DNA from: Histomonas meleagridis | Taxonomy: Eukaryota; Parabasalia; Tritrichomonadida; Dientamoebidae | DNA: 64,000 nt | NCBI GenBank assembly: GCA_020186115.1 | Contig: WSYJ01000052.1 | Span: forward strand, 248,001 to 312,000 | Direction: 5' to 3' | Shown: piece by piece, positions 1-64,000 of the stretch | Layout of the letters: each line of letters opens with the position of its first letter | Numbering within the stretch: the stretch's first letter is position 1 | The notes under the pieces: generated by a model | What the model was told of the DNA's origin: nothing | Seen by the model: the letters and a program-made list of their open reading frames with translations, nothing else | Databases searched by the model: none | Translations under genes and position numbers: made by a program

Positions 1-3000
1 TTCTTAACGAAATTCGTTGTAATTCGAAATTACTATTTTTCATTAAGTCGATGAAAGGTTTATAATAATCGAATTCCTTCAGTGCCTTTACGAGCTTCTT
101 ATCGTTGAATATTAACTTATCTTCGATGAAAGAGAAAATTGCGATCAATAATGCGTTTGCTGAAATTCCATTAATTATTTCGTTGATCACTTGTATCAAC
201 GACTTATAAATTGCTTTTGTATGTAGCATATTAATTATCTCGGCTAAGAAACCCCAAACTGAAATAATTATTTTATCGGATTCTGGTTTATCATATTTTA
301 ATTTGGATAAAGCGACGCAAAAAACATTTAAATAATTATTTTGTTTGAAGAATTTTATTATTATTTCGTTGTTCCGATGAAATATTGTCGACAATATATT
401 CGTTGCATAAAAAGAAGCAATTTCGAACTTATGTTTAAACCAAATTTTGGGATTTAACCATAAATCACTTATCATTGTTTCGATGAACGTAATTGAATCA
501 TAAGAAGAATCAATTAATGTGTTTAATATTAATAAAATGTTTGTGTTCATAAACTCGTTTTTAATCTCTTTTATTGTCTTGATTAATAATTTACTTCCTT
601 CGATTTCTTCGAAATGTTTTATTAATTGTTTTCCTTTTAATATGTTTTGAAATATTCGAAATAATTGTAAAAGTAAATTTTGGTCTTCAACAAACGAAAA
701 AATGCCCAAAAAAATGGAAAACAAATTCGTGTCTTTAAAGAGGATATTAAAAGTTTTATTATAATGAATTCCAATTCCTGAAAAAGGAATCGAATTTTTT
801 ATATCATTTTTAATCAAAGTAATTTTCTCATTTTCTTTAATGTTAATATTTAATCCGATTAATATTTTATTATTATCTTTTATATATGTATCACTTAAAT
901 ATAAATTCTTATTACCGAATGTAATTATGGAAAAATTATTAATCAAAATATTACTTTGAAAGTTTATCATTTTTTTACTTTCATTTAATTGTATTGAGTT
1001 TTTAGTAAACCTCAAAATTATATGATAAAAAGTATTAAACTCGAATTTAACATGATTAAAATTAAATGATTCTAGTGAATTCCCAACTTTTATACTTAAG
1101 ATATTATCAGTAACATATATTATTATACTAGAATTTTGATTAGAAAACAAATGAAGTAAAGTCGTAATTTTTTCACTAGAATTTATATAAAATGTTGTTT
1201 CAAATTGCCAATTCTCAGGTAATATTAATGGCGATTCACTTAATGATACATGAATTACATCCTTTAAACAGATAAATGAAGATGGCTCTTTTTCATTTTG
1301 GATTGATAATTCTTCGAAGTCATATAATATCCAACTTAATTCATTATAATTATCTTTAAATATATTGAATACATATTCTAATGATTTATCATTGATTCCT
1401 TTGTGAACAAATTCTTTGATAAAACATTTTATGTCTTCTTTCGAATTCTCTAAGTAACGTTTAATTATTATTGGTAATATATTTCCGGTAATACATTTAT
1501 AAGTGTTTAAAAAATTATTGTTCATTAACGATCGAAGATATACATAAGTTTTTATTTCTTTTTCTGTGTTTTGTGTGATATATATTAATGTCTTTAATAT
1601 ATATTGATTATTTATTATTTTAACTTCACCAAATTTTGATGGCTTATCAAACATTATCGTTGTTAATAAATCTAAATCTGTAATTTCTTTCGATATATTT
1701 GTTAATAAATTAGAATTTATTTTATCAATGTTCTCTTCTGTTTTTAATAAATTCGTTGATTGTAAAAATTTAATTGTAATAATAAATGATTCTTTAGTCT
1801 TAATAATAATTGGCGTTTTAATTACACTGTCAAAAAACTCATTCAAAGGTATTGAAATATTTGATAACTCATCATTGAAAATTTGAATGAATTCATAACA
1901 GAAAAGTGGCGAATTTGAATCCAAAATAAAATCGTAAAGTTTTGAAATGTATTTTATAACAAAATCATTTTTTGGGTTTTTTAAACAACTGATAAAAGTT
2001 TTAAAAATTGAATTTCGATATTTATCATTTAATGTTAATTGTAACATAAAATTAAATAATTTTTCATATGAGAAAATTGATAAAGGGTCCGACATATATA
2101 AATATAAAAACAATTCGAATAAATTTGTTGATAATTCACTATTAGGAAATATATTTATAATATAAATTAAAGGCGTAAAAAATGTATAAATTTCATTATT
2201 AACTTCGAACAAATCGAATTTTAACAAATCGACGTACTTATTATAATTCAAAATAATCGAATGGAACAAAGGCAATAAATTTAATAATAAATAATATAAT
2301 TGTAAATCACGTTTTTTTTCGATTAAATTAAATGCATTTTTGACAAAACCTTTCAAAGTTAACATAATAACTTCTTCACCATTTTTATACATATTTAAAG
2401 CGAAATTCGAAATTAATTGTATCAATTTAAACTGATGTTCTTTAGTTACGTTATCATTTAATATTTCATTTGGTATTGTGAATATTAAAGGATGAAACAA
2501 TAAATGAAAATGATCATCAATTAAAATCGAATATTTTATTATATTCTTTATACACATAAACAAATCAATAATAAAATATAAAAATGTATATATCGATTCT
2601 GGCTTTGTTAACTTCGATAATATTTTTAATGTTTCTTGACATGATAAACTTTCATTTACTGTTGATTTAGTTGCTATAGTTTTTATTAATTTGAAATGTT
2701 CCGCTAATAACTTTAATTCTTTTTGTTGGAAGATGGATGAAATATCTTCAACTTGTTGAATAACAGAAAATGAATTTTTTAATGTTTCCATTTCTTTAAA
2801 TTGTATTATGTCATTAGTTTCGTTTGGTAATGGATAATTAATTGATGTGATTTCAGGTATTATTAAATTAGAAATCGGAAAGTTTTCTGTCGTCCATTGG
2901 ACAAATGTTAATGAAGCTTGCGTATATAATGGATCATCAGATGTTGAAGACTTCATTAATATTGTCGAACATGATAAATATAAATTAAACATTTGTTCCT

Positions 3001-3874
3001 TTTGAAGAATTATTTCAGGTTTGTTTATCGACGAAAAAAATAAATAACAAATTTCACATAAATTTAATTTTTGTTCGTATAAAAGTGTTTCGCAATTCTT
3101 TGTTTCATATTCAAGAAATTGTATCATTTGTGGTATAAAGCAAAGCTTAAAATGTGTTACAATATAATTAAAGATCGTAATGTAATATGAAAAAATTAAA
3201 GAGTTTTGAGTTGAATTAATTTCTTTCGTTAAATAGTCAAATGTTATGTCTAAAAAAACTTGGATTAAATGACTTAGTGGATGATTTTGGAGATTAAACA
3301 ATGCGTCAACACGTTCTATTATTGGATTTAATATTGTTCCAATGATTACTAAAAAATCTGAAATCATCTTATTTGATTTGGTGGTAAAAAATTTGAAGAA
3401 AAAAGGAAAGTAATTCCATAAAACTTGTGGAAATCGACTATCCTCCCACTCTAAATTGATGGCTTTGTCTAGTTCTTTGGAGAATTTATATGATATCATA
3501 ATAAGAATTCGCATGATTACAATCTCAAGAAATTCTTTGATCGATGTTTCACTTGATTTCGGTACATAATCTGACGCAAAACGTACAAGTTCAAGTTGTT
3601 GTATATCGATATTTTTATTAAGATTATACATTTTCCCAATGATTTTTATTTTCTTGGATTCTTCTTTGACGTTTTGAAGCTTCTTTTTTAAATCAGATAA
3701 ATGAACACGATATAGTGAAACAGATTTAAATAATGAAAAAATTAATATATTCGAATTTTTCGCAAGCTTATCAATGTCACTTTGGGAAAGCGGAAGTTGG
3801 CGAGTAAGGTAATCTGCATAAACATTAAAGACTGATCGAGAGGAGGCTGAATTTTGGGTATTTGCTTGTTTCAT
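1..3874 (-). CDS. BEACH-domain-like giant protein, N-terminal part (runs off left edge)
   Basis: An open frame starts at the ATG at 3874 and runs uninterrupted to the window edge, giving at least 1291 codons; the 3' end lies outside. The visible part is mostly helical and alpha-solenoid-like (HEAT/ARM type), rich in Leu, Ile, Phe, Asn and Lys. At about residues 880-1000 there is a beta-rich stretch (LPENWQFETTFYINSS followed by short alternating strands) that resembles the concanavalin A/LamG-like domain placed before the PH-BEACH-WD40 end of neurobeachin/LYST proteins. In that family the protein scaffolds vesicle and membrane traffic. The BEACH domain itself is not in the window, so the family call rests on layout and size. 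The start is supported by the AACGG/AACCGT motifs just upstream. Another large solenoid protein remains possible. Confidence 0.5.
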   Translation of the reverse strand, partial: MKQANTQNSASSRSVFNVYADYLTRQLPLSQSDIDKLAKNSNILIFSLFKSVSLYRVHLSDLKKKLQNVKEESKKIKIIGKMYNLNKNIDIQQLELVRFASDYVPKSSETSIKEFLEIVIMRILIMISYKFSKELDKAINLEWEDSRFPQVLWNYFPFFFKFFTTKSNKMISDFLVIIGTILNPIIERVDALFNLQNHPLSHLIQVFLDITFDYLTKEINSTQNSLIFSYYITIFNYIVTHFKLCFIPQMIQFLEYETKNCETLLYEQKLNLCEICYLFFSSINKPEIILQKEQMFNLYLSCSTILMKSSTSDDPLYTQASLTFVQWTTENFPISNLIIPEITSINYPLPNETNDIIQFKEMETLKNSFSVIQQVEDISSIFQQKELKLLAEHFKLIKTIATKSTVNESLSCQETLKILSKLTKPESIYTFLYFIIDLFMCIKNIIKYSILIDDHFHLLFHPLIFTIPNEILNDNVTKEHQFKLIQLISNFALNMYKNGEEVIMLTLKGFVKNAFNLIEKKRDLQLYYLLLNLLPLFHSIILNYNKYVDLLKFDLFEVNNEIYTFFTPLIYIINIFPNSELSTNLFELFLYLYMSDPLSIFSYEKLFNFMLQLTLNDKYRNSIFKTFISCLKNPKNDFVIKYISKLYDFILDSNSPLFCYEFIQIFNDELSNISIPLNEFFDSVIKTPIIIKTKESFIITIKFLQSTNLLKTEENIDKINSNLLTNISKEITDLDLLTTIMFDKPSKFGEVKIINNQYILKTLIYITQNTEKEIKTYVYLRSLMNNNFLNTYKCITGNILPIIIKRYLENSKEDIKCFIKEFVHKGINDKSLEYVFNIFKDNYNELSWILYDFEELSIQNEKEPSSFICLKDVIHVSLSESPLILPENWQFETTFYINSSEKITTLLHLFSNQNSSIIIYVTDNILSIKVGNSLESFNFNHVKFEFNTFYHIILRFTKNSIQLNESKKMINFQSNILINNFSIITFGNKNLYLSDTYIKDNNKILIGLNINIKENEKITLIKNDIKNSIPFSGIGIHYNKTFNILFKDTNLFSIFLGIFSFVEDQNLLLQLFRIFQNILKGKQLIKHFEEIEGSKLLIKTIKEIKNEFMNTNILLILNTLIDSSYDSITFIETMISDLWLNPKIWFKHKFEIASFYATNILSTIFHRNNEIIIKFFKQNNYLNVFCVALSKLKYDKPESDKIIISVWGFLAEIINMLHTKAIYKSLIQVINEIINGISANALLIAIFSFIEDKLIFNDKKLVKALKEFDYYKPFIDLMKNSNFELQRISLR

Positions 3875-3888
3875 CAATCTTTGTAAGT

Positions 3889-3969
3889 TAACGGGTTCTA
3901 ACCGTCAGATCTGATCGAAATCAAGTAAACCAATCAAATTTATTTTCGGTTATAAGCTGAAGACCGTTA
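3889..3969 (-). promoter_or_regulatory. Myb-recognition-like elements upstream of the BEACH-like gene
   Basis: Within 100 bp upstream of the ATG at 3874 there are two facing MRE-like motifs (TAACGGGTTCTAACCGT, 3889-3905) and a further GACCGTTAA near 3962-3969. In trichomonads, TAACGA/AACGGT-type sites are known Myb-protein targets next to the initiator. That these act on this gene is inference from position only. The rest of 3906-4164 shows no convincing gene. Confidence 0.35.
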
Positions 3970-4164
3970 AATTTGTCAGAATTTTTCTATCGTGCGTCAA
4001 AAAGTTTTTCGTCTCTATGAATACCCATTTGAAGGAAAATTTGTGTATAAAACACAGAAGAAATTTAATTTTAAATTAAGAAGAATTCTTCTTAAAATTT
4101 ACATCAAAACAATTATTGAATTCATTTACGTTTATTTAAAAATTTATTCTTTTTTATTTTTAGT

Positions 4165-7100
4165 TCAATGTATTAACAATTGATCTTCATCATGCCTAAT
4201 TACATTATTAAATTCATCATCAATATGTATTGTTTGCTTTTCGTTGTCTGATGAAGACTCAGAAAGGATTTCAGTAGTTTTGCTTGGAATTTTCTTACTT
4301 CTTCGAATTGTAAATATTATTATTCCAATGATCAATAAAACAGTGATAACCGAACCACAGATAATTCCTATTAATGCATTTGTTGAAATCTTTTTAGTTG
4401 GCTGAGATTGAGTTTGATAATATGTAAACATTATCAAAGAATAATCTAAGTTATAGAAAGAATACTGAATAATTGTGTATTCATAATGAATTATTTCTGT
4501 AGAGATAAAAGAGTCAAGTGTATTATATAATAAGGAATGTGTTAAATACATTGTGTAAACAGAATATGATTGAGTTAAATATATATAAAATGTAAATGTA
4601 TACGAATATGGATAAGTTATTATTGTATTTGACTTAGTGAATGTATTTGATTTAGTGAATGTATTTGATTTCGAAAATGTATTTGTAAATGTGTTTGTAT
4701 ATGTATTCGACTTTGTAAATGTGTGTGTTGACCATGGATATTGATCACATTCACCAAATGCTGTTCCTTTGGATATGTTAAGTTCTCCAAATGTTTCATT
4801 TTGATATAAATCGGATGTCATAATATATTGATTTTCAATATTATCAAAAGCATTATCTGCTACATTTGGAGTTATATAACCTAAAAAGTAAATACATGTG
4901 AGATTGCTGCATTGTGTAAATGCTTCTTTTTCAATAGAATTCACATTTTGACCAATAATAACTGTTCCTAATGAAGAACAATATTGAAATGCACGAGATT
5001 CAATCCTTGTTACTGAATCAGGAATTGTTATGTTTGTTAATGATAAACAATAAGAAAAAGCATTATTCCCAATAGAATTCACATTTTGACCAATAATTAC
5101 TGTTTCTAATGAGGAACAATATTGAAATGCACTAGATTCAAATGTTTCGACTGAATCAGGAATTGTTATATTTGTTAATAATGTGCAATAAGAAAATGCT
5201 GAATCTTTAATAGAATTCACATTTTGACCAATAATAACGATGCTTAAATTAGAACAATGTTGAAATACACTCTCTCCAATTGTTTCAACTGAATCAGGAA
5301 TTGTTATATTTGTTAATGATGTGCAATAAGAGAATGCATAATTCCCAATATAACTTACATTTTGACCAACAATAACTGTTCTTAATGAAGAACAATATTG
5401 AAATGCACGAGATTCAATCCTTGTTACTGAATCAGGAATTGTTATGTTTGTTAATGATAAACAATAAGAAAAAGCATTATTCCCAATAGAATTCACATTT
5501 TGACCAATAATTACTGTTTCTAATGAGGAACAATATTGAAATGCACGAGATTCAATCCTTGTTACTGAATCAGGAATTGTTATGTTTGTTAATGATAAAC
5601 AATAAGAAAAAGCATTATTCCCAATAGAATTCACATTTTGACCAATAATTACTGTTTCTAATGAGGAACAATATTGAAATGCACCAGATTCAATCCTTGT
5701 TACTGAATCAGGAATTGTTATGTTTGTTAATGATAAACAATAAGAAAAAGCATTATTCCCAATAGAATTCACATTTTGACCAATAATTACTGTTTCTAAT
5801 GAGGAACAATATTGAAATGCACCAGATTCAATCGTTGTTACTGAGTCAGGAATTGTTATGTTTATTAATGAGGAACATTTAGAAAATGCTGAAGCTCCAA
5901 TAGAATTTACTTTATCTCCAAAGATAACATTTTCTAAATTAATACATTCTTCAAAAGAATATGATCCAATTGTTGTTATATTTTCACCGATATAAACTAT
6001 TTTTAATGTTGTCCACTGTTTAAATGCTGTATTTCCAATTTTCATAAGTGAATCTGAGATTTTTATTGTATCATTTAATCTTCCTAATGGATAATAAACA
6101 ATTTCCGTATAATTTTTATCATAAAGAATTCCATCTCGTTCAGAATAATATGAATTATCTTGAGATACATTAATAAAATAAAGTTTAGTACAATTAGCAA
6201 ATACATTTTGTTCAATAGTATAAACTGATTTAGGAATTGTAATAATTTGTAATGAAATACATGAAAAAAATGCATATTCACCAATAAAATTTACATTTTC
6301 TCCAATAATAATATTTTCTAATTTAATACATGAAGAAAATGCAGAATTTTGAATTGATGTAACAGAATTTGGAATCGTTATATTTATCAATGAAGAACAT
6401 GATGAAAATGCATTACTTCCAATCGTTATTACATTATTTCCAATAGCAACATCAATTAATTTAATACAATTAGAAAATGCATTACTTCCAATCGTTTCGA
6501 CAGATTCACCAATAAATACTGTTTCAAGATTTTGACATTTATCAAAAGCATTGGACCCAATCGATATAATCGTATTCCCTATATCAACAGAAATTAAAGA
6601 AGGCCATTCTGAAAATGAGTTGGAATATATTGTATTAATTCCTCCTTGAATTATGAGATATTTTGTATCCTGTTTATATGTAGATCTTGTATTATAATCA
6701 TTTAAATTAATTATTGTAAGTGTTTTAGTATTTCCATCATATGCTGAAAATATTTGTTCAAAAAAGAAAATGAATAAAAGTGGTAAAATTTTAAATTTGC
6801 TTTTCTCTTTTGAAACAATATGAATAATTAATAATAAATAAGTTTTTAACATTAAAAATAAGATAAGAAAAACTATAGCAATAAATAAAATATTTGACAA
6901 AATTTTTTTGCATACGAAAGAAATTAAATTTAAAGAATTTTGACTAACATGCTGAAAACCATGACAAAATGAACCATTGATATTGGGAAGAGATATAACA
7001 GATTTTCTAGTTTCACATAAAATTTGAAGATATAAATCATATTTAGTTATAGTTATAATTTTTTGAACCAATGCACCATCCTTTGAATAAAGGTTATTTA

Positions 7101-7173
7101 AAACATCTGGAATGTAGTGTAATGTTTGCATATACGTTAAAAATAACAGGATGCGCGGAGAAACACCTTTCAT
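4165..7173 (-). CDS. BspA-like leucine-rich-repeat (LRR_5) surface membrane protein
   Basis: A 1002-codon frame. More than twenty 23-residue LRRs of the Treponema/BspA type (core N-I-T-I-P-D-S-V-T, A-F-x-x-C-x-S-L) fill about residues 150-780. A Thr/Ser/Tyr-rich region with repeated FTKSNT units follows (about 800-900). One membrane helix near 930-955 precedes a basic stop-transfer (RRSKK) and a cytoplasmic tail of about 45 residues rich in Ser/Asp/Glu. BspA-like proteins are a very large trichomonad surface family implicated in adhesion. The start is uncertain: the ATG at 7173 adds a 107-residue leader with a hydrophobic segment, while the ATG at 6852 would give a shorter protein with a signal-peptide-like N-terminus (hydrophobic run ending ...EQIFSA). 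Seven copies of a 46-residue unit are nearly identical, which points to recent expansion or gene conversion. Confidence 0.85.
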   Translation of the reverse strand: MKGVSPRILLFLTYMQTLHYIPDVLNNLYSKDGALVQKIITITKYDLYLQILCETRKSVISLPNINGSFCHGFQHVSQNSLNLISFVCKKILSNILFIAIVFLILFLMLKTYLLLIIHIVSKEKSKFKILPLLFIFFFEQIFSAYDGNTKTLTIINLNDYNTRSTYKQDTKYLIIQGGINTIYSNSFSEWPSLISVDIGNTIISIGSNAFDKCQNLETVFIGESVETIGSNAFSNCIKLIDVAIGNNVITIGSNAFSSCSSLINITIPNSVTSIQNSAFSSCIKLENIIIGENVNFIGEYAFFSCISLQIITIPKSVYTIEQNVFANCTKLYFINVSQDNSYYSERDGILYDKNYTEIVYYPLGRLNDTIKISDSLMKIGNTAFKQWTTLKIVYIGENITTIGSYSFEECINLENVIFGDKVNSIGASAFSKCSSLINITIPDSVTTIESGAFQYCSSLETVIIGQNVNSIGNNAFSYCLSLTNITIPDSVTRIESGAFQYCSSLETVIIGQNVNSIGNNAFSYCLSLTNITIPDSVTRIESRAFQYCSSLETVIIGQNVNSIGNNAFSYCLSLTNITIPDSVTRIESRAFQYCSSLRTVIVGQNVSYIGNYAFSYCTSLTNITIPDSVETIGESVFQHCSNLSIVIIGQNVNSIKDSAFSYCTLLTNITIPDSVETFESSAFQYCSSLETVIIGQNVNSIGNNAFSYCLSLTNITIPDSVTRIESRAFQYCSSLGTVIIGQNVNSIEKEAFTQCSNLTCIYFLGYITPNVADNAFDNIENQYIMTSDLYQNETFGELNISKGTAFGECDQYPWSTHTFTKSNTYTNTFTNTFSKSNTFTKSNTFTKSNTIITYPYSYTFTFYIYLTQSYSVYTMYLTHSLLYNTLDSFISTEIIHYEYTIIQYSFYNLDYSLIMFTYYQTQSQPTKKISTNALIGIICGSVITVLLIIGIIIFTIRRSKKIPSKTTEILSESSSDNEKQTIHIDDEFNNVIRHDEDQLLIH
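4570..4735 (-). repeat. Thr/Ser-rich FTKSNT stalk repeat
   Basis: Short degenerate in-frame repeats coding F-T-K-S-N-T or F-T-N-T between the LRR domain and the membrane helix. This is the usual place for an extended, potentially O-glycosylated stalk in trichomonad BspA-like membrane proteins. Confidence 0.7.
4900..5866 (-). repeat. 138-bp tandem repeat within the LRR gene
   Basis: About seven head-to-tail copies of a 138-bp unit, each coding two 23-residue LRRs. The marker ACATTTTGACC recurs at 138-bp steps (for example 5081 and 5495, exactly three units apart). Four of the copies are nearly identical, while the flanking LRRs are divergent. Confidence 0.9.
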
Positions 7174-7263
7174 AACCGAAATAGCTTAATACAAAAGTTG
7201 AGGTTTAACATTGAAACTTCAACCACATGTATTGAAAAAGTTATTTCGATTTTTTCTTGGTGA

Positions 7264-7338
7264 TATGTTATACATAAATATATTATACATTAATATGTTA
7301 TACATGAATATGTTATACATAAATATGTTCTACATATG
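7264..7338. repeat. 15-bp minisatellite, five units
   Basis: Five consecutive 15-bp units of the form ATGTTATACATAAAT with one to three changes each (7264-7278, 7279-7293, 7294-7308, 7309-7323, 7324-7338). It lies in the gap upstream of the LRR gene. No function is evident, and no gene is seen between 7174 and 7545. Confidence 0.9.
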
Positions 7339-7545
7339 TGAATATATTATTATAGAATGAATAAATGTAATTAATTAATTAATGAGTACTTATTGACATA
7401 TTCTGATTTCATTCGAATAATTTTTGACGGAAAATATAAATCATTCAAATACAAATTGAATAAGAATTTTCCTTGAATTTCATTCTCCTTTCAATTTTTT
7501 CAATATCGCACAAAAATTCGTGAAAAGTAGAATAGTATGTCACTT

Positions 7546-7726
7546 TCTATTCCTGTAAAATCGTTCGTTTGAAGTTTCGAACTTTCAAATAACCTATTTG
7601 ATGTCATTTTGAATTTTGAGAAAAGGGTATCATTCGATTTCTCTCACTGTAACGGAGCTAAAGGCGAATTTTCAGCAAAAATAGAACTCTCCATCAAAAA
7701 ACAAAAAAAATTCACCTTCGACGGGA
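7546..7726 (-). repeat. Second, degenerate copy of the tRNA-adjacent element 5' end
   Basis: This 181-bp stretch matches 14662-14841 in the same orientation with scattered differences. It contains the same ATGGAGAGTTCTATTTTTGC start, but the frame here is broken by an early TGA and an indel. At its upstream (right) end it still carries 13 nt of the 3' end of tRNA-Lys (7714-7726, TCCCGTCGAAGGT on the minus strand). The match then stops inside the tRNA sequence. It is therefore a remnant of another copy of the element, or the far junction of the element next to the tRNA. Confidence 0.8.
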
Positions 7727-8175
7727 CTTGTTTATTCATTATCGTATGTTATTAGAGATATTATCTTTAATTATAGACGCGTCCGCCTTATTCTACTTCA
7801 TTTTGACTCTTGTTTTATTCGTAAACCAAATCTCGTCGGTTTTTTGAGAACTTTATTGATTGTCATGTTGGGGATGCCCTAACCCATCCTCAACATTATC
7901 GTCAACAAGTTCTTCTTGATTTACACCAACATCTTCTTGTAAATCATCGATTGAATCTTCTTCATCTGATGATGTTGGCTGAATGTTAATAGTAGTATCA
8001 TTTGCTGCACATTATTCTCTTTAAAACTCTTATATAATAACAACATAGATTCTCTTAAAGCAGCTACTGAACATCTTTTTGCTACTAATCTCGCTGTTCT
8101 TTCATTATTATATAATAGTTTTAATTCATGAAATGTTTCTTCGGTAATTGCACCTAACGAGGGTAATACGTAACC

Positions 8176-8822
8176 TGTACGCACTTTTTGCGGTTATCGC
8201 CTCAATTTCCCACTTTTTGAACGGCCTGACATCCTAACCGTTCGGAAACACGAAAATACGAAACACATTAAAACAAATGTATGAATTAGAAAATTCTGAA
8301 TATAACAAATTATAGTATATGCAGTACTTATTAGCATATTGAAATATTTTTGAAAAATATTCTATTTTTATCGAGATATAAGCATTAGAAAAAAATTGTC
8401 TTATTTTTTAAAATAAATATTATGAATCGAAAGTACATAATGAAAAACATATAACAGTATATTTTGTTTTTTTAAATATTTTGTTTATAAGCTTGTTTTT
8501 AAGTGTTTTGTTTCGCATATTTTTTGAAAGAGTATTCAAATTCAATGGGTATTCAATGATTTCTGAGTGTTGTTTTTCCCTCTGAAAATATGGTGATTAA
8601 ATTCTGAGAGCATTCAATTCCATTTATTATAAATTAAAATTAAAATATCGTGATATACTATTTACTTTAATCAACAAAAAAATGAATATTATGTTGTAAT
8701 ATTATATATTAGTAAATTTAATATAATATAATATTGCAATTAATAGAATTCTTGTGCATTCATTGTTCAATCTTTGTTTGCTCATTGTTTGTTCTCATTT
8801 ATTCTGGTTTGTTTTTTTAATT
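8176..8822 (+). repeat. MULE left terminal inverted repeat
   Basis: Reverse complement of 10976-11621 with a one-base length difference. A few substitutions are visible, for example GTGATTAAATTC here against GTGCTCAAATTC in the other arm. It contains CCCACTTTTTGAACGG near the tip, resembling host promoter-type motifs. Confidence 0.95.
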
Positions 8823-9774
8823 TATTCATATATATACATATTTATTCATTTTATATTTTTATTTGTTCATCGTTTATTCTTATTTATTCTTTGATTATTT
8901 TCATTAATCCAGTGATTATATTCATTATTTTATTGTTTATTCTTGTTTATTCATTGATCATATTTATTAATTCATTGATAATTCATCATTTATTCTTATT
9001 TGTTCATTATTTTTCTCAAATATTCATTGTTTATTCTTGTTTATTCATTAATTAATCTGTTTATTCATAATTTATTCTCATCAATTCATTTGTAATATTT
9101 TTTCTCATTGTTATTCATCTTTTATTCATGTTTTAGATGTTTAAGATGTTTTATCATTTTTACCCAATAATCATTAATGTTAAATATATTTTTTTATTAT
9201 TATTCACTAAATTTTAATGTTTAATGCATATTCTCATTGTTATTCATGATGTGTTCATAGTTGATATGTTTTCACAATATTATTCAATACATATTCATGC
9301 AATATATTATATCATTATTTTTTTATTGTTTATTAATATTTTATATATTTTTTATTATCATTATTTTTCATGTTCATATGATTTTTTCTTTTTATTCTTT
9401 GTTTTTGATTATGAATAGATTTTATCATTGTTTTGCATATTTTATTAATGTTTAATATGTTTTCTCGTTTCCATTTCTCCTTTATTTATGTTCAATATTT
9501 TTTTAATTTATTTTTTATTTCATATAATGCACTTTTTATTGTTCTGATTCATTATTTTTTCATTGTGTGTGTTTGTTTTCTCTTTCTTTCATTACTTGTA
9601 ATGTTAATGCGTTTTTTCTTTACTAATATAATCTTTTTTATCTTTCAATATTATATTTTTTTAATATTTTTTGATATTTTTTATTATTATTAATTCGTAT
9701 TTCTATTTTTAATTCTTATTCAAGTGTTTAATCTTTTTTAATTATCTTAATTTTTCTATTGTTAATTTTCATTT
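8823..9774. other. T-rich degenerate repeat region inside the MULE
   Basis: Low-complexity sequence built of imperfect TTTATTCATT/TTATTCTTG words. Several short open frames here have Phe/Ile/Tyr-only composition and are by-products of base composition. I see no gene. A complementary AAT/AAC-rich stretch (about 10748-10975) sits next to the right TIR. Confidence 0.7.
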
Positions 9775-10747
9775 TTATTTCTTGGCGATTTCTTTATTGT
9801 TTATTATGATATAATTGCTTTTTGTTATTTCAAATATTGGAACAATAATTTTAATATTCTTAAATATATTAGTATTATCTAAGATTGAAAAATATGTTAT
9901 ATTTTCTTTGCTGATAGCATTGTCAAATAAAGGATATTTCCTAGAATTATCAATGCATCTACAAAATTTAGTTACCTCATTATGTTCTATTTCTTTAGTA
10001 AAATCAGGATAAATATGGTTTTCAGATAATTTTGAATTATTATATGTATTTTTATATTCACCTTCCATTTTAACAATTTCTGAATAGAAGCTTAAAATTG
10101 TAGGACACTTCATTAGTTTGGAGTTAATTTTTTTATTGAAGCTTTCATTTATATTATGAGTTGCTCTGTGACTCATAATTTTTTCACTAATATTCCAATC
10201 ATTATTTATATCAAATTTTTTTGTATAAGTTGAAATAAAGTAATCAACAAACTCTGAAGATTCTTTTGAAAAATATGATATCTTTGGAAGAAATAAAATT
10301 ACCTTTTTAGCACATTCTATGTCAATAAGTGGTAATAATTTTATTAATTTATAAAGTTGCTGAGTAAAAAAACGAAATCTTTTGGATAAGATTGATAATA
10401 ATTTTTCGCGAATAGCTTTGCAAAAATGAAAATAACATAATTGTATAGAGTTTGAATTTGTTACAAATATGTTCTTTATTGCATTGATTTCAGCTAATTC
10501 AAAATCACGAATGAATTTTACATTTTGATGAAACTTAATATTAAGGTATTTTTAGTGCATTTAAATATGTTTTGAATGCTAATAAATATGTTTTGCTATT
10601 TTTGTTTGGCAAAATCAAATATAATAATGGAATATTTAAAAAACGAGATATTCCAATGAAAATGCATACCTGATAAAATCCATTCGGCGCTGGATGGAAA
10701 GTACCATCTATGCCAATTATTTTGCATTCGCATACACGTTGTAACAT
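9775..10747 (-). pseudogene. MULE transposase fragment, frameshifted
   Basis: Two overlapping frames. The first (10747-10541) begins with MLQRVCECKIIGIDGTF, containing the first catalytic Asp in a D-G-T-F context. A one-base slip in an A-run near 10545-10550 separates it from the second frame (about 10540-9775). The second frame carries FIRDFELAEINA, with the second catalytic Asp in the typical R-D-F-E setting, then the C-x2-H of CYFHFCKAI, and near the C-terminal end THNINESFNKKIN. These are the hallmark blocks of Mutator-family transposases. The N-terminal DNA-binding part (usually a zinc finger and about 200 residues) is missing, so the copy is non-autonomous. Confidence 0.8.
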
Positions 10748-10975
10748 AAAATGAGAATTATAAACAAGAATTAGTGATAATAAATATAAGCAAACAAATG
10801 AATAACTAAATGAGAATAATCAATGAAAAATCAAGAACAAACAATAAACAAAAGATAAATAAACAAGAATAAGCAATAATTAAGCAGAATAAATTATGAA
10901 TAAATGATAATAAACGAGAACAAACAAGAATTATTTGAAAAAATGAACAAGAATAAGCAAGAATAAATATAAATG

Positions 10976-11621
10976 AATTAAAAAAACAAACCAGAATAAA
11001 TGAGAACAAACAATGAGCAAACAAAGATTGAACAATGAATGCACAAGAATTCTATTAATTGCAATATTATATTATATTAAATTTACTAATATATAATATT
11101 ACAACATAATATTCATTTTTTGTTGATTAAAGTAAATAGTATATCAAGATATTTTAATTTTAATTTATAATAAATGGAATTGAATGCTCTCAGAATTTGA
11201 GCACCATATTTTCAGAGGGAAAAAACAACACTCAGAAATCATTGAATACCCATTGAATTTGAATACTCTTTCAAAAATATGCGAAACAAAACACTTAAAA
11301 ACAAGCTTATAAACAAAATATTTAAAAAAACAAAATATACTGTTATATGTTTTTCATTATGTACTTTCGATTCATAATATTTATTTTAAAAAATAAGACA
11401 ATTTTTTTCTAATGCTTATATCTCGATAAAAATAGAATATTTTTCAAAAATATTTCAATATGCTAATAAGTACTGCATATACTATAATTTGTTATATTCA
11501 GAATTTTCTAATTCATACATTTGTTTTAATGTGTTTCGTATTTTCGTGTTTCCGAACGGTTAGGATGTCAGGCCGTTCAAAAAGTGGGAAATTGAGGCGA
11601 TAACCGCAAAAAGTGCGTACA
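10976..11621 (-). repeat. MULE right terminal inverted repeat
   Basis: 646 bp, the inverted counterpart of 8176-8822. The homology ends at GTTTGTTTTTTTAATT; inside that point the two subterminal regions are only compositionally similar. Confidence 0.95.
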
Positions 11622-14600
11622 GATTACGCATTTCCTGTGTTTTATATTTTAATACTATAATCCTTTAAATATAACTAGTAATTTCTGATAAATTCCTAAT
11701 CATATTGTTTTGTTTTCTAATTGTTTCTTTTTTTCTATCCTTGATTTTGTTCTTATTAATAGATTTACCTAACATCTTTTCTAAAGGAATATGTAAAGTT
11801 TTTCTAATAGTTTTTCTAATTAATAAATTCATTTTGGCTAATCCTCCTTCAAAAATTATCCATTCTGTTTCACTTTCATTTATTGGTGTACATTTCTTTA
11901 ATATTGAAATTATTTTATTTCTCATACATTCTTTGATTGGGATAATAAGTTTTTGTCTATAGTTTTTAGTAAGTTTAGGTAAATGAATCTCATTTTGTTA
12001 TTCTATTTCTACCCTATTTAACCATTTTCTACATTTTATTAGTATATCATTTCATTCTTCTGAAATTATTTGTTGTTCTTCTTGTGTCATTTTTATATTT
12101 TCTACTTGTTGTCGTTCCTGATTTATATTTTGTTGTTCTTCTTGATTATTTAATTGTTCTCGATTATTATTTTGTAGTATATCTTGATTATTTGATTGTT
12201 CTTGTTGAATGACAGTTTGATTTTGTATAAAAATATTATTATTTCTATTAATTTCTTTATTATTTTGTTGATTGATATTATTATTTCTATTATTGAAGTG
12301 ATTATTATTGTTATCATCTGTTAATTGTTCTTGAGCTTTAATTTCATTTTCAATCTCATCAATTTGTTTTTGTAACAGAATTCTGAATATTGTGGATTTA
12401 ATTATAATCTTTTGTTTTGGGATAATTGTTCCTTTTATTCTTGAATCACTATGCATTGAAGATGCATGTAATTTGAAGTTTTTTTCATTAGCTGTAATTG
12501 TCTTTTTACAATAACCACATAATAAACCAATTGTTTCTTTCATTAATTCTTTGATATTTGGTGTTCTATTAACTTGATTAATTCAATATTTAATAGTCGC
12601 CCAAATCCATCCTATTTATGATTTTTTATCAACTATATATTTGTGTTTGGTTTTCATATGTGAAGAAAATGAACCCTGATTCATAGTAAAATAATCACAA
12701 TTTGGACAGAAGCAAAAATAATAATTCGAATGATAACTTTGATGTTGGTCTTGTAAATTAACTTGTTCCCAATAATTATTCATTAAACTTAAAAAATTTA
12801 AAAATTCTAACATTGTACAACCTGGAAATGTTTTATTATGTACTTGTTTCTCATGATATTTCAAATGAGGTACACATGTAAATGCTTCTCCATCTCCTTG
12901 TGTACATACAAAAGGTCCTACACCTGGCCAACCTTTTTCGAATGCTATAATATTTAAAATTGGTATTTTAAATCTATTATTATTGCACATGAATAAGTTC
13001 TCGTTTAAATCATTATTCTTCCATTTATTAATTACTAATTTAATTTCTTCTTTAGTATTCGCATTCCTAATATCATTTAATAAATTTTCTGGTGTTAAAT
13101 CTTCTTCATTATTAATATTATTATTATTATTATTTCCATTATTGTGATTATTATTATTTAAATTGATGTTATTGATTTGATTTTGATTTTGATTTTGATT
13201 TTCTTGTGGAATATTATTGTTATTGTATCCTAAGAATGTAATATTTGAGTTTAGTTGATTTTGATTATTATTGTTATTTTGATTTTGAGTTTCATCATTA
13301 TTTAGATTTATATTAATATTAATATTTGGTAAATTATAGTTTGGGATTGGAAAAATGATATCTTTTTCTACAAATTTAATTTTTGGTACTTCTATAATTT
13401 GTTCATTAACTCTAATCTGTGGAATATTGAATGGCACAATTTCTTCATTGTAATAAGGTATAACAACATTGATTTCTTCATTATTGATTTTGAAATCTGG
13501 AATATCAATAAGGTATTCTTCAACTTTTATTACTGGTAAATCACAATTTATGTTTTATGTGTAATAGAGAAATTAGGAACATTAACATTAACATTAACTG
13601 GATATTGTTTAACTTGTAGAACATGAGAAATGTTCTTATTTGGTCTAATTTTGTTATTTAAGAATTGTAATGTGTCAGGTCTGATTGATAATGTTCTATT
13701 TATAATTCGAAAAGTATCTGGTGGTAAAATTGGACCTCGATAAGAACATATATTTGAGATCTCAATATTGATGTTATTTTGTTCGATGATTAATATCCAA
13801 TATGGTAAATCAATTTCAGTAAAATCTTTGTTTTCATAATGTTCATTAATCAAATAAATTTCTCTCCGAGCATCTGGATTAATATTATTGAATATTCCAA
13901 AATCAACTTGTGTTTTTAATGAATTTAATGCTGTCGGTAATTTTCCGTAAGTTTTTGTCCATGAAAAGATTAACGTCCAAAATAATCCAACGGTTTGTAA
14001 AGAATTCATAATTATTTCTGAACTGTGCGTGTGATTTACATGGTTGATTAATTTAAAATTGTCAGAAATAATTTTATAACAATTTGGAAACGGACAGAAT
14101 CTTTTAAAATTTTTTGATTATATAATGTACTTGTTTTTAGTCAATAATCTTTGTATGATTCTTTCGTGAAAGAGTAATTCTTGATTAGGGTCGATACCAT
14201 GTTCTTCTGACAAGTGTTTTAACAATATTTGAAAGTTTTCTGTGAAAAAATTACATTCTGGAACTAATGAACAACAAAATGGTTCGGGTAATGGGATATC
14301 ACGAAATTCATTTAATTTGAATAATTGAGAAATTGGGAAATTTAAAAAATTATAAATTAATAATAAATTTTGTTGTAACCAAATGTTAGGCTATGGTATT
14401 CGTCTCTTAATTGCTTTGATAATAATTCTTTTAATTTCTTCTTTGTTGGAAAAATCTTTATTAATTATATAATTTTGTAAAAAGTTTTGTGATGTTCGAT
14501 CTGTAATAATTTCTTTGTTATCTCTGTGATAATTTTCATTAATATCCCATATATTAGTCTTATCTTGTAATACATGGTCGAACTTTAAAATATAAATATC

Positions 14601-14661
14601 TTCATAATTATTCGTAATTATATATTCGTTTCCTGTTGATTGTAATCTAGAGGTATGATCC

Positions 14662-14841
14662 TCTATTCCTGTAAAATTGTTAGTCTGAAGTTTTGAATTT
14701 CCGAATAATCTATCTGATGAAAATTCGAATTTTAAGGAGAAGATATCATTCGATTTCTCTCCCTGTAACGGAGCTAAAGACGAATTCTCAGCAAAAATAG
14801 AACTCTCCATCAAAAAACAAAAAAATTCACCTTCGACGGGA
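14662..14841 (-). repeat. Direct repeat: tRNA-Lys 3' end plus element 5' end
   Basis: The better-preserved copy of the 180-bp repeat also found at 7546-7726. It includes the last 13-14 nt of the tRNA-Lys gene, its T-run, and the first 50 or so codons of the zinc-finger element frame. The two copies are about 7.1 kb apart in the same orientation. Confidence 0.85.
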
Positions 14842-14900
14842 TTCGAACCCGCAACCCCAGGATTAAAAGTCCTATGCTCTAACCGTTGAGCTACGAAGGT
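14828..14900 (-). tRNA. tRNA-Lys (anticodon TTT)
   Basis: A 73-nt cloverleaf: acceptor ACCTTCG pairs with CGAAGGT, and the D-arm begins TAGCTCAACGG (matches an A box). The anticodon loop CTTTTAA (14869-14863) gives anticodon TTT at 14867-14865. The T-arm GCGGGTTCGAATCCCGT matches a B box; the discriminator base is G. A T7 run directly downstream (minus strand) serves as a Pol III terminator. There is no intron, and CCA is not encoded. The ATG of the adjacent zinc-finger element is only 17 nt downstream of the tRNA end. Confidence 0.97.
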
Positions 14901-15140
14901 TTCTGGAATATATTTGAATATATATATTATAATCGATATTATACTTGATCTCATATTTTTATTATTATATTTATTTATCTTATTAACCTCAAATAATTTA
15001 CCGAACAATAAAAATATACTTAAAATAATATATGTTCAAAACATATATTCATTTTGTGTAATTCAGAAACAAATATATCATTCAATTTTTTGATTAAGAG
15101 TTATCAATTTATTTTAAATTGAATTAACGAATGTTGAAAG

Positions 15141-18100
15141 ATGCATCTCGGAACAAAAGATCATTTTCAAGAAAATGCATCACAACTAAAGACTGATCGA
15201 TTGAAAAAAAAGATACAATTTGTTCAAGATGAAATTTCCAAAACAAGAAAAGAGATCCTCCAACTCCAAATTGAGAAATTTCAATTAAATAACCCATTAA
15301 AACCAGACGGAAAGACATCAACAATTGAAAAGACCACACGCGTTTTAGAAAATTTTGATATTACTTTAGAAAGATTAAACATTTCCAATTATCTAATTTC
15401 AGTTTTCAATCAGATATCACAAATAATTCAAGGGAGCCCCAAGATCAAAAACAACAAAATGACATCAACCAAAAAAATAGTCAAACCAATTATTAACAAA
15501 AATGATTTATTGACTCCACGAAAAAAAATGCAAATTCAGTTTGCCGTTAAAACAGCACCAAGTTCCCCAAAACGTCAAAAAAATTCCTTAACAAATCAAC
15601 AAAAAAACCAAACAAAACAATTAACGTTCATCGAGCAAGAACTTCAAAGCAAATTCGGAACCACAGATCCCACTCGTATCTATTTCAAATGCTCAATTAT
15701 AGAACGAAGACATCAATATCTTCAAAAAACTTCACATGACCTTAAACAAGAAAATCATAATTTGAAATCCAAAATTGATCATCTCAAAGGTCAAATTGAA
15801 TCTTTAAATTTTAAAAGAGATGACAAACGACTCATAACAGAAGGACAACGATTATTAACAGAACTTCATGATAAACGCGAAGCAATAACAAAAGAACTTA
15901 ATGAAACAAAAGAAATTAATACCCGAATAAAACAAATTATAAATCAAATTTCGCATAAAATATCTTCAAAACGAATAAGTTACGAAACACTTCAAGACGA
16001 AATCGAATGGATTCATGCGCAAGTTATTATAATAAATGAAAATAACAACAATAATAATAAAGCAATTAATAACAATAACAAATATAATACAAATAATAAC
16101 AATAATAATAATATCACAATTGATCACAATGAAGAAGAAGAAGACAAATTCGATCCAATTATATCAGTTGTTCCACAACTTAAATTGGATTCTATCACAA
16201 CATCGAATAACATATTTTTGCCTGGAACACGAAGTTCGAGGCGTATAATGTCATCACAAATTAATATTAATGTTGATAAAGAACTTTCGTTAATTGGTAA
16301 ATTACTTGGTAACATAACAATTAAACGATTTTCGAGTTCTTTTTATCAGCATAAAAACGAATTACATGAATTTAATTATAATGTTCAGCTTCCTTCAGCT
16401 GTAATTTTTAATGTTGAGTTAACTTATATTATACCTTTGTATTACAAATATAAAGATAATATTTATTTAACAATGTTTGAGAATATCGAAATTAAAGAAT
16501 TCGATTCGAATTTTTTGGAATTTATTTCATCCAAAAAATATTTTTTGGATAATTTAAAACTTAAAGAAAACGAATTTTTGGACTCAATTAAATTTTATAT
16601 TGAAACTGATTTATTAATTACATTATATTTTTTAGGTGATTTTACAAATAATAATATAATTAAAAATGTTTTGGATTTATTAGTTCCGATTTATAACACG
16701 AAAAAAAATAATTTCGATTACGTAAATAACCAAAATGAAATAATCGCATGGTGTTATTTAATTGGAACATTTTATGCAAAAGAAAAAAATTTTAATTATG
16801 AAACTTTTAATTCTTTAATTTTTGTCGATTTTACTAAGTTTATAATGAATGATTCAATCGAATCAACTAAAATTGGGTTTATAATGTGTATAATGTTAAG
16901 ATTTGGATGTGCTTTTCCGAATATGTTTTTGAGTTTAATCGAAATAAATGAACAACAAACATTGTTTCTGATTAAATTCCTTGAAAAATATTATCATTAT
17001 CCAACATTTATTAATTGTGTGTGCGAGTTTTTTATTTCTATAATGAAATTCTTAAGTAATGAAACTATTATTTTACATACTTCGATGTTTTTTAATTTTT
17101 TTATTGATGAAATTTATAAAACTGAAATATTAACGAAAAATATTTCTGCATATATAAACGTTCTTTGTAATATAATAGAAAACAGAAATGATAAAATAAT
17201 TGAACATATTAAAAATATGAATTTCTTACATTTCTTTCAATCTAATTTCTCACTTGAATATGAAATGTCTAAATCAAAATCTAATAAAACAATTCAACAA
17301 AATATTAACAATAACGATAACGTTCCCCCAATTCAAATTAATATCAACGATAGCAATAACGTTCCTTCACTTAACTTTAATGCAAATTCAATTAAATTGA
17401 ACGAAGAAAAAATTGAAGAGAAAACCGATGTAAACGATAAAAAGTTATATCTTGAAAAAAGAAAAAAATATCCAATTTATATATCAGATGAAATACATAC
17501 TTTATTTATCAGAGCTATATTTTCTTTATTGATAGATAGTTCTGTCCATAGGTTTGATTCCAATTTTTGTGATCCTTTTCCTCATGTTAATAAGAAATTA
17601 AACATTTTATTTATCATAATGAAGCATATGGAAAACCCCGAAAATGTTGAAATTGCTAAGAAAATCAACAAATTAATGGAAGAAAGCTTAGATCCAACCA
17701 TTCAAGATAAGAAACGACTTTTAAGATTAACTGTTCCATATTTTTTTACACCTTCAAAATATGCTAATGGAAGGCATATTGCAAATGGAGCATTTGGGTC
17801 AGTTATGGCTGTTAAGATTAACGAGAAATATTATGCTGTGAAAATGTTAAATAAGTCGATGAACGAATTTGAGGATCCTTGTTTGTACAAAGCTTTTTCT
17901 GAGGTTTCAATTCTGGAGCTTTGCCAGAACGATAGAAGGGTGGCCCAATTAACCGATTACGGGTGCACCCTAAATTCATATTACATCATAATGGATTATT
18001 ATCCAACAACTTTAAAGGTTTGGAGAAAAAACAATACACCTGAATTGGGTACTTTATTAAGAATATTTTATGAGTTTTTAAAGGTGGCAACCGTGTTGAC

Positions 18101-18644
18101 TGAAAAAAAGATTAATCATTTCGATATTAAATGTGATAATGTGATGATGAACACGAAAGGTGAGCCATGTATTGGGGATTTTGGTGAAGCAATGTGTTAC
18201 ACCGACGAAAATAATTCTAATACATTATTAAATAAAGGTACAGAATGGATAAAATCGCCTGAAATGTTGTCAATTGCACTTGATTCTACAAAAGAAAACC
18301 CTAGTTTTGATAGAAGAAAGAAAATAGGTGCTGGACCGGCATCAGATAATTGGTCAATTGGTTGTTTGTTCTATGAATTGATAACAGGAGATTACCTTTT
18401 CATGGAGCCAAACTGGAGCCATTTTTTTATGAGAGTTACGGATAGTTCAAAGGAATTGTTGACGGAAGAAAATAAGAAAAAACTTCCGAACGATTTAAGG
18501 TATCAGCAGTTCATAGAGTTCATCTTGCAAAGGACAGTGAGATCGAGACCAAACTTAGAACAGATAATTTCGAAATTTAATGAAATGTTTCCTGAGGCAT
18601 CAAAACAAAACCTTCCATCGATTGAGATGCCAAATTTGTTGTAA
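15141..18644 (+). CDS. Large non-RD protein kinase with N-terminal coiled coil
   Basis: 1167 residues. Residues 1-300 form a charged coiled-coil region with a basic linker. An Asn-homopolymer tract follows (about 300-330), then an alpha-helical middle (about 380-850) without recognisable motifs, and a C-terminal kinase domain (about 870-1150). The kinase has a glycine loop (N-G-A-F-G-S-V), the VAIK-type lysine (Y-Y-A-V-K-M-L), the catalytic loop H-F-D-I-K-C-D-N (no Arg before the catalytic Asp, hence non-RD), D-F-G in I-G-D-F-G-E-A, and a PE motif in K-S-P-E-M. It ends in R-S-R-P-N-L-E-Q-I-I. All catalytic residues seem present, so it is probably active but not regulated through the HRD arginine. 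Substrate and pathway are unknown. The start is the first in-frame ATG. Confidence 0.8.
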   Translation: MHLGTKDHFQENASQLKTDRLKKKIQFVQDEISKTRKEILQLQIEKFQLNNPLKPDGKTSTIEKTTRVLENFDITLERLNISNYLISVFNQISQIIQGSPKIKNNKMTSTKKIVKPIINKNDLLTPRKKMQIQFAVKTAPSSPKRQKNSLTNQQKNQTKQLTFIEQELQSKFGTTDPTRIYFKCSIIERRHQYLQKTSHDLKQENHNLKSKIDHLKGQIESLNFKRDDKRLITEGQRLLTELHDKREAITKELNETKEINTRIKQIINQISHKISSKRISYETLQDEIEWIHAQVIIINENNNNNNKAINNNNKYNTNNNNNNNITIDHNEEEEDKFDPIISVVPQLKLDSITTSNNIFLPGTRSSRRIMSSQININVDKELSLIGKLLGNITIKRFSSSFYQHKNELHEFNYNVQLPSAVIFNVELTYIIPLYYKYKDNIYLTMFENIEIKEFDSNFLEFISSKKYFLDNLKLKENEFLDSIKFYIETDLLITLYFLGDFTNNNIIKNVLDLLVPIYNTKKNNFDYVNNQNEIIAWCYLIGTFYAKEKNFNYETFNSLIFVDFTKFIMNDSIESTKIGFIMCIMLRFGCAFPNMFLSLIEINEQQTLFLIKFLEKYYHYPTFINCVCEFFISIMKFLSNETIILHTSMFFNFFIDEIYKTEILTKNISAYINVLCNIIENRNDKIIEHIKNMNFLHFFQSNFSLEYEMSKSKSNKTIQQNINNNDNVPPIQININDSNNVPSLNFNANSIKLNEEKIEEKTDVNDKKLYLEKRKKYPIYISDEIHTLFIRAIFSLLIDSSVHRFDSNFCDPFPHVNKKLNILFIIMKHMENPENVEIAKKINKLMEESLDPTIQDKKRLLRLTVPYFFTPSKYANGRHIANGAFGSVMAVKINEKYYAVKMLNKSMNEFEDPCLYKAFSEVSILELCQNDRRVAQLTDYGCTLNSYYIIMDYYPTTLKVWRKNNTPELGTLLRIFYEFLKVATVLTEKKINHFDIKCDNVMMNTKGEPCIGDFGEAMCYTDENNSNTLLNKGTEWIKSPEMLSIALDSTKENPSFDRRKKIGAGPASDNWSIGCLFYELITGDYLFMEPNWSHFFMRVTDSSKELLTEENKKKLPNDLRYQQFIEFILQRTVRSRPNLEQIISKFNEMFPEASKQNLPSIEMPNLL
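16035..16115 (+). repeat. AAT/AAC trinucleotide tract in the kinase gene
   Basis: An imperfect trinucleotide microsatellite coding an Asn-rich linker between the coiled coil and the helical middle of the kinase. Such tracts are typical slippage products in AT-rich protist genomes. Confidence 0.85.
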
Positions 18645-19123
18645 TTAAATATTTAGAGATATATTTTTATTGTGCTATTTTTTGTAAAATGTGGAAGCTG
18701 CAGCTTTCGCATGATAAAAAATATAAATGAATTAACAATTTTCATGAAAATGTGTGCGGGGAACAGAAGCTTCTGTTACAACTACCATTTCAAAGTTGGA
18801 ACGTCAATTCCGTACGTAAAATAGCTATTTTAATTTTCAAATTAATTTGATATCATTATTAGATTTTTTTTTAGGGATACATTATTTTAATTTATATAAA
18901 TATTTATTTGTTTTGTTTCCTGAAATAATGTTACATTCTTAATAGCCACAAGCTGAATCAAGCACAAGCTTGTATCTATTGAGTGTTGCCTGAAAAATCA
19001 TGTGTCATAATTCGAAAATTGACAGATAAAAAAAATATTTACAAAGCCTATTTAGACATTATCTGATGCCATTTGAGAAATGATGAAAGTTTGTGTTTTT
19101 GCGTTTGGAGTGATTTTTAACGT
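18645..19123. other. Intergenic region with three short perfect palindromes
   Basis: No gene is recognised. Perfect palindromes occur at 18695-18706 (AAGCTGCAGCTT), 18762-18777 (AACAGAAGCTTCTGTT) and 18964-18973 (ACAAGCTTGT), all containing AAGCT. They could be protein-binding sites or hairpins of a small RNA, but I find no snRNA, snoRNA or SRP signature. Confidence 0.5.
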
Positions 19124-19137
19124 TCACCTTAACGGTT
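19124..19137 (+). promoter_or_regulatory. Inr-like plus Myb-like promoter of uL23
   Basis: TCACCTTAACGGTT lies 16-29 nt upstream of the ATG. TCACCTT fits the trichomonad initiator (TCAYWT-type) and overlaps AACGGTT, a Myb-recognition-like motif. A second AACG lies just upstream, in AACGTTCACC. Confidence 0.5.
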
Positions 19138-19152
19138 TGGCCGACCTTTTGA

Positions 19153-19569
19153 ATGTCTGGTAAAGCTGAAGCTGCCGCCGCTGCTGCCACAAAGGGTCAA
19201 CAAAAACAAATCAAGAAGACAAGAAATTTCAAGAAATTCCAAAAGCCAAAGGCTACAATCCCAGCAAAGAAACCACAATATGAGCATAAAGCTGTTCAAC
19301 CAGTTTCTTTAAAGCGCAATGATTACAAGATCATTAAGGGTCCAGTCACATCTGATAAGGCTTCTCGTAAACTTGAAGATGAAAACACAATGACTTTTTA
19401 TGTTGATATCCGCGCTAAGAAACCAGAAATTGCCGCTGCCATCAATCGCCTTTATCACGTTAAGCCAGTAAGCGTTAAGACACTTATCACACCTAAGTTC
19501 CTTAAAAAGGCATATGTTCGTCTTCCTGAAGAAGTTGAAGCAATGAACCTTGCTAACGAAATGGCTTAA
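19153..19569 (+). CDS. RPL23A: 60S ribosomal protein L23a (uL23)
   Basis: 138 residues, the usual length. A basic Ala/Lys-rich extension (about residues 1-45) is followed by the uL23 core: DYKIIKGPVTSDKASRKLED, N-T-M-T-F-Y-V-D-I-R-A-K-K, V-K-T-L-I-T-P and K-K-A-Y-V-R-L. The protein sits at the peptide exit tunnel of the large subunit and docks SRP and nascent-chain factors. GC content is higher than in neighbours, as expected for a highly expressed gene. The start is the first ATG after the Inr-like element. Confidence 0.96.
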   Translation: MSGKAEAAAAAATKGQQKQIKKTRNFKKFQKPKATIPAKKPQYEHKAVQPVSLKRNDYKIIKGPVTSDKASRKLEDENTMTFYVDIRAKKPEIAAAINRLYHVKPVSVKTLITPKFLKKAYVRLPEEVEAMNLANEMA

Positions 19570-20091
19570 CAATAGGACTTGGAATAACTAAAAACAGACA
19601 TCAGATTTTTCTTTATTCTGTTTTCCTTTTTTCGATACAATCAATAAAATTTAAATTTCACATTAAGTACCAAATGCTATAGCAATCATAAGCCCATCTT
19701 AAGTAACCGAAGAATTAGAGAATGATTATGAGCATTAATACAAATACAGAAGAAAATAATTAGAAATTAAAATTTTAAAACTATACCTTAAAACTTAGCA
19801 AAGAAAAAAAAAGAAAAAAAAAAGAAAAAAATGAATGTAGAATTTGGATTTTATTGATTTCTCATAATGATTTAAATGACTATTTTAAAATTTTTGAATT
19901 CTATGTGTTAGTTGATATGAAAGATTGTTCAGAGAGATCTTGATCTCACCACGAAGTAGCTGAACGAGAGGAAAATCTCATCATCACAATAACATACACT
20001 GTTGCCTATGATATTATGGTAAAATGAATTCAAAAGGTCTATTTGGTCTTACGGAAACGTTTATTTTTCCACTTTTTTACGTTAAGCATTA
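19570..20091. other. Intergenic, A-rich
   Basis: About 520 bp between uL23 and the next gene. It holds an A/G homopurine stretch (about 19800-19830) and TCCACTTTTTTACGTTAAGCATT just before the ATG at 20092, which looks Inr/MRE-like. No coding or RNA gene is recognised. Confidence 0.5.
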
Positions 20092-20481
20092 ATGAAAAAA
20101 CAAAAAAATATCGAATCTTTGCTAAAATCAGAGGATAACCCTCAAATTATATTAAATGCAATGTTGAAAGATTTTGATCTTCCTGCTATTGATTCTAACT
20201 CATCGAAATTAAAAACAAGAAAACGAAAATTTGTATCAGTTGGAACGCAAGCTGAACAGGAAATCCAAGTAGAAACCAAAGAATGTGTTGCAAATTGGAT
20301 TTTTGGTCCATCTCCAACTCTTCATCCCATGCCATCTGATTTAACCATTGAAAATTTTGAGATCATTTCTAATGAGCCCACATCCAAACCTTCACACACC
20401 AATTTTGATGACGGATCATATCCAGACGATCCAATTCTCAGACAACTTCGTAAACGACTCAAACTTTTATCAAAGGATTAA
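20092..20481 (+). CDS. Unknown 129-aa protein, possibly nuclear
   Basis: Not recognised. A Lys-rich N-terminus and a basic cluster K-T-R-K-R-K-F (about residues 43-49) could serve as a nuclear localisation signal. The middle has W-I-F-G-P-S-P and an acidic/Pro-rich stretch; the C-terminus is basic and helical (R-Q-L-R-K-R-L-K). Codon use resembles real genes of the region, and an Inr-like element lies upstream. Its TAA is one base from the stop of the convergent gene; the TAAA overlapping the stop matches the trichomonad polyadenylation signal. Confidence 0.6.
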   Translation: MKKQKNIESLLKSEDNPQIILNAMLKDFDLPAIDSNSSKLKTRKRKFVSVGTQAEQEIQVETKECVANWIFGPSPTLHPMPSDLTIENFEIISNEPTSKPSHTNFDDGSYPDDPILRQLRKRLKLLSKD

Positions 20482-20482
20482 A

Positions 20483-21793
20483 TTAATAATCTTTAAATTC
20501 CCAATCTGACCTTGAAATGAACAACTCCTTTTGGAACGATTTCACAGAGAAGTTACCGTTTGGGTCTGTTTTGATTACAATGTTTCCCAAAGTGCATTCT
20601 TTCGCCAAGCATCTCAAGTTGGTGGTTTTCGGCGGTTGGAAGCTATCGTCCACACCACCCCAAATAACCGTGACGGTTTCACCGTTATCAGGTTTGATGT
20701 CATTAATCTTCAGCAAGATTCTCGATCCTGCTAATGACACTTCACAGTTTTCACCTTCAGGATTTCCGAACCCTTCACTATCGACACCAATAATGATATC
20801 TGATAAAGCAACTTTTGATCTAATTTTAATCTGTATTTTTCCTTTTCCATTTTCACGTTCAAAAGTCGAAGCAACTTGGAATGGAAGTGCTTCGTCATTA
20901 TGAACTTTGCTTTGGAAAACTAATACTTTAGTTTCTTTTTGTAAAAGCTCTAACGGTTTTTCGCACTTGTAAATTCCCTCTGGTGTAAAGTTCAGAATTT
21001 GTTGGTTGTATTTTTCGTCTTCGATTAACGTTCCCGGCACCATTGCGAAGCAAAGAGGCCCGCTCTCGGCTCCTCCTGATGCCTTTATCTCCAATGAGTT
21101 ATTACATTCAATGAGCTGTATTGTGTTGTTAACAAAGTTAAATTGCGCTTCTTGCAAAAGTTTAGCTGATATGAATCCTTTCGAATCTTCAACAGGAAAT
21201 GAATCAGATATTGATGCAACAACTTCATTAGATGCAAGTGAATCTGTGACAGAAGTTTCGTTCGTTGATGAATCGTATTTGGGTTCTGTTTGATTGTTTG
21301 TGAAATCTCCTGAAAGTTTGGGTTCCATTTTGAATGAAATGGCTGGATTAATGGATACATCTATTATGTTATTGAGTGATTTTGTAACTTGTTGTGGAAT
21401 TATTCCACCTGGAGTTTGGGTAAGAAGTGATCTGATTGCATGATATAGAACTGAGCGATTAGAGTAATCGCGAAGATCTATATCACCACTACCACTATGT
21501 ATTGCATTAATGCAGTTTGTTACTCTTTCCATTGTGGAGGATAATAATGGAATGCTAAAATTATGGTATGTGCTAACGCCAAAGATATACCCACGATGCC
21601 AGCGTAAATAGGTGCTGGTAGCTCCAACAAATAAAACTCTGCGTGAATTAATTGGAAGTGGATCTTGTTGAATTCGACTTGCAATTGCACGAACAATATT
21701 AAGCAATTCTTTTTGAGTCATCTCGACACCATCGCTGCAAATAAAAAGATCGTCTGAAATGTTTTTGTATGCAAATATTCCTCCACAAAACAT
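20483..21793 (-). CDS. Coatomer delta-subunit-like protein (longin + mu-homology domain)
   Basis: About 436 residues from the first in-frame ATG (21793); the frame is open a further 14 codons but without an ATG. Residues 1-95 look like a longin domain as in delta-COP or mu adaptins (begins MFCGGIFAYKN, includes V-E-M-T-Q-K-E-L-L). The C-terminal half resembles a delta-COP-type mu-homology domain: L-P-F-Q-V-A-S-T-F, L-S-D-I-I-I-G-V-D and a final block G-N-I-V-I-K-T...L-F-I-S-R-S-D-W-E-F that aligns with the delta-COP end (...V-D-K-Y-E-I). Such proteins are subunits of the COPI coat for Golgi-to-ER traffic. It is shorter than typical delta-COP (about 510 aa). A divergent AP mu subunit is the alternative. 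Confidence 0.55.
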   Translation of the reverse strand: MFCGGIFAYKNISDDLFICSDGVEMTQKELLNIVRAIASRIQQDPLPINSRRVLFVGATSTYLRWHRGYIFGVSTYHNFSIPLLSSTMERVTNCINAIHSGSGDIDLRDYSNRSVLYHAIRSLLTQTPGGIIPQQVTKSLNNIIDVSINPAISFKMEPKLSGDFTNNQTEPKYDSSTNETSVTDSLASNEVVASISDSFPVEDSKGFISAKLLQEAQFNFVNNTIQLIECNNSLEIKASGGAESGPLCFAMVPGTLIEDEKYNQQILNFTPEGIYKCEKPLELLQKETKVLVFQSKVHNDEALPFQVASTFERENGKGKIQIKIRSKVALSDIIIGVDSEGFGNPEGENCEVSLAGSRILLKINDIKPDNGETVTVIWGGVDDSFQPPKTTNLRCLAKECTLGNIVIKTDPNGNFSVKSFQKELFISRSDWEFKDY

Positions 21794-22113
21794 CGAAATA
21801 AAGCAGTTGTCACTTTTTATATCAATGAGCAACAAAACTTAAATATCCAGAGATTATTTTTGAAACTTGCGATTATAATTGGACCAAAAGCTATTTGCTT
21901 TGATGAATTTAATTTGTGGCAATTTTGATTTTAAGCAAAAAAATCAACAAATTAATCATCCAAGATTTAAGCATATTTTTTTATTGTAGGAATGTTCAAA
22001 TTTAATTACACTAATTTTAAATGCATGTGTATCTAAATTTGATTTAATAATTAAATTTATTTTAAAAAATTATAAATTAACATAAATTTTATATTTACAA
22101 CATGGCAAATCAA

Positions 22114-22521
22114 TTACTTGGCTGGTCCAGCACTCATGATTTTAGTCATAAAGGATTGGAAGAATTGAAGTTCATTTTCGAGAACATGGTTTTCAACACG
22201 AAGAGCTTCTGCTTTGCTGCAGAGGTCAAGCGTGCGTCTTCTGAGTTCATCATTAGCAGCTTCAAGCTCACTAAGATATTGATCTTTCTTCTGTCTCCAT
22301 TTTTGTGCTGCAATACGATTTCTTTCTTTAAGGTCTGCCTTTTCATCTTGATCTTTGTTATCACTTGGTGGTGACATTGGTTGATTGTTTGGAATTGGCA
22401 TTGGAATCATTTGAGCAATATTCTGTGGTACTTGAAGAGAAGGAATCATTGTTCTAAGTGGTGAAGGTAAAGGTAATGGGGTTTGGATCAATGAAGCTGT
22501 TGCAGGTGGGATAAATTGCAT
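22114..22521 (-). CDS. bZIP transcription factor
   Basis: 135 residues. A Pro/Gln/Ile-rich N-terminal half (about 1-55) is followed by an acidic spacer and a bZIP domain (about 60-125). The basic region is E-R-N-R-I-A-A-Q-K-W-R-Q-K-K (invariant N-x7-R pattern satisfied). The zipper is short, with an irregular heptad (...L-E-A-A-N-D-E-L-R-R-R-T-L). It would bind DNA as a dimer. The gene has an Inr-like element 3-13 nt upstream and strong palindromes further up, one including ACGTCA, the half-site many bZIPs recognise, so autoregulation is plausible. Confidence 0.9.
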   Translation of the reverse strand: MQFIPPATASLIQTPLPLPSPLRTMIPSLQVPQNIAQMIPMPIPNNQPMSPPSDNKDQDEKADLKERNRIAAQKWRQKKDQYLSELEAANDELRRRTLDLCSKAEALRVENHVLENELQFFQSFMTKIMSAGPAK

Positions 22522-22524
22522 TTT

Positions 22525-22534
22525 AATGAAGTGA
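22525..22534 (-). promoter_or_regulatory. Inr-like element of the bZIP gene
   Basis: On the minus strand TCACTTCATT ends 3 nt before the ATG, matching the trichomonad initiator consensus in both sequence and distance. Confidence 0.55.
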
Positions 22535-22546
22535 TCCGAAAATGAT

Positions 22547-22580
22547 GTGATATTACGAAAATACGCGTAATATCACGTCA
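22547..22580. promoter_or_regulatory. Inverted repeat with overlapping ACGTCA upstream of bZIP
   Basis: Perfect 11-bp arms GTGATATTACG (22547-22557) and CGTAATATCAC (22566-22576) are separated by 8 bp, and ACGTCA (22575-22580) overlaps the right arm. This looks like a dimer-binding operator. Its position just above the Inr of a bZIP gene suggests regulation by this or another bZIP factor. Confidence 0.5.
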
Positions 22581-22665
22581 CTAGCAGTGATTTTAGACCA
22601 GTTTTGCTCTCAAAAAATTCCCTCAATTTCAGTTTTTGAGAAGTCTCATGTGATCTATAAACATT

Positions 22666-22715
22666 ATGCGAAAACGCGTAATCGCATCATATGATGATGT
22701 GAGCTGATCGATCAG
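22666..22715. promoter_or_regulatory. Second palindrome cluster upstream of bZIP
   Basis: Contains AAAACGCGTAATCGCAT, which repeats the AAATACGCGTAAT core of the proximal inverted repeat. It is followed by two perfect 12-bp palindromes: CATCATATGATG (22685-22696) and CTGATCGATCAG (22704-22715). The rest of 22716-23271 shows nothing recognisable. Confidence 0.45.
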
Positions 22716-23271
22716 TTTTTTGAATAAATGTAGAAAAAACGATTATTTTTTTCACAAAATACGAAAATGTATCATTCAATTTTCTTTTAACAAACTTCCA
22801 TTTCACTTTATAAAATTATGCATTTTAGAGTAATATTTATTGTGCATATGTGATAAATCAAAATTGAATCAAGTTTTTCAATGGCCTATGGTACTTGGCA
22901 AAAAATATTTTACAGAATTTTATTTTGAGCCAAAATCATTCTTTTGTCTAATTTCGTCTCTGTTGACCTTGCATTGAATGACCAAAATATCAATTGATTT
23001 AATTTATATTATGTTAAATTTTAAATATTGAGATTTATAGAAATTTAAAAATATAAAAATCTTCTAAGAGAAATTTATGTTTTCAAAATGATTTTTGGCG
23101 CTTCTTAAAGATACTAATTAATACTAGATTCAAAAAGTTTGTTGGTAACAAAATTAATTAATTAATTTCATCATAACTTTTTGGCAATGAAGCGATTATT
23201 ACGTATTTCTCTTGTATACAATGCTTGAATTGCGGTTTCATATTAAGATGAAAAAAGAATTAATTAATCAT

Positions 23272-23907
23272 TTAATTAGCTTTTTTTGGGATTGGACCAC
23301 GGCGGTAGACACGGCGCATGTGATTTCCGCACTCAACGATTTTGCCAGAAGCGAGGTATTCTTTGTATTCTTGAAGTGTGTATGGAGTGAAGCCGACCTT
23401 TGATGATACAATAACCTTTGACTTACCTGGGAACTTGAATGAAGCACGGCGGAAGGCTTCAATAGCATTCTTGAGACCATCCTTTGGTGCACGAACTGAC
23501 ATGATGCATTGTGGGTGGTTAACACGGGAAACCATACCATTTGGCTTACCGAAGGCATGACGCATACCAGTTTGAAGTCTATCTGCACCTGCAGTGGAAA
23601 GCATCTTGTTGATACGGAGAACATGGAATGGGTGAAGATTGATACGGATGTGATATGCTTTACCCATTGTCTTCATCATGTAACGGTTGGAGCTAACACG
23701 AGCGGCTTCGAGTGCTTCAGCAGAAATGTTTTGTCTGTGTTCAAGATAGATAAGACGAACACAATATGGGAAAACGTGTGCTGTGGCTTGCTTTGTACCA
23801 GTTTCATAACGTTGGAGACGTGGATCTGGAACACCACGGCAGAAGCGTGACTTTGGATATGGAGCACTCTTAAAGTAGCGGTAGCAACGAGCTGGACGAC
23901 GACCCAT
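23272..23907 (-). CDS. RPL10: 60S ribosomal protein L10 (uL16)
   Basis: 211 residues, the standard eukaryotic length. The start [20 protein letters not shown] is diagnostic, with [11 protein letters not shown] following. Further blocks are [13 protein letters not shown] and the P-loop-type G-A-D-R-L. The protein joins the large subunit late and shapes the P-site/tRNA corridor. GC is raised relative to flanks. It is read towards the bZIP gene. Confidence 0.97.
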
Positions 23908-23916
23908 TTAAAAAAA

Positions 23917-23923
23917 GGAGTGA
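23917..23923 (-). promoter_or_regulatory. Inr-like element of uL16
   Basis: TCACTCC on the minus strand, 9 nt before the ATG, followed by a T-run. AAACGGTTTTGACAG (a Myb-like AACGGTT core) lies just upstream. Confidence 0.5.
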
Positions 23924-24038
23924 TGGCTGTCAAAACCGTTTATTTGATCGGCATGTCATTTAAATCAAAAGTGACGATAGAGAACAGGGGCTACCCAAAA
24001 ATGTAAATTAATCAGGGCAACCTGAGGTTTGTTTTTCA

Positions 24039-24647
24039 ATGGTAAAATGCAAAAATTTTCTTATAACCATTATGTCACATATGCTACTTGTAAGCTCGAT
24101 ATTGCTTGTTGTTGTTTCAGGTGTTTCTTATTCTTATTTTAATAATCCCATAATAATCTACTCACCAAAAATTCCATACAAAATCCTATTTGGTATTGGA
24201 ATTGGTACAGGAATTATTTCTTTTATAGGTTTTGTATTATTTTTATTGTTTCCGTCTTTAAAATGCAATTTTTTTGTTACATTTCCTTTATTTTTTATAA
24301 CCATAGCTTGTTACTTTTATTTATCTTACCCTTCTTCGTCTACAGATTTCTTAAAAAGCTGGAACGATATATGGAATCCATCTTTTGAAACAGAATCATT
24401 TCAAACAATGTTAAAATGTTGTGGGTGGTTAAACTCTACAGACAGACCTATACCTTATTGCCCAATGGACTATGAATCAGGTTGTGCTGAAATTATCAGA
24501 AATTATCTTGATCCTCGATTTGATGAAATTTTTATTTCCACAATTGTTGTTGCAGTCCTAGGCTTAATTTCAACAATTTCATTGGGTGCAATCTGTTGTA
24601 CTTCAAAAGAACCAAGACTTTTGACAGAACTCGCGATTTTTAATTAA
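24039..24647 (+). CDS. Tetraspanin
   Basis: 202 residues with four hydrophobic segments (about 10-32, 46-72, 77-97 and 164-188). The large extracellular loop lies between the third and fourth and carries the hallmark C-C-G (L-K-C-C-G-W) plus two further cysteines (Y-C-P and G-C-A-E). A short tail contains a C-C before T-S-K-E-P, a likely palmitoylation site. Tetraspanins organise membrane microdomains; trichomonad members localise to surface and endosomes. The small spacing (about 130 bp) from the uL16 start suggests a shared divergent promoter region. Confidence 0.9.
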   Translation: MVKCKNFLITIMSHMLLVSSILLVVVSGVSYSYFNNPIIIYSPKIPYKILFGIGIGTGIISFIGFVLFLLFPSLKCNFFVTFPLFFITIACYFYLSYPSSSTDFLKSWNDIWNPSFETESFQTMLKCCGWLNSTDRPIPYCPMDYESGCAEIIRNYLDPRFDEIFISTIVVAVLGLISTISLGAICCTSKEPRLLTELAIFN

Positions 24648-24769
24648 TGTTGAATACATAAATATTACTATTTAATAAAAATTGTTTTTATTATTCATCA
24701 TTGTAACTGTATTTACCTTTTGCTCTGCATCAGTTGTTCAAATTGACATATAAAATAATCAAATTTCGA

Positions 24770-26080
24770 AAGATATTTTAATATATTCTTTAGAATCAGG
24801 GTATATCGAACTTGTTGAAGAGCTTATCAAACATGAAGGAATTGACATGCAAAAAATATTAATTTATTATATTTAAAGTAATTATAATATATTTTTTGTT
24901 TTAAAATATTTGGAATTTTTTCCTGTGGTACATCCCCAATGCCAAGAAGGTTGTTAACACACCACTAAATATTTCGATTCAAGATGGCTATACAGACATT
25001 GTAAAATTACTTCTTGAACAAAAGGAATTGATATTAATGATTTTGTTTGTAAAAAACTCTTTATAATAGTTTGATGTTTGTTTTTAATCTTTGGTTATTC
25101 TTCAAATTATTCGATACAGCACTTATTATTGCTTCTTCGAAATGTAATCCTGGAATTGTCAAACTACTTCTTCAACATGAAAGTATTGATATCAACTATA
25201 TAGATATTTATATGTTTTACTCAAAATTTATTTCAAAAACATAATACCTCATTGATATTTGGAAATCATATATAATATTTGATACACCACCAACAATTTA
25301 CATCATCAAATGGTCACATTGAAAATACTAAATTACTTCTTGAACAAAAGGGAATTGATATCAATGCAAAAAATATTTTTTGGTTTATTTGATATTCATT
25401 TTGATAATTTTCTATTTCAAAATAATATTTGGAAATTATTTAAAATATTATGGACAGCACTTATTTGTGCATCTCCAAATGGTCATATAAAAATAGTGAA
25501 ATTACTTCTTGAACAAAAGGGAATTGATATTAATGCTAAACATATTTATTTGTTTTATTTAATATTAATTTTAATAATTTAATATTTCAAAATAAAATTT
25601 GGAAATTATTTAAATTATTTGAAACAGCACTTATGTATGCATCTGAAAATGGTCGTACAGAAATAGTTAAATTACTTCTTGAACAAGAAGGAATTGATAA
25701 TAATGCTAAAAATATTAATTTGTTTTATTTCATATATCAAAATAATATTTAACGATTATTTGAACTATTTAAAATATCTCTTATTATCGCATCTTTAAAT
25801 GGTCATATATCACAATAGTTAAAATATTTCTAGAACGAAGAAAAATTAGTGTAAATGCAAAACTTATGTTTATTTTCAAAACATGATATTTCAAGTTAAT
25901 ATTTGGAAATTATCTTATATATTTTTTACAGCACTTATTTGTGCATCTTCAGAAGATATACAGAAATAGTTAAGTTACTTCTTGGACATAATGTTGATAT
26001 AAATTCAAAAAATATTACATTAATTTATTACATTATTTGGTACTGCTCTTATCGGTGCATGTAGGAATGAGATGACCAAT
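24770..26080 (+). pseudogene. Dead ankyrin module array
   Basis: Successive ankyrin modules (core N-G-H-x-K-I-V-K-L-L-L-E-Q-K-G-I-D-I-N-A-K) in changing frames, separated by AT-rich stop-containing spacers. Three central modules are spaced 169 and 170 bp (GAATTGATA at 25352, 25521, 25691). Modules at both ends have lost bases (for example AAAAGGAATTG missing one G near 25021), so this copy is decayed. No 5' ankyrin head is attached; the sequence upstream is the tetraspanin gene. Confidence 0.75.
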
Positions 26081-26236
26081 TTTATACTGTAATTGCATTA
26101 ACAATTTTTCTATGAAATTATCTCCACAACGAATTCGTTCAAAAAGTTGTTGTTGTAAAGTTCATTCAAATTGAATTTCCATTCAAACCTCTGTTCAAAT
26201 ATAAAAAGTGGCATCCACAAAAGTGAAGAAATTAGT

Positions 26237-26244
26237 TCACTTTT
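26237..26244 (+). promoter_or_regulatory. Inr-like element of the 637-aa ankyrin gene
   Basis: TCACTTTT with its presumed +1 A eight nt before the ATG at 26247; GTTCACTTTTAAATG matches the trichomonad Inr layout. Confidence 0.5.
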
Positions 26245-26246
26245 AA

Positions 26247-28160
26247 ATGTGGATCAGCAATCGCAAAGAAAAAGACTTCAGAGAGAAGTTTCAAAAAGTC
26301 ATAGATGTTGATGACGCAAAACAATTAGAATCCTTATTTAAAGAATATGAAATCAAAGATGTAAGTAAAGATCTTGGAAAAATATTCCATCATCCTAAAT
26401 CATTATGCTTTGTTTCCATTACATGTTATGCACTTTATTGCGAGGCTGAACATTGTCTTGACCTTATCAAAAGTCTTGGCCATAAATTTAAAAATGACGA
26501 TATTTGTGAAGCTGTCCGAAAATGTTCTTTTAGGATCATCAAAAAGTATTGTGATGGTATCTCACCAGAGGATTACCAAAATCCATTTTATTCTATCGAG
26601 TGTTCAGCAGCCAAAAGAGGAGACTTAGAAATTATAAAATATATTCATTCATTAGGGTTTTCATTTCAAAAGAACAAGCATGGCAACATGCCAATTCTTG
26701 ATAGTGCCAGAAATGGAAATGTTGAATGTTTCAAATTCATTTCCGAAGTTGTAAACTTTGCAGAATATGACATAAATGACTTTACCAAAGTAGCCAAGGA
26801 AGCCAAGTCGGAAATTCTTGATTTTATGTATGATACATATTCAGATGAAACACATCGTGAAGCATTAAAACCATTTATTCTTTCCGGCGATGCACTGTCA
26901 TCCTATATTAAAGTATATGGAACCACTGAAGTTGACAAAGAAAACATGATAAAATTAGCCAAATCTGATTCCCATAAAATCCTTTCCTATATCAATGAGA
27001 ACCACATTAAATCCTATGAACTCTCATTTGAGGAGCTTTCCACATGTTATTGTCCTGAAAGTATTCTTGAATTGACCAAAAACCGATACAAAGACGCATA
27101 TTTATATTTAGTCCAGAAGCAATGTTTTGCGAATTGCGCCAAACTTTTAGATGTCATTGAGCTTACACCTAAAGAAAGAGGGCTCTCAATCCAACAATTT
27201 GTTTTGGAACAATTATCTCCATATAATGATGAAACGCCAGAATTTAATCGCAAGATATTACAAGGCGACTCAGAAATCGAAGGAACTGATGCATTTCTAT
27301 ACATGTTAGGACATTGTTATTATGTTCCTGAAAACATTGCTCGCGAGTTCAAATTATTCGAACGTTATTCACATACGCCTAAAGAATATTATGATAACGC
27401 CAGGGGTAAAATTGCATGTGTTAAGCTAATGCTTAAGTTTGGATATGACATCTCCGACTTAATCGATCAAAACTTCATTAAAAATCTTGTCCAAACTGAA
27501 ATACGACAAAACGAAGTCGAACCGATCATTAAACAAATGAAAGATCCGAAGCAATGTTTACTATGGACAATTGGTGAATCCGATGACACTGCATTTACAT
27601 ATCGCGAAATAATTTATGGGTTTTTAAGTGTTCATCCTGAGCTTCGTTATGATAATGACGTCATCAAAGCTGTGCAGCATTGTAAGGCTGGTTGGGATTC
27701 GACGCCATTGTTTATGGAATTCAAAGTCGGAATCTGCGACTCTTTAATCGAATTCTTTAAACGCGAACACGAATCTCCTATGGACTATGAATACGTATTC
27801 AAGTGCTTAACAAACGATGAGAAAACTGAAGTGTTGTTCAGATGCAACTATTTCTCTACAAAGATACTAGAGTGGGCTGAGCCGTCGCTACGATTCAAGG
27901 GAGAGTCATTGATGCATAGCATATTAAGAAGAAAGGAAAAGTATATGCTGTATCACTACGTACAAGACAAAAAAGCAGACCTATCGTTCGCTGAAAACGA
28001 TGGAGATGACCCAATAGTATTCGAAATATTGAAAAGCGAATTCGCGCCAATGGTTAAGGACATGTTACTTGAAAGAGACGACTTGTTGGGGCTGACAAAT
28101 CACGAAGGAAAGACAGTGAACGAGATATTGGATGGAATTGAAAGCAAGCCGCTTTTTTAA
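26247..28160 (+). CDS. Ankyrin-repeat (DUF3447-type) protein
   Basis: 637 residues, intact. Degenerate ankyrin units are visible, such as A-A-K-R-G-D-L-E-I-I-K-Y-I-H-S-L-G-F, S-A-R-N-G-N-V-E-C-F-K-F and G-K-I-A-C-V-K-L-M-L-K-F-G-Y-D-I. A helical N-terminus and a long C-terminal helical part lack clear repeats. This layout matches the very large trichomonad ankyrin/DUF3447 family, whose roles are mostly unknown; protein-protein binding is the safest inference. The 3' part has a noticeably different base composition (more CG-containing codons such as TCG and GAC) from the 5' part, possibly marking a mosaic origin. It lies directly after a dead ankyrin array. Confidence 0.75.
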   Translation: MWISNRKEKDFREKFQKVIDVDDAKQLESLFKEYEIKDVSKDLGKIFHHPKSLCFVSITCYALYCEAEHCLDLIKSLGHKFKNDDICEAVRKCSFRIIKKYCDGISPEDYQNPFYSIECSAAKRGDLEIIKYIHSLGFSFQKNKHGNMPILDSARNGNVECFKFISEVVNFAEYDINDFTKVAKEAKSEILDFMYDTYSDETHREALKPFILSGDALSSYIKVYGTTEVDKENMIKLAKSDSHKILSYINENHIKSYELSFEELSTCYCPESILELTKNRYKDAYLYLVQKQCFANCAKLLDVIELTPKERGLSIQQFVLEQLSPYNDETPEFNRKILQGDSEIEGTDAFLYMLGHCYYVPENIAREFKLFERYSHTPKEYYDNARGKIACVKLMLKFGYDISDLIDQNFIKNLVQTEIRQNEVEPIIKQMKDPKQCLLWTIGESDDTAFTYREIIYGFLSVHPELRYDNDVIKAVQHCKAGWDSTPLFMEFKVGICDSLIEFFKREHESPMDYEYVFKCLTNDEKTEVLFRCNYFSTKILEWAEPSLRFKGESLMHSILRRKEKYMLYHYVQDKKADLSFAENDGDDPIVFEILKSEFAPMVKDMLLERDDLLGLTNHEGKTVNEILDGIESKPLF

Positions 28161-29029
28161 TTCAATTCACCACTTTTTGATATGAAAGCCGTTTAACATA
28201 AACGAAATTTAATATTTTATGTTAAATTTATCCACGAAGTCAATGCGCTTGTTTCTTGGAAGAAAGCGAATGTCCATATCGACTCCTATTCGTAATATGT
28301 GAAACATTGTAATTTTGAAGAAGAGTGAATTAAATGTTTATTTTTTATTTTCATACAAGTGTCCACGAAATACAACGAATTAAAGATGTTTTTAAGGATT
28401 TAAAGATGAAGCAAAACGAAGACAATGAAATTATATATGAAAGATGTTTTTTTTAATAAATTCTAGTGTTATAATATTATAATATTTATATATAACTTGT
28501 TGTATTCAATAATTATTTAAAATTTAAAATATTATTCATTCCATATTTATACAAAAGATTAGAGCTTTGCTTCATCTGGGAGCAATGGATTTATTAGGGA
28601 ACCATTAAGTACCCTTATTAAAAAAGTTCAAGTTTGTATCTGAAATGATCGAAAACCGCTGATTTCCCAAACAAACATACTCAATTCATATGCCGATCAA
28701 ATTCCATAGAAGTATTACTTATATCGCATGAGTAAAGGTCACAATCTATCGATAGATAGACGAACCGAAAACTAATTAATATTATCTAGTATGTGGATTC
28801 TAAATATCTAAAAACTATTTAAGCTGATATTCTATTTATGGTTGGAATGAACGATATCTATCAAAAAATTGCATTTGGCACTCACGAAATGGAACAAGAT
28901 TGCATTTTGACAGTGGTCTAATTGCAAGCACAACACCACTTTTGCACTCTCTAAAGCCATGTGAGTTAGTCAAAAAAAAATCGGATTAATTAACATCAAC
29001 ACCTTCAAAAATTTTTATCTATTGCAAAA
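28161..29029. other. Gene-poor stretch before the kinase remnant
   Basis: AT-rich, with no open frame of interest. Parts after about 28840 may belong to the decayed kinase gene downstream, but no motif can be assigned with confidence. Confidence 0.4.
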
Positions 29030-29480
29030 TTAACCAAGTTCATGATGCTAGTATGATCGACGATACAAGAAATTCAATGATACGAAATTGATGTATATGC
29101 ATACGCAATTCTTTGTTGGGAATTATCAAGGATTAGAACATACATAAATCATAGCAACGGTTATGTTTGAGAACATGAGACCTCCATTTCCACAAAATGT
29201 ATCAACTCCATTAAAAACTTGATTCAGATTGTTGGGATCGTGACCCTAAAATGCGACCATCAGTCAAATAGCACGCCGATTTCGTAACGGTGATATCTTT
29301 TTGGAAGGAGCCAACAAAGAATTTGTCACGACAAATATATTAACTCAGTTTCAGCTCAAGACAAATACGAAGTCGAACACACAATTGAAGCACAGTAATC
29401 TTCAATGCCAATCAATGAGGATGAAATCAATGTCTCATCAGATACATTATGAAGATCGATCAAAAGAAATATCCTGATTT
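29030..29480 (+). pseudogene. Decayed protein kinase C-lobe
   Basis: In shifting frames, kinase subdomain IX is recognisable near 29090-29125 (I-D-V-Y-A-Y-A-I-L-C-W-E) and subdomain XI near 29215-29265 (C-W-D-R-D-P-K-M-R-P-S). These are the signature of trichomonad tyrosine-kinase-like kinases. Stops and frameshifts separate them, and the N-lobe and catalytic loop are not found. It is a relic. Confidence 0.7.
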
Positions 29481-29839
29481 ATACCGAAGAGGGCTTTGTG
29501 TATTTTTAAGTACAAATTATGTACATAAAGCAGCCAAAGAACTCAATAAACTACCACATTTTGATAAATCGAGAAATTGCTGAACATCTAATTAATACTT
29601 ATTTGTAAGGAATTGATTGACAAAATTGTAAAGGTGTCGATCCTTAAGGATCTACATGAGCTTATTAAAAAAAAATACAGGAAAAAATGTTATCTTCGAA
29701 AGAAGATTCAAATTGAAAAATTGAGTGAATCTCATTCAATAAAAGTTTTATTATTTTACAAAATTGAAATATTTTTTATGGTTTTATTCTTTGTTTCATT
29801 TATATTTTTTGTTGATTCAAACTTATTTGCTTCTTCCAA

Positions 29840-30882
29840 TTATTTTTGTTCAAGTAATTTAACTATTTCTGTATGACCATTATAAGATGCTTCATTAAGT
29901 GCTGTATTAAATATTTTAAAGAATTTCCAAATATTATATTAAAATATAAAATTATCTAAATAAATATTAAATAAAACAAATAAATATCTTTAGTATTAAT
30001 ATCAATTCCATCTTGTTCAAGAAGTAATTTAACTATTTCTATATATCCATATTGAGATGCTTTAATAAGTGCTGTATCAAATAATTTAAATAATTTCCAA
30101 ATGTTATTTTGAAATATCAAAATATTAAAATAAATCCTAAATAAATCAAATAAATATCTTTAGCATTAATATCAATTCCTTCTTGTTCAAGAAGTAATTT
30201 AACGATTTCTATAGAACCAATTTCAGATGCTAACATAAGTGCTGTTCTAAATATTTTAAATAATTTCCAAATAATATTTTGAAATAATAAATTATTATAA
30301 TAAATATTAAATAAAACAAATAAATATCTTTAGCATTAATATCAATTCCATCTTGTTCAAGAAGTAATTTAACTATTTCTGTATGACCATTTCTAGCTGC
30401 AAACACAAGTGCTGTCCATAATATTTTAAATAATTTCCAAATATTATTTTGAAATAAGAAATTATTATAATAAATACAAAATAAAACAAATAAATACCTT
30501 TAGCATTAATATCAATTCTTTTTTGTTCAAGAAGTAATTTAACTATTTCTGTATGACCATTATAAGATGCTTCATTAAGTGCTGTATTAAATATTTTAAA
30601 TAATTTCCAAATATTATTTTGAAATAAGAAATTATTAAAATAAATATCAAATATAACAAATAAATACCTTCAGCGTTAATATCAATTCCATCTTGTTCAA
30701 GAAGTAATTTAACTATTTTTATATGACCATTTTCAGATGCTAATGTAAATGCTGTTCTAAATAATTTAAATAAATTCCAAATATTATTTTGAAACACAAA
30801 ATAATCAAAATAAATTCTAAATAAAACAAATAAATATCTTTAGTATTAATATCAATTCCTTTTTGTTTTAAAACGTATTCAA
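29840..30882 (-). repeat. 170-bp ankyrin module/spacer tandem array
   Basis: The marker ATCAATTC (minus strand GAATTGAT) recurs at 30001, 30171, 30341, 30511, 30681 and 30851, every 170 bp exactly. Each unit has an 84-87-bp ankyrin module (T-A-L-x-x-A-S-x-N-G-H-x-x-I-V-K-L-L-L-E-Q) that is open in every copy. A spacer of about 83-86 bp follows (begins [A/G]TATTTATTTG, includes TTTCAAAATAATATTTGG, ends ACAG at the next module), containing stops. The unit is not a multiple of three, so modules fall in rotating frames. The last module ends in an in-frame TAA at 29842-29840. If 86 nt from [A/G]TATTT to ACAG were removed from each spacer, the modules would join in frame. Confidence 0.85.
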
Positions 30883-31990
30883 CAAGTTCAATATTTCCTG
30901 ATTCAGCTGAAAATACCAATATATCATGCGGAATTGAATGCTCTTTAAGAAAATATTCAACTAAAAAAATATTTCCAATATTTGCTGCTTCATTAATAAT
31001 ATCATCATTGATTTTCATTCCTTCTTTAAGTAAAAATGAAAATATTTCATAATTATGATATAAAATACAAAGCTTTCCTAATTTTTCTAAATTATTAATT
31101 TCTTTTAATTTATTCTCATAAATATATTTAAAGACATCATTTTGATGAAATTCAATTGCTGTTTCATATGCATCTTCAAATGGTGAATGATTTTGTTCAC
31201 ATAAATGAATGATTTCTTCATTTCCACCTGCAACTGCATACCTACCTGTGTTTTCAATGTTTGCACCATTCATAAGTAAATATTTAAAACATTTAACTGA
31301 TCCAAAGAATGCTGCATAATCAATTAATGAAACATCTTCATCTTCATTATTAATAAATAAACATCTTTCATAAAGTGATGGTTCAATTGTTTGATCAAAA
31401 TCGAAATCACTTTGTGATGACATTTCTTGAAGTTTTTCTATTTCATCATTTCGAATTATTTTTGATATTTCATTTGGATTATGTCCTTCTCTAATTAATT
31501 TCTTATGTAATTCCCAATCATTCTTTGAAAGTTCTTCATAATTTACAAAATCATGTTCCCTTAAATAGATTGTTAATTCATCTTTAGACATATAATGCGC
31601 AAAATAAGCACTCTGGTTGTTTTTTACAATATTTGGTTCAAGAAAATTATGTTCAATCATAGCTTCAAGAAGATAAGATGATTCATCTGTATACTTATTA
31701 CTAAGAAATCGCCCAAATATATCAAATATATTGGATTTGATTTTATTACTCTCTTCAAATGTTCTTATTTCTTTTATAATATTCAAAAATAAATCTGCAT
31801 TATTGTTTTTAATTACAAAGGAATAATATATCATTTGAATAATAATTAAATCATAAGATAAAGGATGGTTTTCATCAAATTTGTCGATTATTAAACCTAA
31901 AGATGTAGAGAAATTTTCTTCATTCAAACTAAAAATTGCTTGACTTATTGATAGAAGTGTTTCCCAGTCGCAATGTTCCTTTGGCTTCAT
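30740..31990 (-). CDS. Ankyrin/DUF3447 protein, 5' part feeding into the 170-bp array
   Basis: An ATG at 31990 opens 416 codons. Residues 1-170 are a helical head typical of trichomonad DUF3447 ankyrin proteins. Residues 220-386 contain ankyrin units (S-L-I-D-Y-A-A-F-F-G-S-V-K-C-F-K-Y-L-L-M; A-A-N-I-G-N-I-F-L-V-E-Y-F-L; S-A-E-S-G-N-I-E-L-V-E-Y-V-L). After G-I-D-I-N-T-K-D (about residue 387) the frame continues into the first array spacer and stops, so the last 30 residues are probably not genuine. The head is undamaged and the downstream modules remain open down to a natural-looking stop at 29840. The true gene may therefore be 31990-29840 with intervening sequences; otherwise it is recently truncated. 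Confidence 0.65.
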   Translation of the reverse strand: MKPKEHCDWETLLSISQAIFSLNEENFSTSLGLIIDKFDENHPLSYDLIIIQMIYYSFVIKNNNADLFLNIIKEIRTFEESNKIKSNIFDIFGRFLSNKYTDESSYLLEAMIEHNFLEPNIVKNNQSAYFAHYMSKDELTIYLREHDFVNYEELSKNDWELHKKLIREGHNPNEISKIIRNDEIEKLQEMSSQSDFDFDQTIEPSLYERCLFINNEDEDVSLIDYAAFFGSVKCFKYLLMNGANIENTGRYAVAGGNEEIIHLCEQNHSPFEDAYETAIEFHQNDVFKYIYENKLKEINNLEKLGKLCILYHNYEIFSFLLKEGMKINDDIINEAANIGNIFLVEYFLKEHSIPHDILVFSAESGNIELVEYVLKQKGIDINTKDIYLFYLEFILIILCFKIIFGIYLNYLEQHLH

Positions 31991-32390
31991 GTGGAAAATA
32001 TTAATTACGAATATATCAATTCAAATTTGAGAGTATAAACCAGTGAAAAAGTTGAGAATTCTCTTCGTAATCAAATAATAAAAGCAGGCTTATTATTATC
32101 TCCAATTAAAAGTACATTCCAAATTATTAAAACATATTATAAATTATTCAAAATAATAAATTTTGGTTTCATGTGGAAAAAGAACAGTTTCAATTCTTAG
32201 GCAGAACGTGATGCGCCATTTTTCATTCAATATTTTCTATGAAGTCTCGCAACCCCAAAATTTCAATTAAAAATAACATTCTGGAGAAGGTTGATTTCGA
32301 TTTTTAGTAAACCATCTAATTTTTCAAAGGAGAACGTTAAATATAGAGTTTTTACCGCCATTTTTTAAAAAGTAATAAATCGCTAGATAA
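31991..32390. other. Divergent intergenic region
   Basis: Between an ankyrin gene (minus) and a small gene (plus). TTTGGCTTCATGTGGAAAA at the ankyrin start is repeated almost exactly at about 32162 (TTTGGTTTCATGTGGAAAA), a short local duplication. AACGTTAAAT (from about 32334) and CCGCCATTTTTTAAAA before the ATG at 32391 look MRE/Inr-like. No gene is seen. Confidence 0.45.
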
Positions 32391-32837
32391 ATGACTGATC
32401 CAATTGAGCACCAGTTCAACCCTCAATCAAATCAAGCAGTGAGTTTGGGTGAAGAGGGGCTCGGTAATGTAATGAGCTTTAGTACAATTCAAGATACAAC
32501 AAATACAAATGAACAAAAAGATAACCAACAACAGACAAATGAACAAAGTATTTCTGAAGCAGGGAATCAACAACTTCAATTTGTACAGCAAATTGTAATA
32601 CCTGATGGTTTTGATGACCCATATTATCAAACAATACTAGAAATATTTTCTTTCTTTAATCAAACAATACCATTAACTACAATAATGAATGCAATACATC
32701 AAGCAGCAGGAGATGTAGCTCTTGCTGTACAGAGACTTTCTCAAAATAATACATATAAATATGATGAACCATGCGACTTCTCTTTTCACAAAATTTATTG
32801 TCCAAAGGAAAAAATTGAGCAGTACTTTTCGTTTTAA
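32391..32837 (+). CDS. Unknown 148-aa protein with possible UBA/CUE-like helix
   Basis: Not firmly recognised. The N-terminal 65 residues are Gln/Asn/Thr-rich and probably disordered. Residues about 85-118 (I-P-L-T-T-I-M-N-A-I-H-Q-A-A-G-D-V-A-L-A-V-Q-R-L) resemble the helix pattern of UBA/CUE-type ubiquitin-binding or Myb-like folds, where G-D-V-x-x-A-V-x-x-L is common. A short Cys-containing C-terminus follows. An unspecified adaptor role is possible. Confidence 0.5.
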   Translation: MTDPIEHQFNPQSNQAVSLGEEGLGNVMSFSTIQDTTNTNEQKDNQQQTNEQSISEAGNQQLQFVQQIVIPDGFDDPYYQTILEIFSFFNQTIPLTTIMNAIHQAAGDVALAVQRLSQNNTYKYDEPCDFSFHKIYCPKEKIEQYFSF

Positions 32838-33371
32838 TTCATAAAAACTTTTTTTAAATTTAATCGCTTTTTTAAATATAAAATATACTAATTCTAGATG
32901 TTTATTATTTAAATAATATATTATTATTTTGAAAGATCAAATTATAAAAATTAAATTCAAAGATCTAAGAGAAACAAAGTTAAGCTTTTCATATGAAAAA
33001 AAAATTTAAATGGAATAAATTAAATAAGAGAAATAAATCAAACCACCGAAAAAACGATTATAATCAATTTAAATTCAAATAAAATATAAAATTAAAGTAT
33101 CTAGAAATCTATCAAAAGTAACTCAAAAATGCATAATCTTTGGAATAAATAGCATTAGTATATTACCATATTATTGTTATGAAGAAATCTTTATAAAAAT
33201 GTTGGAACTACTTTAGTGAGGTAAAGAAGATAATAAAAATAACTTATTTTTTTATATATTATTTATCTGATATTTTTCTTTTTTTAAGATTAGTTGAAAT
33301 CTGGTGTTACAGTTATTTTTGGACAACTTTTATTTGAATTTATTCAGAAACAAAATATTTTTACGAATTTT
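32838..33371. other. AT-rich intergenic region
   Basis: About 530 bp without a recognisable gene or structured element. The frame of the next gene is open from about 33294, but only non-ATG codons precede the ATG at 33372. Confidence 0.5.
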
Positions 33372-35123
33372 ATGAAAGAAAAAACAATTTATTCTTTTAA
33401 AATTTGTATAATGTTTATATATTTTCTTTTGTATGTATTACAAAAAATCGATTTAACAGTAACAAACAGTCCAAATGCTTCAGATAAACCTTTTCTTAAA
33501 TGGACAAAAATTAACGATGAAAAAATATTTTACAAAATATTTCAAAAAAAAGAAAATGAAGAATGGAAACAAATTAGCACATATTCTAAAGGTGAAGTTA
33601 TAAAGGTATTAAATGTTTATCCACATATAACTTCAACAGGACCATATTATACATATCATGTACCTAAAGAAATCCCATTATGCAATTTTGTATTTGATAA
33701 TGATCCTACTCTATATAAACTTTCAAAATCAGCATCATTAAAAGTTTGGATGGAAGGAGGAACACGAACATGTGGTAATGTTATACAAAAATTTGAAGCA
33801 CTTGGTAAAGATCCAGAAACAGGAAAACAACAAATAACTGTACAATATCTTTCAATTACTGAGTTTGGATCAAATCCATCAATAATTAATAATTATGATG
33901 TTGTTGTGTTTGGATCCTGGTATGTTTCAAATTATGTTTCAGTAACAACTGATACAGCACAAAATATTATTAAACCTTTCATTGAAAATGGTGGAGGTGT
34001 AATTGCAACCCATGGTGTAATTAGTAAAATTTTTGTAGGTTTTACAGGAAAAGAATCTTTAACCTATTTAGCAAAATCTCATTTTGGTATCGAAATTTGT
34101 CCTCTTGATCGACATTGCATAGAAGATTTAGGATTTAGTTCTGTAAGATTAAAAAAGAAAGGTATATTAACTAGTTATCCATGGGATCTTAAAAAAGATG
34201 TTGGGGATATTATTAATATTCCAACAACTAGATCTTTTGGGAAATATGTGAATGGTGAATTATGGCTATCAGGAATTATTAAAAATCATGAAATGGATAG
34301 ATATATATCTTATCTTTCAACTTATGAAAACACAGCTGTAATGGAAATTGGACAGGCACAATGTGATACATTAGTTGAAGAAAGAAAAATATTGGCAAAT
34401 TTGATATACTACTTAAAGAGAAAAACAGAAAAAACAGAATTAATTGATTATTCTATAAATGATGATAAAGAGCCTATTATAAAATTAGATTGTTCACTGC
34501 ATAATCAAAAAATTAATTGGGAATGGCTCAATATTGGAAATAAATATGGATATAAAGTTCAAGCATTTAAATATGATAATCCTAATACAGTAATTGGTGA
34601 ATCAGATCCTGAATATATTACAATAAATACAAAAATAAAAGGTTTTTATTATGTTATAAATGAAGATAATTCAACATTAATTATAGGAAATGAAAAATTA
34701 GAATATTATACTGAGGAAACTTCATATCTTGTCTTAAATAATGATGTTTTAAAATATTTTCATATAGCGACAATAAACTTTGATGGAAAATTAGGTAAAA
34801 CAGCTCATTGTAAAATACCTTTATTGCCGACTCCAACAATTTCGGATATACCAACACAAAACACTGGAAACAGTGATAACGGCTTGATTTCAAGTCTTTC
34901 GACTTCAACACAATATGTTTTGATTGGATCTGGATGCGTTATTATAATTATATCAGTTGTTTTATCAATGTTTATATATGGATACTTCAAAAATGTTAAT
35001 GAAGATTTGGATAAACAGATCAGTTTTAAGATTAACCAAAATTTAGCAACACCTGTAAAGGTAGAAAATCCATTATTTGATAATATGGAAGCTGATCCAT
35101 TTGCAAAAGATTTTTATAATTGA
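33372..35123 (+). CDS. Type I membrane protein with ThuA/GATase-like ectodomain
   Basis: About 583 residues from the ATG at 33372, chosen because it gives a classic signal peptide (hydrophobic run I-C-I-M-F-I-Y-F-L-L-Y-V-L). The ectodomain contains E-V-I-K-V-L-N-V-Y-P and later Y-D-V-V-V-F-G-S-W, then F-I-E-N-G-G-G-V-I-A-T-H-G, a strand-turn pattern like class I glutamine-amidotransferase/ThuA folds (and bacterial proteins of the DUF5057 type), without an obvious catalytic Cys-His pair. Near the C-terminus a single helix (Y-V-L-I-G-S-G-C-V-I-I-I-I-S-V-V-L) precedes a tail with N-P-L-F and D-P-F motifs suited to endocytic adaptor binding. It is probably a trichomonad surface protein; ligand unknown. 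Confidence 0.6.
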   Translation: MKEKTIYSFKICIMFIYFLLYVLQKIDLTVTNSPNASDKPFLKWTKINDEKIFYKIFQKKENEEWKQISTYSKGEVIKVLNVYPHITSTGPYYTYHVPKEIPLCNFVFDNDPTLYKLSKSASLKVWMEGGTRTCGNVIQKFEALGKDPETGKQQITVQYLSITEFGSNPSIINNYDVVVFGSWYVSNYVSVTTDTAQNIIKPFIENGGGVIATHGVISKIFVGFTGKESLTYLAKSHFGIEICPLDRHCIEDLGFSSVRLKKKGILTSYPWDLKKDVGDIINIPTTRSFGKYVNGELWLSGIIKNHEMDRYISYLSTYENTAVMEIGQAQCDTLVEERKILANLIYYLKRKTEKTELIDYSINDDKEPIIKLDCSLHNQKINWEWLNIGNKYGYKVQAFKYDNPNTVIGESDPEYITINTKIKGFYYVINEDNSTLIIGNEKLEYYTEETSYLVLNNDVLKYFHIATINFDGKLGKTAHCKIPLLPTPTISDIPTQNTGNSDNGLISSLSTSTQYVLIGSGCVIIIISVVLSMFIYGYFKNVNEDLDKQISFKINQNLATPVKVENPLFDNMEADPFAKDFYN

Positions 35124-35631
35124 AACTTTGTAATGTAATTTTGGAGGACTTTATAGTATCTTACATTTTCCGGTTAACACAAATTCATAGAGGAACAAAT
35201 TAGCAAAATATCATATTATTATAAAAAAACTTTTTTTCAAAATTTTAATTATAGGATGTAACACAAATATCCTTATATAACATCTTTCATTTTCTATAAA
35301 AGAAGTGATAATTAATAAGATTATCAACACTACTTAAAAAATATTTTTTTTAATAAAAATTCAATATCAATTAATTAATTTCCGATTATAAATCAATTTT
35401 TGGAAGAAATTATGATATTTAAGGTAAGAATTATTGGGGTAAATTCATTCGAAGCTGTTTTTTGGAAATTTTGATGTCTTCACTTCACCATGTCGAAACA
35501 AAATTTTGAATTATTTACTTAAGGCGCCCTATTTTGGTTATAAACACAAAAAGTTGTATTTACGTAAAATACGAACGTTCGATCAATGTTGTCTATTTGG
35601 TCGAATGATTTCTAAAATTTTGTGAGGTGAA
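35124..35631. other. AT-rich intergenic region
   Basis: About 500 bp; no gene recognised. Confidence 0.5.
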
Positions 35632-36348
35632 ATGCCAAAATTTGGAATGCCTGAAGGAATTGCGCATTATCCTGATCATATCAAAAAACCAAACTACTGG
35701 GAACTACTCACTGAAGAAGATCAAGTTCAATATATCGAACTTCAAAAAAAATTTTCAACATCAGAATACAAGAATCGACGAAATAAGAGTAAAGAAACAT
35801 TTCAAAATTTAATTGACCAAATTAAAGGATTCGTAGTAAGAAATGATGGAAATGTTATTCAAAGGTCTTTGGTTTGTGGAATTGTATGGCTTGAACATGG
35901 AATTGCAATAAATACACACCAATTGTGCTTGTTAACTGGCAAATGCAAATCTTCCATAAACGGGTCTTTCCAGTCCATTGGATATGGAACAATTCCAGTT
36001 GGTACAGATTCATCAAACGAATTAATTAACACATTTCCTTTTTTAAAAAATAATTTTCCGGAACTAAGACAATGGACAATTCGACAGAAGATTGAAGGAA
36101 GCTCTGGATTAAGCGATGAGTCACCAGCACCAAATGGATTCGAAGAATCAGAAAATTATCATTATGAAACAAGTGTAATTGATGTTGTAAAGAAAATACT
36201 ATCAAACAAAAGCCAAAGTTTATCATTATCTGCACCACCTCCAGAAGTTGAAAAAATTCATCAAATTGAAAATGAATTTCCCTCTCTTGGTGACGACCCA
36301 TTTTCTGCCTTTGTATTCGAAACAGACTTTGATGCTTTTGGTTTTTAA
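35632..36348 (+). CDS. Initiator-binding-domain (IBD) transcription factor, IBP39-like
   Basis: 238 residues. Residues about 20-150 match the trichomonad IBD: L-V-C-G-I-V-W-L-E-H-G-I-A-I-N-T-H-Q-L, then the recognition segment G-K-C-K-S-S-I-N-G-S-F-Q, and F-P-E-L-R-Q-W-T-I-R at the domain end. In T. vaginalis, IBP39 binds the initiator (Inr) element and recruits RNA polymerase II through its C-terminal domain. This protein is shorter than IBP39 (338 aa). Its C-terminus is Ser/Pro-rich and ends in an acidic-aromatic stretch (D-P-F-S-A-F-V-F-E-T-D-F-D-A-F-G-F) that resembles an activation motif. It may therefore be a paralogue with a different output. Several Inr-like elements occur in this window. 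Confidence 0.9.
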   Translation: MPKFGMPEGIAHYPDHIKKPNYWELLTEEDQVQYIELQKKFSTSEYKNRRNKSKETFQNLIDQIKGFVVRNDGNVIQRSLVCGIVWLEHGIAINTHQLCLLTGKCKSSINGSFQSIGYGTIPVGTDSSNELINTFPFLKNNFPELRQWTIRQKIEGSSGLSDESPAPNGFEESENYHYETSVIDVVKKILSNKSQSLSLSAPPPEVEKIHQIENEFPSLGDDPFSAFVFETDFDAFGF

Positions 36349-37300
36349 TGTTGTTAATCAAATTAGTAAGTAAATATCACCACTGTCCTAATTAAGATTT
36401 TTTTCATACATTTTGTATGGTTTACACAAAACTGGCAAAATATTAAACGTAAACCATTCAATTTGATTTGTTTTTTGTGCAAACGATCGGTTGTCTTACA
36501 AAAAGTTTTATCGTTCTTCAATTTTTGAAAGTGATAAGTGTCACTACGCTCTGATTTGCAAAGATCCCAATTTTGGTATCTTCCATACGTTTTAAACCTA
36601 TGTATATTGTCTAAAAAGATAGTGAAACAATATATATCAATTCATTTGAAAAATTTGAAAAATGATAATTAATAATATTTTTGAACCCTTTTTTAGGAAT
36701 GAATTTCTATCGTAAATAAAAAATAATTGAAATCTAAAAAGCATGTATCTTCTTTTTTGATTGAATAAAAACCACGTACATTTCTTGAAATTATTCCTAG
36801 TTACTGTTAGTTTTTTTAAGAATTTTGTTGGAAGTTCTGTAAAATTTATTCATCGATTTCATATTCACAATTATTTTTTTTTTCTTGAAAACTATTAATA
36901 ATACTTTTGTTAACCATTGCTATAAGTAAAGTTAATTTTAGTTAAAACAAAATTGTTTCCTTTATAGGAAGAAAAATAATAAGTTCTGAGGCGAATGTTT
37001 TACAAATACGAAAACAACATAATGAGAGCGTATTAATTAACGTAAATACATTTTAAACAAAGTCAGAAGAAATTGATGATCAAATTTCTAAAAAATTATT
37101 TTTAATTATTAGAAAATTTTCTCGTCATTTCGACAATTGGAGAAGTCAAATATTGGTGATATTAATTGCCATTAGAAAAAATCGTGGTCATTCATTTTAT
37201 ATCACACGAATTTTTGAGTTGGTTTTTTGCCTTATAATTTCGGTTTATTTCAATAATTTGAATTTAGATTGATCACGTAACCGTTTTGTGGTTGGCTAAA
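36349..37300. other. Gene-free 950-bp region
   Basis: AT-rich, with no open frames of note. The last 40 bp contain GATCACGTAACCGTTTTGTGG, with a Myb-like AACCGT site about 20 nt before the ATG at 37301. Confidence 0.5.
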
Positions 37301-37585
37301 ATGTGTGAAGCCCAGCAAAAAATTGATGAATTAACAGCAAGGATAGCTGTTCTTGAAGCCGCTGTTAGAACTGGAAACACAAAGACACCATCTAAACCAG
37401 TTGACGAATCGGATTATCCATTTCTTGCAAAACTTTCTGATGACGATTTAATCAAAGCTCGCGCCTTAATTGAAGAAAACAAACAGCTTCGTGAAGAGGT
37501 TGAAAAACTCAGAAACACTGTTGAAGAACGTGATTATCGCATTGAGCATTTAAAGCGTGGAATTGATAAATTGCTTCCAAAGTAG
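37301..37585 (+). CDS. Small coiled-coil protein
   Basis: 94 residues from the ATG at 37301; the frame upstream has only a non-ATG start. Two heptad stretches, about 3-23 (Q-Q-K-I-D-E-L-T-A-R-I-A-V-L-E) and 52-90 (E-N-K-Q-L-R-E-E-V-E-K-L-R-N-T-V), flank a short Pro-containing linker. Codon use is gene-like. It is likely a dimeric structural or adaptor protein; no family is assignable. Confidence 0.65.
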   Translation: MCEAQQKIDELTARIAVLEAAVRTGNTKTPSKPVDESDYPFLAKLSDDDLIKARALIEENKQLREEVEKLRNTVEERDYRIEHLKRGIDKLLPK

Positions 37586-37742
37586 ACCTTTAATTAATAA
37601 AAGAATTTAAAAAAGATAATACTTATAAGTAGAAGTTTCATGATATTCTCTTTGGAATTTTTTTAATATGTATTCACTGATTACAATTTTTATTTTGTAT
37701 ACAAGATTATTTAAAACAATAACAATGAAATATAAAAAACAT

Positions 37743-40265
37743 TTAATCAACATAAAGGTTTAAAGGTTCTAAAGCGGCAGAAATCTTTTTTGATTTTTGG
37801 AACATATATTTAAACGTCTTTTCCTTGTCAATTTCCACTTTTTGAATATCATTTTCATCCAACTCCAAAAACAAATTATTGCAACTTGATACAATTTCGA
37901 ATTGCAATAACATTCGTTTTAATTCATATATTGGGAAACTGAAAGGTATTTTAAATAAGAATCCCAAAGGTTTCTTTGAACTGAATTCACATATACTTAA
38001 GACAGCCAGATGATATTTGTAATCATAAAACAACTCTGGATTTGGAGGAGTTTCTAAATCTTCGAATTGATCTTCTGAAGTTACATCAATCATTGCATAT
38101 TGGATATCATTTGGAATATGTTTATAACATGGAAAGTTCGGAGGTGATTTAATAATTGGTAATTGATCACCAAATTCAAAATCTATTTTTGTATTACTAT
38201 CAATAAATTGGAATATTAATACATTTGCGTTTTCAATCCCATATTCTTTAAACGTTTTATTATCATCAATTTTTATTGCTGAAAAATCGTTTTTTTCAAA
38301 ATAAACGTCCGCCGGTTTCACATCACATTTCAGCATCAAACAAATAATTTGATGCAATGAAAAGATTTTGTCATTTATATTAACTCTTTTGCTACCAATG
38401 AATTGTAATGGATAATGATCATTATTTGGAGTGTAAAGCTTTAAGAACAAAATAATTTCATTTTCGGATAAAATTTGATTCTCATTTTCAGATAAAACAT
38501 GAACATAAACGAAAGGATTATCTTCAAGAATGAAACACTTATCATCAAGCATTAATTGATTTGTAATTTCTCCATCAGTAGTTACACCCCATAAAATTAA
38601 TCTATTTGGATCAACAACATTTAAATGTTTTGAAATAATTTCTCTAAATTCTCTAATCGTTTGTTCATCATTTGTCGGGAATATTAATTCGCCTTTAATT
38701 CCACAACCAATTTCACCTCTTAGGTTTGCTTTTTTATAATCATTTTCTTGGATTATTGTTACCAAAAAAGGTTCAGATTGCGGATATTTAGGACATAACA
38801 CATTCTTTGGTATTATTTCATTATTAACATTTATAAAAATTTCATCTTCCGCTTTAATTCGTGTATATATAATCGCAACAGGTTCTTTCGGAGCTAACAC
38901 TTCATTCATTGGGACTTCTTCGATATTTGCAGACGTAAACTTTAGCCATTTATTACCATAATAAGTAATAAGTGAGAAAAGTCCTGAATCTGGTCTACCG
39001 CGTGTACATATTATAGACTTAAGTCTCCATAAGTCATTTTCGTTAAGTAATATATCACTAATGTCACAAACTTCATTAAGATGAAGTTGTCCATTTCCTA
39101 ATTTAATTGTTGTCATATTAGAATCGAATTTATATCGATCCAAGACGATAATGATGACATTTGGTAAGGACTCAACTTTCGTCTGAAGGACTCCGTTCTG
39201 TTTCCCTTTCCGAGGCACATAAAGGTCATCGATTTCTTCAACGTTTTGAACATAACTTTTTAAAAGTGTTTCGACGTTGACATCGGCATCGAAATTGAAT
39301 GGAATTTCAATGTAAAACGAATTATATCGTTGAATTCGTTCAAACGAAATATTGGTGCACTTTTGTGTGCACACCATCTCAATTTTGAATAGGGAATCAA
39401 ACGAATTCTGAGGTATTAATTCTCTTACACTTTCTAGAATTGAACTTATCGCTTCTTTGACATGTGAACTGACAAAATGGTCAAATGACCAATGTAAACT
39501 ACTGATTAATTCAAGGGAATTAGTTTGATCGTTTCCGGTCTGAATCATGGCAAATAACCGCTGTATCGCATAGGGCACATTGCCGGTACCCTCGTAACCG
39601 TAAGTGTTAATTTGATGCACAAGTGAAACGAACTTCGGAATCATGAAAAGTGACATCGAAACTGAGTTAAGGCATTCGTCGCCTCCATATGATATAATTG
39701 GTGATATCCCATACTCTTCAATTAACGCGCGATTGATTCTCGGGCGTAAGTATTGTGATGGCAAAAAAGTTCGATCATTTATTTTATCTAAACCAACTTT
39801 CCCTTGGAATGTCGATGGGTTATGGAATTCAAACTGAATACGAAGTTTGCAATGATCAACGAAACCATTTTGTTCGGTTAAGTCCATCCATTTTATTGGA
39901 AAATCAATATAAGTTTTGAGTGACTTTGGAGTGAAAATTACATGTGACTGAGTTGTCAAGCAAAGGTTTTGATTGACATTAACAAGTTGTGCATTTAAGT
40001 CCATTGGATATTCTGATGATGAAATTGATTTAAATGAGATAATCATTGTAACGCATGAAGTTACTCTGTTAAGTGGATTAAGGAAAGTTAAATGGAACGA
40101 TGTGTCGTCAAATGGGAATTCTTCAGAGATTGCCATATAAGTTTGATTAATAAAGTCATCTATAACCCAAATCCCGCGAATAACGTGAAATCCTTTGTCT
40201 GTTTTAGCGTATTTGTAAATGGTTTTTTTATAATTCATTTTGGATTTGAAAACGGTTATTTTCAT
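37743..40265 (-). CDS. USP7-like ubiquitin hydrolase homologue, probably catalytically dead
   Basis: 840 residues from the ATG at 40265; a second ATG at 40238 is just as likely. Layout follows USP7/UBP12: a MATH-like beta domain (about 25-150), a USP core (about 190-470) and UBL-like modules (about 600-700 and beyond). The Cys box reads S-Y-G-G-D-E-C-L-N-S (Cys at about 198), matching N-x-G-A-T-C-Y-M-N-S. The V-P-Y-A-I-Q-R-L-F-A-M-I-Q block matches V-P-L-A-L-Q-R-V-F of USP7. The His box, normally H-G-G-H-Y, is here P-D-S-G-L-F before N-K-W-L-K-F, so the catalytic His is missing. It would be a pseudo-deubiquitinase or ubiquitin-binding scaffold. T-F-K-E-Y-G-I-E matches the USP7 UBL region. Confidence 0.75.
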   Translation of the reverse strand: MKITVFKSKMNYKKTIYKYAKTDKGFHVIRGIWVIDDFINQTYMAISEEFPFDDTSFHLTFLNPLNRVTSCVTMIISFKSISSSEYPMDLNAQLVNVNQNLCLTTQSHVIFTPKSLKTYIDFPIKWMDLTEQNGFVDHCKLRIQFEFHNPSTFQGKVGLDKINDRTFLPSQYLRPRINRALIEEYGISPIISYGGDECLNSVSMSLFMIPKFVSLVHQINTYGYEGTGNVPYAIQRLFAMIQTGNDQTNSLELISSLHWSFDHFVSSHVKEAISSILESVRELIPQNSFDSLFKIEMVCTQKCTNISFERIQRYNSFYIEIPFNFDADVNVETLLKSYVQNVEEIDDLYVPRKGKQNGVLQTKVESLPNVIIIVLDRYKFDSNMTTIKLGNGQLHLNEVCDISDILLNENDLWRLKSIICTRGRPDSGLFSLITYYGNKWLKFTSANIEEVPMNEVLAPKEPVAIIYTRIKAEDEIFINVNNEIIPKNVLCPKYPQSEPFLVTIIQENDYKKANLRGEIGCGIKGELIFPTNDEQTIREFREIISKHLNVVDPNRLILWGVTTDGEITNQLMLDDKCFILEDNPFVYVHVLSENENQILSENEIILFLKLYTPNNDHYPLQFIGSKRVNINDKIFSLHQIICLMLKCDVKPADVYFEKNDFSAIKIDDNKTFKEYGIENANVLIFQFIDSNTKIDFEFGDQLPIIKSPPNFPCYKHIPNDIQYAMIDVTSEDQFEDLETPPNPELFYDYKYHLAVLSICEFSSKKPLGFLFKIPFSFPIYELKRMLLQFEIVSSCNNLFLELDENDIQKVEIDKEKTFKYMFQKSKKISAALEPLNLYVD

Positions 40266-40282
40266 TTAACGTTCGCTTGAAT
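40239..40282. promoter_or_regulatory. Ultra-short divergent promoter
   Basis: The gap is only 17 bp between the ATGs at 40265 (minus) and 40283 (plus), or 44 bp if the minus gene starts at 40238. It contains AACGTTCG (about 40269-40276) and, reading minus, AACCGTTTTC (about 40258-40249), both Myb-recognition-like. Both genes must share these elements. Confidence 0.5.
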
Positions 40283-41008
40283 ATGTTTGCGAGACCGCCT
40301 TTTGCGAAGAGCTCAAAGCCAAAGCAATTACCACCAGATCTTCCACCAGTTGAACATGCTAGTACACCCAAACAAAACGCACAACAAATACCAAAATTAT
40401 CATCACTTTTAATACAACAACCAAATGAACATTCAAGAGGTCGTTCTGTAAGTAGTATAAATGCATCAAGAAGTGATATTCTTTTATATGGAAGTAATTC
40501 AAGAATTAAAAAAAATCGAACAAGAGCATTAAATCCTCAACCAAAACAAAATGAAACAAATCTTCAACAAGCAAATATTAATGAAGAGTCTTTACTTAGC
40601 GTTTCTTTAGATTTAAATAATAAATTTAATATTAAAGGATCATCAAATACAGTATCAATTTTAGAAACAATCATGAATATAAATGATATTTCATTAGAAA
40701 AAATTGAAGCTGTAGAAAGAGATCTTTCAGAAACTTCAAAAATAGTTAATGATATTTCCCAAAAATCAAATGATTTAATTTTAATTTCAGATGATTTAAA
40801 TTCAAAAACCAAAGAATCATTAAAAGAAGTAAAAACTTTAATACAACAAATGCAATCAATGTCACGATCGAAATTCTCATTTTCGACACTTTTGCCGACA
40901 CTTTTATTATTTATATTTTCACTTTTTGAATTTGTGTTCAAAATTGGCAAAAAAGTGTTTTCAATGCTGTTTGGCGGTTATATATCCAACGATAGAGAAA
41001 TTTCTTGA
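40283..41008 (+). CDS. Coiled-coil protein with C-terminal membrane anchor
   Basis: 241 residues from the ATG at 40283. Residues 1-75 are Pro/Ser/Gln-rich and disordered, with a basic patch (R-I-K-K-N-R-T-R). Residues 105-195 form a coiled coil (S-V-S-I-L-E-T-I-M-N-I-N...E-R-D-L-S-E-T-S-K-I-V-N-D-I). A hydrophobic stretch (T-L-L-P-T-L-L-L-F-I-F-S-L-F) lies about 20 residues from the end. The topology fits a tail-anchored protein such as a SNARE-associated or tethering factor, but no SNARE zero-layer is evident. It is convergent with the TRRAP-like gene, with only 55 bp between stops. Confidence 0.6.
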   Translation: MFARPPFAKSSKPKQLPPDLPPVEHASTPKQNAQQIPKLSSLLIQQPNEHSRGRSVSSINASRSDILLYGSNSRIKKNRTRALNPQPKQNETNLQQANINEESLLSVSLDLNNKFNIKGSSNTVSILETIMNINDISLEKIEAVERDLSETSKIVNDISQKSNDLILISDDLNSKTKESLKEVKTLIQQMQSMSRSKFSFSTLLPTLLLFIFSLFEFVFKIGKKVFSMLFGGYISNDREIS

Positions 41009-41063
41009 AGAAAAAAATGTTTTGTAGTTTTATTTTTATGTTTTATATATAAAAATGTAATGC

Positions 41064-44000
41064 TCAAAACCAAGGAATAGCTTCCTCTGGTTGTATTTCT
41101 TCATTTTCCGCTTGAGAAATTAATTCTTCTAATCTTTGATACCATTGAATAGTTTCTTTTTCATCGACTTGACCGATTACAGGTGCTAACATACAGATGT
41201 TTTCTTCGATTATTTGTCTTTCTTTGATAATTGAATCTATTGGAAATGTCTTATCATCGATCATTTCTGAAATTAGAACCTCAAGACAAGATCTTACGTC
41301 CTCTATTGATTGTACAAGTGATTGCGCTGTTGCTGCAATGGTCAATATGAAGTCGCCTTTGTAATAATCGCCAATGAAAGATCTTACATTTGGTGAAAGT
41401 CTAAAAGTTGACTCTTCTTGAGTTTGGAAGTATAACGAAGGGTCAATAGTTTGAAGCATTGGGACAATTCCATTTTCAAATGAAACTAAATAGTCTTCTA
41501 ATTTTGGATATTCCAATGAAAACATTTTTCTCATAACTGCTTGTGATGCTGAACATTTTAATGCATTAGTTGAAACGAAACAATAAGCATAAATTGAATC
41601 CAATTTTCCTATAGCTATTTTCTTTACGTAATCATTTGGCGGTGAAATGTCACGTGAAAAATCGCCACTTTTGTGTGTAAACTTCTCATATAAACTTAAG
41701 AAATTTGTGATGTTTGTATTAAGTAAAGTTAACAAATATTGAGTACCTATTTCAATTATGTTTGGGTTATATAACACGATATCTCTACTTCTTGTTGGAT
41801 AAGAGAATTTAAATATATTATTAAATAGTTTAAACAAATTATTAATTATTGTAATTGGACTTTTTTGATTAATTTTTTGTATTAGAACATAATTTATTGA
41901 CTTTGAAGAAGTTATTACTTTTAACTTTAATATATTTGATGAAATTTTCTTTGGATATTTTATTAATTTATAAATCACAAACAAGAAATTCTCGAATTGG
42001 AATTCGTAAGGCAAATTATTTCTAAATATTTTCATGACTTCATTCACTTGTTGTTTTAATGTTTGATATTTTTCATAAGAATTATTTAACATTTGAACAT
42101 GTTCTTCATCCAAATCATCGACTTGGAACTTTTGTAATATATTAATTGGAACATATTTCAGAATTCGTAAATCTTTTTGTTGTAATAATGAAAAATCATT
42201 TTTTGCCTTTTTTAATACTTTCAAGCATAAGAATTCATTAAAGTCTATTTCGAATAATTTACTAATTGCTTTAGCAATTTTATTAAGTAAATAAAGGTAA
42301 TTATGCGCCATAACTTTCGATTGTACGTATTCATAAATTTGAGTTTTATTATATTTCTTTGAATATATTAAAGTTTTAATATTTCCTTTGATCAACAAAC
42401 TCTTTATAAGTTGATAAAACCATTGATTATTATTAGTTATCTCGATAAGAACATCGATCCAACTTAACCATATGTTATATTCGAATATAACTTTTTTACT
42501 TTTGATTTTCTCTATCAATAATTGGTTTTTCGTTTGTATTGCAATACGAATTATCGACAAAATTCTTGATGACACTTCAATCGATGGAATTAATTCAAAG
42601 ACTTTACAATATGATATAAATGAAGTTTCAAGTAATACTCTCGGTGATGATATCGAATAAACATTAAAACAAAAAGATGCAAATGTTTTAGTTTCTTCGA
42701 TATTCTTCTTATTTGATATATATTCATTAATTTGTTTTGTACCAATTGCGATTAAACCTTTGGATGTATAACCTAAAATACTATCGAAGTTATGTCGCAT
42801 TGATGATTGAACAAATAGTAATGGTTGATCTTGAATTTCAATTATTGGATGTTGATTGTTTTCATATAATATTTCGTTAAGTAAATTCGAATATTTCGGA
42901 TCAATGATATTCGATAATATATTAATTGAACATGTCGCGTTTTGAAGTCGACATTTTAAGATCGATATTAATGTTTCTAATGAAATTATTTTATTAAAAT
43001 TATTTCGTGATATTGGCTTCGATTTTATTAATATATAATTTGTTAAATGATTTTGAATTGTTTGTAATTGGTTATTAGAAATTCCATTTTCAAATAAATC
43101 TTCAATTTGTTTATTTACATGTGTCATTTTAAATAATAATGAAATTTTATCCGAATTTTCATTATACATTTTTAATTGTTTGGATACTATTCGATGGATT
43201 TCATTATAAACATTATTCGACGTATTATAAAACTTCGAGAAAATTAATTGTGATGATTCATATGAATTTAATACTGTTAATAAAATCGCTGTTTTCTCAG
43301 CAATTGTTGACGTGTTCAAATAAAAGAAATCATTAAATATGAAATCTTTTATAGATTTACTAATTATTAATTGTTCTGAATTTTTACATAATAATTTATA
43401 ACCACAAATTTCTTCAATTTTAGTTAATAAAAATGAATTTATTTTAATTCCTTTTGTATAAATAACTTTCAAAATTCCTTTTAATACATTTCGATAATTA
43501 TATTTGTTTTGTTGTGAATAAATTCGTGTTAATATTATTGGTATAACATCTTCTTCGAAATATTTATAAAATAATGCAAATGAAAATTGTTCAGACATTG
43601 ATTGATATAAATAAGTTAAATATTTTAATGTTGGAAATTCATTTTCTTCATCACAAATGATACAATATATATAAGGAATCATTGAATCTTCCCAAAAATC
43701 AATAAAATCAATAAAATCAATTAATAATGAAATAGGAAAATTATTCTTTTGCATTATTTCATGTATTTGATTAAATAAAATTGGCCTTTGATCAAAATCA
43801 CAATAAACACATGAAGAGATTAATATAGGAATTAAATAAGTATCATCTTGATCAATTCCATATAATTCATTAAACATTGATAATGAATCAATAACATAAT
43901 TAAGATAATGAAATATATTTTCTTTAATTAAAGAAGGTAAAATTTTAAATATATAAACTTTGATTTGCATTTGTAAATTAAATTTTATGATTTCAGGAAG

Positions 44001-47000
44001 TAATTTAATGAATATAATTAAATCATTCCAAATGTTATCTAATATCTTTTGTAAATAATCTTTTTGTTGTTGTTCAGGTATAAATTTTAATCCATTTATT
44101 AAAAACTTATACAAAATTTTATGGTTTTTAATTGTTAAATAATTCCAACATTGATATAATATTTCATATTGAATATTATTAAGATTTAAAAGTTCTTCTA
44201 ATATTAATATACCTTCATTAAACATTAATAAATTTTTAGTTTCGAATATAATTTCCATAAATTTATTAATTTCAATGTTATTTTGTGTACAATAAATAAT
44301 AAATTTCTTTAATATTGGTAACGATGGGAAAAATTGATGTTTTTGCATTAATATAAAAGTTTTTTGTATTAATTTATTATGTTGTGATAAATATTCATTT
44401 GATGGATTTGCTGAAGCACATAAAACTAATATACAATTTTGTGCTATTATTTGTTTTTCCATTAATTCGTTAAAAAACATTTTCGAGAATTTATTTTTAA
44501 TTGTAATAAGTAATTCATTTGGGAAAACACAATTATTTTCATTTAAAAACTCAATTATTTTTAATGGGAATTTCGATTGTGTTATATCATTTAAGATAAT
44601 ATGATTTAAATAATAAAATGACTTATTTATAAAAATGTTTTTTTCTTCATCGTTACCATATCTTATTAAAAATTCAAATCCATTCATTAATAATTGTTCA
44701 TATTTCATGAAATCTATAGATTTATCATATATAAAAGTTTCAAACATTGATGTATATGCATTTAATAATGAAAATGGTAATAAAGAACTTAATAACTTCG
44801 ATCTACAAAATATATTTAAATGTTCTTTAATCTTTGGTAAGAATCCAAAATTATCACTAATAAAAGAAGACAAAATATTTGATATATTTGTAATTTCAGT
44901 AAAATGTGTATCAATTGCTTCAATATATTTTAATGTATATTTAGAAAATGGTGGTTCGAAAAATCCGTTATAAATAAACAAATGTTTAATTATATTATCA
45001 TATAAATCAATTGGTAATAAATCATGTTGTAATAATACATAACCAACTTTCAGTGCTGATATTACATAATAATTATTTTTATTAGGTATTAAACCTTTAA
45101 TTAGTTCAATGATTTTTTCGATTATTTCATTCGATGGCTTTGATTTTTGTATGAATAAATATATTGATTCATTTAATATATTATTATTTAAGAAAATTTC
45201 ATTTAATGAATCCCAAATAAGATTTGTTATATCTAATGGGATTTCATTTATATATTTCATTGATTTATTAAATAGAAATGTGTTCGTATCAGTTTCAAAC
45301 CCTAAATTTGATAAAATGACATTAGCTTTAAAGTCATCTGATGTATTCTTAAAACAAATGTTCATAATATCATAATAAAGTTTCGATTTTTCGATTTGAA
45401 TAAGTAAAAATAATTTTGTAACAAAGATTAAATTAGTTAAACTATTGTTTCTTGTGAATAAATATAATTGGATTTTTATTATTTGATTTAAGATAAATAA
45501 AGAATTTGGATCTTTATAAAAAGTTTCATTATATTTTTCAAGGAATAGTTTCGATATATTATTAATGAAATTAAAAAAAATCTCATTTTGTAAATAATTA
45601 TCTTTTTTAACTAATTTATATAATGTTACATAAAACGTAGGATGAAACATTGTAATATTTTCATCATTATTATATATATCAATTAAACTTTTTATTAAAA
45701 CTAATGAAGTATCTAACTCTAATAGATATTCTAAGAATTCAAATGATTTTGGTTTTTTATTATTAACATAATAATCCATAGTTTTTTTCGGCAATAATTT
45801 TAATAATTTTAATAACTTCTTTGATAATATTAATTTAAATGGGAATTTATCACTTAAGAATAAATATTCAATACCTTGTAATAATGTTTGTAAATAAGAA
45901 TATTTAAGATATTTCGATTTAATTAATTGAATAATTTCGGGCTTATTAATAATTTTAGGATAAGATAAAATCGACAGAATGACTTTAACAATTGGTAAAT
46001 ATTGAATCCATTCATTAATACCCATTCGAACATATTTAAAGATTAACGTGAATAAGCTTTGTATTAAATTAGCTGATGCTGCTAAAGGGAAATTCTTTAA
46101 TAAGGATTTCAAGAACATTATTTCTTTAAAATCGGATATATCAAAACTTACAGTATCACAATAATTTATTATCTTTTCTTCCCATTGATATTTAAATTTA
46201 CGACAACTTGTCGGATGTTTTATTAAAATATTAAAAATCTTTTGAAAGAATCCGATTTTAAATAATGCATGTTCTTTCAAAAAATCAAATAAAATGTTTT
46301 TAAAATATTCCAATATTACTAAATCTCTTAATTTAGATTGGAATAATCCATATAATATACTTGTTTTCTTTGATAAATTATCAGAAAAATTTTGATCGCC
46401 TAAAGGCTTACGTAAGAATTGTTTCATATTATCAATAATTTCTTGTGGAACTTGATATTTGGAAAATCTTTTACAGACAAATATTAATGGAAGTTGTTGA
46501 CAGATTTCATATTCAATGTTATTTGATCTTTTTGTTTCTTGATATAAATGTGTATCAAGAGTTATATTCTTAATATTAATGAAATGTATTAATGTTAATC
46601 GAATTGGTATCGAATATTTACCAAAAAGTTTTATTAACATTAAAACAAATTGTTTCATTTCTTTTTTTTGTAAAGATTTAAAATATTCATCAAGAAATCG
46701 TATAAATGAATTATTGAAATCAGAATTTAAGATTAATGATTGTGTTGAATTTATTATTAAATATCGAATATGTTCAATTTTAATTAACTTTGGATAATAA
46801 CTTACGATAATACATAATCCATTAAATATTGAAAAGTAATTTGTTTTAGGTGAAAATGATTTAAATAAATTTTTAACAATGTTATTAATAAACTTTAAAG
46901 GTATATTAGTGTCAATAGTTTGACATATGAAATTCTTTGCTATTTCTAATAAGAATCTTGAATCATGACTTTGATTATCATCATTGACTATATCTAAAAT

Positions 47001-49634
47001 AGCAAAGAATAAAAAACTTATTCCATTTTCAATGAATTGTATCACATGAAATTTGAATAAATTATTTAGGATTTCTTGAATTTTAGGTTGAACATTATCA
47101 AAGTTTGAACAAATTGCTAATAATAACAAATTTTTTTTCATTGGTTCATATAATTTATGAAGTAGTTGAAAGTTATTTTGTATGAATAGGAAAACATCTT
47201 CAACTAATAAAATAATATTTAATATTTCATCTTTATTAACATTAATATTATATAAAATATTATCCAAAATTTTATTTAAATTTATTCCGTAATATAATAT
47301 TTCATCTTTAGGTATTTTATTATTAATAAAATCAAAGTATAATGAATATTTAGGTATTTGTTCACATAAAATTTGTGCCTTTTCTCTCGGTAAATAATTC
47401 ATTGAAGAATACCATAAATTAAATAATTCATATAATTCATTATGATAATCATTATAATAATATATTTGAGTATTATCCCTGAATAAGATTTGACAAAAAT
47501 CATTTGCTTTCTCAATGTATTTTGGGTTTTTACTTTTAAATGCATCTTTAAATAATTGGATATAATCAATTAAATTCATTCCTTCTCGTATTAGATTTAA
47601 AAAGATTCCAATGATATATTTCCTTAAATATGGATAAAAGTCATTATAATTTTGATGAATTGTTAATTTGTTTAATTCATTCACTCCAAAACTTGTTATA
47701 CAATATTCATTAAAAGTCTTAAATAATAACGTTTTATTCGATATATGTTTTTGATTGATAAATATTAATGAAAATAAAAGATTGAAATTATCAATTAAAA
47801 ATTGTTCTGTTATCGGAAGGAATTTATTTTCATTTGATTGTGAAAACCTTAAAACAAAAATTAACCAATTTGTTAATTCTTTAGTTTTATTATATGATTT
47901 ATTAAATATTAAATTTGTGTTTTGTTGGAACTTTTCCATTATTAATAAAAAGATATTATTAGTTATATAATTTATTTTATTTGTGATTAATAAATTTTGG
48001 AATTTGATAACGCCATTTAATGAAATTTTATGTTTTGTAACATATTTATATATTATATTTACAATGTTTTTACATAATATCTTTTGATAACATGATTGAA
48101 ATGAATAAAGAAAATCAAAACATTGATTAAATTGATTCGAAAAATCAGGAAATATAAACGTCGATGGGTTTAATGATTGTTGAAATGTTTCTGTACTAAG
48201 TTCAAGTAATGTCTTAAAATTAGTTTCATAAATAACAAGTTTAGTATACATTTTTGTTATTTCATTTAAAAATATTAAAAAATTCGAATTTATATTTAAC
48301 CAATTCATGTTTGAATGTACAAATGTTGTGAATACATTTAAGAAATTTAAAAGGATATTAATTCGAATAAGTCGTTGTTCAAAGTCTTGAATTTGTCTTG
48401 TTAAATATTCATAAGCTTCTTCATTAGTATTAAACTCTTTAAAATTAAATTTGGTATATAATTCTGTATCAATATGTGTATGAACATCTTTGTTTTGTAC
48501 TTGATTAATAAATGAGATTTTTTTGGTTATTATGTTATTATCATTGTTTTCAGGTCGAATAATTGTACCATTAAATGATTTGATCTTATATAAATCAATT
48601 TTAAATATCGAGATAATTAATTCGACAAAATATATTAAACTCCATAATGAATTTTCATGTCTTTTATATTGGAAAAAAATAAATTTCGGAAATAAATTAA
48701 AATTTGGAATTTGATCTCGAATGTTTTCTTTAAGATTGAGAATGAGTTCAATGATAACTTTGATAATACAACATTGTTGATCAAATGTTTTAAGGATATT
48801 AAAAAATGGAAAAATCATGTCCCATTTTAATAAGTTACCATAAAAAACGGCACTTTTGTAGCCGTTAAAAAACGATGACACAATTTCTATTTGTTCTGAA
48901 AAACAATTTAAATTGTTTTTGGTTAAGTACTTTTTGAAATAAAAGAACCAGGCAATGAATACTTTATACGAAATTTGATGTGGGCAACCGTTAGTATATA
49001 GCAGTAACATTTGAGTAATTCGACGTTGATTAATTTCATTCTTACGTCTGTTAAGTCTTTTAACTATATGTGTAAAAACTTCTGAAATGAATGAAAGATT
49101 AGAAAAATTTGTTGTTTCAGGAGACAAATCTGATATCAGATCGAAAAAAGTTACGATGAAACTATTATATTCAGAATCTGAAATCCTATTGATAACAAAT
49201 GAAGCTGACTTTATAAACTTATGGTGAGTTATGGTATAAAATTTAGAAGGATCACTTGGTTGAAATGTAGATAACCCATTTTTGATGTAAGCAAAAAACA
49301 TATCTACGAATGTATCAGAATTTCTGATCTTTTCTATATTAGCAATAGCGGAAAATAAATATAAATTTTTTGAATTCATTTTTAAAATTGGAAGTTCTGC
49401 CGGTCTTAAATACATTTGCATTACCAAAACTATAAATTGAAAAAAAATATCTTGAGCCTTCTCTCCGTATGTTTCTGTGAGCTGAATGATTTGCTGATAT
49501 ATTTGTGTAATTATTTTGAAAACTTCGTCTCTTTCAAAAGATAGCAATATTGTCTGTATTTTTTGGAATGCAAGAATTGTGTTATTTGCGTCAAGATCTT
49601 TAAATGAAGCTAAAAGATTGGTTAACTCTTCCAT
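41064..49634 (-). CDS. TRRAP/Tra1-like PIKK pseudokinase
   Basis: 2856 residues in one uninterrupted frame, almost all alpha-helical (HEAT/FAT-like solenoid). The C-terminal 300 residues resemble the TRRAP/Tra1 pseudokinase end: F-R-L-S-P-N-V-R-S-F-I (compare F-R-L-T-P-N-I in TRRAP) followed by a helix run L-T-I-A-A-T-A-Q-S-L-V-Q and the FATC-like terminus P-E-E-A-I-P-W-F (compare H-P-W-L). No glycine loop, D-F-G or H-R-D of an active PI3K-like kinase is visible, as expected for TRRAP. The family scaffolds SAGA/NuA4 histone acetyltransferases by binding activators. It is about 900 residues shorter than human or yeast homologues. A Myb-like AAACGTTCG lies upstream, with an Inr-like TCATATCAC before the ATG. 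Confidence 0.75.
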   Translation of the reverse strand: MEELTNLLASFKDLDANNTILAFQKIQTILLSFERDEVFKIITQIYQQIIQLTETYGEKAQDIFFQFIVLVMQMYLRPAELPILKMNSKNLYLFSAIANIEKIRNSDTFVDMFFAYIKNGLSTFQPSDPSKFYTITHHKFIKSASFVINRISDSEYNSFIVTFFDLISDLSPETTNFSNLSFISEVFTHIVKRLNRRKNEINQRRITQMLLLYTNGCPHQISYKVFIAWFFYFKKYLTKNNLNCFSEQIEIVSSFFNGYKSAVFYGNLLKWDMIFPFFNILKTFDQQCCIIKVIIELILNLKENIRDQIPNFNLFPKFIFFQYKRHENSLWSLIYFVELIISIFKIDLYKIKSFNGTIIRPENNDNNIITKKISFINQVQNKDVHTHIDTELYTKFNFKEFNTNEEAYEYLTRQIQDFEQRLIRINILLNFLNVFTTFVHSNMNWLNINSNFLIFLNEITKMYTKLVIYETNFKTLLELSTETFQQSLNPSTFIFPDFSNQFNQCFDFLYSFQSCYQKILCKNIVNIIYKYVTKHKISLNGVIKFQNLLITNKINYITNNIFLLIMEKFQQNTNLIFNKSYNKTKELTNWLIFVLRFSQSNENKFLPITEQFLIDNFNLLFSLIFINQKHISNKTLLFKTFNEYCITSFGVNELNKLTIHQNYNDFYPYLRKYIIGIFLNLIREGMNLIDYIQLFKDAFKSKNPKYIEKANDFCQILFRDNTQIYYYNDYHNELYELFNLWYSSMNYLPREKAQILCEQIPKYSLYFDFINNKIPKDEILYYGINLNKILDNILYNINVNKDEILNIILLVEDVFLFIQNNFQLLHKLYEPMKKNLLLLAICSNFDNVQPKIQEILNNLFKFHVIQFIENGISFLFFAILDIVNDDNQSHDSRFLLEIAKNFICQTIDTNIPLKFINNIVKNLFKSFSPKTNYFSIFNGLCIIVSYYPKLIKIEHIRYLIINSTQSLILNSDFNNSFIRFLDEYFKSLQKKEMKQFVLMLIKLFGKYSIPIRLTLIHFINIKNITLDTHLYQETKRSNNIEYEICQQLPLIFVCKRFSKYQVPQEIIDNMKQFLRKPLGDQNFSDNLSKKTSILYGLFQSKLRDLVILEYFKNILFDFLKEHALFKIGFFQKIFNILIKHPTSCRKFKYQWEEKIINYCDTVSFDISDFKEIMFLKSLLKNFPLAASANLIQSLFTLIFKYVRMGINEWIQYLPIVKVILSILSYPKIINKPEIIQLIKSKYLKYSYLQTLLQGIEYLFLSDKFPFKLILSKKLLKLLKLLPKKTMDYYVNNKKPKSFEFLEYLLELDTSLVLIKSLIDIYNNDENITMFHPTFYVTLYKLVKKDNYLQNEIFFNFINNISKLFLEKYNETFYKDPNSLFILNQIIKIQLYLFTRNNSLTNLIFVTKLFLLIQIEKSKLYYDIMNICFKNTSDDFKANVILSNLGFETDTNTFLFNKSMKYINEIPLDITNLIWDSLNEIFLNNNILNESIYLFIQKSKPSNEIIEKIIELIKGLIPNKNNYYVISALKVGYVLLQHDLLPIDLYDNIIKHLFIYNGFFEPPFSKYTLKYIEAIDTHFTEITNISNILSSFISDNFGFLPKIKEHLNIFCRSKLLSSLLPFSLLNAYTSMFETFIYDKSIDFMKYEQLLMNGFEFLIRYGNDEEKNIFINKSFYYLNHIILNDITQSKFPLKIIEFLNENNCVFPNELLITIKNKFSKMFFNELMEKQIIAQNCILVLCASANPSNEYLSQHNKLIQKTFILMQKHQFFPSLPILKKFIIYCTQNNIEINKFMEIIFETKNLLMFNEGILILEELLNLNNIQYEILYQCWNYLTIKNHKILYKFLINGLKFIPEQQQKDYLQKILDNIWNDLIIFIKLLPEIIKFNLQMQIKVYIFKILPSLIKENIFHYLNYVIDSLSMFNELYGIDQDDTYLIPILISSCVYCDFDQRPILFNQIHEIMQKNNFPISLLIDFIDFIDFWEDSMIPYIYCIICDEENEFPTLKYLTYLYQSMSEQFSFALFYKYFEEDVIPIILTRIYSQQNKYNYRNVLKGILKVIYTKGIKINSFLLTKIEEICGYKLLCKNSEQLIISKSIKDFIFNDFFYLNTSTIAEKTAILLTVLNSYESSQLIFSKFYNTSNNVYNEIHRIVSKQLKMYNENSDKISLLFKMTHVNKQIEDLFENGISNNQLQTIQNHLTNYILIKSKPISRNNFNKIISLETLISILKCRLQNATCSINILSNIIDPKYSNLLNEILYENNQHPIIEIQDQPLLFVQSSMRHNFDSILGYTSKGLIAIGTKQINEYISNKKNIEETKTFASFCFNVYSISSPRVLLETSFISYCKVFELIPSIEVSSRILSIIRIAIQTKNQLLIEKIKSKKVIFEYNIWLSWIDVLIEITNNNQWFYQLIKSLLIKGNIKTLIYSKKYNKTQIYEYVQSKVMAHNYLYLLNKIAKAISKLFEIDFNEFLCLKVLKKAKNDFSLLQQKDLRILKYVPINILQKFQVDDLDEEHVQMLNNSYEKYQTLKQQVNEVMKIFRNNLPYEFQFENFLFVIYKLIKYPKKISSNILKLKVITSSKSINYVLIQKINQKSPITIINNLFKLFNNIFKFSYPTRSRDIVLYNPNIIEIGTQYLLTLLNTNITNFLSLYEKFTHKSGDFSRDISPPNDYVKKIAIGKLDSIYAYCFVSTNALKCSASQAVMRKMFSLEYPKLEDYLVSFENGIVPMLQTIDPSLYFQTQEESTFRLSPNVRSFIGDYYKGDFILTIAATAQSLVQSIEDVRSCLEVLISEMIDDKTFPIDSIIKERQIIEENICMLAPVIGQVDEKETIQWYQRLEELISQAENEEIQPEEAIPWF

Positions 49635-50210
49635 GTGATATGATGTATGGATTGAATGGGCGAACGTTTAAATATTTTGAAGATATATTTAGGGTTTTGC
49701 AGAATGTGATGGATGATTCGACAAGATTTTGTAAAAAAAAGAATTTAAATCAAGAAAATTTTCTGTTAGGATAGTGGTAAAGGGGATTAATTAGAAAAAA
49801 GAAGAAGTTTGATGAAAATGACCAAAAAAAATTAACAATGACATACAATAAATTCAATATTTTACATTTACCGTCAAAATATTTGATTGTTGTGTTAAGG
49901 ACCACTTAACCACGAAGAAGTTGATGAATATTATCTTAAAAGGTGTTGTGATAATATTTCTTGAAGTTTTTCTTTGTCATCATTTTAAGATATTTTTTAA
50001 ATTTCATGATTTAGGAAGTCTTCAATATAATTCTTATGGAGTTTTTAAGAGAAAAATTAGCTCTTCTGAATTTTGTTTTCTGGATGTATAAAAAGAATAA
50101 CTTTTATATTTGGAGTCACACTTCACAACGATTCAACAAATTGAAGAAACTAAGAACCTTAAGATAAAATTTAATTATCATCAATATTAATCGAAAAATG
50201 AAAAACAGCT
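49635..50210. other. Intergenic region between TRRAP-like gene and tRNA-Thr
   Basis: AT-rich; holds the upstream region of the TRRAP-like gene (AAACGTTCG near 49660-49670). No gene is recognised. Confidence 0.5.
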
Positions 50211-50283
50211 GCCTGCGTAGCATAGTGGTTATTGCGTTCGCCTTGTAAGCGAAAGGTCGGCGGTTCGACTCCGCTCGCAGGCA
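50211..50283 (+). tRNA. tRNA-Thr (anticodon TGT)
   Basis: 73 nt. Acceptor GCCTGCG pairs with CGCAGGC; the D-arm is TAGCATAGTGG; the anticodon stem TTCGC/GCGAA surrounds the loop CTTGTAA, with anticodon TGT at 50244-50246. The T-arm GGCGGTTCGACTCCGCT is a B-box match; the discriminator is A. A T-run (ACTTTTTATTTTTT) follows as terminator. No intron, and CCA is not encoded. Confidence 0.97.
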
Positions 50284-50394
50284 AAACTTTTTATTTTTTA
50301 AATTTGTTTCAACTACAAAATCTATCATTATATTTTATTGCAATTATGTTATTTTACATTATTAGTAAATTAACATCAAACAAATTAAAACAAA

Positions 50395-50620
50395 ATTAAG
50401 CATCAATTCCTTTTTTGCCAAGAAGTAATCTAACTTTTTTGTTCGATTAAGTTCTAATGTCAATATCAGTGCTGTATTAAATATAATCGTTAATCACCAA
50501 ATATTATTTTGTAATACAAAATACAGCATATAAGTTTTATCTCCTATAAACATCAATTCTTTTTCGCTTATGAAATAATTTAACAATATCTATGATTATA
50601 TAGTTGTTAAAATATTTTAA
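50395..50620 (-). pseudogene. Degraded ankyrin-array remnant
   Basis: Two relics of the ankyrin module/spacer unit in minus orientation. ATCAATTC markers occur at 50402 and 50552 with degenerate GAAGTAAT, AGTGCTGTATTAAAT and CCAAATATTATTTTG sequences, all characteristic of the arrays at 29.8-30.9 kb and 63.1-64 kb. Spacing has shrunk to 150 bp. Non-functional. Confidence 0.7.
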
Positions 50621-50842
50621 TCCAATTTTATTTAAGAAATCACTCCTGTTATTGAATATTATTTGAAATTCATTTTAAAAATTTGTACATAAAATTATAT
50701 TCTAACACATATATACAGTGTAAAAACTGATTTATTTTCCAAACTTTGCGATATGCAACGTAGATGGTTTGATTGAAAAAGTCGAATTTTTCTTAGAAAA
50801 TCAGCTATCGTTTTGATAATTTTATTGATAATTTTTTTTTAC

Positions 50843-51892
50843 TTAGTTCATTGACAGCAGTAAATTTGCAGCCATTTCTTCGTTTTTATCGCAAGCCTCA
50901 TAGCATTGTAATACATAAGGTAAAGGATAGTTACCCAATTCTTGTAATCTTTTAATTGCTTGTTTCTCTTCCTCGGTATATCTTGCTAATAAATTCTCTC
51001 CAGGTTGCATTGGTGGTTGCACTGGTCTTGTTTGGGGTTGTTGTTGTGGTGAAGGTGGTGGTTGCCCATATCCGAACATCATTGGTTGAGCTGTATGATT
51101 TCGAACTCCTTCGCAGTCAAAGTTGGCAGGATCCAAGCCAAGACTTTGGATAAGGATTTCCGGTTGTTGACGAACGGCAGCTCCTAATTGTGGATTATTT
51201 TGCTCAATGGACTCAACAATATTCTCAATGGCAGCAGGGTTGGCTGAAAGGAGTTGGACTAATTGTTCACGTTGTTGCAAGGCTTGACGTTCAAGTTCAA
51301 GATCGGAATCTTGAGGAATCTCACCAGAAAACAAATACTCAGCAGCACGCTCTACATTACCAAAAGCTGCGCGGAGTGCGGCTTCACAGTCCTCTTTGGC
51401 AAATCCAAGATCCATGAGTTGGGTAACATTGGAAGCAAATTCAGGAGTATCTTCAATGCGTGGTTGGTCAGGCATTTGTGGACGTGCGCCTGGCATTTGA
51501 GGTGGTGGACGATGAATTTCGGGTAATGGAGCAATTGTTGGTTGTGATGGAGCTGGACCTGGTGTTGGTGCAGGTGCGGGTGTGGGTGCTGGAGCTGGGG
51601 TAGCAGGAGATGGAGCTGGTGCTGGCGCTGGAGCAGGGGCTGGAGCTGGCGCTGGAGCAGGAGCTGGCTTTTGGGCTTGAACATGAACAACAACGAAATC
51701 CTTTGGACCAAGGTTAAGAGATTCAATTGTTGCGTCATTTGGTGGAATCTTGCATTTGAATATAATTTTCACTTGGGTTGTGATGTTTAGCTCTTTTTGA
51801 ACAAGCTCCTTAACTTGCTCGATTGTGGTAGATGGATCCATTTCGATGCTAAAAACTTTTCCTGTTACAGTTCTAAATGTAATGAGAACCAT
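50843..51892 (-). CDS. RAD23: RAD23 ubiquitin-receptor protein
   Basis: 349 residues with the full RAD23 layout. UBL (about 1-75, ending in V-V-V-H-V-Q); Pro-Ala linker (about 76-120, an (A-P)n run); UBA1 (about 155-195, V-T-Q-L-M-D-L-G-F-A...A-A-L-R-A-A-F-G-N-V-E-R-A-A-E-Y-L); XPC-binding domain (about 212-262, E-Q-L-V-Q-L-L-S-A-N-P...N-P-Q-L); UBA2 (about 308-349, I-K-R-L-Q-E-L-G...A-A-N-L-L-L). RAD23 delivers ubiquitinated proteins to the proteasome through its UBL and binds XPC/Rad4 in nucleotide excision repair. It has an Inr-like TCATTTTTGAAATG at the start. Confidence 0.95.
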   Translation of the reverse strand: MVLITFRTVTGKVFSIEMDPSTTIEQVKELVQKELNITTQVKIIFKCKIPPNDATIESLNLGPKDFVVVHVQAQKPAPAPAPAPAPAPAPAPAPSPATPAPAPTPAPAPTPGPAPSQPTIAPLPEIHRPPPQMPGARPQMPDQPRIEDTPEFASNVTQLMDLGFAKEDCEAALRAAFGNVERAAEYLFSGEIPQDSDLELERQALQQREQLVQLLSANPAAIENIVESIEQNNPQLGAAVRQQPEILIQSLGLDPANFDCEGVRNHTAQPMMFGYGQPPPSPQQQPQTRPVQPPMQPGENLLARYTEEEKQAIKRLQELGNYPLPYVLQCYEACDKNEEMAANLLLSMN

Positions 51893-51894
51893 TT

Positions 51895-51903
51895 CAAAAA
51901 TGA
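51895..51903 (-). promoter_or_regulatory. Inr-like element of RAD23
   Basis: TCATTTTTG on the minus strand ends two nt before the ATG at 51892. Confidence 0.45.
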
Positions 51904-52307
51904 CAAATTTTCTTTAGTTGGCCAGTTAATTTGTCACTTTTGGGGGCGACCTGACAAAAACCGAAAATCTTTTGAATAAAAAAGCATTAATCGGATTAAA
52001 TAATGAAGTAAACCAAAATTCTCTTATTAACCTAAAAAACAGAATATATATGATAATGGTATTAATTGTACATGAAAATATTGCTTATATTAATAAAAAA
52101 AAATTTATAGAAATATGCATATTTCAAACTTCTATTTTGGTGTGATTTCAGAGAAAAATCTTTTTAGACTTTTAGGTAAATTCATAAGAACCCACTGTCT
52201 TGTTTTACCTGATAACAGTTGCCACGCGTGGGCATTTGTTTTTTTTACTGGTTTTCTGAGTACAAATTGGGGTGCCCTGTATTGCTAACAAACATTGTCA
52301 AACACTA
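51904..52307. other. Divergent intergenic region
   Basis: About 400 bp between RAD23 and the Lys-rich protein gene. No gene; it ends with GTCAAACACTAATG at the next start. Confidence 0.45.
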
Positions 52308-52607
52308 ATGAGCAGAAAATTCTCCAAAGAACTGAACGAAAAGATTGATAGAGATCTTGATGATCAAACCAAAAGTAAGAGAAGAAGAAGCGATCGTGAT
52401 CCACCAAAACAAAAAAAATCAAAATCAAAAGATAAAAAAAAAGAAAAAGAAAAAGAAAAGAAAAATCACGACGAAATCCCTAGGTATATTACAGTTGACC
52501 TTCCACAAGAAGCTATCAAAGCTCTATTAAAGGCTTCCGGTCAACCTTCTGATTGTAAAGGAATGAAACTTGAAGTAAAGCTAAGTATTCCGGAAAAAGA
52601 AAAATAA
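52308..52607 (+). CDS. Small Lys-rich protein
   Basis: 99 residues from the ATG at 52308. The N-terminal half is extremely basic (K-S-K-R-R-R-S-D-R-D then repeated K-K-E-K), resembling a nucleic-acid-binding or nuclear tail. The C-terminal 45 residues (P-R-Y-I-T-V-D-L-P-Q-E-A-I-K-A-L-L-K-A) form a small predicted alpha/beta unit. No family is recognised. Confidence 0.6.
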   Translation: MSRKFSKELNEKIDRDLDDQTKSKRRRSDRDPPKQKKSKSKDKKKEKEKEKKNHDEIPRYITVDLPQEAIKALLKASGQPSDCKGMKLEVKLSIPEKEK

Positions 52608-52875
52608 AGATACAGAATTTCATATAATGGACAATATATTTTTCGATAAATAATATATTATAGTGGTGGTGATGAAAATTGATTTATTAATAAATTTTTC
52701 TTTTTATGTAATATTGTTTTTTCGTAACACTATAAACATAACACAGGTGTTTTTAGTCAGTAAAAATACTTTTAATGAATAACAATTACTTTATAAAGGA
52801 TGAATTAACGGTTATTTAGCGTTACACTCAAAATTAAAACTTAGTTCAATGCTTTATTTTATGACTTGTTGATGT

Positions 52876-54234
52876 TCATTTTACAACATCTACGACTGCT
52901 TGGTATGTAGCTATAGCAGCAGATACCACACCAAACACAGACAAACATAAGCATAATATGTTCTTATAATATTTGAAGCCATGAGAAGAGTTCTTAATCC
53001 ATAACAAAGGCGGGAAGAAGAAACTTGTCATACAGCCACCCAAAGCTCCTCCAATAGACAGAACAGGTGCGATACTTGGACAAGCCATAGCAATAACTAC
53101 TGGTGGGATATTAGTAACCAATAAAACGATGGCTCGTTTTTTCCATGGCAATTCAGCCGGATTAAAAACATTAAATATCAACGCAGAGAGATCGGCTGAT
53201 ATTGTTAATGCAATTACTGGGAATGATGCAGTAACTACGACAAAGAATGCAACACGAATGACTTGAATGATGACATCACGATTCGAGAAATTGTTTAAAA
53301 TGATCTCATTAACTGAACTTCCGAAGTTTAAGTAGCCCAAAACGCCAGGAATTAACACAAATAAGTAGCATGACATAAATGCGGTTCCGATAATTCGATA
53401 ACGTGAACGAATTCGTGGGTCTGCGTTCTTAATGATGGGTAAAACAATGGCTGGTAACGCAAACATTAAGGCGTAAATAGCTAATGCGTTAAAGAAACTC
53501 AAATTTATTGTCGCAGTCTTGGTGGTGACATTTATGCCATTAGAGGCTAATGAGGCACTGCACTTCCATATCATAACAATGGCGTATACAAAGAGACAGA
53601 AAATGGAAAATGTTGAAAATATGGATAAGAATCCTAACTTACGTGGAATGGTAAGTGCGACTGGTAAAACTAAAGAATATATAAACATGGTTAAATATCG
53701 CTTGGATCCCATCATCCATTCTTCATGATGAAGAAGAGATAACCACGACTTAATATTATCACCTCCTATGATAAGATAAGCTACACAACATGAATAAGTG
53801 AAAAGTAATGTAAGAATTGTTAGACCTAATGAGCCCCATTTGCCTAATAATTTTCGGGCCATATCATTCATACTTTCAGAATGTGTACGAAATTGAAGAC
53901 GAACAATCATGATTGTTGCCATGTAAGAAAGAAAAGCTGCAAGAGTCATTAATGCTACAGATGTTACTAGACCACAATAATTCATGGTACTAGAAATTGA
54001 AAGAATTTCAGAACCAACAAGTGAGTTAAGAAGGTTCATAACAGTTGAAAAGAAACTGACTTGAGGTTGTTGTTGAGCATTGGATAACTCAGTAAAATCG
54101 CCAATTGTGTCAGTATAATTGAGATCTTGTCCATCACCAAACAATTTCTCATTTTGGAGAGATTGAGAATCAAATATAAGTGGGCCATCTTCAGTGGCAT
54201 GCACTTCTTTGTTTTCTTCCATTTCTGAAAACAT
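52876..54234 (-). CDS. Amino-acid transporter (AAAP/SLC38-like)
   Basis: 452 residues from the ATG at 54234; the frame extends four codons upstream only through a TTG. After a hydrophilic acidic N-terminus (about 1-65) come about eleven membrane segments. The first carries N-L-L-N-S-L-V-G-S-E-I-L-S, equivalent to the N-x-x-x-G-x-x-I/L-x-x-P motif of the AAAP/SLC38 family, and a charged loop V-R-L-Q-F-R-T-H follows TM3. The family moves neutral or cationic amino acids with Na+ or H+. Upstream are AACGGTTTG and TCAAAAAGTGAC. Confidence 0.88.
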   Translation of the reverse strand: MFSEMEENKEVHATEDGPLIFDSQSLQNEKLFGDGQDLNYTDTIGDFTELSNAQQQPQVSFFSTVMNLLNSLVGSEILSISSTMNYCGLVTSVALMTLAAFLSYMATIMIVRLQFRTHSESMNDMARKLLGKWGSLGLTILTLLFTYSCCVAYLIIGGDNIKSWLSLLHHEEWMMGSKRYLTMFIYSLVLPVALTIPRKLGFLSIFSTFSIFCLFVYAIVMIWKCSASLASNGINVTTKTATINLSFFNALAIYALMFALPAIVLPIIKNADPRIRSRYRIIGTAFMSCYLFVLIPGVLGYLNFGSSVNEIILNNFSNRDVIIQVIRVAFFVVVTASFPVIALTISADLSALIFNVFNPAELPWKKRAIVLLVTNIPPVVIAMACPSIAPVLSIGGALGGCMTSFFFPPLLWIKNSSHGFKYYKNILCLCLSVFGVVSAAIATYQAVVDVVK

Positions 54235-54442
54235 CAGCCTATTCAATTCGTCACTTTTTGATAGGAGTTGTTCTACAAACCGTAAAAATGACTGAATGTT
54301 GGGCTAACGGTCATTATTAACCTTACAGTGCCCTATCAAAAGCGGTTTATTAAACGCGATTTTTACATAACGTACAGAAAAGAGCTAAAATTTGAATGAG
54401 CGAATACTTTTGCGGAAAAATTAGAGTTTACAGATAAATTAC

Positions 54443-54844
54443 TTACTCTTCCTTCTTCTTTGTTTGACCAAGAAGTACTTTATGAATATGTGGAACAACG
54501 CCTGCAGATGCAATTGTTACATTTTCAAGAAGTTGATTTAATTCTTCATCATTGCGGATTGCAAGCATAATGTGACGTGGTGAAATTCTTGTCTTCTTAT
54601 TATCGCGAGCTGCATTACCTGCAAGTTCAAGAACTTCAACAGTAAGATATTCAAGAACTGCTGCCATGAATACTGGAGCGCCTGCACCAACACGATCTCC
54701 ATAACGACCTTCACGAAGGAAACGATGAAGACGTCCAACAGGGAATTGAAGTCCTGCACGACTTGATCTTGTCTTTGGATGAGCACGTTCTCCATCAACT
54801 GCTGTCTTTGTAGCTGTTTTCTTAACACCTTTCTTGGCTGGCAT
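54443..54844 (-). CDS. Histone H2A
   Basis: 133 residues. Core motifs: [52 protein letters not shown] and N-D-E-E-L-N-Q-L-L. The C-terminus ends T-K-K-K-E-E with no S-Q-E-Y/F motif, so it is canonical rather than H2A.X-type. It is divergently paired with H2B. Confidence 0.97.
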
Positions 54845-54847
54845 TTA

Positions 54848-54856
54848 AAATAATGA
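54848..54856 (-). promoter_or_regulatory. Inr-like element of H2A
   Basis: TCATTATTT on the minus strand lies immediately before AAATG of the H2A start, a close match to the trichomonad initiator. Confidence 0.55.
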
Positions 54857-54941
54857 TTACCTGGGTTAAATATTGACAAGTTAGTGCCGAGAATTTTTAC
54901 CGGGTTTTGATATAATTTTCAAATAAAAATTTATTTGGCTC

Positions 54942-55052
54942 AAAATGACATTAAAAATCATTGAAATTTTTACATCAATAAATTGGGTATTAAAATGACA
55001 TCATAATTCTATTAAAAAAACTAATTGAATAATAATGGACTTAAAATGACAT
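54942..55052. promoter_or_regulatory. Phased triple AAAATGACAT motif in the H2A/H2B promoter
   Basis: AAAATGACAT occurs three times in the same orientation at 54942-54951, 54992-55001 and 55043-55052, a spacing of 50 and 51 bp (close to five helical turns). It lies in the 260-bp gap between divergent H2A and H2B. I infer a histone-pair-specific activator site. Confidence 0.6.
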
Positions 55053-55093
55053 TTTATAGATGAACTGAATTTTGGTGGGAAATGATAAAGGAA

Positions 55094-55100
55094 TCATTTT
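55094..55100 (+). promoter_or_regulatory. Inr-like element of H2B
   Basis: TCATTTT followed by AAAG and the ATG at 55105. This supports 55105 as the start rather than the longer open frame upstream. Confidence 0.55.
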
Positions 55101-55104
55101 AAAG

Positions 55105-55491
55105 ATGTCAACTAAGAAACCAGCCTCAAAGACTCCAACAGAAAAGAAGCCAGCTGTAGAAGGAGAAGCTCCAGCAGAAACTGAAAAAGAAAAGAAACAA
55201 CGTCATAAGAAGAGGAATGAATCATTTTCTTCTTACATTTTCAAAGTTCTTAAACAAGTTCACCCAGATATTGGTATTTCTAACAAGGCAATGTTGGTCA
55301 TGAATAACTTTGTTACAGATATATTTGAACGTATAGCAAGAGAAGGAGCTCGACTTGTTGATATGAATGATAGAAATACGCTCGGATCCCGCGAAATACA
55401 AACAGCAGTTAGACTTGTTCTCCCAGGAGATCTTGCAAAACATGCAGTTTCAGAAGGTGGTAAAGCTGTTGCTAAATTCAATGCAGAATAA
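55105..55491 (+). CDS. Histone H2B
   Basis: 128 residues from the ATG at 55105. A basic tail rich in Lys/Pro/Glu is followed by the H2B fold: [34 protein letters not shown], and [24 protein letters not shown]. It forms nucleosomes with H2A from the facing gene. Confidence 0.97.
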
Positions 55492-55724
55492 ATTGATTTT
55501 TTTAAAAAATTCATCATAAACAAACCTTTTCCAATGAAACATATTTTTGTAATTATCAAATTGTATCACAAAGAATTCGTTAAGATCTTAATTATTCTTT
55601 TTTATTAAAAACTTTCTTCAAAAAGCTGCTTATCATAAACATTTTCCAAAAAATGACTTATTGATGTTCCTTGTTTCCATTAGAATCATTGATACAAATA
55701 ATTGTTTTGCAACTGATTTCAAAT

Positions 55725-55919
55725 TTTCCTTCTTCTGATGTCACATATGGCAACTCTTATAAATTTAATTTTGCTGATTTCCAATAATTCTTGATAAAGC
55801 ACAGTAAAAAAAATTAATTTTAAATCAATATTAATTTTCAATCCTCATTATGTAAATGTTAATCTGAACAGGGTATTAAAGGTGAAAATTGAATAATACT
55901 TTCCTTCTTCTGATGTCAC
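55725..55919. repeat. 20-bp direct repeat in the post-H2B intergenic region
   Basis: TTTCCTTCTTCTGATGTCAC occurs at 55725-55744 and 55900-55919, 175 bp apart. The rest of 55492-56040 is AT-rich without a gene. Confidence 0.7.
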
Positions 55920-56040
55920 TTTATTATAATAATATAAAGTAAAATTGAAATTAAATGTTTTACTCAAAAAAGATAAGTAAAACAAAAGCAAATATGCTTT
56001 TTTCTTTTGCTTTTAATCAATTACTTTTTTAGAATTTGAT

Positions 56041-57066
56041 TTAAATCCTTTTTTGTTTTACTTTATATTTTATATAACTTGGAATTCCAGATGTGTCTAT
56101 ATGATTCATAGAACCAGGTGTTACAATTATTTTCAATTCAAAGCCTGTAGCTTCTTTCCAGTTTCCAATAAAATTGAAACCAATCTTAGCATTGGATATT
56201 TTTATTAAATCATCTAAAGTATAAAAATCCATTATTTTTAATAAGTATGTTTCATTATGAAGGTGTGAAAAAAGTGCATATGATGGATTTTCAAAAAATA
56301 TAGAAATTGGCTTTGCATATCCTATTGTATATTCATCTACTACAAAAGTGATGTTAGTAGAAAAATCATATGGATTCACCATAAGTCTAAAAACATTTGA
56401 AAGTCTAATACGGGCACCATGATAAAAATATTCATACCCCCTTACATGGATTTTAATTCCTTCCAAGTTTTTTACAATTAATGTTTTTTTGGGAGCATTG
56501 ATTTCCATTAGTTGCTCATAACTGTCTGAATAAGCATGTTTTGCATAAATTTTACTTCCTCTAGGAAGATAATTTCGAGGAAGGGAATTTATTAAATAAA
56601 CATTATTTCCTATAAATTTTCCTTTAAAATCTATAATCCCATCAAAGTAGATATCTGTAATTAAATATGAAAAGTCGCCACCTGCAACATATATTTTCGT
56701 CTGAGTATTAACTAAAATTTTTGTGTGATTTTTAATTAAAGAAAAATTAAATATTTCATTGGAATAATCTCCTTGATTTACGTTAATATATACAAGATCT
56801 CCTTTGATCATTTGACCAATAATACTTGCAGTTGAAAAATCACAAGTACAAATAAATTCATTACAGCTAATTGATTTCGATATATCACATAATTTTTGAT
56901 AAAAATGAATGTGTTCTCTTATAAGAGAAATGCCTTTTGAATAATTAAGCCTATCTCTAAATGTTTCAACTTTTTTCTGCCTATTAAAAATATCACAATT
57001 TTTTGTATCACCATAAATAATCATCTGAAACTTGGAATATGCAAATGCAAATAGCACAAGAAACAT
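56041..57066 (-). CDS. Unknown secreted or surface protein
   Basis: 341 residues. A short hydrophobic N-terminus (M-F-L-V-L-F-A-F-A-Y-S) looks like a signal peptide. The body is beta-rich with Tyr/Ile/Asn and four Cys in the first 90 residues (K-N-C-D; K-L-C; S-C-N-E-F-I-C-T-C), compatible with disulphides. No transmembrane helix is obvious after the signal. It belongs to no family I recognise and is probably a trichomonad-specific secreted protein. Confidence 0.6.
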   Translation of the reverse strand: MFLVLFAFAYSKFQMIIYGDTKNCDIFNRQKKVETFRDRLNYSKGISLIREHIHFYQKLCDISKSISCNEFICTCDFSTASIIGQMIKGDLVYINVNQGDYSNEIFNFSLIKNHTKILVNTQTKIYVAGGDFSYLITDIYFDGIIDFKGKFIGNNVYLINSLPRNYLPRGSKIYAKHAYSDSYEQLMEINAPKKTLIVKNLEGIKIHVRGYEYFYHGARIRLSNVFRLMVNPYDFSTNITFVVDEYTIGYAKPISIFFENPSYALFSHLHNETYLLKIMDFYTLDDLIKISNAKIGFNFIGNWKEATGFELKIIVTPGSMNHIDTSGIPSYIKYKVKQKRI

Positions 57067-57426
57067 ACAAACAAAATGATGTGAGATATCGGGAAATCTT
57101 TTAAAATAGATACATTAGTGAAAAGTTATATAATTTTGATTAATCAAGTGTTACAAAAATTTATTACCAAATCATTAATATAAAAATTTAAAACTCTCAT
57201 AATATTCAAAAATAACAAATTTCAAAATATAACATCGAATTTTTATGCAACTTCTCTCTATATACAGAAGTTTATAAATATGTTTTTTTTTTCACAAAAC
57301 TCGTTCTCATATTAATTTATAAAAAAATAATAAATAAAAAAGTGTGAAAAGATTAATCAAATAATAAGATTTTTTACTATCAATTGATATTGATAACTTC
57401 CTCTTGCATCACGAGTTGAGCTAGTT
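57067..57426. other. AT-rich intergenic region
   Basis: Between two minus-strand genes; no gene or clear signal. Confidence 0.5.
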
Positions 57427-57975
57427 TTACTTCTTTATATACAGTATGTCTTGAACACCATGTATTGTGTTGTGATACCTTGCAAGAATAAAAAGTAAAT
57501 CAGAAAGTCGATTAAGGATTTGACAGATAATTTTCCCATTTTTATGATCTAAATAGCAGCGCACTTCAGCTCTTTCCGCGCGACGACAGACTGTTCTTGC
57601 AAGATGAAGATACGCTGATGATATATGTCCACCAGGAAGAATAAATTTTTTAAATTGCGTGATCTTTTGATTATACTCTATTTCCCATGAGTTTATTTTG
57701 TTGACAAAAGATAAAATAGTTTCGTCAGGATCATAATTACATGCTATACATGCTGAAACATCGAAAATTTTATGTTGAATCTGCTGAAGTATTTCAACAA
57801 CTTCACCTTCGCAATAGCATGCACATACTCCAAGGAGTGAATTTAGCTCATCTAAACTTCCAATTAATTCAAAAATTAATGAATCTTTTGGAATTCTTCC
57901 ACCAAATCCAAGCGAAGATGTTCCGGTGTCACCAGCACACGTTGAAATTGAAGGAAGCTTTTGTGGATTTTCCAT
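57427..57975 (-). CDS. PduO-type ATP:cob(I)alamin adenosyltransferase
   Basis: 182 residues, usual length for the single-domain form (MMAB/PduO/EutT-like fold). Blocks seen: A-G-D-T-G-T-S-S-L-G-F-G-G-R (ATP-binding N-terminus, normally T-G-D-x-G-T), G-S-L-D-E-L-N-S-L-L-G, F-I-L-P-G-G, L-H-L-A-R-T-V-C-R-R-A-E-R, and L-N-R-L-S-D-L-L-F-I-L-A-R. It makes adenosylcobalamin, the cofactor of mutases such as methylmalonyl-CoA mutase. The leading Thr/Lys of the T-x-T-K-x-G-D motif is replaced by Ser/Cys. No obvious organelle presequence is present. The family is mainly bacterial, so lateral transfer is plausible. Confidence 0.9.
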   Translation of the reverse strand: MENPQKLPSISTCAGDTGTSSLGFGGRIPKDSLIFELIGSLDELNSLLGVCACYCEGEVVEILQQIQHKIFDVSACIACNYDPDETILSFVNKINSWEIEYNQKITQFKKFILPGGHISSAYLHLARTVCRRAERAEVRCYLDHKNGKIICQILNRLSDLLFILARYHNTIHGVQDILYIKK

Positions 57976-58404
57976 ATAGTTTGTGATTCCCAGACGTTAA
58001 CATAAAATCATAAAAAAATTTCACCTCATATGTCTTTGATATGAGCAAATTGAACGAAACACGATTTTTTCTCCAATTGGACAAAAGGCAAGTTTTTTTC
58101 ATTTTGTCTAGCAGGGTAGATATGTAAGACAGAAAAATTCCTATGGCGATAACGTTTTATATACATTTGGCAATCAATATTATTTTAATTACTAGAATGT
58201 TTCCTTGGAAAAATCAATTAATTAATCAAAAAACTAATTAGTAACATCCTTAAAGAGCTATCTTTCATGCAAGGGAATGTTTACTCTTTATTAATTTTTC
58301 AACAATATCTAAAATAATATAAAATACAACGAAAAAATGAAAACAATAATGGACACACAAAAATTAAAATATTTTGCATACTTCTTTTTTTAATTTTGTT
58401 ATCT
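57976..58404. other. AT-rich intergenic region
   Basis: No gene recognised. Confidence 0.5.
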
Positions 58405-58587
58405 CTATTGACTATTTGGGAAGCAGGTTGGAAAACCTTGTCCAAATTGTATCCTGATGCCGAAGAACATTTGATGCATCTGCATCAGTTTCATCTTTTT
58501 TCCTTCATCAGAGGTGTGGCTCTTAAGAGTGATGTCACTTTTCCATTCATTTAATTCTATCGTAAAGAAAAATCTTTCTGCAGCCAT
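58405..58587 (-). CDS. Possible 60-aa protein
   Basis: A short frame with an ATG and mixed composition (Trp, Met, Asp and Gly present, no homopolymers), unlike the compositional frames elsewhere. It lies divergently just upstream of the kinase fragment. No family is recognised, and chance remains a real possibility. Confidence 0.25.
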   Translation of the reverse strand: MAAERFFFTIELNEWKSDITLKSHTSDEGKKMKLMQMHQMFFGIRIQFGQGFPTCFPNSQ

Positions 58588-58633
58588 TCGGTGGTCTGCA
58601 TGTTGGTATGTTTTTAAAGTTTAAACACATATA

Positions 58634-59086
58634 TTGTTTATTAATGAACAAAACGTTGCTCACAGAGACATAAAACCTGCAAATATCTTATTAGATAATT
58701 ATGGAAGACCAAAACTTGCTGACTTTGGTCAAAGCAGAAAGTTGACGAAAGGGGAAGTTGTTAATAGCTGTGCAGGATCTCGTCCATATATGGCTCCGGA
58801 AGTAATAACTCGACAAAATGCAGATCCTTTTTTAGCTGACATTTGGTCACTTGGTATTACGTTTTACACAATTGCATTTGGGAAGCTCCCATGGGCAACT
58901 CAAAAAATCGAAGAGTTAGAGATGGCAATTCAAGTTGGAATCTTCAATTTTCCTTCTTGTGCCGATCCGTTATTTTGCAAGTTAATTCATTCAATGACCG
59001 CTGTAAACCCCTCAAAAAGAGAACCACTGGCAAAACTGCTCCGATCGCCACTTTTTGAAGGAGTACACTGCGGCAGTTTCTTATAA
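58634..59086 (+). pseudogene. Protein kinase C-lobe without N-lobe
   Basis: The frame has no ATG before the catalytic loop; a stop lies directly upstream (TTTAAACACATATA...). It starts at N-E-Q-N-V-A-H-R-D-I-K-P-A-N-I-L-L, then K-L-A-D-F-G, G-S-R-P-Y-M-A-P-E-V, D-I-W-S-L-G-I-T-F-Y and a C-terminal helix with R-S-P-L-F. All C-lobe motifs are intact (HRD, DFG, APE), but the glycine loop and catalytic lysine are missing and not found in other frames nearby. It is probably a 5'-truncated copy of a CAMK/SNF1-like kinase, recent because the remainder is undamaged. Confidence 0.75.
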
Positions 59087-59736
59087 CAGAATTTCAAATA
59101 GGGTAAATAAGTTTTGGTAAAGAAACCAGAAATAAAGCAGAACACCATGTCGCCGAAGACTTTTGGAGGGTAATGTTTGAATAAATCGGGTTTGCTTTTA
59201 AATTTGATTGAATGAAATCTCTTCAATATTAGAAATTTCCTTTCGTATTTTCGTTTTTGGCATTCAAAGTTGAAGGTTTGTTGCCTTGAAATGTTTTGTT
59301 GTGTGTGAATTAGAGTGTTGCTTATCTATAACAAATTGAAGAAATATTTTTAGTAATGGTGAAAGGTTTGGAATGTGATGCTCATGTTTAACTTGGTAAT
59401 CTGCATTTCTTTGGAATGTTGAAGATATGGAAAGGAGGATTCCATAAAATTTTTGTGATTGTAAATTTACACTATGAATAAATTCAATGATAAAGTCCAG
59501 AAACACTTCTGTTATAAACCGCTTTTACCAATGACTTTTCTGGCAAACGAACTTGGTGGCTGGGAGTACGTTAAAATGCGATCGATGTAAATTTCGGTTT
59601 AATTGATGTAAAGTAGCCAATCATTGTGTGTTGCGGTTTGAAAAAATGTAAATATTAAATTATTTTGCGAGAGAGGAAACACTGAAAGGAAACGTGCTTC
59701 CTTTAAAAAAGATTTTTTTTTACAATATATATTTTT
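59087..59736. other. Intergenic region
   Basis: About 650 bp between the kinase fragment and the GTPase. No gene is recognised; the minus-strand frames here have no recognisable content. Confidence 0.45.
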
Positions 59737-60293
59737 TTAATATATTTCACATCCCTTCGAATCTTTTTCTTTTTTTGCTATGAAAGCCCGAATTGCTAAT
59801 TCGAAAACTTCGTTTACACTTGAGTATTTATCAACAGAGCACTCGATATAGCCATAAGCACCAATTTTTTTTTCATTGCTTCCCCTTGTTGTGTTGTAAT
59901 TATTTCTTCCGAAGAGCTATTATCTATAAGGTCATTCTTCAAACCAGCTAGAATGAATGGTACTCCTTTGCAATATTTTCTAATGTCTTTTAACCATATC
60001 TCCTCGACATTACGAAAAGATTCTGGAGAAAAGAGGGAAAAACATATTATTAAAACGTCTGCAAAAGAATATGAAATTCGTCTGAGCTTTTCATATTCTT
60101 CTTGACCTGTTGTGTCCCATACATCTATACATACGTCTTGCCCATTAACATTAGTTTCAATTCTATAATTATCAACTACTGTAATTTTATATTCATTATA
60201 ATCGTGGTTAAGTCCATGATTTTGGTAGGCATATGCCAGTTCAGCTTTACCAATGTAGTTGTCACCAATGATGACGCACTCCACGCAGTCCAT
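59737..60293 (-). CDS. Rho-family-like small GTPase with a frameshift in an A9 run
   Basis: The ATG at 60293 opens 159 codons: P-loop I-G-D-N-Y-I-G-K-A-E, W-D-T-T-G-Q-E-E-Y-E-K-L-R (switch II), I-C-F-S-L-F-S-P-E-S-F (Rho-like) and A-G-L-K-N-D-L (usually T/N-K/Q-x-D). After E-A-M-K-K-K the frame leaves the family at an A9 run (59865-59873). In the next frame the expected end follows: I-G-A-Y-G-Y-I-E-C-S, V-N-E-V-F-E-L-A-I-R-A, a polybasic K-K-E-K-D-S-K and C-E-I-Y then TAA at 59737, a CaaX-like prenylation box. A sequencing or assembly error, slippage or a recent mutation could explain it. The P-loop Ser/Thr after the Lys is Ala, which would weaken Mg2+/GTP binding. Confidence 0.75.
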
Positions 60294-60634
60294 TAATTGA
60301 ATTGCCTTTGTTTTTCATAAAAAAAACGGTTTATAGTATTTAAAATTTGTGAACTTTCTTAGATGTGTGGTGTTGGCATTTTTTCCAACATTTTGAGTTA
60401 TAAAGTATACAAAATTTGTAATGACGAAATAACATTTGTTCGTAGCTACCAAAACTGTTGCAAGATAAAAAGCGCCTGACTGTATACAAAAAGTCGATGA
60501 TATAAACTTGTCAAAAAGTTGGCAACTTATTTACATGTAAATGACATAAAAAGTCACTGAGTAAATTAATCAAAAAGTTAATGACGTTAATTTCGAATAC
60601 GGTTAAACAATTTGCCTCAAATCAACCTTAAAAT
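60294..60634. other. Intergenic region upstream of the hAT-like element
   Basis: AT-rich, no gene. Contains several AAAAAGT words (60482-60580) of unknown meaning. Confidence 0.4.
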
Positions 60635-61583
60635 TAAGGATGGGTATCGATAAATATTTATCGATTATCCTGATAAAAAAAGTGACAGTCTGCATTCAAA
60701 ATTTTCATATCGTTCTGAATGATAATATTCAAAATTTCATCATAAAAATAAAAATATCTCGTGAAAATGGATATATATTTATGCTAAATCAAACTGACAG
60801 TAATTACAATTTCTGGAGGTTATATTATCTATCTAATTCAAATGGTATATTTATAAAATTGATTTTCGAAAATTTAGGAGCATTAATTAGAATGCTATCA
60901 AGATAAAGTATTCTAATTGTGGTTACACATTTAGTGCATTTGCGATTAAGAATCAATTTCAAACATCGCAAAACTCCACATTTTTCAAAAAGTGGTATCG
61001 GTCGGTAGTACTACCACTTGTTACTTTTTAAAATATCTCTTTTTGATTATTTCATTGGAATAATTTTCGCTTCGCTCAAAACGTACTTTAACATAATGCT
61101 AATATCGCAAATTTTATATGATAAAATCAAATGCAATTATCAGCCCCCATATAAAACGAACTAAATTTATATAATTTAGTCAAATAAAATTGCATTTAAT
61201 TTAATCTTCCAATTTATATATTTTTAATGCATTTTGAGTTCTACTTATAGTGTTTTAATGCTTGTTTATTTTGGTATTAAAAGTTTAAACTAAGTTTCGA
61301 AAAAAATATATCAATTATCATTCTCACTAAATTTTAATATTATGCATAATTATATTCTAGATATTATTAGTAAATTATTTATAACTAAAATAGTTTGTAT
61401 ATTCATGATTATTCATGAGATATTTCAGTTTTATTGATTTTTATTTGAATGCTAGATGCTATCGTCAATTACGATACAAGAAATTTGAATATAAGTTGGT
61501 CACTTTTTTTATCAGGATAATATCGATAAAATCTGATATTTTTATCAGCGGTTTATCGATATATCAGAGCCCACCCAACCCTA
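60635..61583. mobile_element. Non-autonomous, hAT-like inverted-repeat element
   Basis: 949 bp with imperfect terminal inverted repeats. The left end reads TAAGGATGGGTATCGATAAA...TTATCCTGATAAAAAAAGTGAC; the right end, reversed, reads TAGGGTTGGGTGGGCTC...TATCGATAAA...TTATCCTGATAAAAAAGTGACC. The T-A-R-G-G-x-T-G-G-G tips resemble hAT termini. The interior has no transposase and only a low-complexity 88-aa frame. Flanking 8-mers (CTTAAAAT and CTAAATAG) are similar but not an exact target duplication. It is probably an old MITE-like element. Confidence 0.55.
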
Positions 61584-61600
61584 CTAAATAGGGGGTGATG

Positions 61601-62661
61601 ATGTTCACTCTATTCATTTCAGCTGTTTTTTGCTCTTCAAAATTTTTCGAACTGTATTTTTGTCCCCTATTACAAAACAAGCACACCTAAATTTAAAAAT
61701 TACACGGACGTTGAATTTCAAGATGTAATTTTCCAAAATCCTGTTGTTTTAGCTTTAGTAATTGTCCCACACCCTCTATCAGAGCAAGCTCAATATTTAT
61801 TTTCAAACTCACTTAATATTTTATCTAAGCGTCCGTTGTTTACTTTACTTATTTCTTCTGATGTTCCTCAACTTGTATCTACCTTTCAATATGAAAATCC
61901 TTTTCTCGTACTATATCAATCGGGCAGAATATATAACTCATGTGAATGTCCAACTAGTGAATTAATTACAGCTAAACCCGAACTTTTTGATTTTTAGTCA
62001 AGGATTTGAAAATTTGTATCAATTATCAAATCTATTTCCAGAAATCAGGTTTGGAGTAGTTCCAATGGAAACATGGTTACTTCTATCACGTGACAAATTG
62101 TTTGATAACGTTGAATTCAAACGTTGAAATATTTCAGCGAGGAAATACCTGAAATTATCGAAAATGAAAGTGTCCAAAAAATTGTTGGGTTAACTTACAA
62201 AGATTTCATAGAAAGCGAGAGCTACGATGCAGTCGTTCTCTCCTCACCAGAATTTGGTCCAAAAGAAGTTTTCCAAATTTCCCTCGAAAACGCCGATGAA
62301 GTGGCAAAAAGTGGCAACGATAAAATAAAGTTTGGAATTTTGGATCCGATACGAAACGCTTCACCTTTAGGTTTTCCTGTTTTTGTGCAAAGGCCACACA
62401 TCGAAATATTTCCAAGAGGATCTAAGAATGCTATCCTTAATGAATCGAGGTGGATTTTTGAGGTTTTTGAATGATTGCTCAACATCAAAAATTGATCTCG
62501 ATATCCCTGAATTGACAAAGGAAGAGGCATTAAGGGAAACAGACGAACTAGCTCCGAAATATGAGTTACTACCAGAGAACATTAAACAGAAAATACAGAA
62601 ATATGTGGAAACAAAATTGGCAAAATTAACAAATTTGAATCCTTTTGCTGTAATTTTGTAA
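61601..62661 (+). pseudogene. Thioredoxin/PDI-like protein pseudogene
   Basis: An ATG at 61601 starts a signal-peptide-like sequence (M-F-T-L-F-I-S-A-V-F-C-S-S). Successive frames then carry collinear pieces: Y-T-D-V-E-F-Q-D-V-I-F-Q-N-P-V-V-L-A-L-V, F-E-N-L-Y-Q-L-S-N-L-F-P-E-I-R-F-G-V-V-P, then Y-D-A-V-V-L-S-S-P-E-F-G-P-K, F-P-R-G-S-K-N and E-S-R-G-G-F-L-R-F-L-N, a thioredoxin-domain strand/helix order. At least four frame breaks occur (near 61680, 61995, 62127 and 62450). No C-x-x-C is seen. It was probably an ER protein-disulphide-isomerase-like gene and is now broken. The hAT-like element sits 17 bp before the ATG. Confidence 0.6.
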
Positions 62662-63148
62662 AAATTCATTTGTAAGTGTTTACTTATATATAAATTTTCT
62701 AATTGAGGATGTAGTTCGGAAGATTTGGCAAAAAAGTATCAAATCATTTGATGAAATAAAAAAGAAATCAAAAGATTCATTCTTTAAGATTTTTTAAAAA
62801 TAACCATATGTTTATCACCTATAAGATATATTCTTTAAAACTACATACGCAGAATGAAAAATAAAATTGATAAAAAAATCAATCATAACAATTCGTTTGT
62901 ATGCATGGGCTGATATATTTTATTATATCTTTTCCTAAATGTATCACTTTTGATCAAACTTAATAAATTATTTTCTCGTTCATCATGTCTATATTTTCAA
63001 CATCTCAAACTACCTTCATCTTTTAAAATTATGAAAATAAATTCATGATAACCATTAATTTTATTCTTTAATTTTTATATTAAGATTTTACATGAGTCAC
63101 GATGACTATTTAAGCGAGTTATTCTTGACAATTATTATAATATTATTC
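62662..63148. other. AT-rich intergenic region
   Basis: No gene recognised. Confidence 0.5.
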
Positions 63149-64000
63149 TCAACAAAACATACATTTATTTGGTAATTTTTCACGAATTAATTGAACAATT
63201 TCGACATGAGAATTTTTTGCTGCCAACTTGAGCGAAGTTTCAAATAAATTTAATAATTTCCAAATATTTTTTCTGAGTTTTAAACAATATAAATAAATAT
63301 AATTCAGAATAATTTAACATCTTTTGCCATAATATCAATTCCTTCTTGTTCAAGAAGTAATTTAACGATTTCTGTATGACCATTTTCAGATGCAAACATA
63401 AGTGCTGTTTTAAATAATTTAAATAACTTCCAAATATCATCTTGAAATATTAAATTATTAAAAGAAAAATAAAATAAAAGAAATAAATATCTTTATCATT
63501 AATATCAATTTCTTCTTGTTCAAGAAGTAATTTAACGATTTCTGTATGACCATTTTCAGATGCATGCATAAGTGCTGTTTTAAATAATTTAAATAACTTC
63601 CAAATATCATCTTGAAATATTAAATTATTAAAAGAAAAATAAAATAAAAGAAATAAATATCTTTATCATTAATATCAATTCTTTCTTGTGAAAGAAGTAA
63701 TTTAACTATTTCAATGTAACCATTAGTAGATGACCATATTAAAGATGTAGATAATAATATGAAAAAATTCCAAATATTTTTAATGGATGCCAAATAATTA
63801 AAATAGATAATAATAGATAAAATCTAATGTCTTTAGCATTAATATCAATTCCTTTATGCATAAGAAGCTTTTTAGCAATAAAACTGTAACCATTCCGAGA
63901 TGCATAAATAAGAGCTGTGGAAAACAAATTATATTAATTCCAAAAATTATTTTGTTATCCAATATGATTAAAATAAATTTTATCTTTAGCATTAATATCA
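63149..64000 (-). repeat. Ankyrin 170-bp module array, partial at right edge
   Basis: Same organisation as at 29.8-30.9 kb. ATATCAATT markers lie at 63332, 63502, 63672 and 63842 (170-bp steps), then about 153 bp to the edge copy. Each module is open (for example T-A-L-I-Y-A-S-R-N-G-Y; S-L-I-W-S-S-T-N-G-Y-I-E-I-V-K-L-L-L), and spacers contain stops. One spacer ends in TTTGTTTTCCACAG, which looks like a splice acceptor, but another ends CTACATCT with no AG. The last module ends E-I-V-Q-L-I-R-E-K-L-P-N-K-C-M-F-C then TGA at 63151-63149. The 5' head lies beyond the window. Confidence 0.75.

What the first reader, a model, noticed from the sequence alone, without database searches (positions are those of the whole stretch)
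7546..14900. Zinc-finger element abutting the 3' end of tRNA-Lys, with a second copy carrying tRNA sequence
Seen: an element ORF starts 17 nt after a complete tRNA-Lys gene, and a second copy of its 5' end 7.1 kb away, same orientation, still includes 13 nt of the tRNA 3' end. That is the geometry of site-specific insertion at a tRNA 3' end, with head-to-tail copies or att-like core repeats. Inference: a trichomonad element that targets tRNA-Lys. Its coding region has 3-4 zinc fingers and no recognisable recombinase.
Basis: partly seen in the sequence, partly recalled or inferred. Interest (0 to 1): 0.75.

Follow-up and report, generated by a model that had tools for sequence, protein, structure and literature searches.

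The report
Retrotransposon family targeting tRNA gene ends
This is a broken copy of a copy-and-paste mobile element that inserts right behind one kind of lysine tRNA gene in a poultry parasite; relatives in the same genome do the same, at the matching position, behind four other kinds of tRNA gene and, to judge from their end tags, two more, while the tRNA gene itself stays whole.

Summary
The window (Histomonas meleagridis) carries a 7.1-kb element directly 3' of tRNA-Lys(UUU); its far end repeats the last 14 nt of that tRNA, followed by the 5' stub of another copy. It is not a recombinase island. Better preserved copies encode zinc fingers, a reverse transcriptase and an R2-type restriction-like endonuclease (RLE): a site-specific non-LTR retrotransposon. 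In the window copy a long-TIR MULE-like element sits in place of the RT region. Copies abut 6 of 11 tRNA-Lys(UUU) genes and 0 of 14 tRNA-Lys(CUU) genes found. Sister lineages sit at tRNA-Ile, -Met, -Asn and -Tyr (both junctions seen) and probably -Arg and -Cys (3' tag), with the same 14-nt stretch (tRNA positions 60-73). An empty/filled pair at tRNA-Ile shows the insertion with both flanks. 20 of 23 sampled 3' regions carry a tag, controls 0. The element brings its own T-run where the tRNA terminator stood; in some lineages that T-run appears to be the start of the ORF. A relative on a MAG contig ends in the tRNA-Asn tag. tRNA-specific RLE retrotransposons are known (NeSL-1_TV, planarian LIN), so this is a new variant of a known kind: many targets, one cut geometry.

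The parts
14828..14900 (-). intact tRNA-Lys(UUU) gene, the insertion target
   Evidence: ARAGORN; Rfam tRNA 71.9 bits
14828..14841 (-). target-site sequence, first copy (tRNA positions 60-73)
7727..14827 (-). tRNA-Lys-specific non-LTR retrotransposon, degraded; 5' end at 14827, 3' end at 7727 (...AATAAACAAG)
14391..14810 (-). first open piece of the element ORF (MESSIFAEN..., 139 codons)
14199..14276 (-). C2H2-type zinc-finger motif
   Evidence: pattern scan
14025..14096 (-). C2H2-type zinc-finger motif
   Evidence: pattern scan; about the same place in the L012 copy matches PF16159 at E 7.9e-06, under the cut-off
12643..12714 (-). C2H2-type zinc-finger motif
   Evidence: pattern scan; PF13909 E 0.00029, under the cut-off
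12451..12519 (-). C2H2-type zinc-finger motif
   Evidence: pattern scan
8162..11635 (.). nested long-TIR MULE-like element in place of about 2.7 kb of retrotransposon (RT region) present in L012
   Evidence: inverted arms 8162-8860 / 10938-11635; MULE PF10551 E 0.0092, below cut-off; comparison with L012
7713..7726 (-). target-site duplication, second copy (TCCCGTCGAAGGTG)
7546..7712 (-). stub of the 5' end of another, presumably older, copy of the same element (head-to-tail)

Best explanation
A site-specific, RLE-encoding non-LTR retrotransposon of the R2/NeSL kind, specific for tRNA-Lys(UUU), one of at least five and probably seven tRNA-specific lineages in the Histomonas genome. Inferred mechanism: N-terminal zinc fingers (with the RT and linker) read the tRNA gene. 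The RLE nicks the bottom strand in the T-loop region, between tRNA positions 59 and 60. The RT copies the element RNA from its 3' end (Lys: ...AATAAACAA) on that primer. The top strand is cut 14 bp further, at the end of the mature tRNA sequence. The result is: complete tRNA, element, last 14 nt of the tRNA, old trailer. The tRNA gene stays whole, and a T-run at the start of the element stands where the terminator stood, so the next insertion can use the same gene and older copies are pushed outward as head-to-tail arrays; the 7546 stub would be such an older copy. SHOWN: anatomy, targets, 14-nt duplication, RT and RLE homology and predicted fold, one empty/filled pair. INFERRED: order of cuts, the role of the fingers, terminator function of the T-run, age order in arrays, current activity.
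For: Protein: RVT_1 E 1.8e-36. PDB best hits are R2 by sequence (E 2.7e-43; 16-row profile 7.4e-119); a second stretch over the RLE aligns to R2 9nl3 only weakly (i-Evalue 0.1). The AlphaFold model (pLDDT 80.2, pTM 0.75) matches R2 structures over about 816 of 851 columns, E 1e-36, ahead of LINE-1 at 3e-20 (aligned ranges not printed). YADD, CCHC, RHN and KPD..IIEV in L011. Target: 6 of 11 tRNA-Lys(UUU) filled, 0 of 14 tRNA-Lys(CUU). Sisters with both junctions: Ile, Met, Tyr, Asn. 3' tag: Arg (L072), Cys (L073), with a matching tRNA-Arg in L072 and tRNA-Cys 3.6 kb upstream. Tag in 20 of 23 fetched 3' regions, controls 0. Empty/filled pair at tRNA-Ile. Other organism: L104 ends at the tRNA-Asn tag plus a T-run.
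Against: No Lys copy seen has an intact full-length ORF, so activity is unproven. The C15 Lys pair lacks its 3' side: the 3' flank of the empty site occurs only there, and the stretch fetched at the expected 3' end of the C15 copy has no tag (L101). Three of 23 3' regions had no tag (L080, L083, L085; L085 has a variant 2 nt shorter). The tags were defined partly from these same regions. The 5' junction was not seen for Arg and only 15 nt of it for Cys. RHN and KPD patterns used on L011 were not met in L104, nor KPD in L105. RT counts come from 53 scored of 187 candidates.
Confidence: 0.93

Rival explanations
1. A recombinase-integrated genomic island or virus-like element with att sites at the tRNA 3' end.
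For: tRNA 3'-end location, direct repeats at both ends, head-to-tail copies.
Against: Relatives encode RT and RLE. Pfam found no recombinase in the ORFs scanned, apart from a DDE_1 transposase that I take for a nested element in L013. The repeat shared by tRNA and far end is 14 nt, with element-specific sequence right after the tRNA.
Confidence: 0.02
2. Position-specific retrotransposition by tethering to the Pol III machinery, as in Dictyostelium TRE5-A, rather than reading of the tRNA gene sequence.
For: All targets are tRNA genes and the cut lies at the 3' edge of the B box (Pol III use and B-box position recalled).
Against: Insertion is exact to the base and differs between isoacceptors (Lys-UUU 6 of 11, Lys-CUU 0 of 14). 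In the copies fetched each lineage sits at one tRNA. Tagged TRE5-A inserts at 384 of 405 tRNA genes and targets about 47 bp upstream (PMC5391098 abstract). A mixed model (Pol III factor plus sequence) is not excluded.
Confidence: 0.1
3. Copies spread by segmental duplication or unequal exchange of tRNA-plus-element blocks, not by repeated insertion.
For: C84 (3' ends) and C15 and C61 (tRNA flanks) carry inverted duplicates; arrays have a fairly regular 6-7.7-kb period.
Against: 5' flanks differ at most of the 11 Lys loci, and trailers after the 14-nt tag differ between copies (Lys, Ile, Met). The empty/filled pair shows a real insertion. Exchange may still lengthen arrays.
Confidence: 0.05

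Closest known systems
NeSL-1_TV (tRNA-Pro-specific; '_TV' = Trichomonas vaginalis by Repbase naming, recalled)
   Same: RLE non-LTR retrotransposon specific for a tRNA gene, probably also in a parabasalid (PMC4640811, section 10 read)
   Different: One family, tRNA-Pro; its junctions are in a supplement that I could not read. Here other tRNAs, one shared cut position.
Planarian LIN15_SM (tRNA-Arg) and LIN25_SM (tRNA-Glu), LIN/R5 lineage
   Same: tRNA-specific RLE elements, with several targets among related families in one host
   Different: Animal lineage; junctions not compared here.
R2 (28S rDNA)
   Same: RT, linker and RLE order and predicted fold; N-terminal zinc fingers
   Different: Target tRNA, not 28S. 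The RT rows fall outside the two vertebrate R2 rows used. The ORF is longer (at least 1,832 codons in the relative L104; R2 chains of 1,114-1,390 aa).
Dictyostelium TRE5-A
   Same: tRNA-associated non-LTR retrotransposon
   Different: Inserts about 47 bp upstream at nearly any tRNA gene (PMC5391098 abstract).
Dada DNA transposons
   Same: Families each inside a particular tRNA or snRNA gene; Perkinsus marinus has five, all in tRNA genes (PMC3706591 passages)
   Different: DNA transposons with a 6-7-bp duplication.

Membership tests
RLE-encoding non-LTR retrotransposon (R2/NeSL superclade) | non-LTR type reverse transcriptase | tested here: met
   PF00078 E 1.8e-36; best PDB hits R2, then LINE-1
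RLE-encoding non-LTR retrotransposon (R2/NeSL superclade) | C-terminal CCHC plus PD-(D/E)xK-type RLE | tested here: met
   CHKC..H..C and KPD..IIEV in L011 (the strict KPD pattern was not met in L104 or L105); predicted fold aligned to R2 over about 816 columns. No nuclease assay.
RLE-encoding non-LTR retrotransposon (R2/NeSL superclade) | N-terminal zinc fingers | tested here: met
   4 C2H2 motifs in the window copy, 3 each in L104 and L105; Pfam zinc-finger hits all under the cut-offs
RLE-encoding non-LTR retrotransposon (R2/NeSL superclade) | insertion at a fixed site, with duplication or alteration of the target | tested here: met
R2 clade proper | RT groups with R2; 28S target | tested here: not met
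   two R2 rows (partial, vertebrate) fall apart from the 46-row set that holds all seven lineages (100/99); target is tRNA
NeSL clade / NeSL-1_TV lineage | RT groups with NeSL-1_TV or NeSL-1 | not testable with these tools
   no labelled NeSL sequence was at hand; the paper itself found the place of NeSL-1_TV unresolved
tyrosine or serine recombinase island | recombinase gene | tested here: not met
   none by Pfam in the element ORFs scanned
TRE5-A-like position-specific element | insertion at a distance from nearly any tRNA gene | tested here: not met
   exact junction; 6 of 11 Lys-UUU and 0 of 14 Lys-CUU

The most novel reading that the evidence does not exclude
One retrotransposon clade has taken on at least five, probably seven, different tRNA genes in one genome while keeping a fixed cut geometry in tRNA coordinates (nicks at 59/60 and after 73), so specificity sits in an exchangeable reading module (zinc fingers) and the cut in a fixed one. 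The element also solves the terminator problem with its own first codons: the ORF starts within 2 nt of the tRNA end in the Tyr and Met lineages and uses the tRNA's last A in Ile, and the Phe-rich N-terminus (MDFLFFSPE / MDHFLFFSPE) is the T-run that would end Pol III transcription of the tRNA, so one stretch serves as protein code and as terminator.
Probability: 0.4. Interest if true: 0.8.

Novelty: new variant of a known kind. Interest (0 to 1): 0.62.

Why it matters
A natural series of related retrotransposons that share one cut geometry but read different short, well-known genes is what one would want in order to learn how RLE retrotransposons recognise DNA, a question made practical by the use of R2 for transgene insertion. 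It also suggests how a compact genome can host many large insertions harmlessly. The published H. meleagridis annotation lists only 32 or 23 retroelements (5,358 or 2,568 bp; PMC8529796 passages), so this class was probably missed.

Tried and rejected
Recombinase or virus-like element: dropped once RT and RLE appeared in better preserved copies. Both ends were seen in four Lys copies (window, L009, L011, L012); the others are truncated, rearranged or cut by the contig end.

C15 empty/filled pair: 5' side 99% over 1,505 columns, 3' side not recovered, so the Ile pair carries the argument.

Age gradient in arrays (younger copies nearer the tRNA): not tested; stop counts show no clear trend. Viral contigs: 107 stretches matched a pattern, none a relative. 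Tree support for an Asn pair across organisms is weak (95/61), and the seven tRNA rows do not form one clade (6 label changes; the other rows' targets are unknown). An Asn pattern found nothing because it assumed GG before TTC, where the gene has TG; the tRNA was then seen in 3 of 4 regions fetched at expected 5' ends (L093 had none).

Literature: ten searches used. No paper on tRNA-targeted elements of Histomonas was listed in them; two of them named Histomonas. Seen: PMC4640811 (passages and section 10), PMC5035012, PMC3706591, PMC8529796, PMC10045372 (passages), PMC5391098 (abstract and outline).
Full report
WHAT IS IN THE WINDOW. The tRNA-Lys(TTT) gene is at 14828-14900 on the minus strand. 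Read in that direction, tRNA positions 60-73 are TCCCGTCGAAGGTG (14841-14828). The next base, 14827, starts an element whose first long frame opens at 14810. The same 14 nt recur at 7726-7713, preceded by ...AATGAATAAACAAG (the element's 3' end, 7727) and followed by AATTTTTTTTGTTTTTTGATGGAGAG..., the 5' end of another copy, which survives only to 7546. A long-TIR element (arms 8162-8860 and 10938-11635) with a weak MULE match (E 0.0092, under the cut-off) stands where L012 has about 2.7 kb of further sequence. That is why no enzyme could be read in this copy.

WHAT THE ELEMENT IS. Genome searches found other copies. L011 (C120) holds an open 851-codon stretch. It matches RVT_1 (E 1.8e-36). 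By sequence its best PDB relatives are R2 proteins (E 2.7e-43, LINE-1 about 1e-25; with a 16-row profile 7.4e-119 and about 5e-53). The second stretch, over the RLE, aligns to R2 only weakly by sequence (i-Evalue 0.1 for 9nl3, 50 for 9nl2). The predicted structure (pLDDT 80.2, pTM 0.75) aligns with R2 complexes over about 816 columns at E about 1e-36 (ranges not printed). YADD, CCHC, RHN and KPD..IIEV are present in L011; the same patterns were not all met in the relatives L104 (no RHN, no KPD) and L105 (no KPD). Zinc-finger motifs lie upstream: four in the window copy, three in each of two relatives; Pfam matches to them are under the cut-offs. In L104 one frame runs for 1,832 codons and is open at the contig start. 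So this is an RLE-type non-LTR retrotransposon.

TARGET. A tRNA-Lys query gave 26 matches: 11 complete Lys(UUU) genes, 14 Lys(CUU) genes and the window stub (CUU read by ARAGORN in L028, and by eye in the other 13). Six of the 11 are followed by the element and none of the 14 is, judged by the printed flanks. In 600 bp upstream of the 11 loci only two pairs are alike.

SISTER LINEAGES. The RT protein gave 69 matches (53 of 187 candidates scored), which I grouped into 45 clusters. Thirty-one have one of the target tRNAs upstream on the same strand within 25 kb; the tRNA list given to that script held only tRNAs already seen or suspected as targets, so this is a tally, not a test. Seven more (C102, C16 minus, C54 first, C61 minus, C8 first, C83, C84 plus) have a tRNA tag at their 3' end. 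One (C68) was examined and had none, and six were not examined. Both junctions by sequence: Ile and Met (ARAGORN), Tyr (ARAGORN printed tRNA-???, anticodon GTA and intron read by eye; 6 of 6 loci opened, of 11 pattern hits, are followed by the element) and Asn (anticodon GTT by eye; 3 of 4 regions fetched). By 3' tag: Arg (L072, with an intact tRNA-Arg(ACG) of the same 3' end beside it; what follows that tRNA was not identified) and Cys (L073; tRNA-Cys, anticodon GCA by eye, 3.6 kb upstream of the RT). Of 23 3' regions outside the Lys set, 20 carry one of the seven 14-mers within one edit. Reversed tags and the opposite strand gave 0. The misses are L080, L083 and L085, the last with a form 2 nt shorter. 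The tags were partly learned from these regions, several regions are near-copies of each other, and the control speaks to chance only.

EMPTY SITE. C61 holds two tRNA-Ile genes with the same flanks in opposite orientation, one empty and one filled. The 5' side (flank, tRNA and start of the T-run) matches at 97.9% over 190 columns, the 3' side (14-nt tag and flank) at 99.6% over 501. The filled site has a complete tRNA, the element, TCCCTGCGGGACCA, then the old trailer. This fixes the insertion at 14 bp of duplication, tRNA 60-73. A Lys pair on C15 agrees on the 5' side (99% over 1,505 columns, tRNA included) but its 3' side was not recovered.

FIVE-PRIME END. After the tRNA each lineage has its own T-run. 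In Ile and Met this clearly differs from the native T-run kept after the 14-nt tag at the other end, so the element brings it; in Lys the two are similar. With the last tRNA base as offset 0, ATG starts at 0 in Ile (4 of 4), 1 in Tyr (5 of 6), 3 in Met (5 of 5), 14-20 in Lys (6 of 6) and 17-18 in Asn (5 of 5; none in the 57 nt available of L104). The frame from it is open to the end of the fetched DNA in 2 of 6 Tyr copies (500 codons) and 1 of 4 Ile copies (159). It reaches 107 codons and then a stop in 2 of 5 Met copies, 357 in the best Lys copy and 376 in the best Asn copy. Other copies break earlier, four of them by a changed T-run length (L054, L058, L059, L088). The Arg stretch in L072 gave only 4 codons and Cys was too short. 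The Tyr and Met starts read MDFLFFSPE and MDHFLFFSPE; apart from the extra codon their base differences there (compared by eye) are silent, which points to coding use. That this T-run also ends tRNA transcription is inference.

ARRAYS. RT matches recur at about 6-7.7 kb on one strand (C65, C54, C120, C8, C112, C16, C61, C92). At joints the order is 3' end, tRNA tag, T-run, 5' end of the next copy (L068, L070, L071). New insertion at the tRNA pushing older copies outward explains this and the window stub; exchange between copies is not excluded.

BEYOND THIS GENOME. 696 proteins matched (best 120 listed). All seven lineages fall in a 46-row set (100/99) apart from the two R2 rows. They are mixed there with unnamed proteins (P0001 with Tyr, P0008 with Ile, P0023 with Cys, and less surely P0037 with Met), so the seven are not shown to be one clade. 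In genome contigs, 3 of 13 loci (L104-L106, stray contigs in a bacterial MAG) are clear relatives (37-38% identity). L104 ends at CCACACGGGAGGAG plus a T-run, the tRNA-Asn tag, and groups with the Histomonas Asn lineage only weakly (95/61).

HOST. A ribosomal protein of the window is 99% identical to that of Histomonas meleagridis. The genome paper counts 32 and 23 retroelements, 5,358 and 2,568 bp (PMC8529796 passages).

NOVELTY. tRNA-specific RLE retrotransposons are in print: NeSL-1_TV (tRNA-Pro), LIN15_SM, LIN25_SM (PMC4640811, section 10). In ten literature searches I did not see a set of lineages in one genome that read five to seven tRNAs with one cut geometry, or the coding T-run. Most subscription journals and the supplements are outside what I could search.

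Noticed in passing
window 8162-11635: Nested element with about 700-bp inverted arms (99% in the outer 363 bp) and a MULE-like coding remnant; its arm has 32 match rows in the genome, the window's own two arms included.
   Followed up: partly
window 4165-7173 (-): 1,002-codon ORF of tandem leucine-rich repeats, BspA-like by eye, next to the element stub.
   Followed up: no
L013:3848-5010 (C15): A DDE_1 transposase piece (PF03184 E 2.5e-18), apparently nested inside another tRNA-Lys element.
   Followed up: partly
C84:1501-6060 and C84:15750-22064: Two Lys-element copies in opposite orientation with the same 3' flank: an inverted duplication near the contig end, or an assembly effect.
   Followed up: partly
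L104-L106: Three retrotransposon contigs of eukaryotic type binned into a Lachnospiraceae MAG (CAMWTP01): probably contamination.
   Followed up: partly
3' ends, window 7727 and L063-L084, L117: Ile, Arg, Cys and Lys copies end in TAAACA just before the 14-nt tag, Tyr has it a few bases further in, Met and Asn have A-rich variants: a candidate 3' signal for the reverse transcriptase.
   Followed up: no
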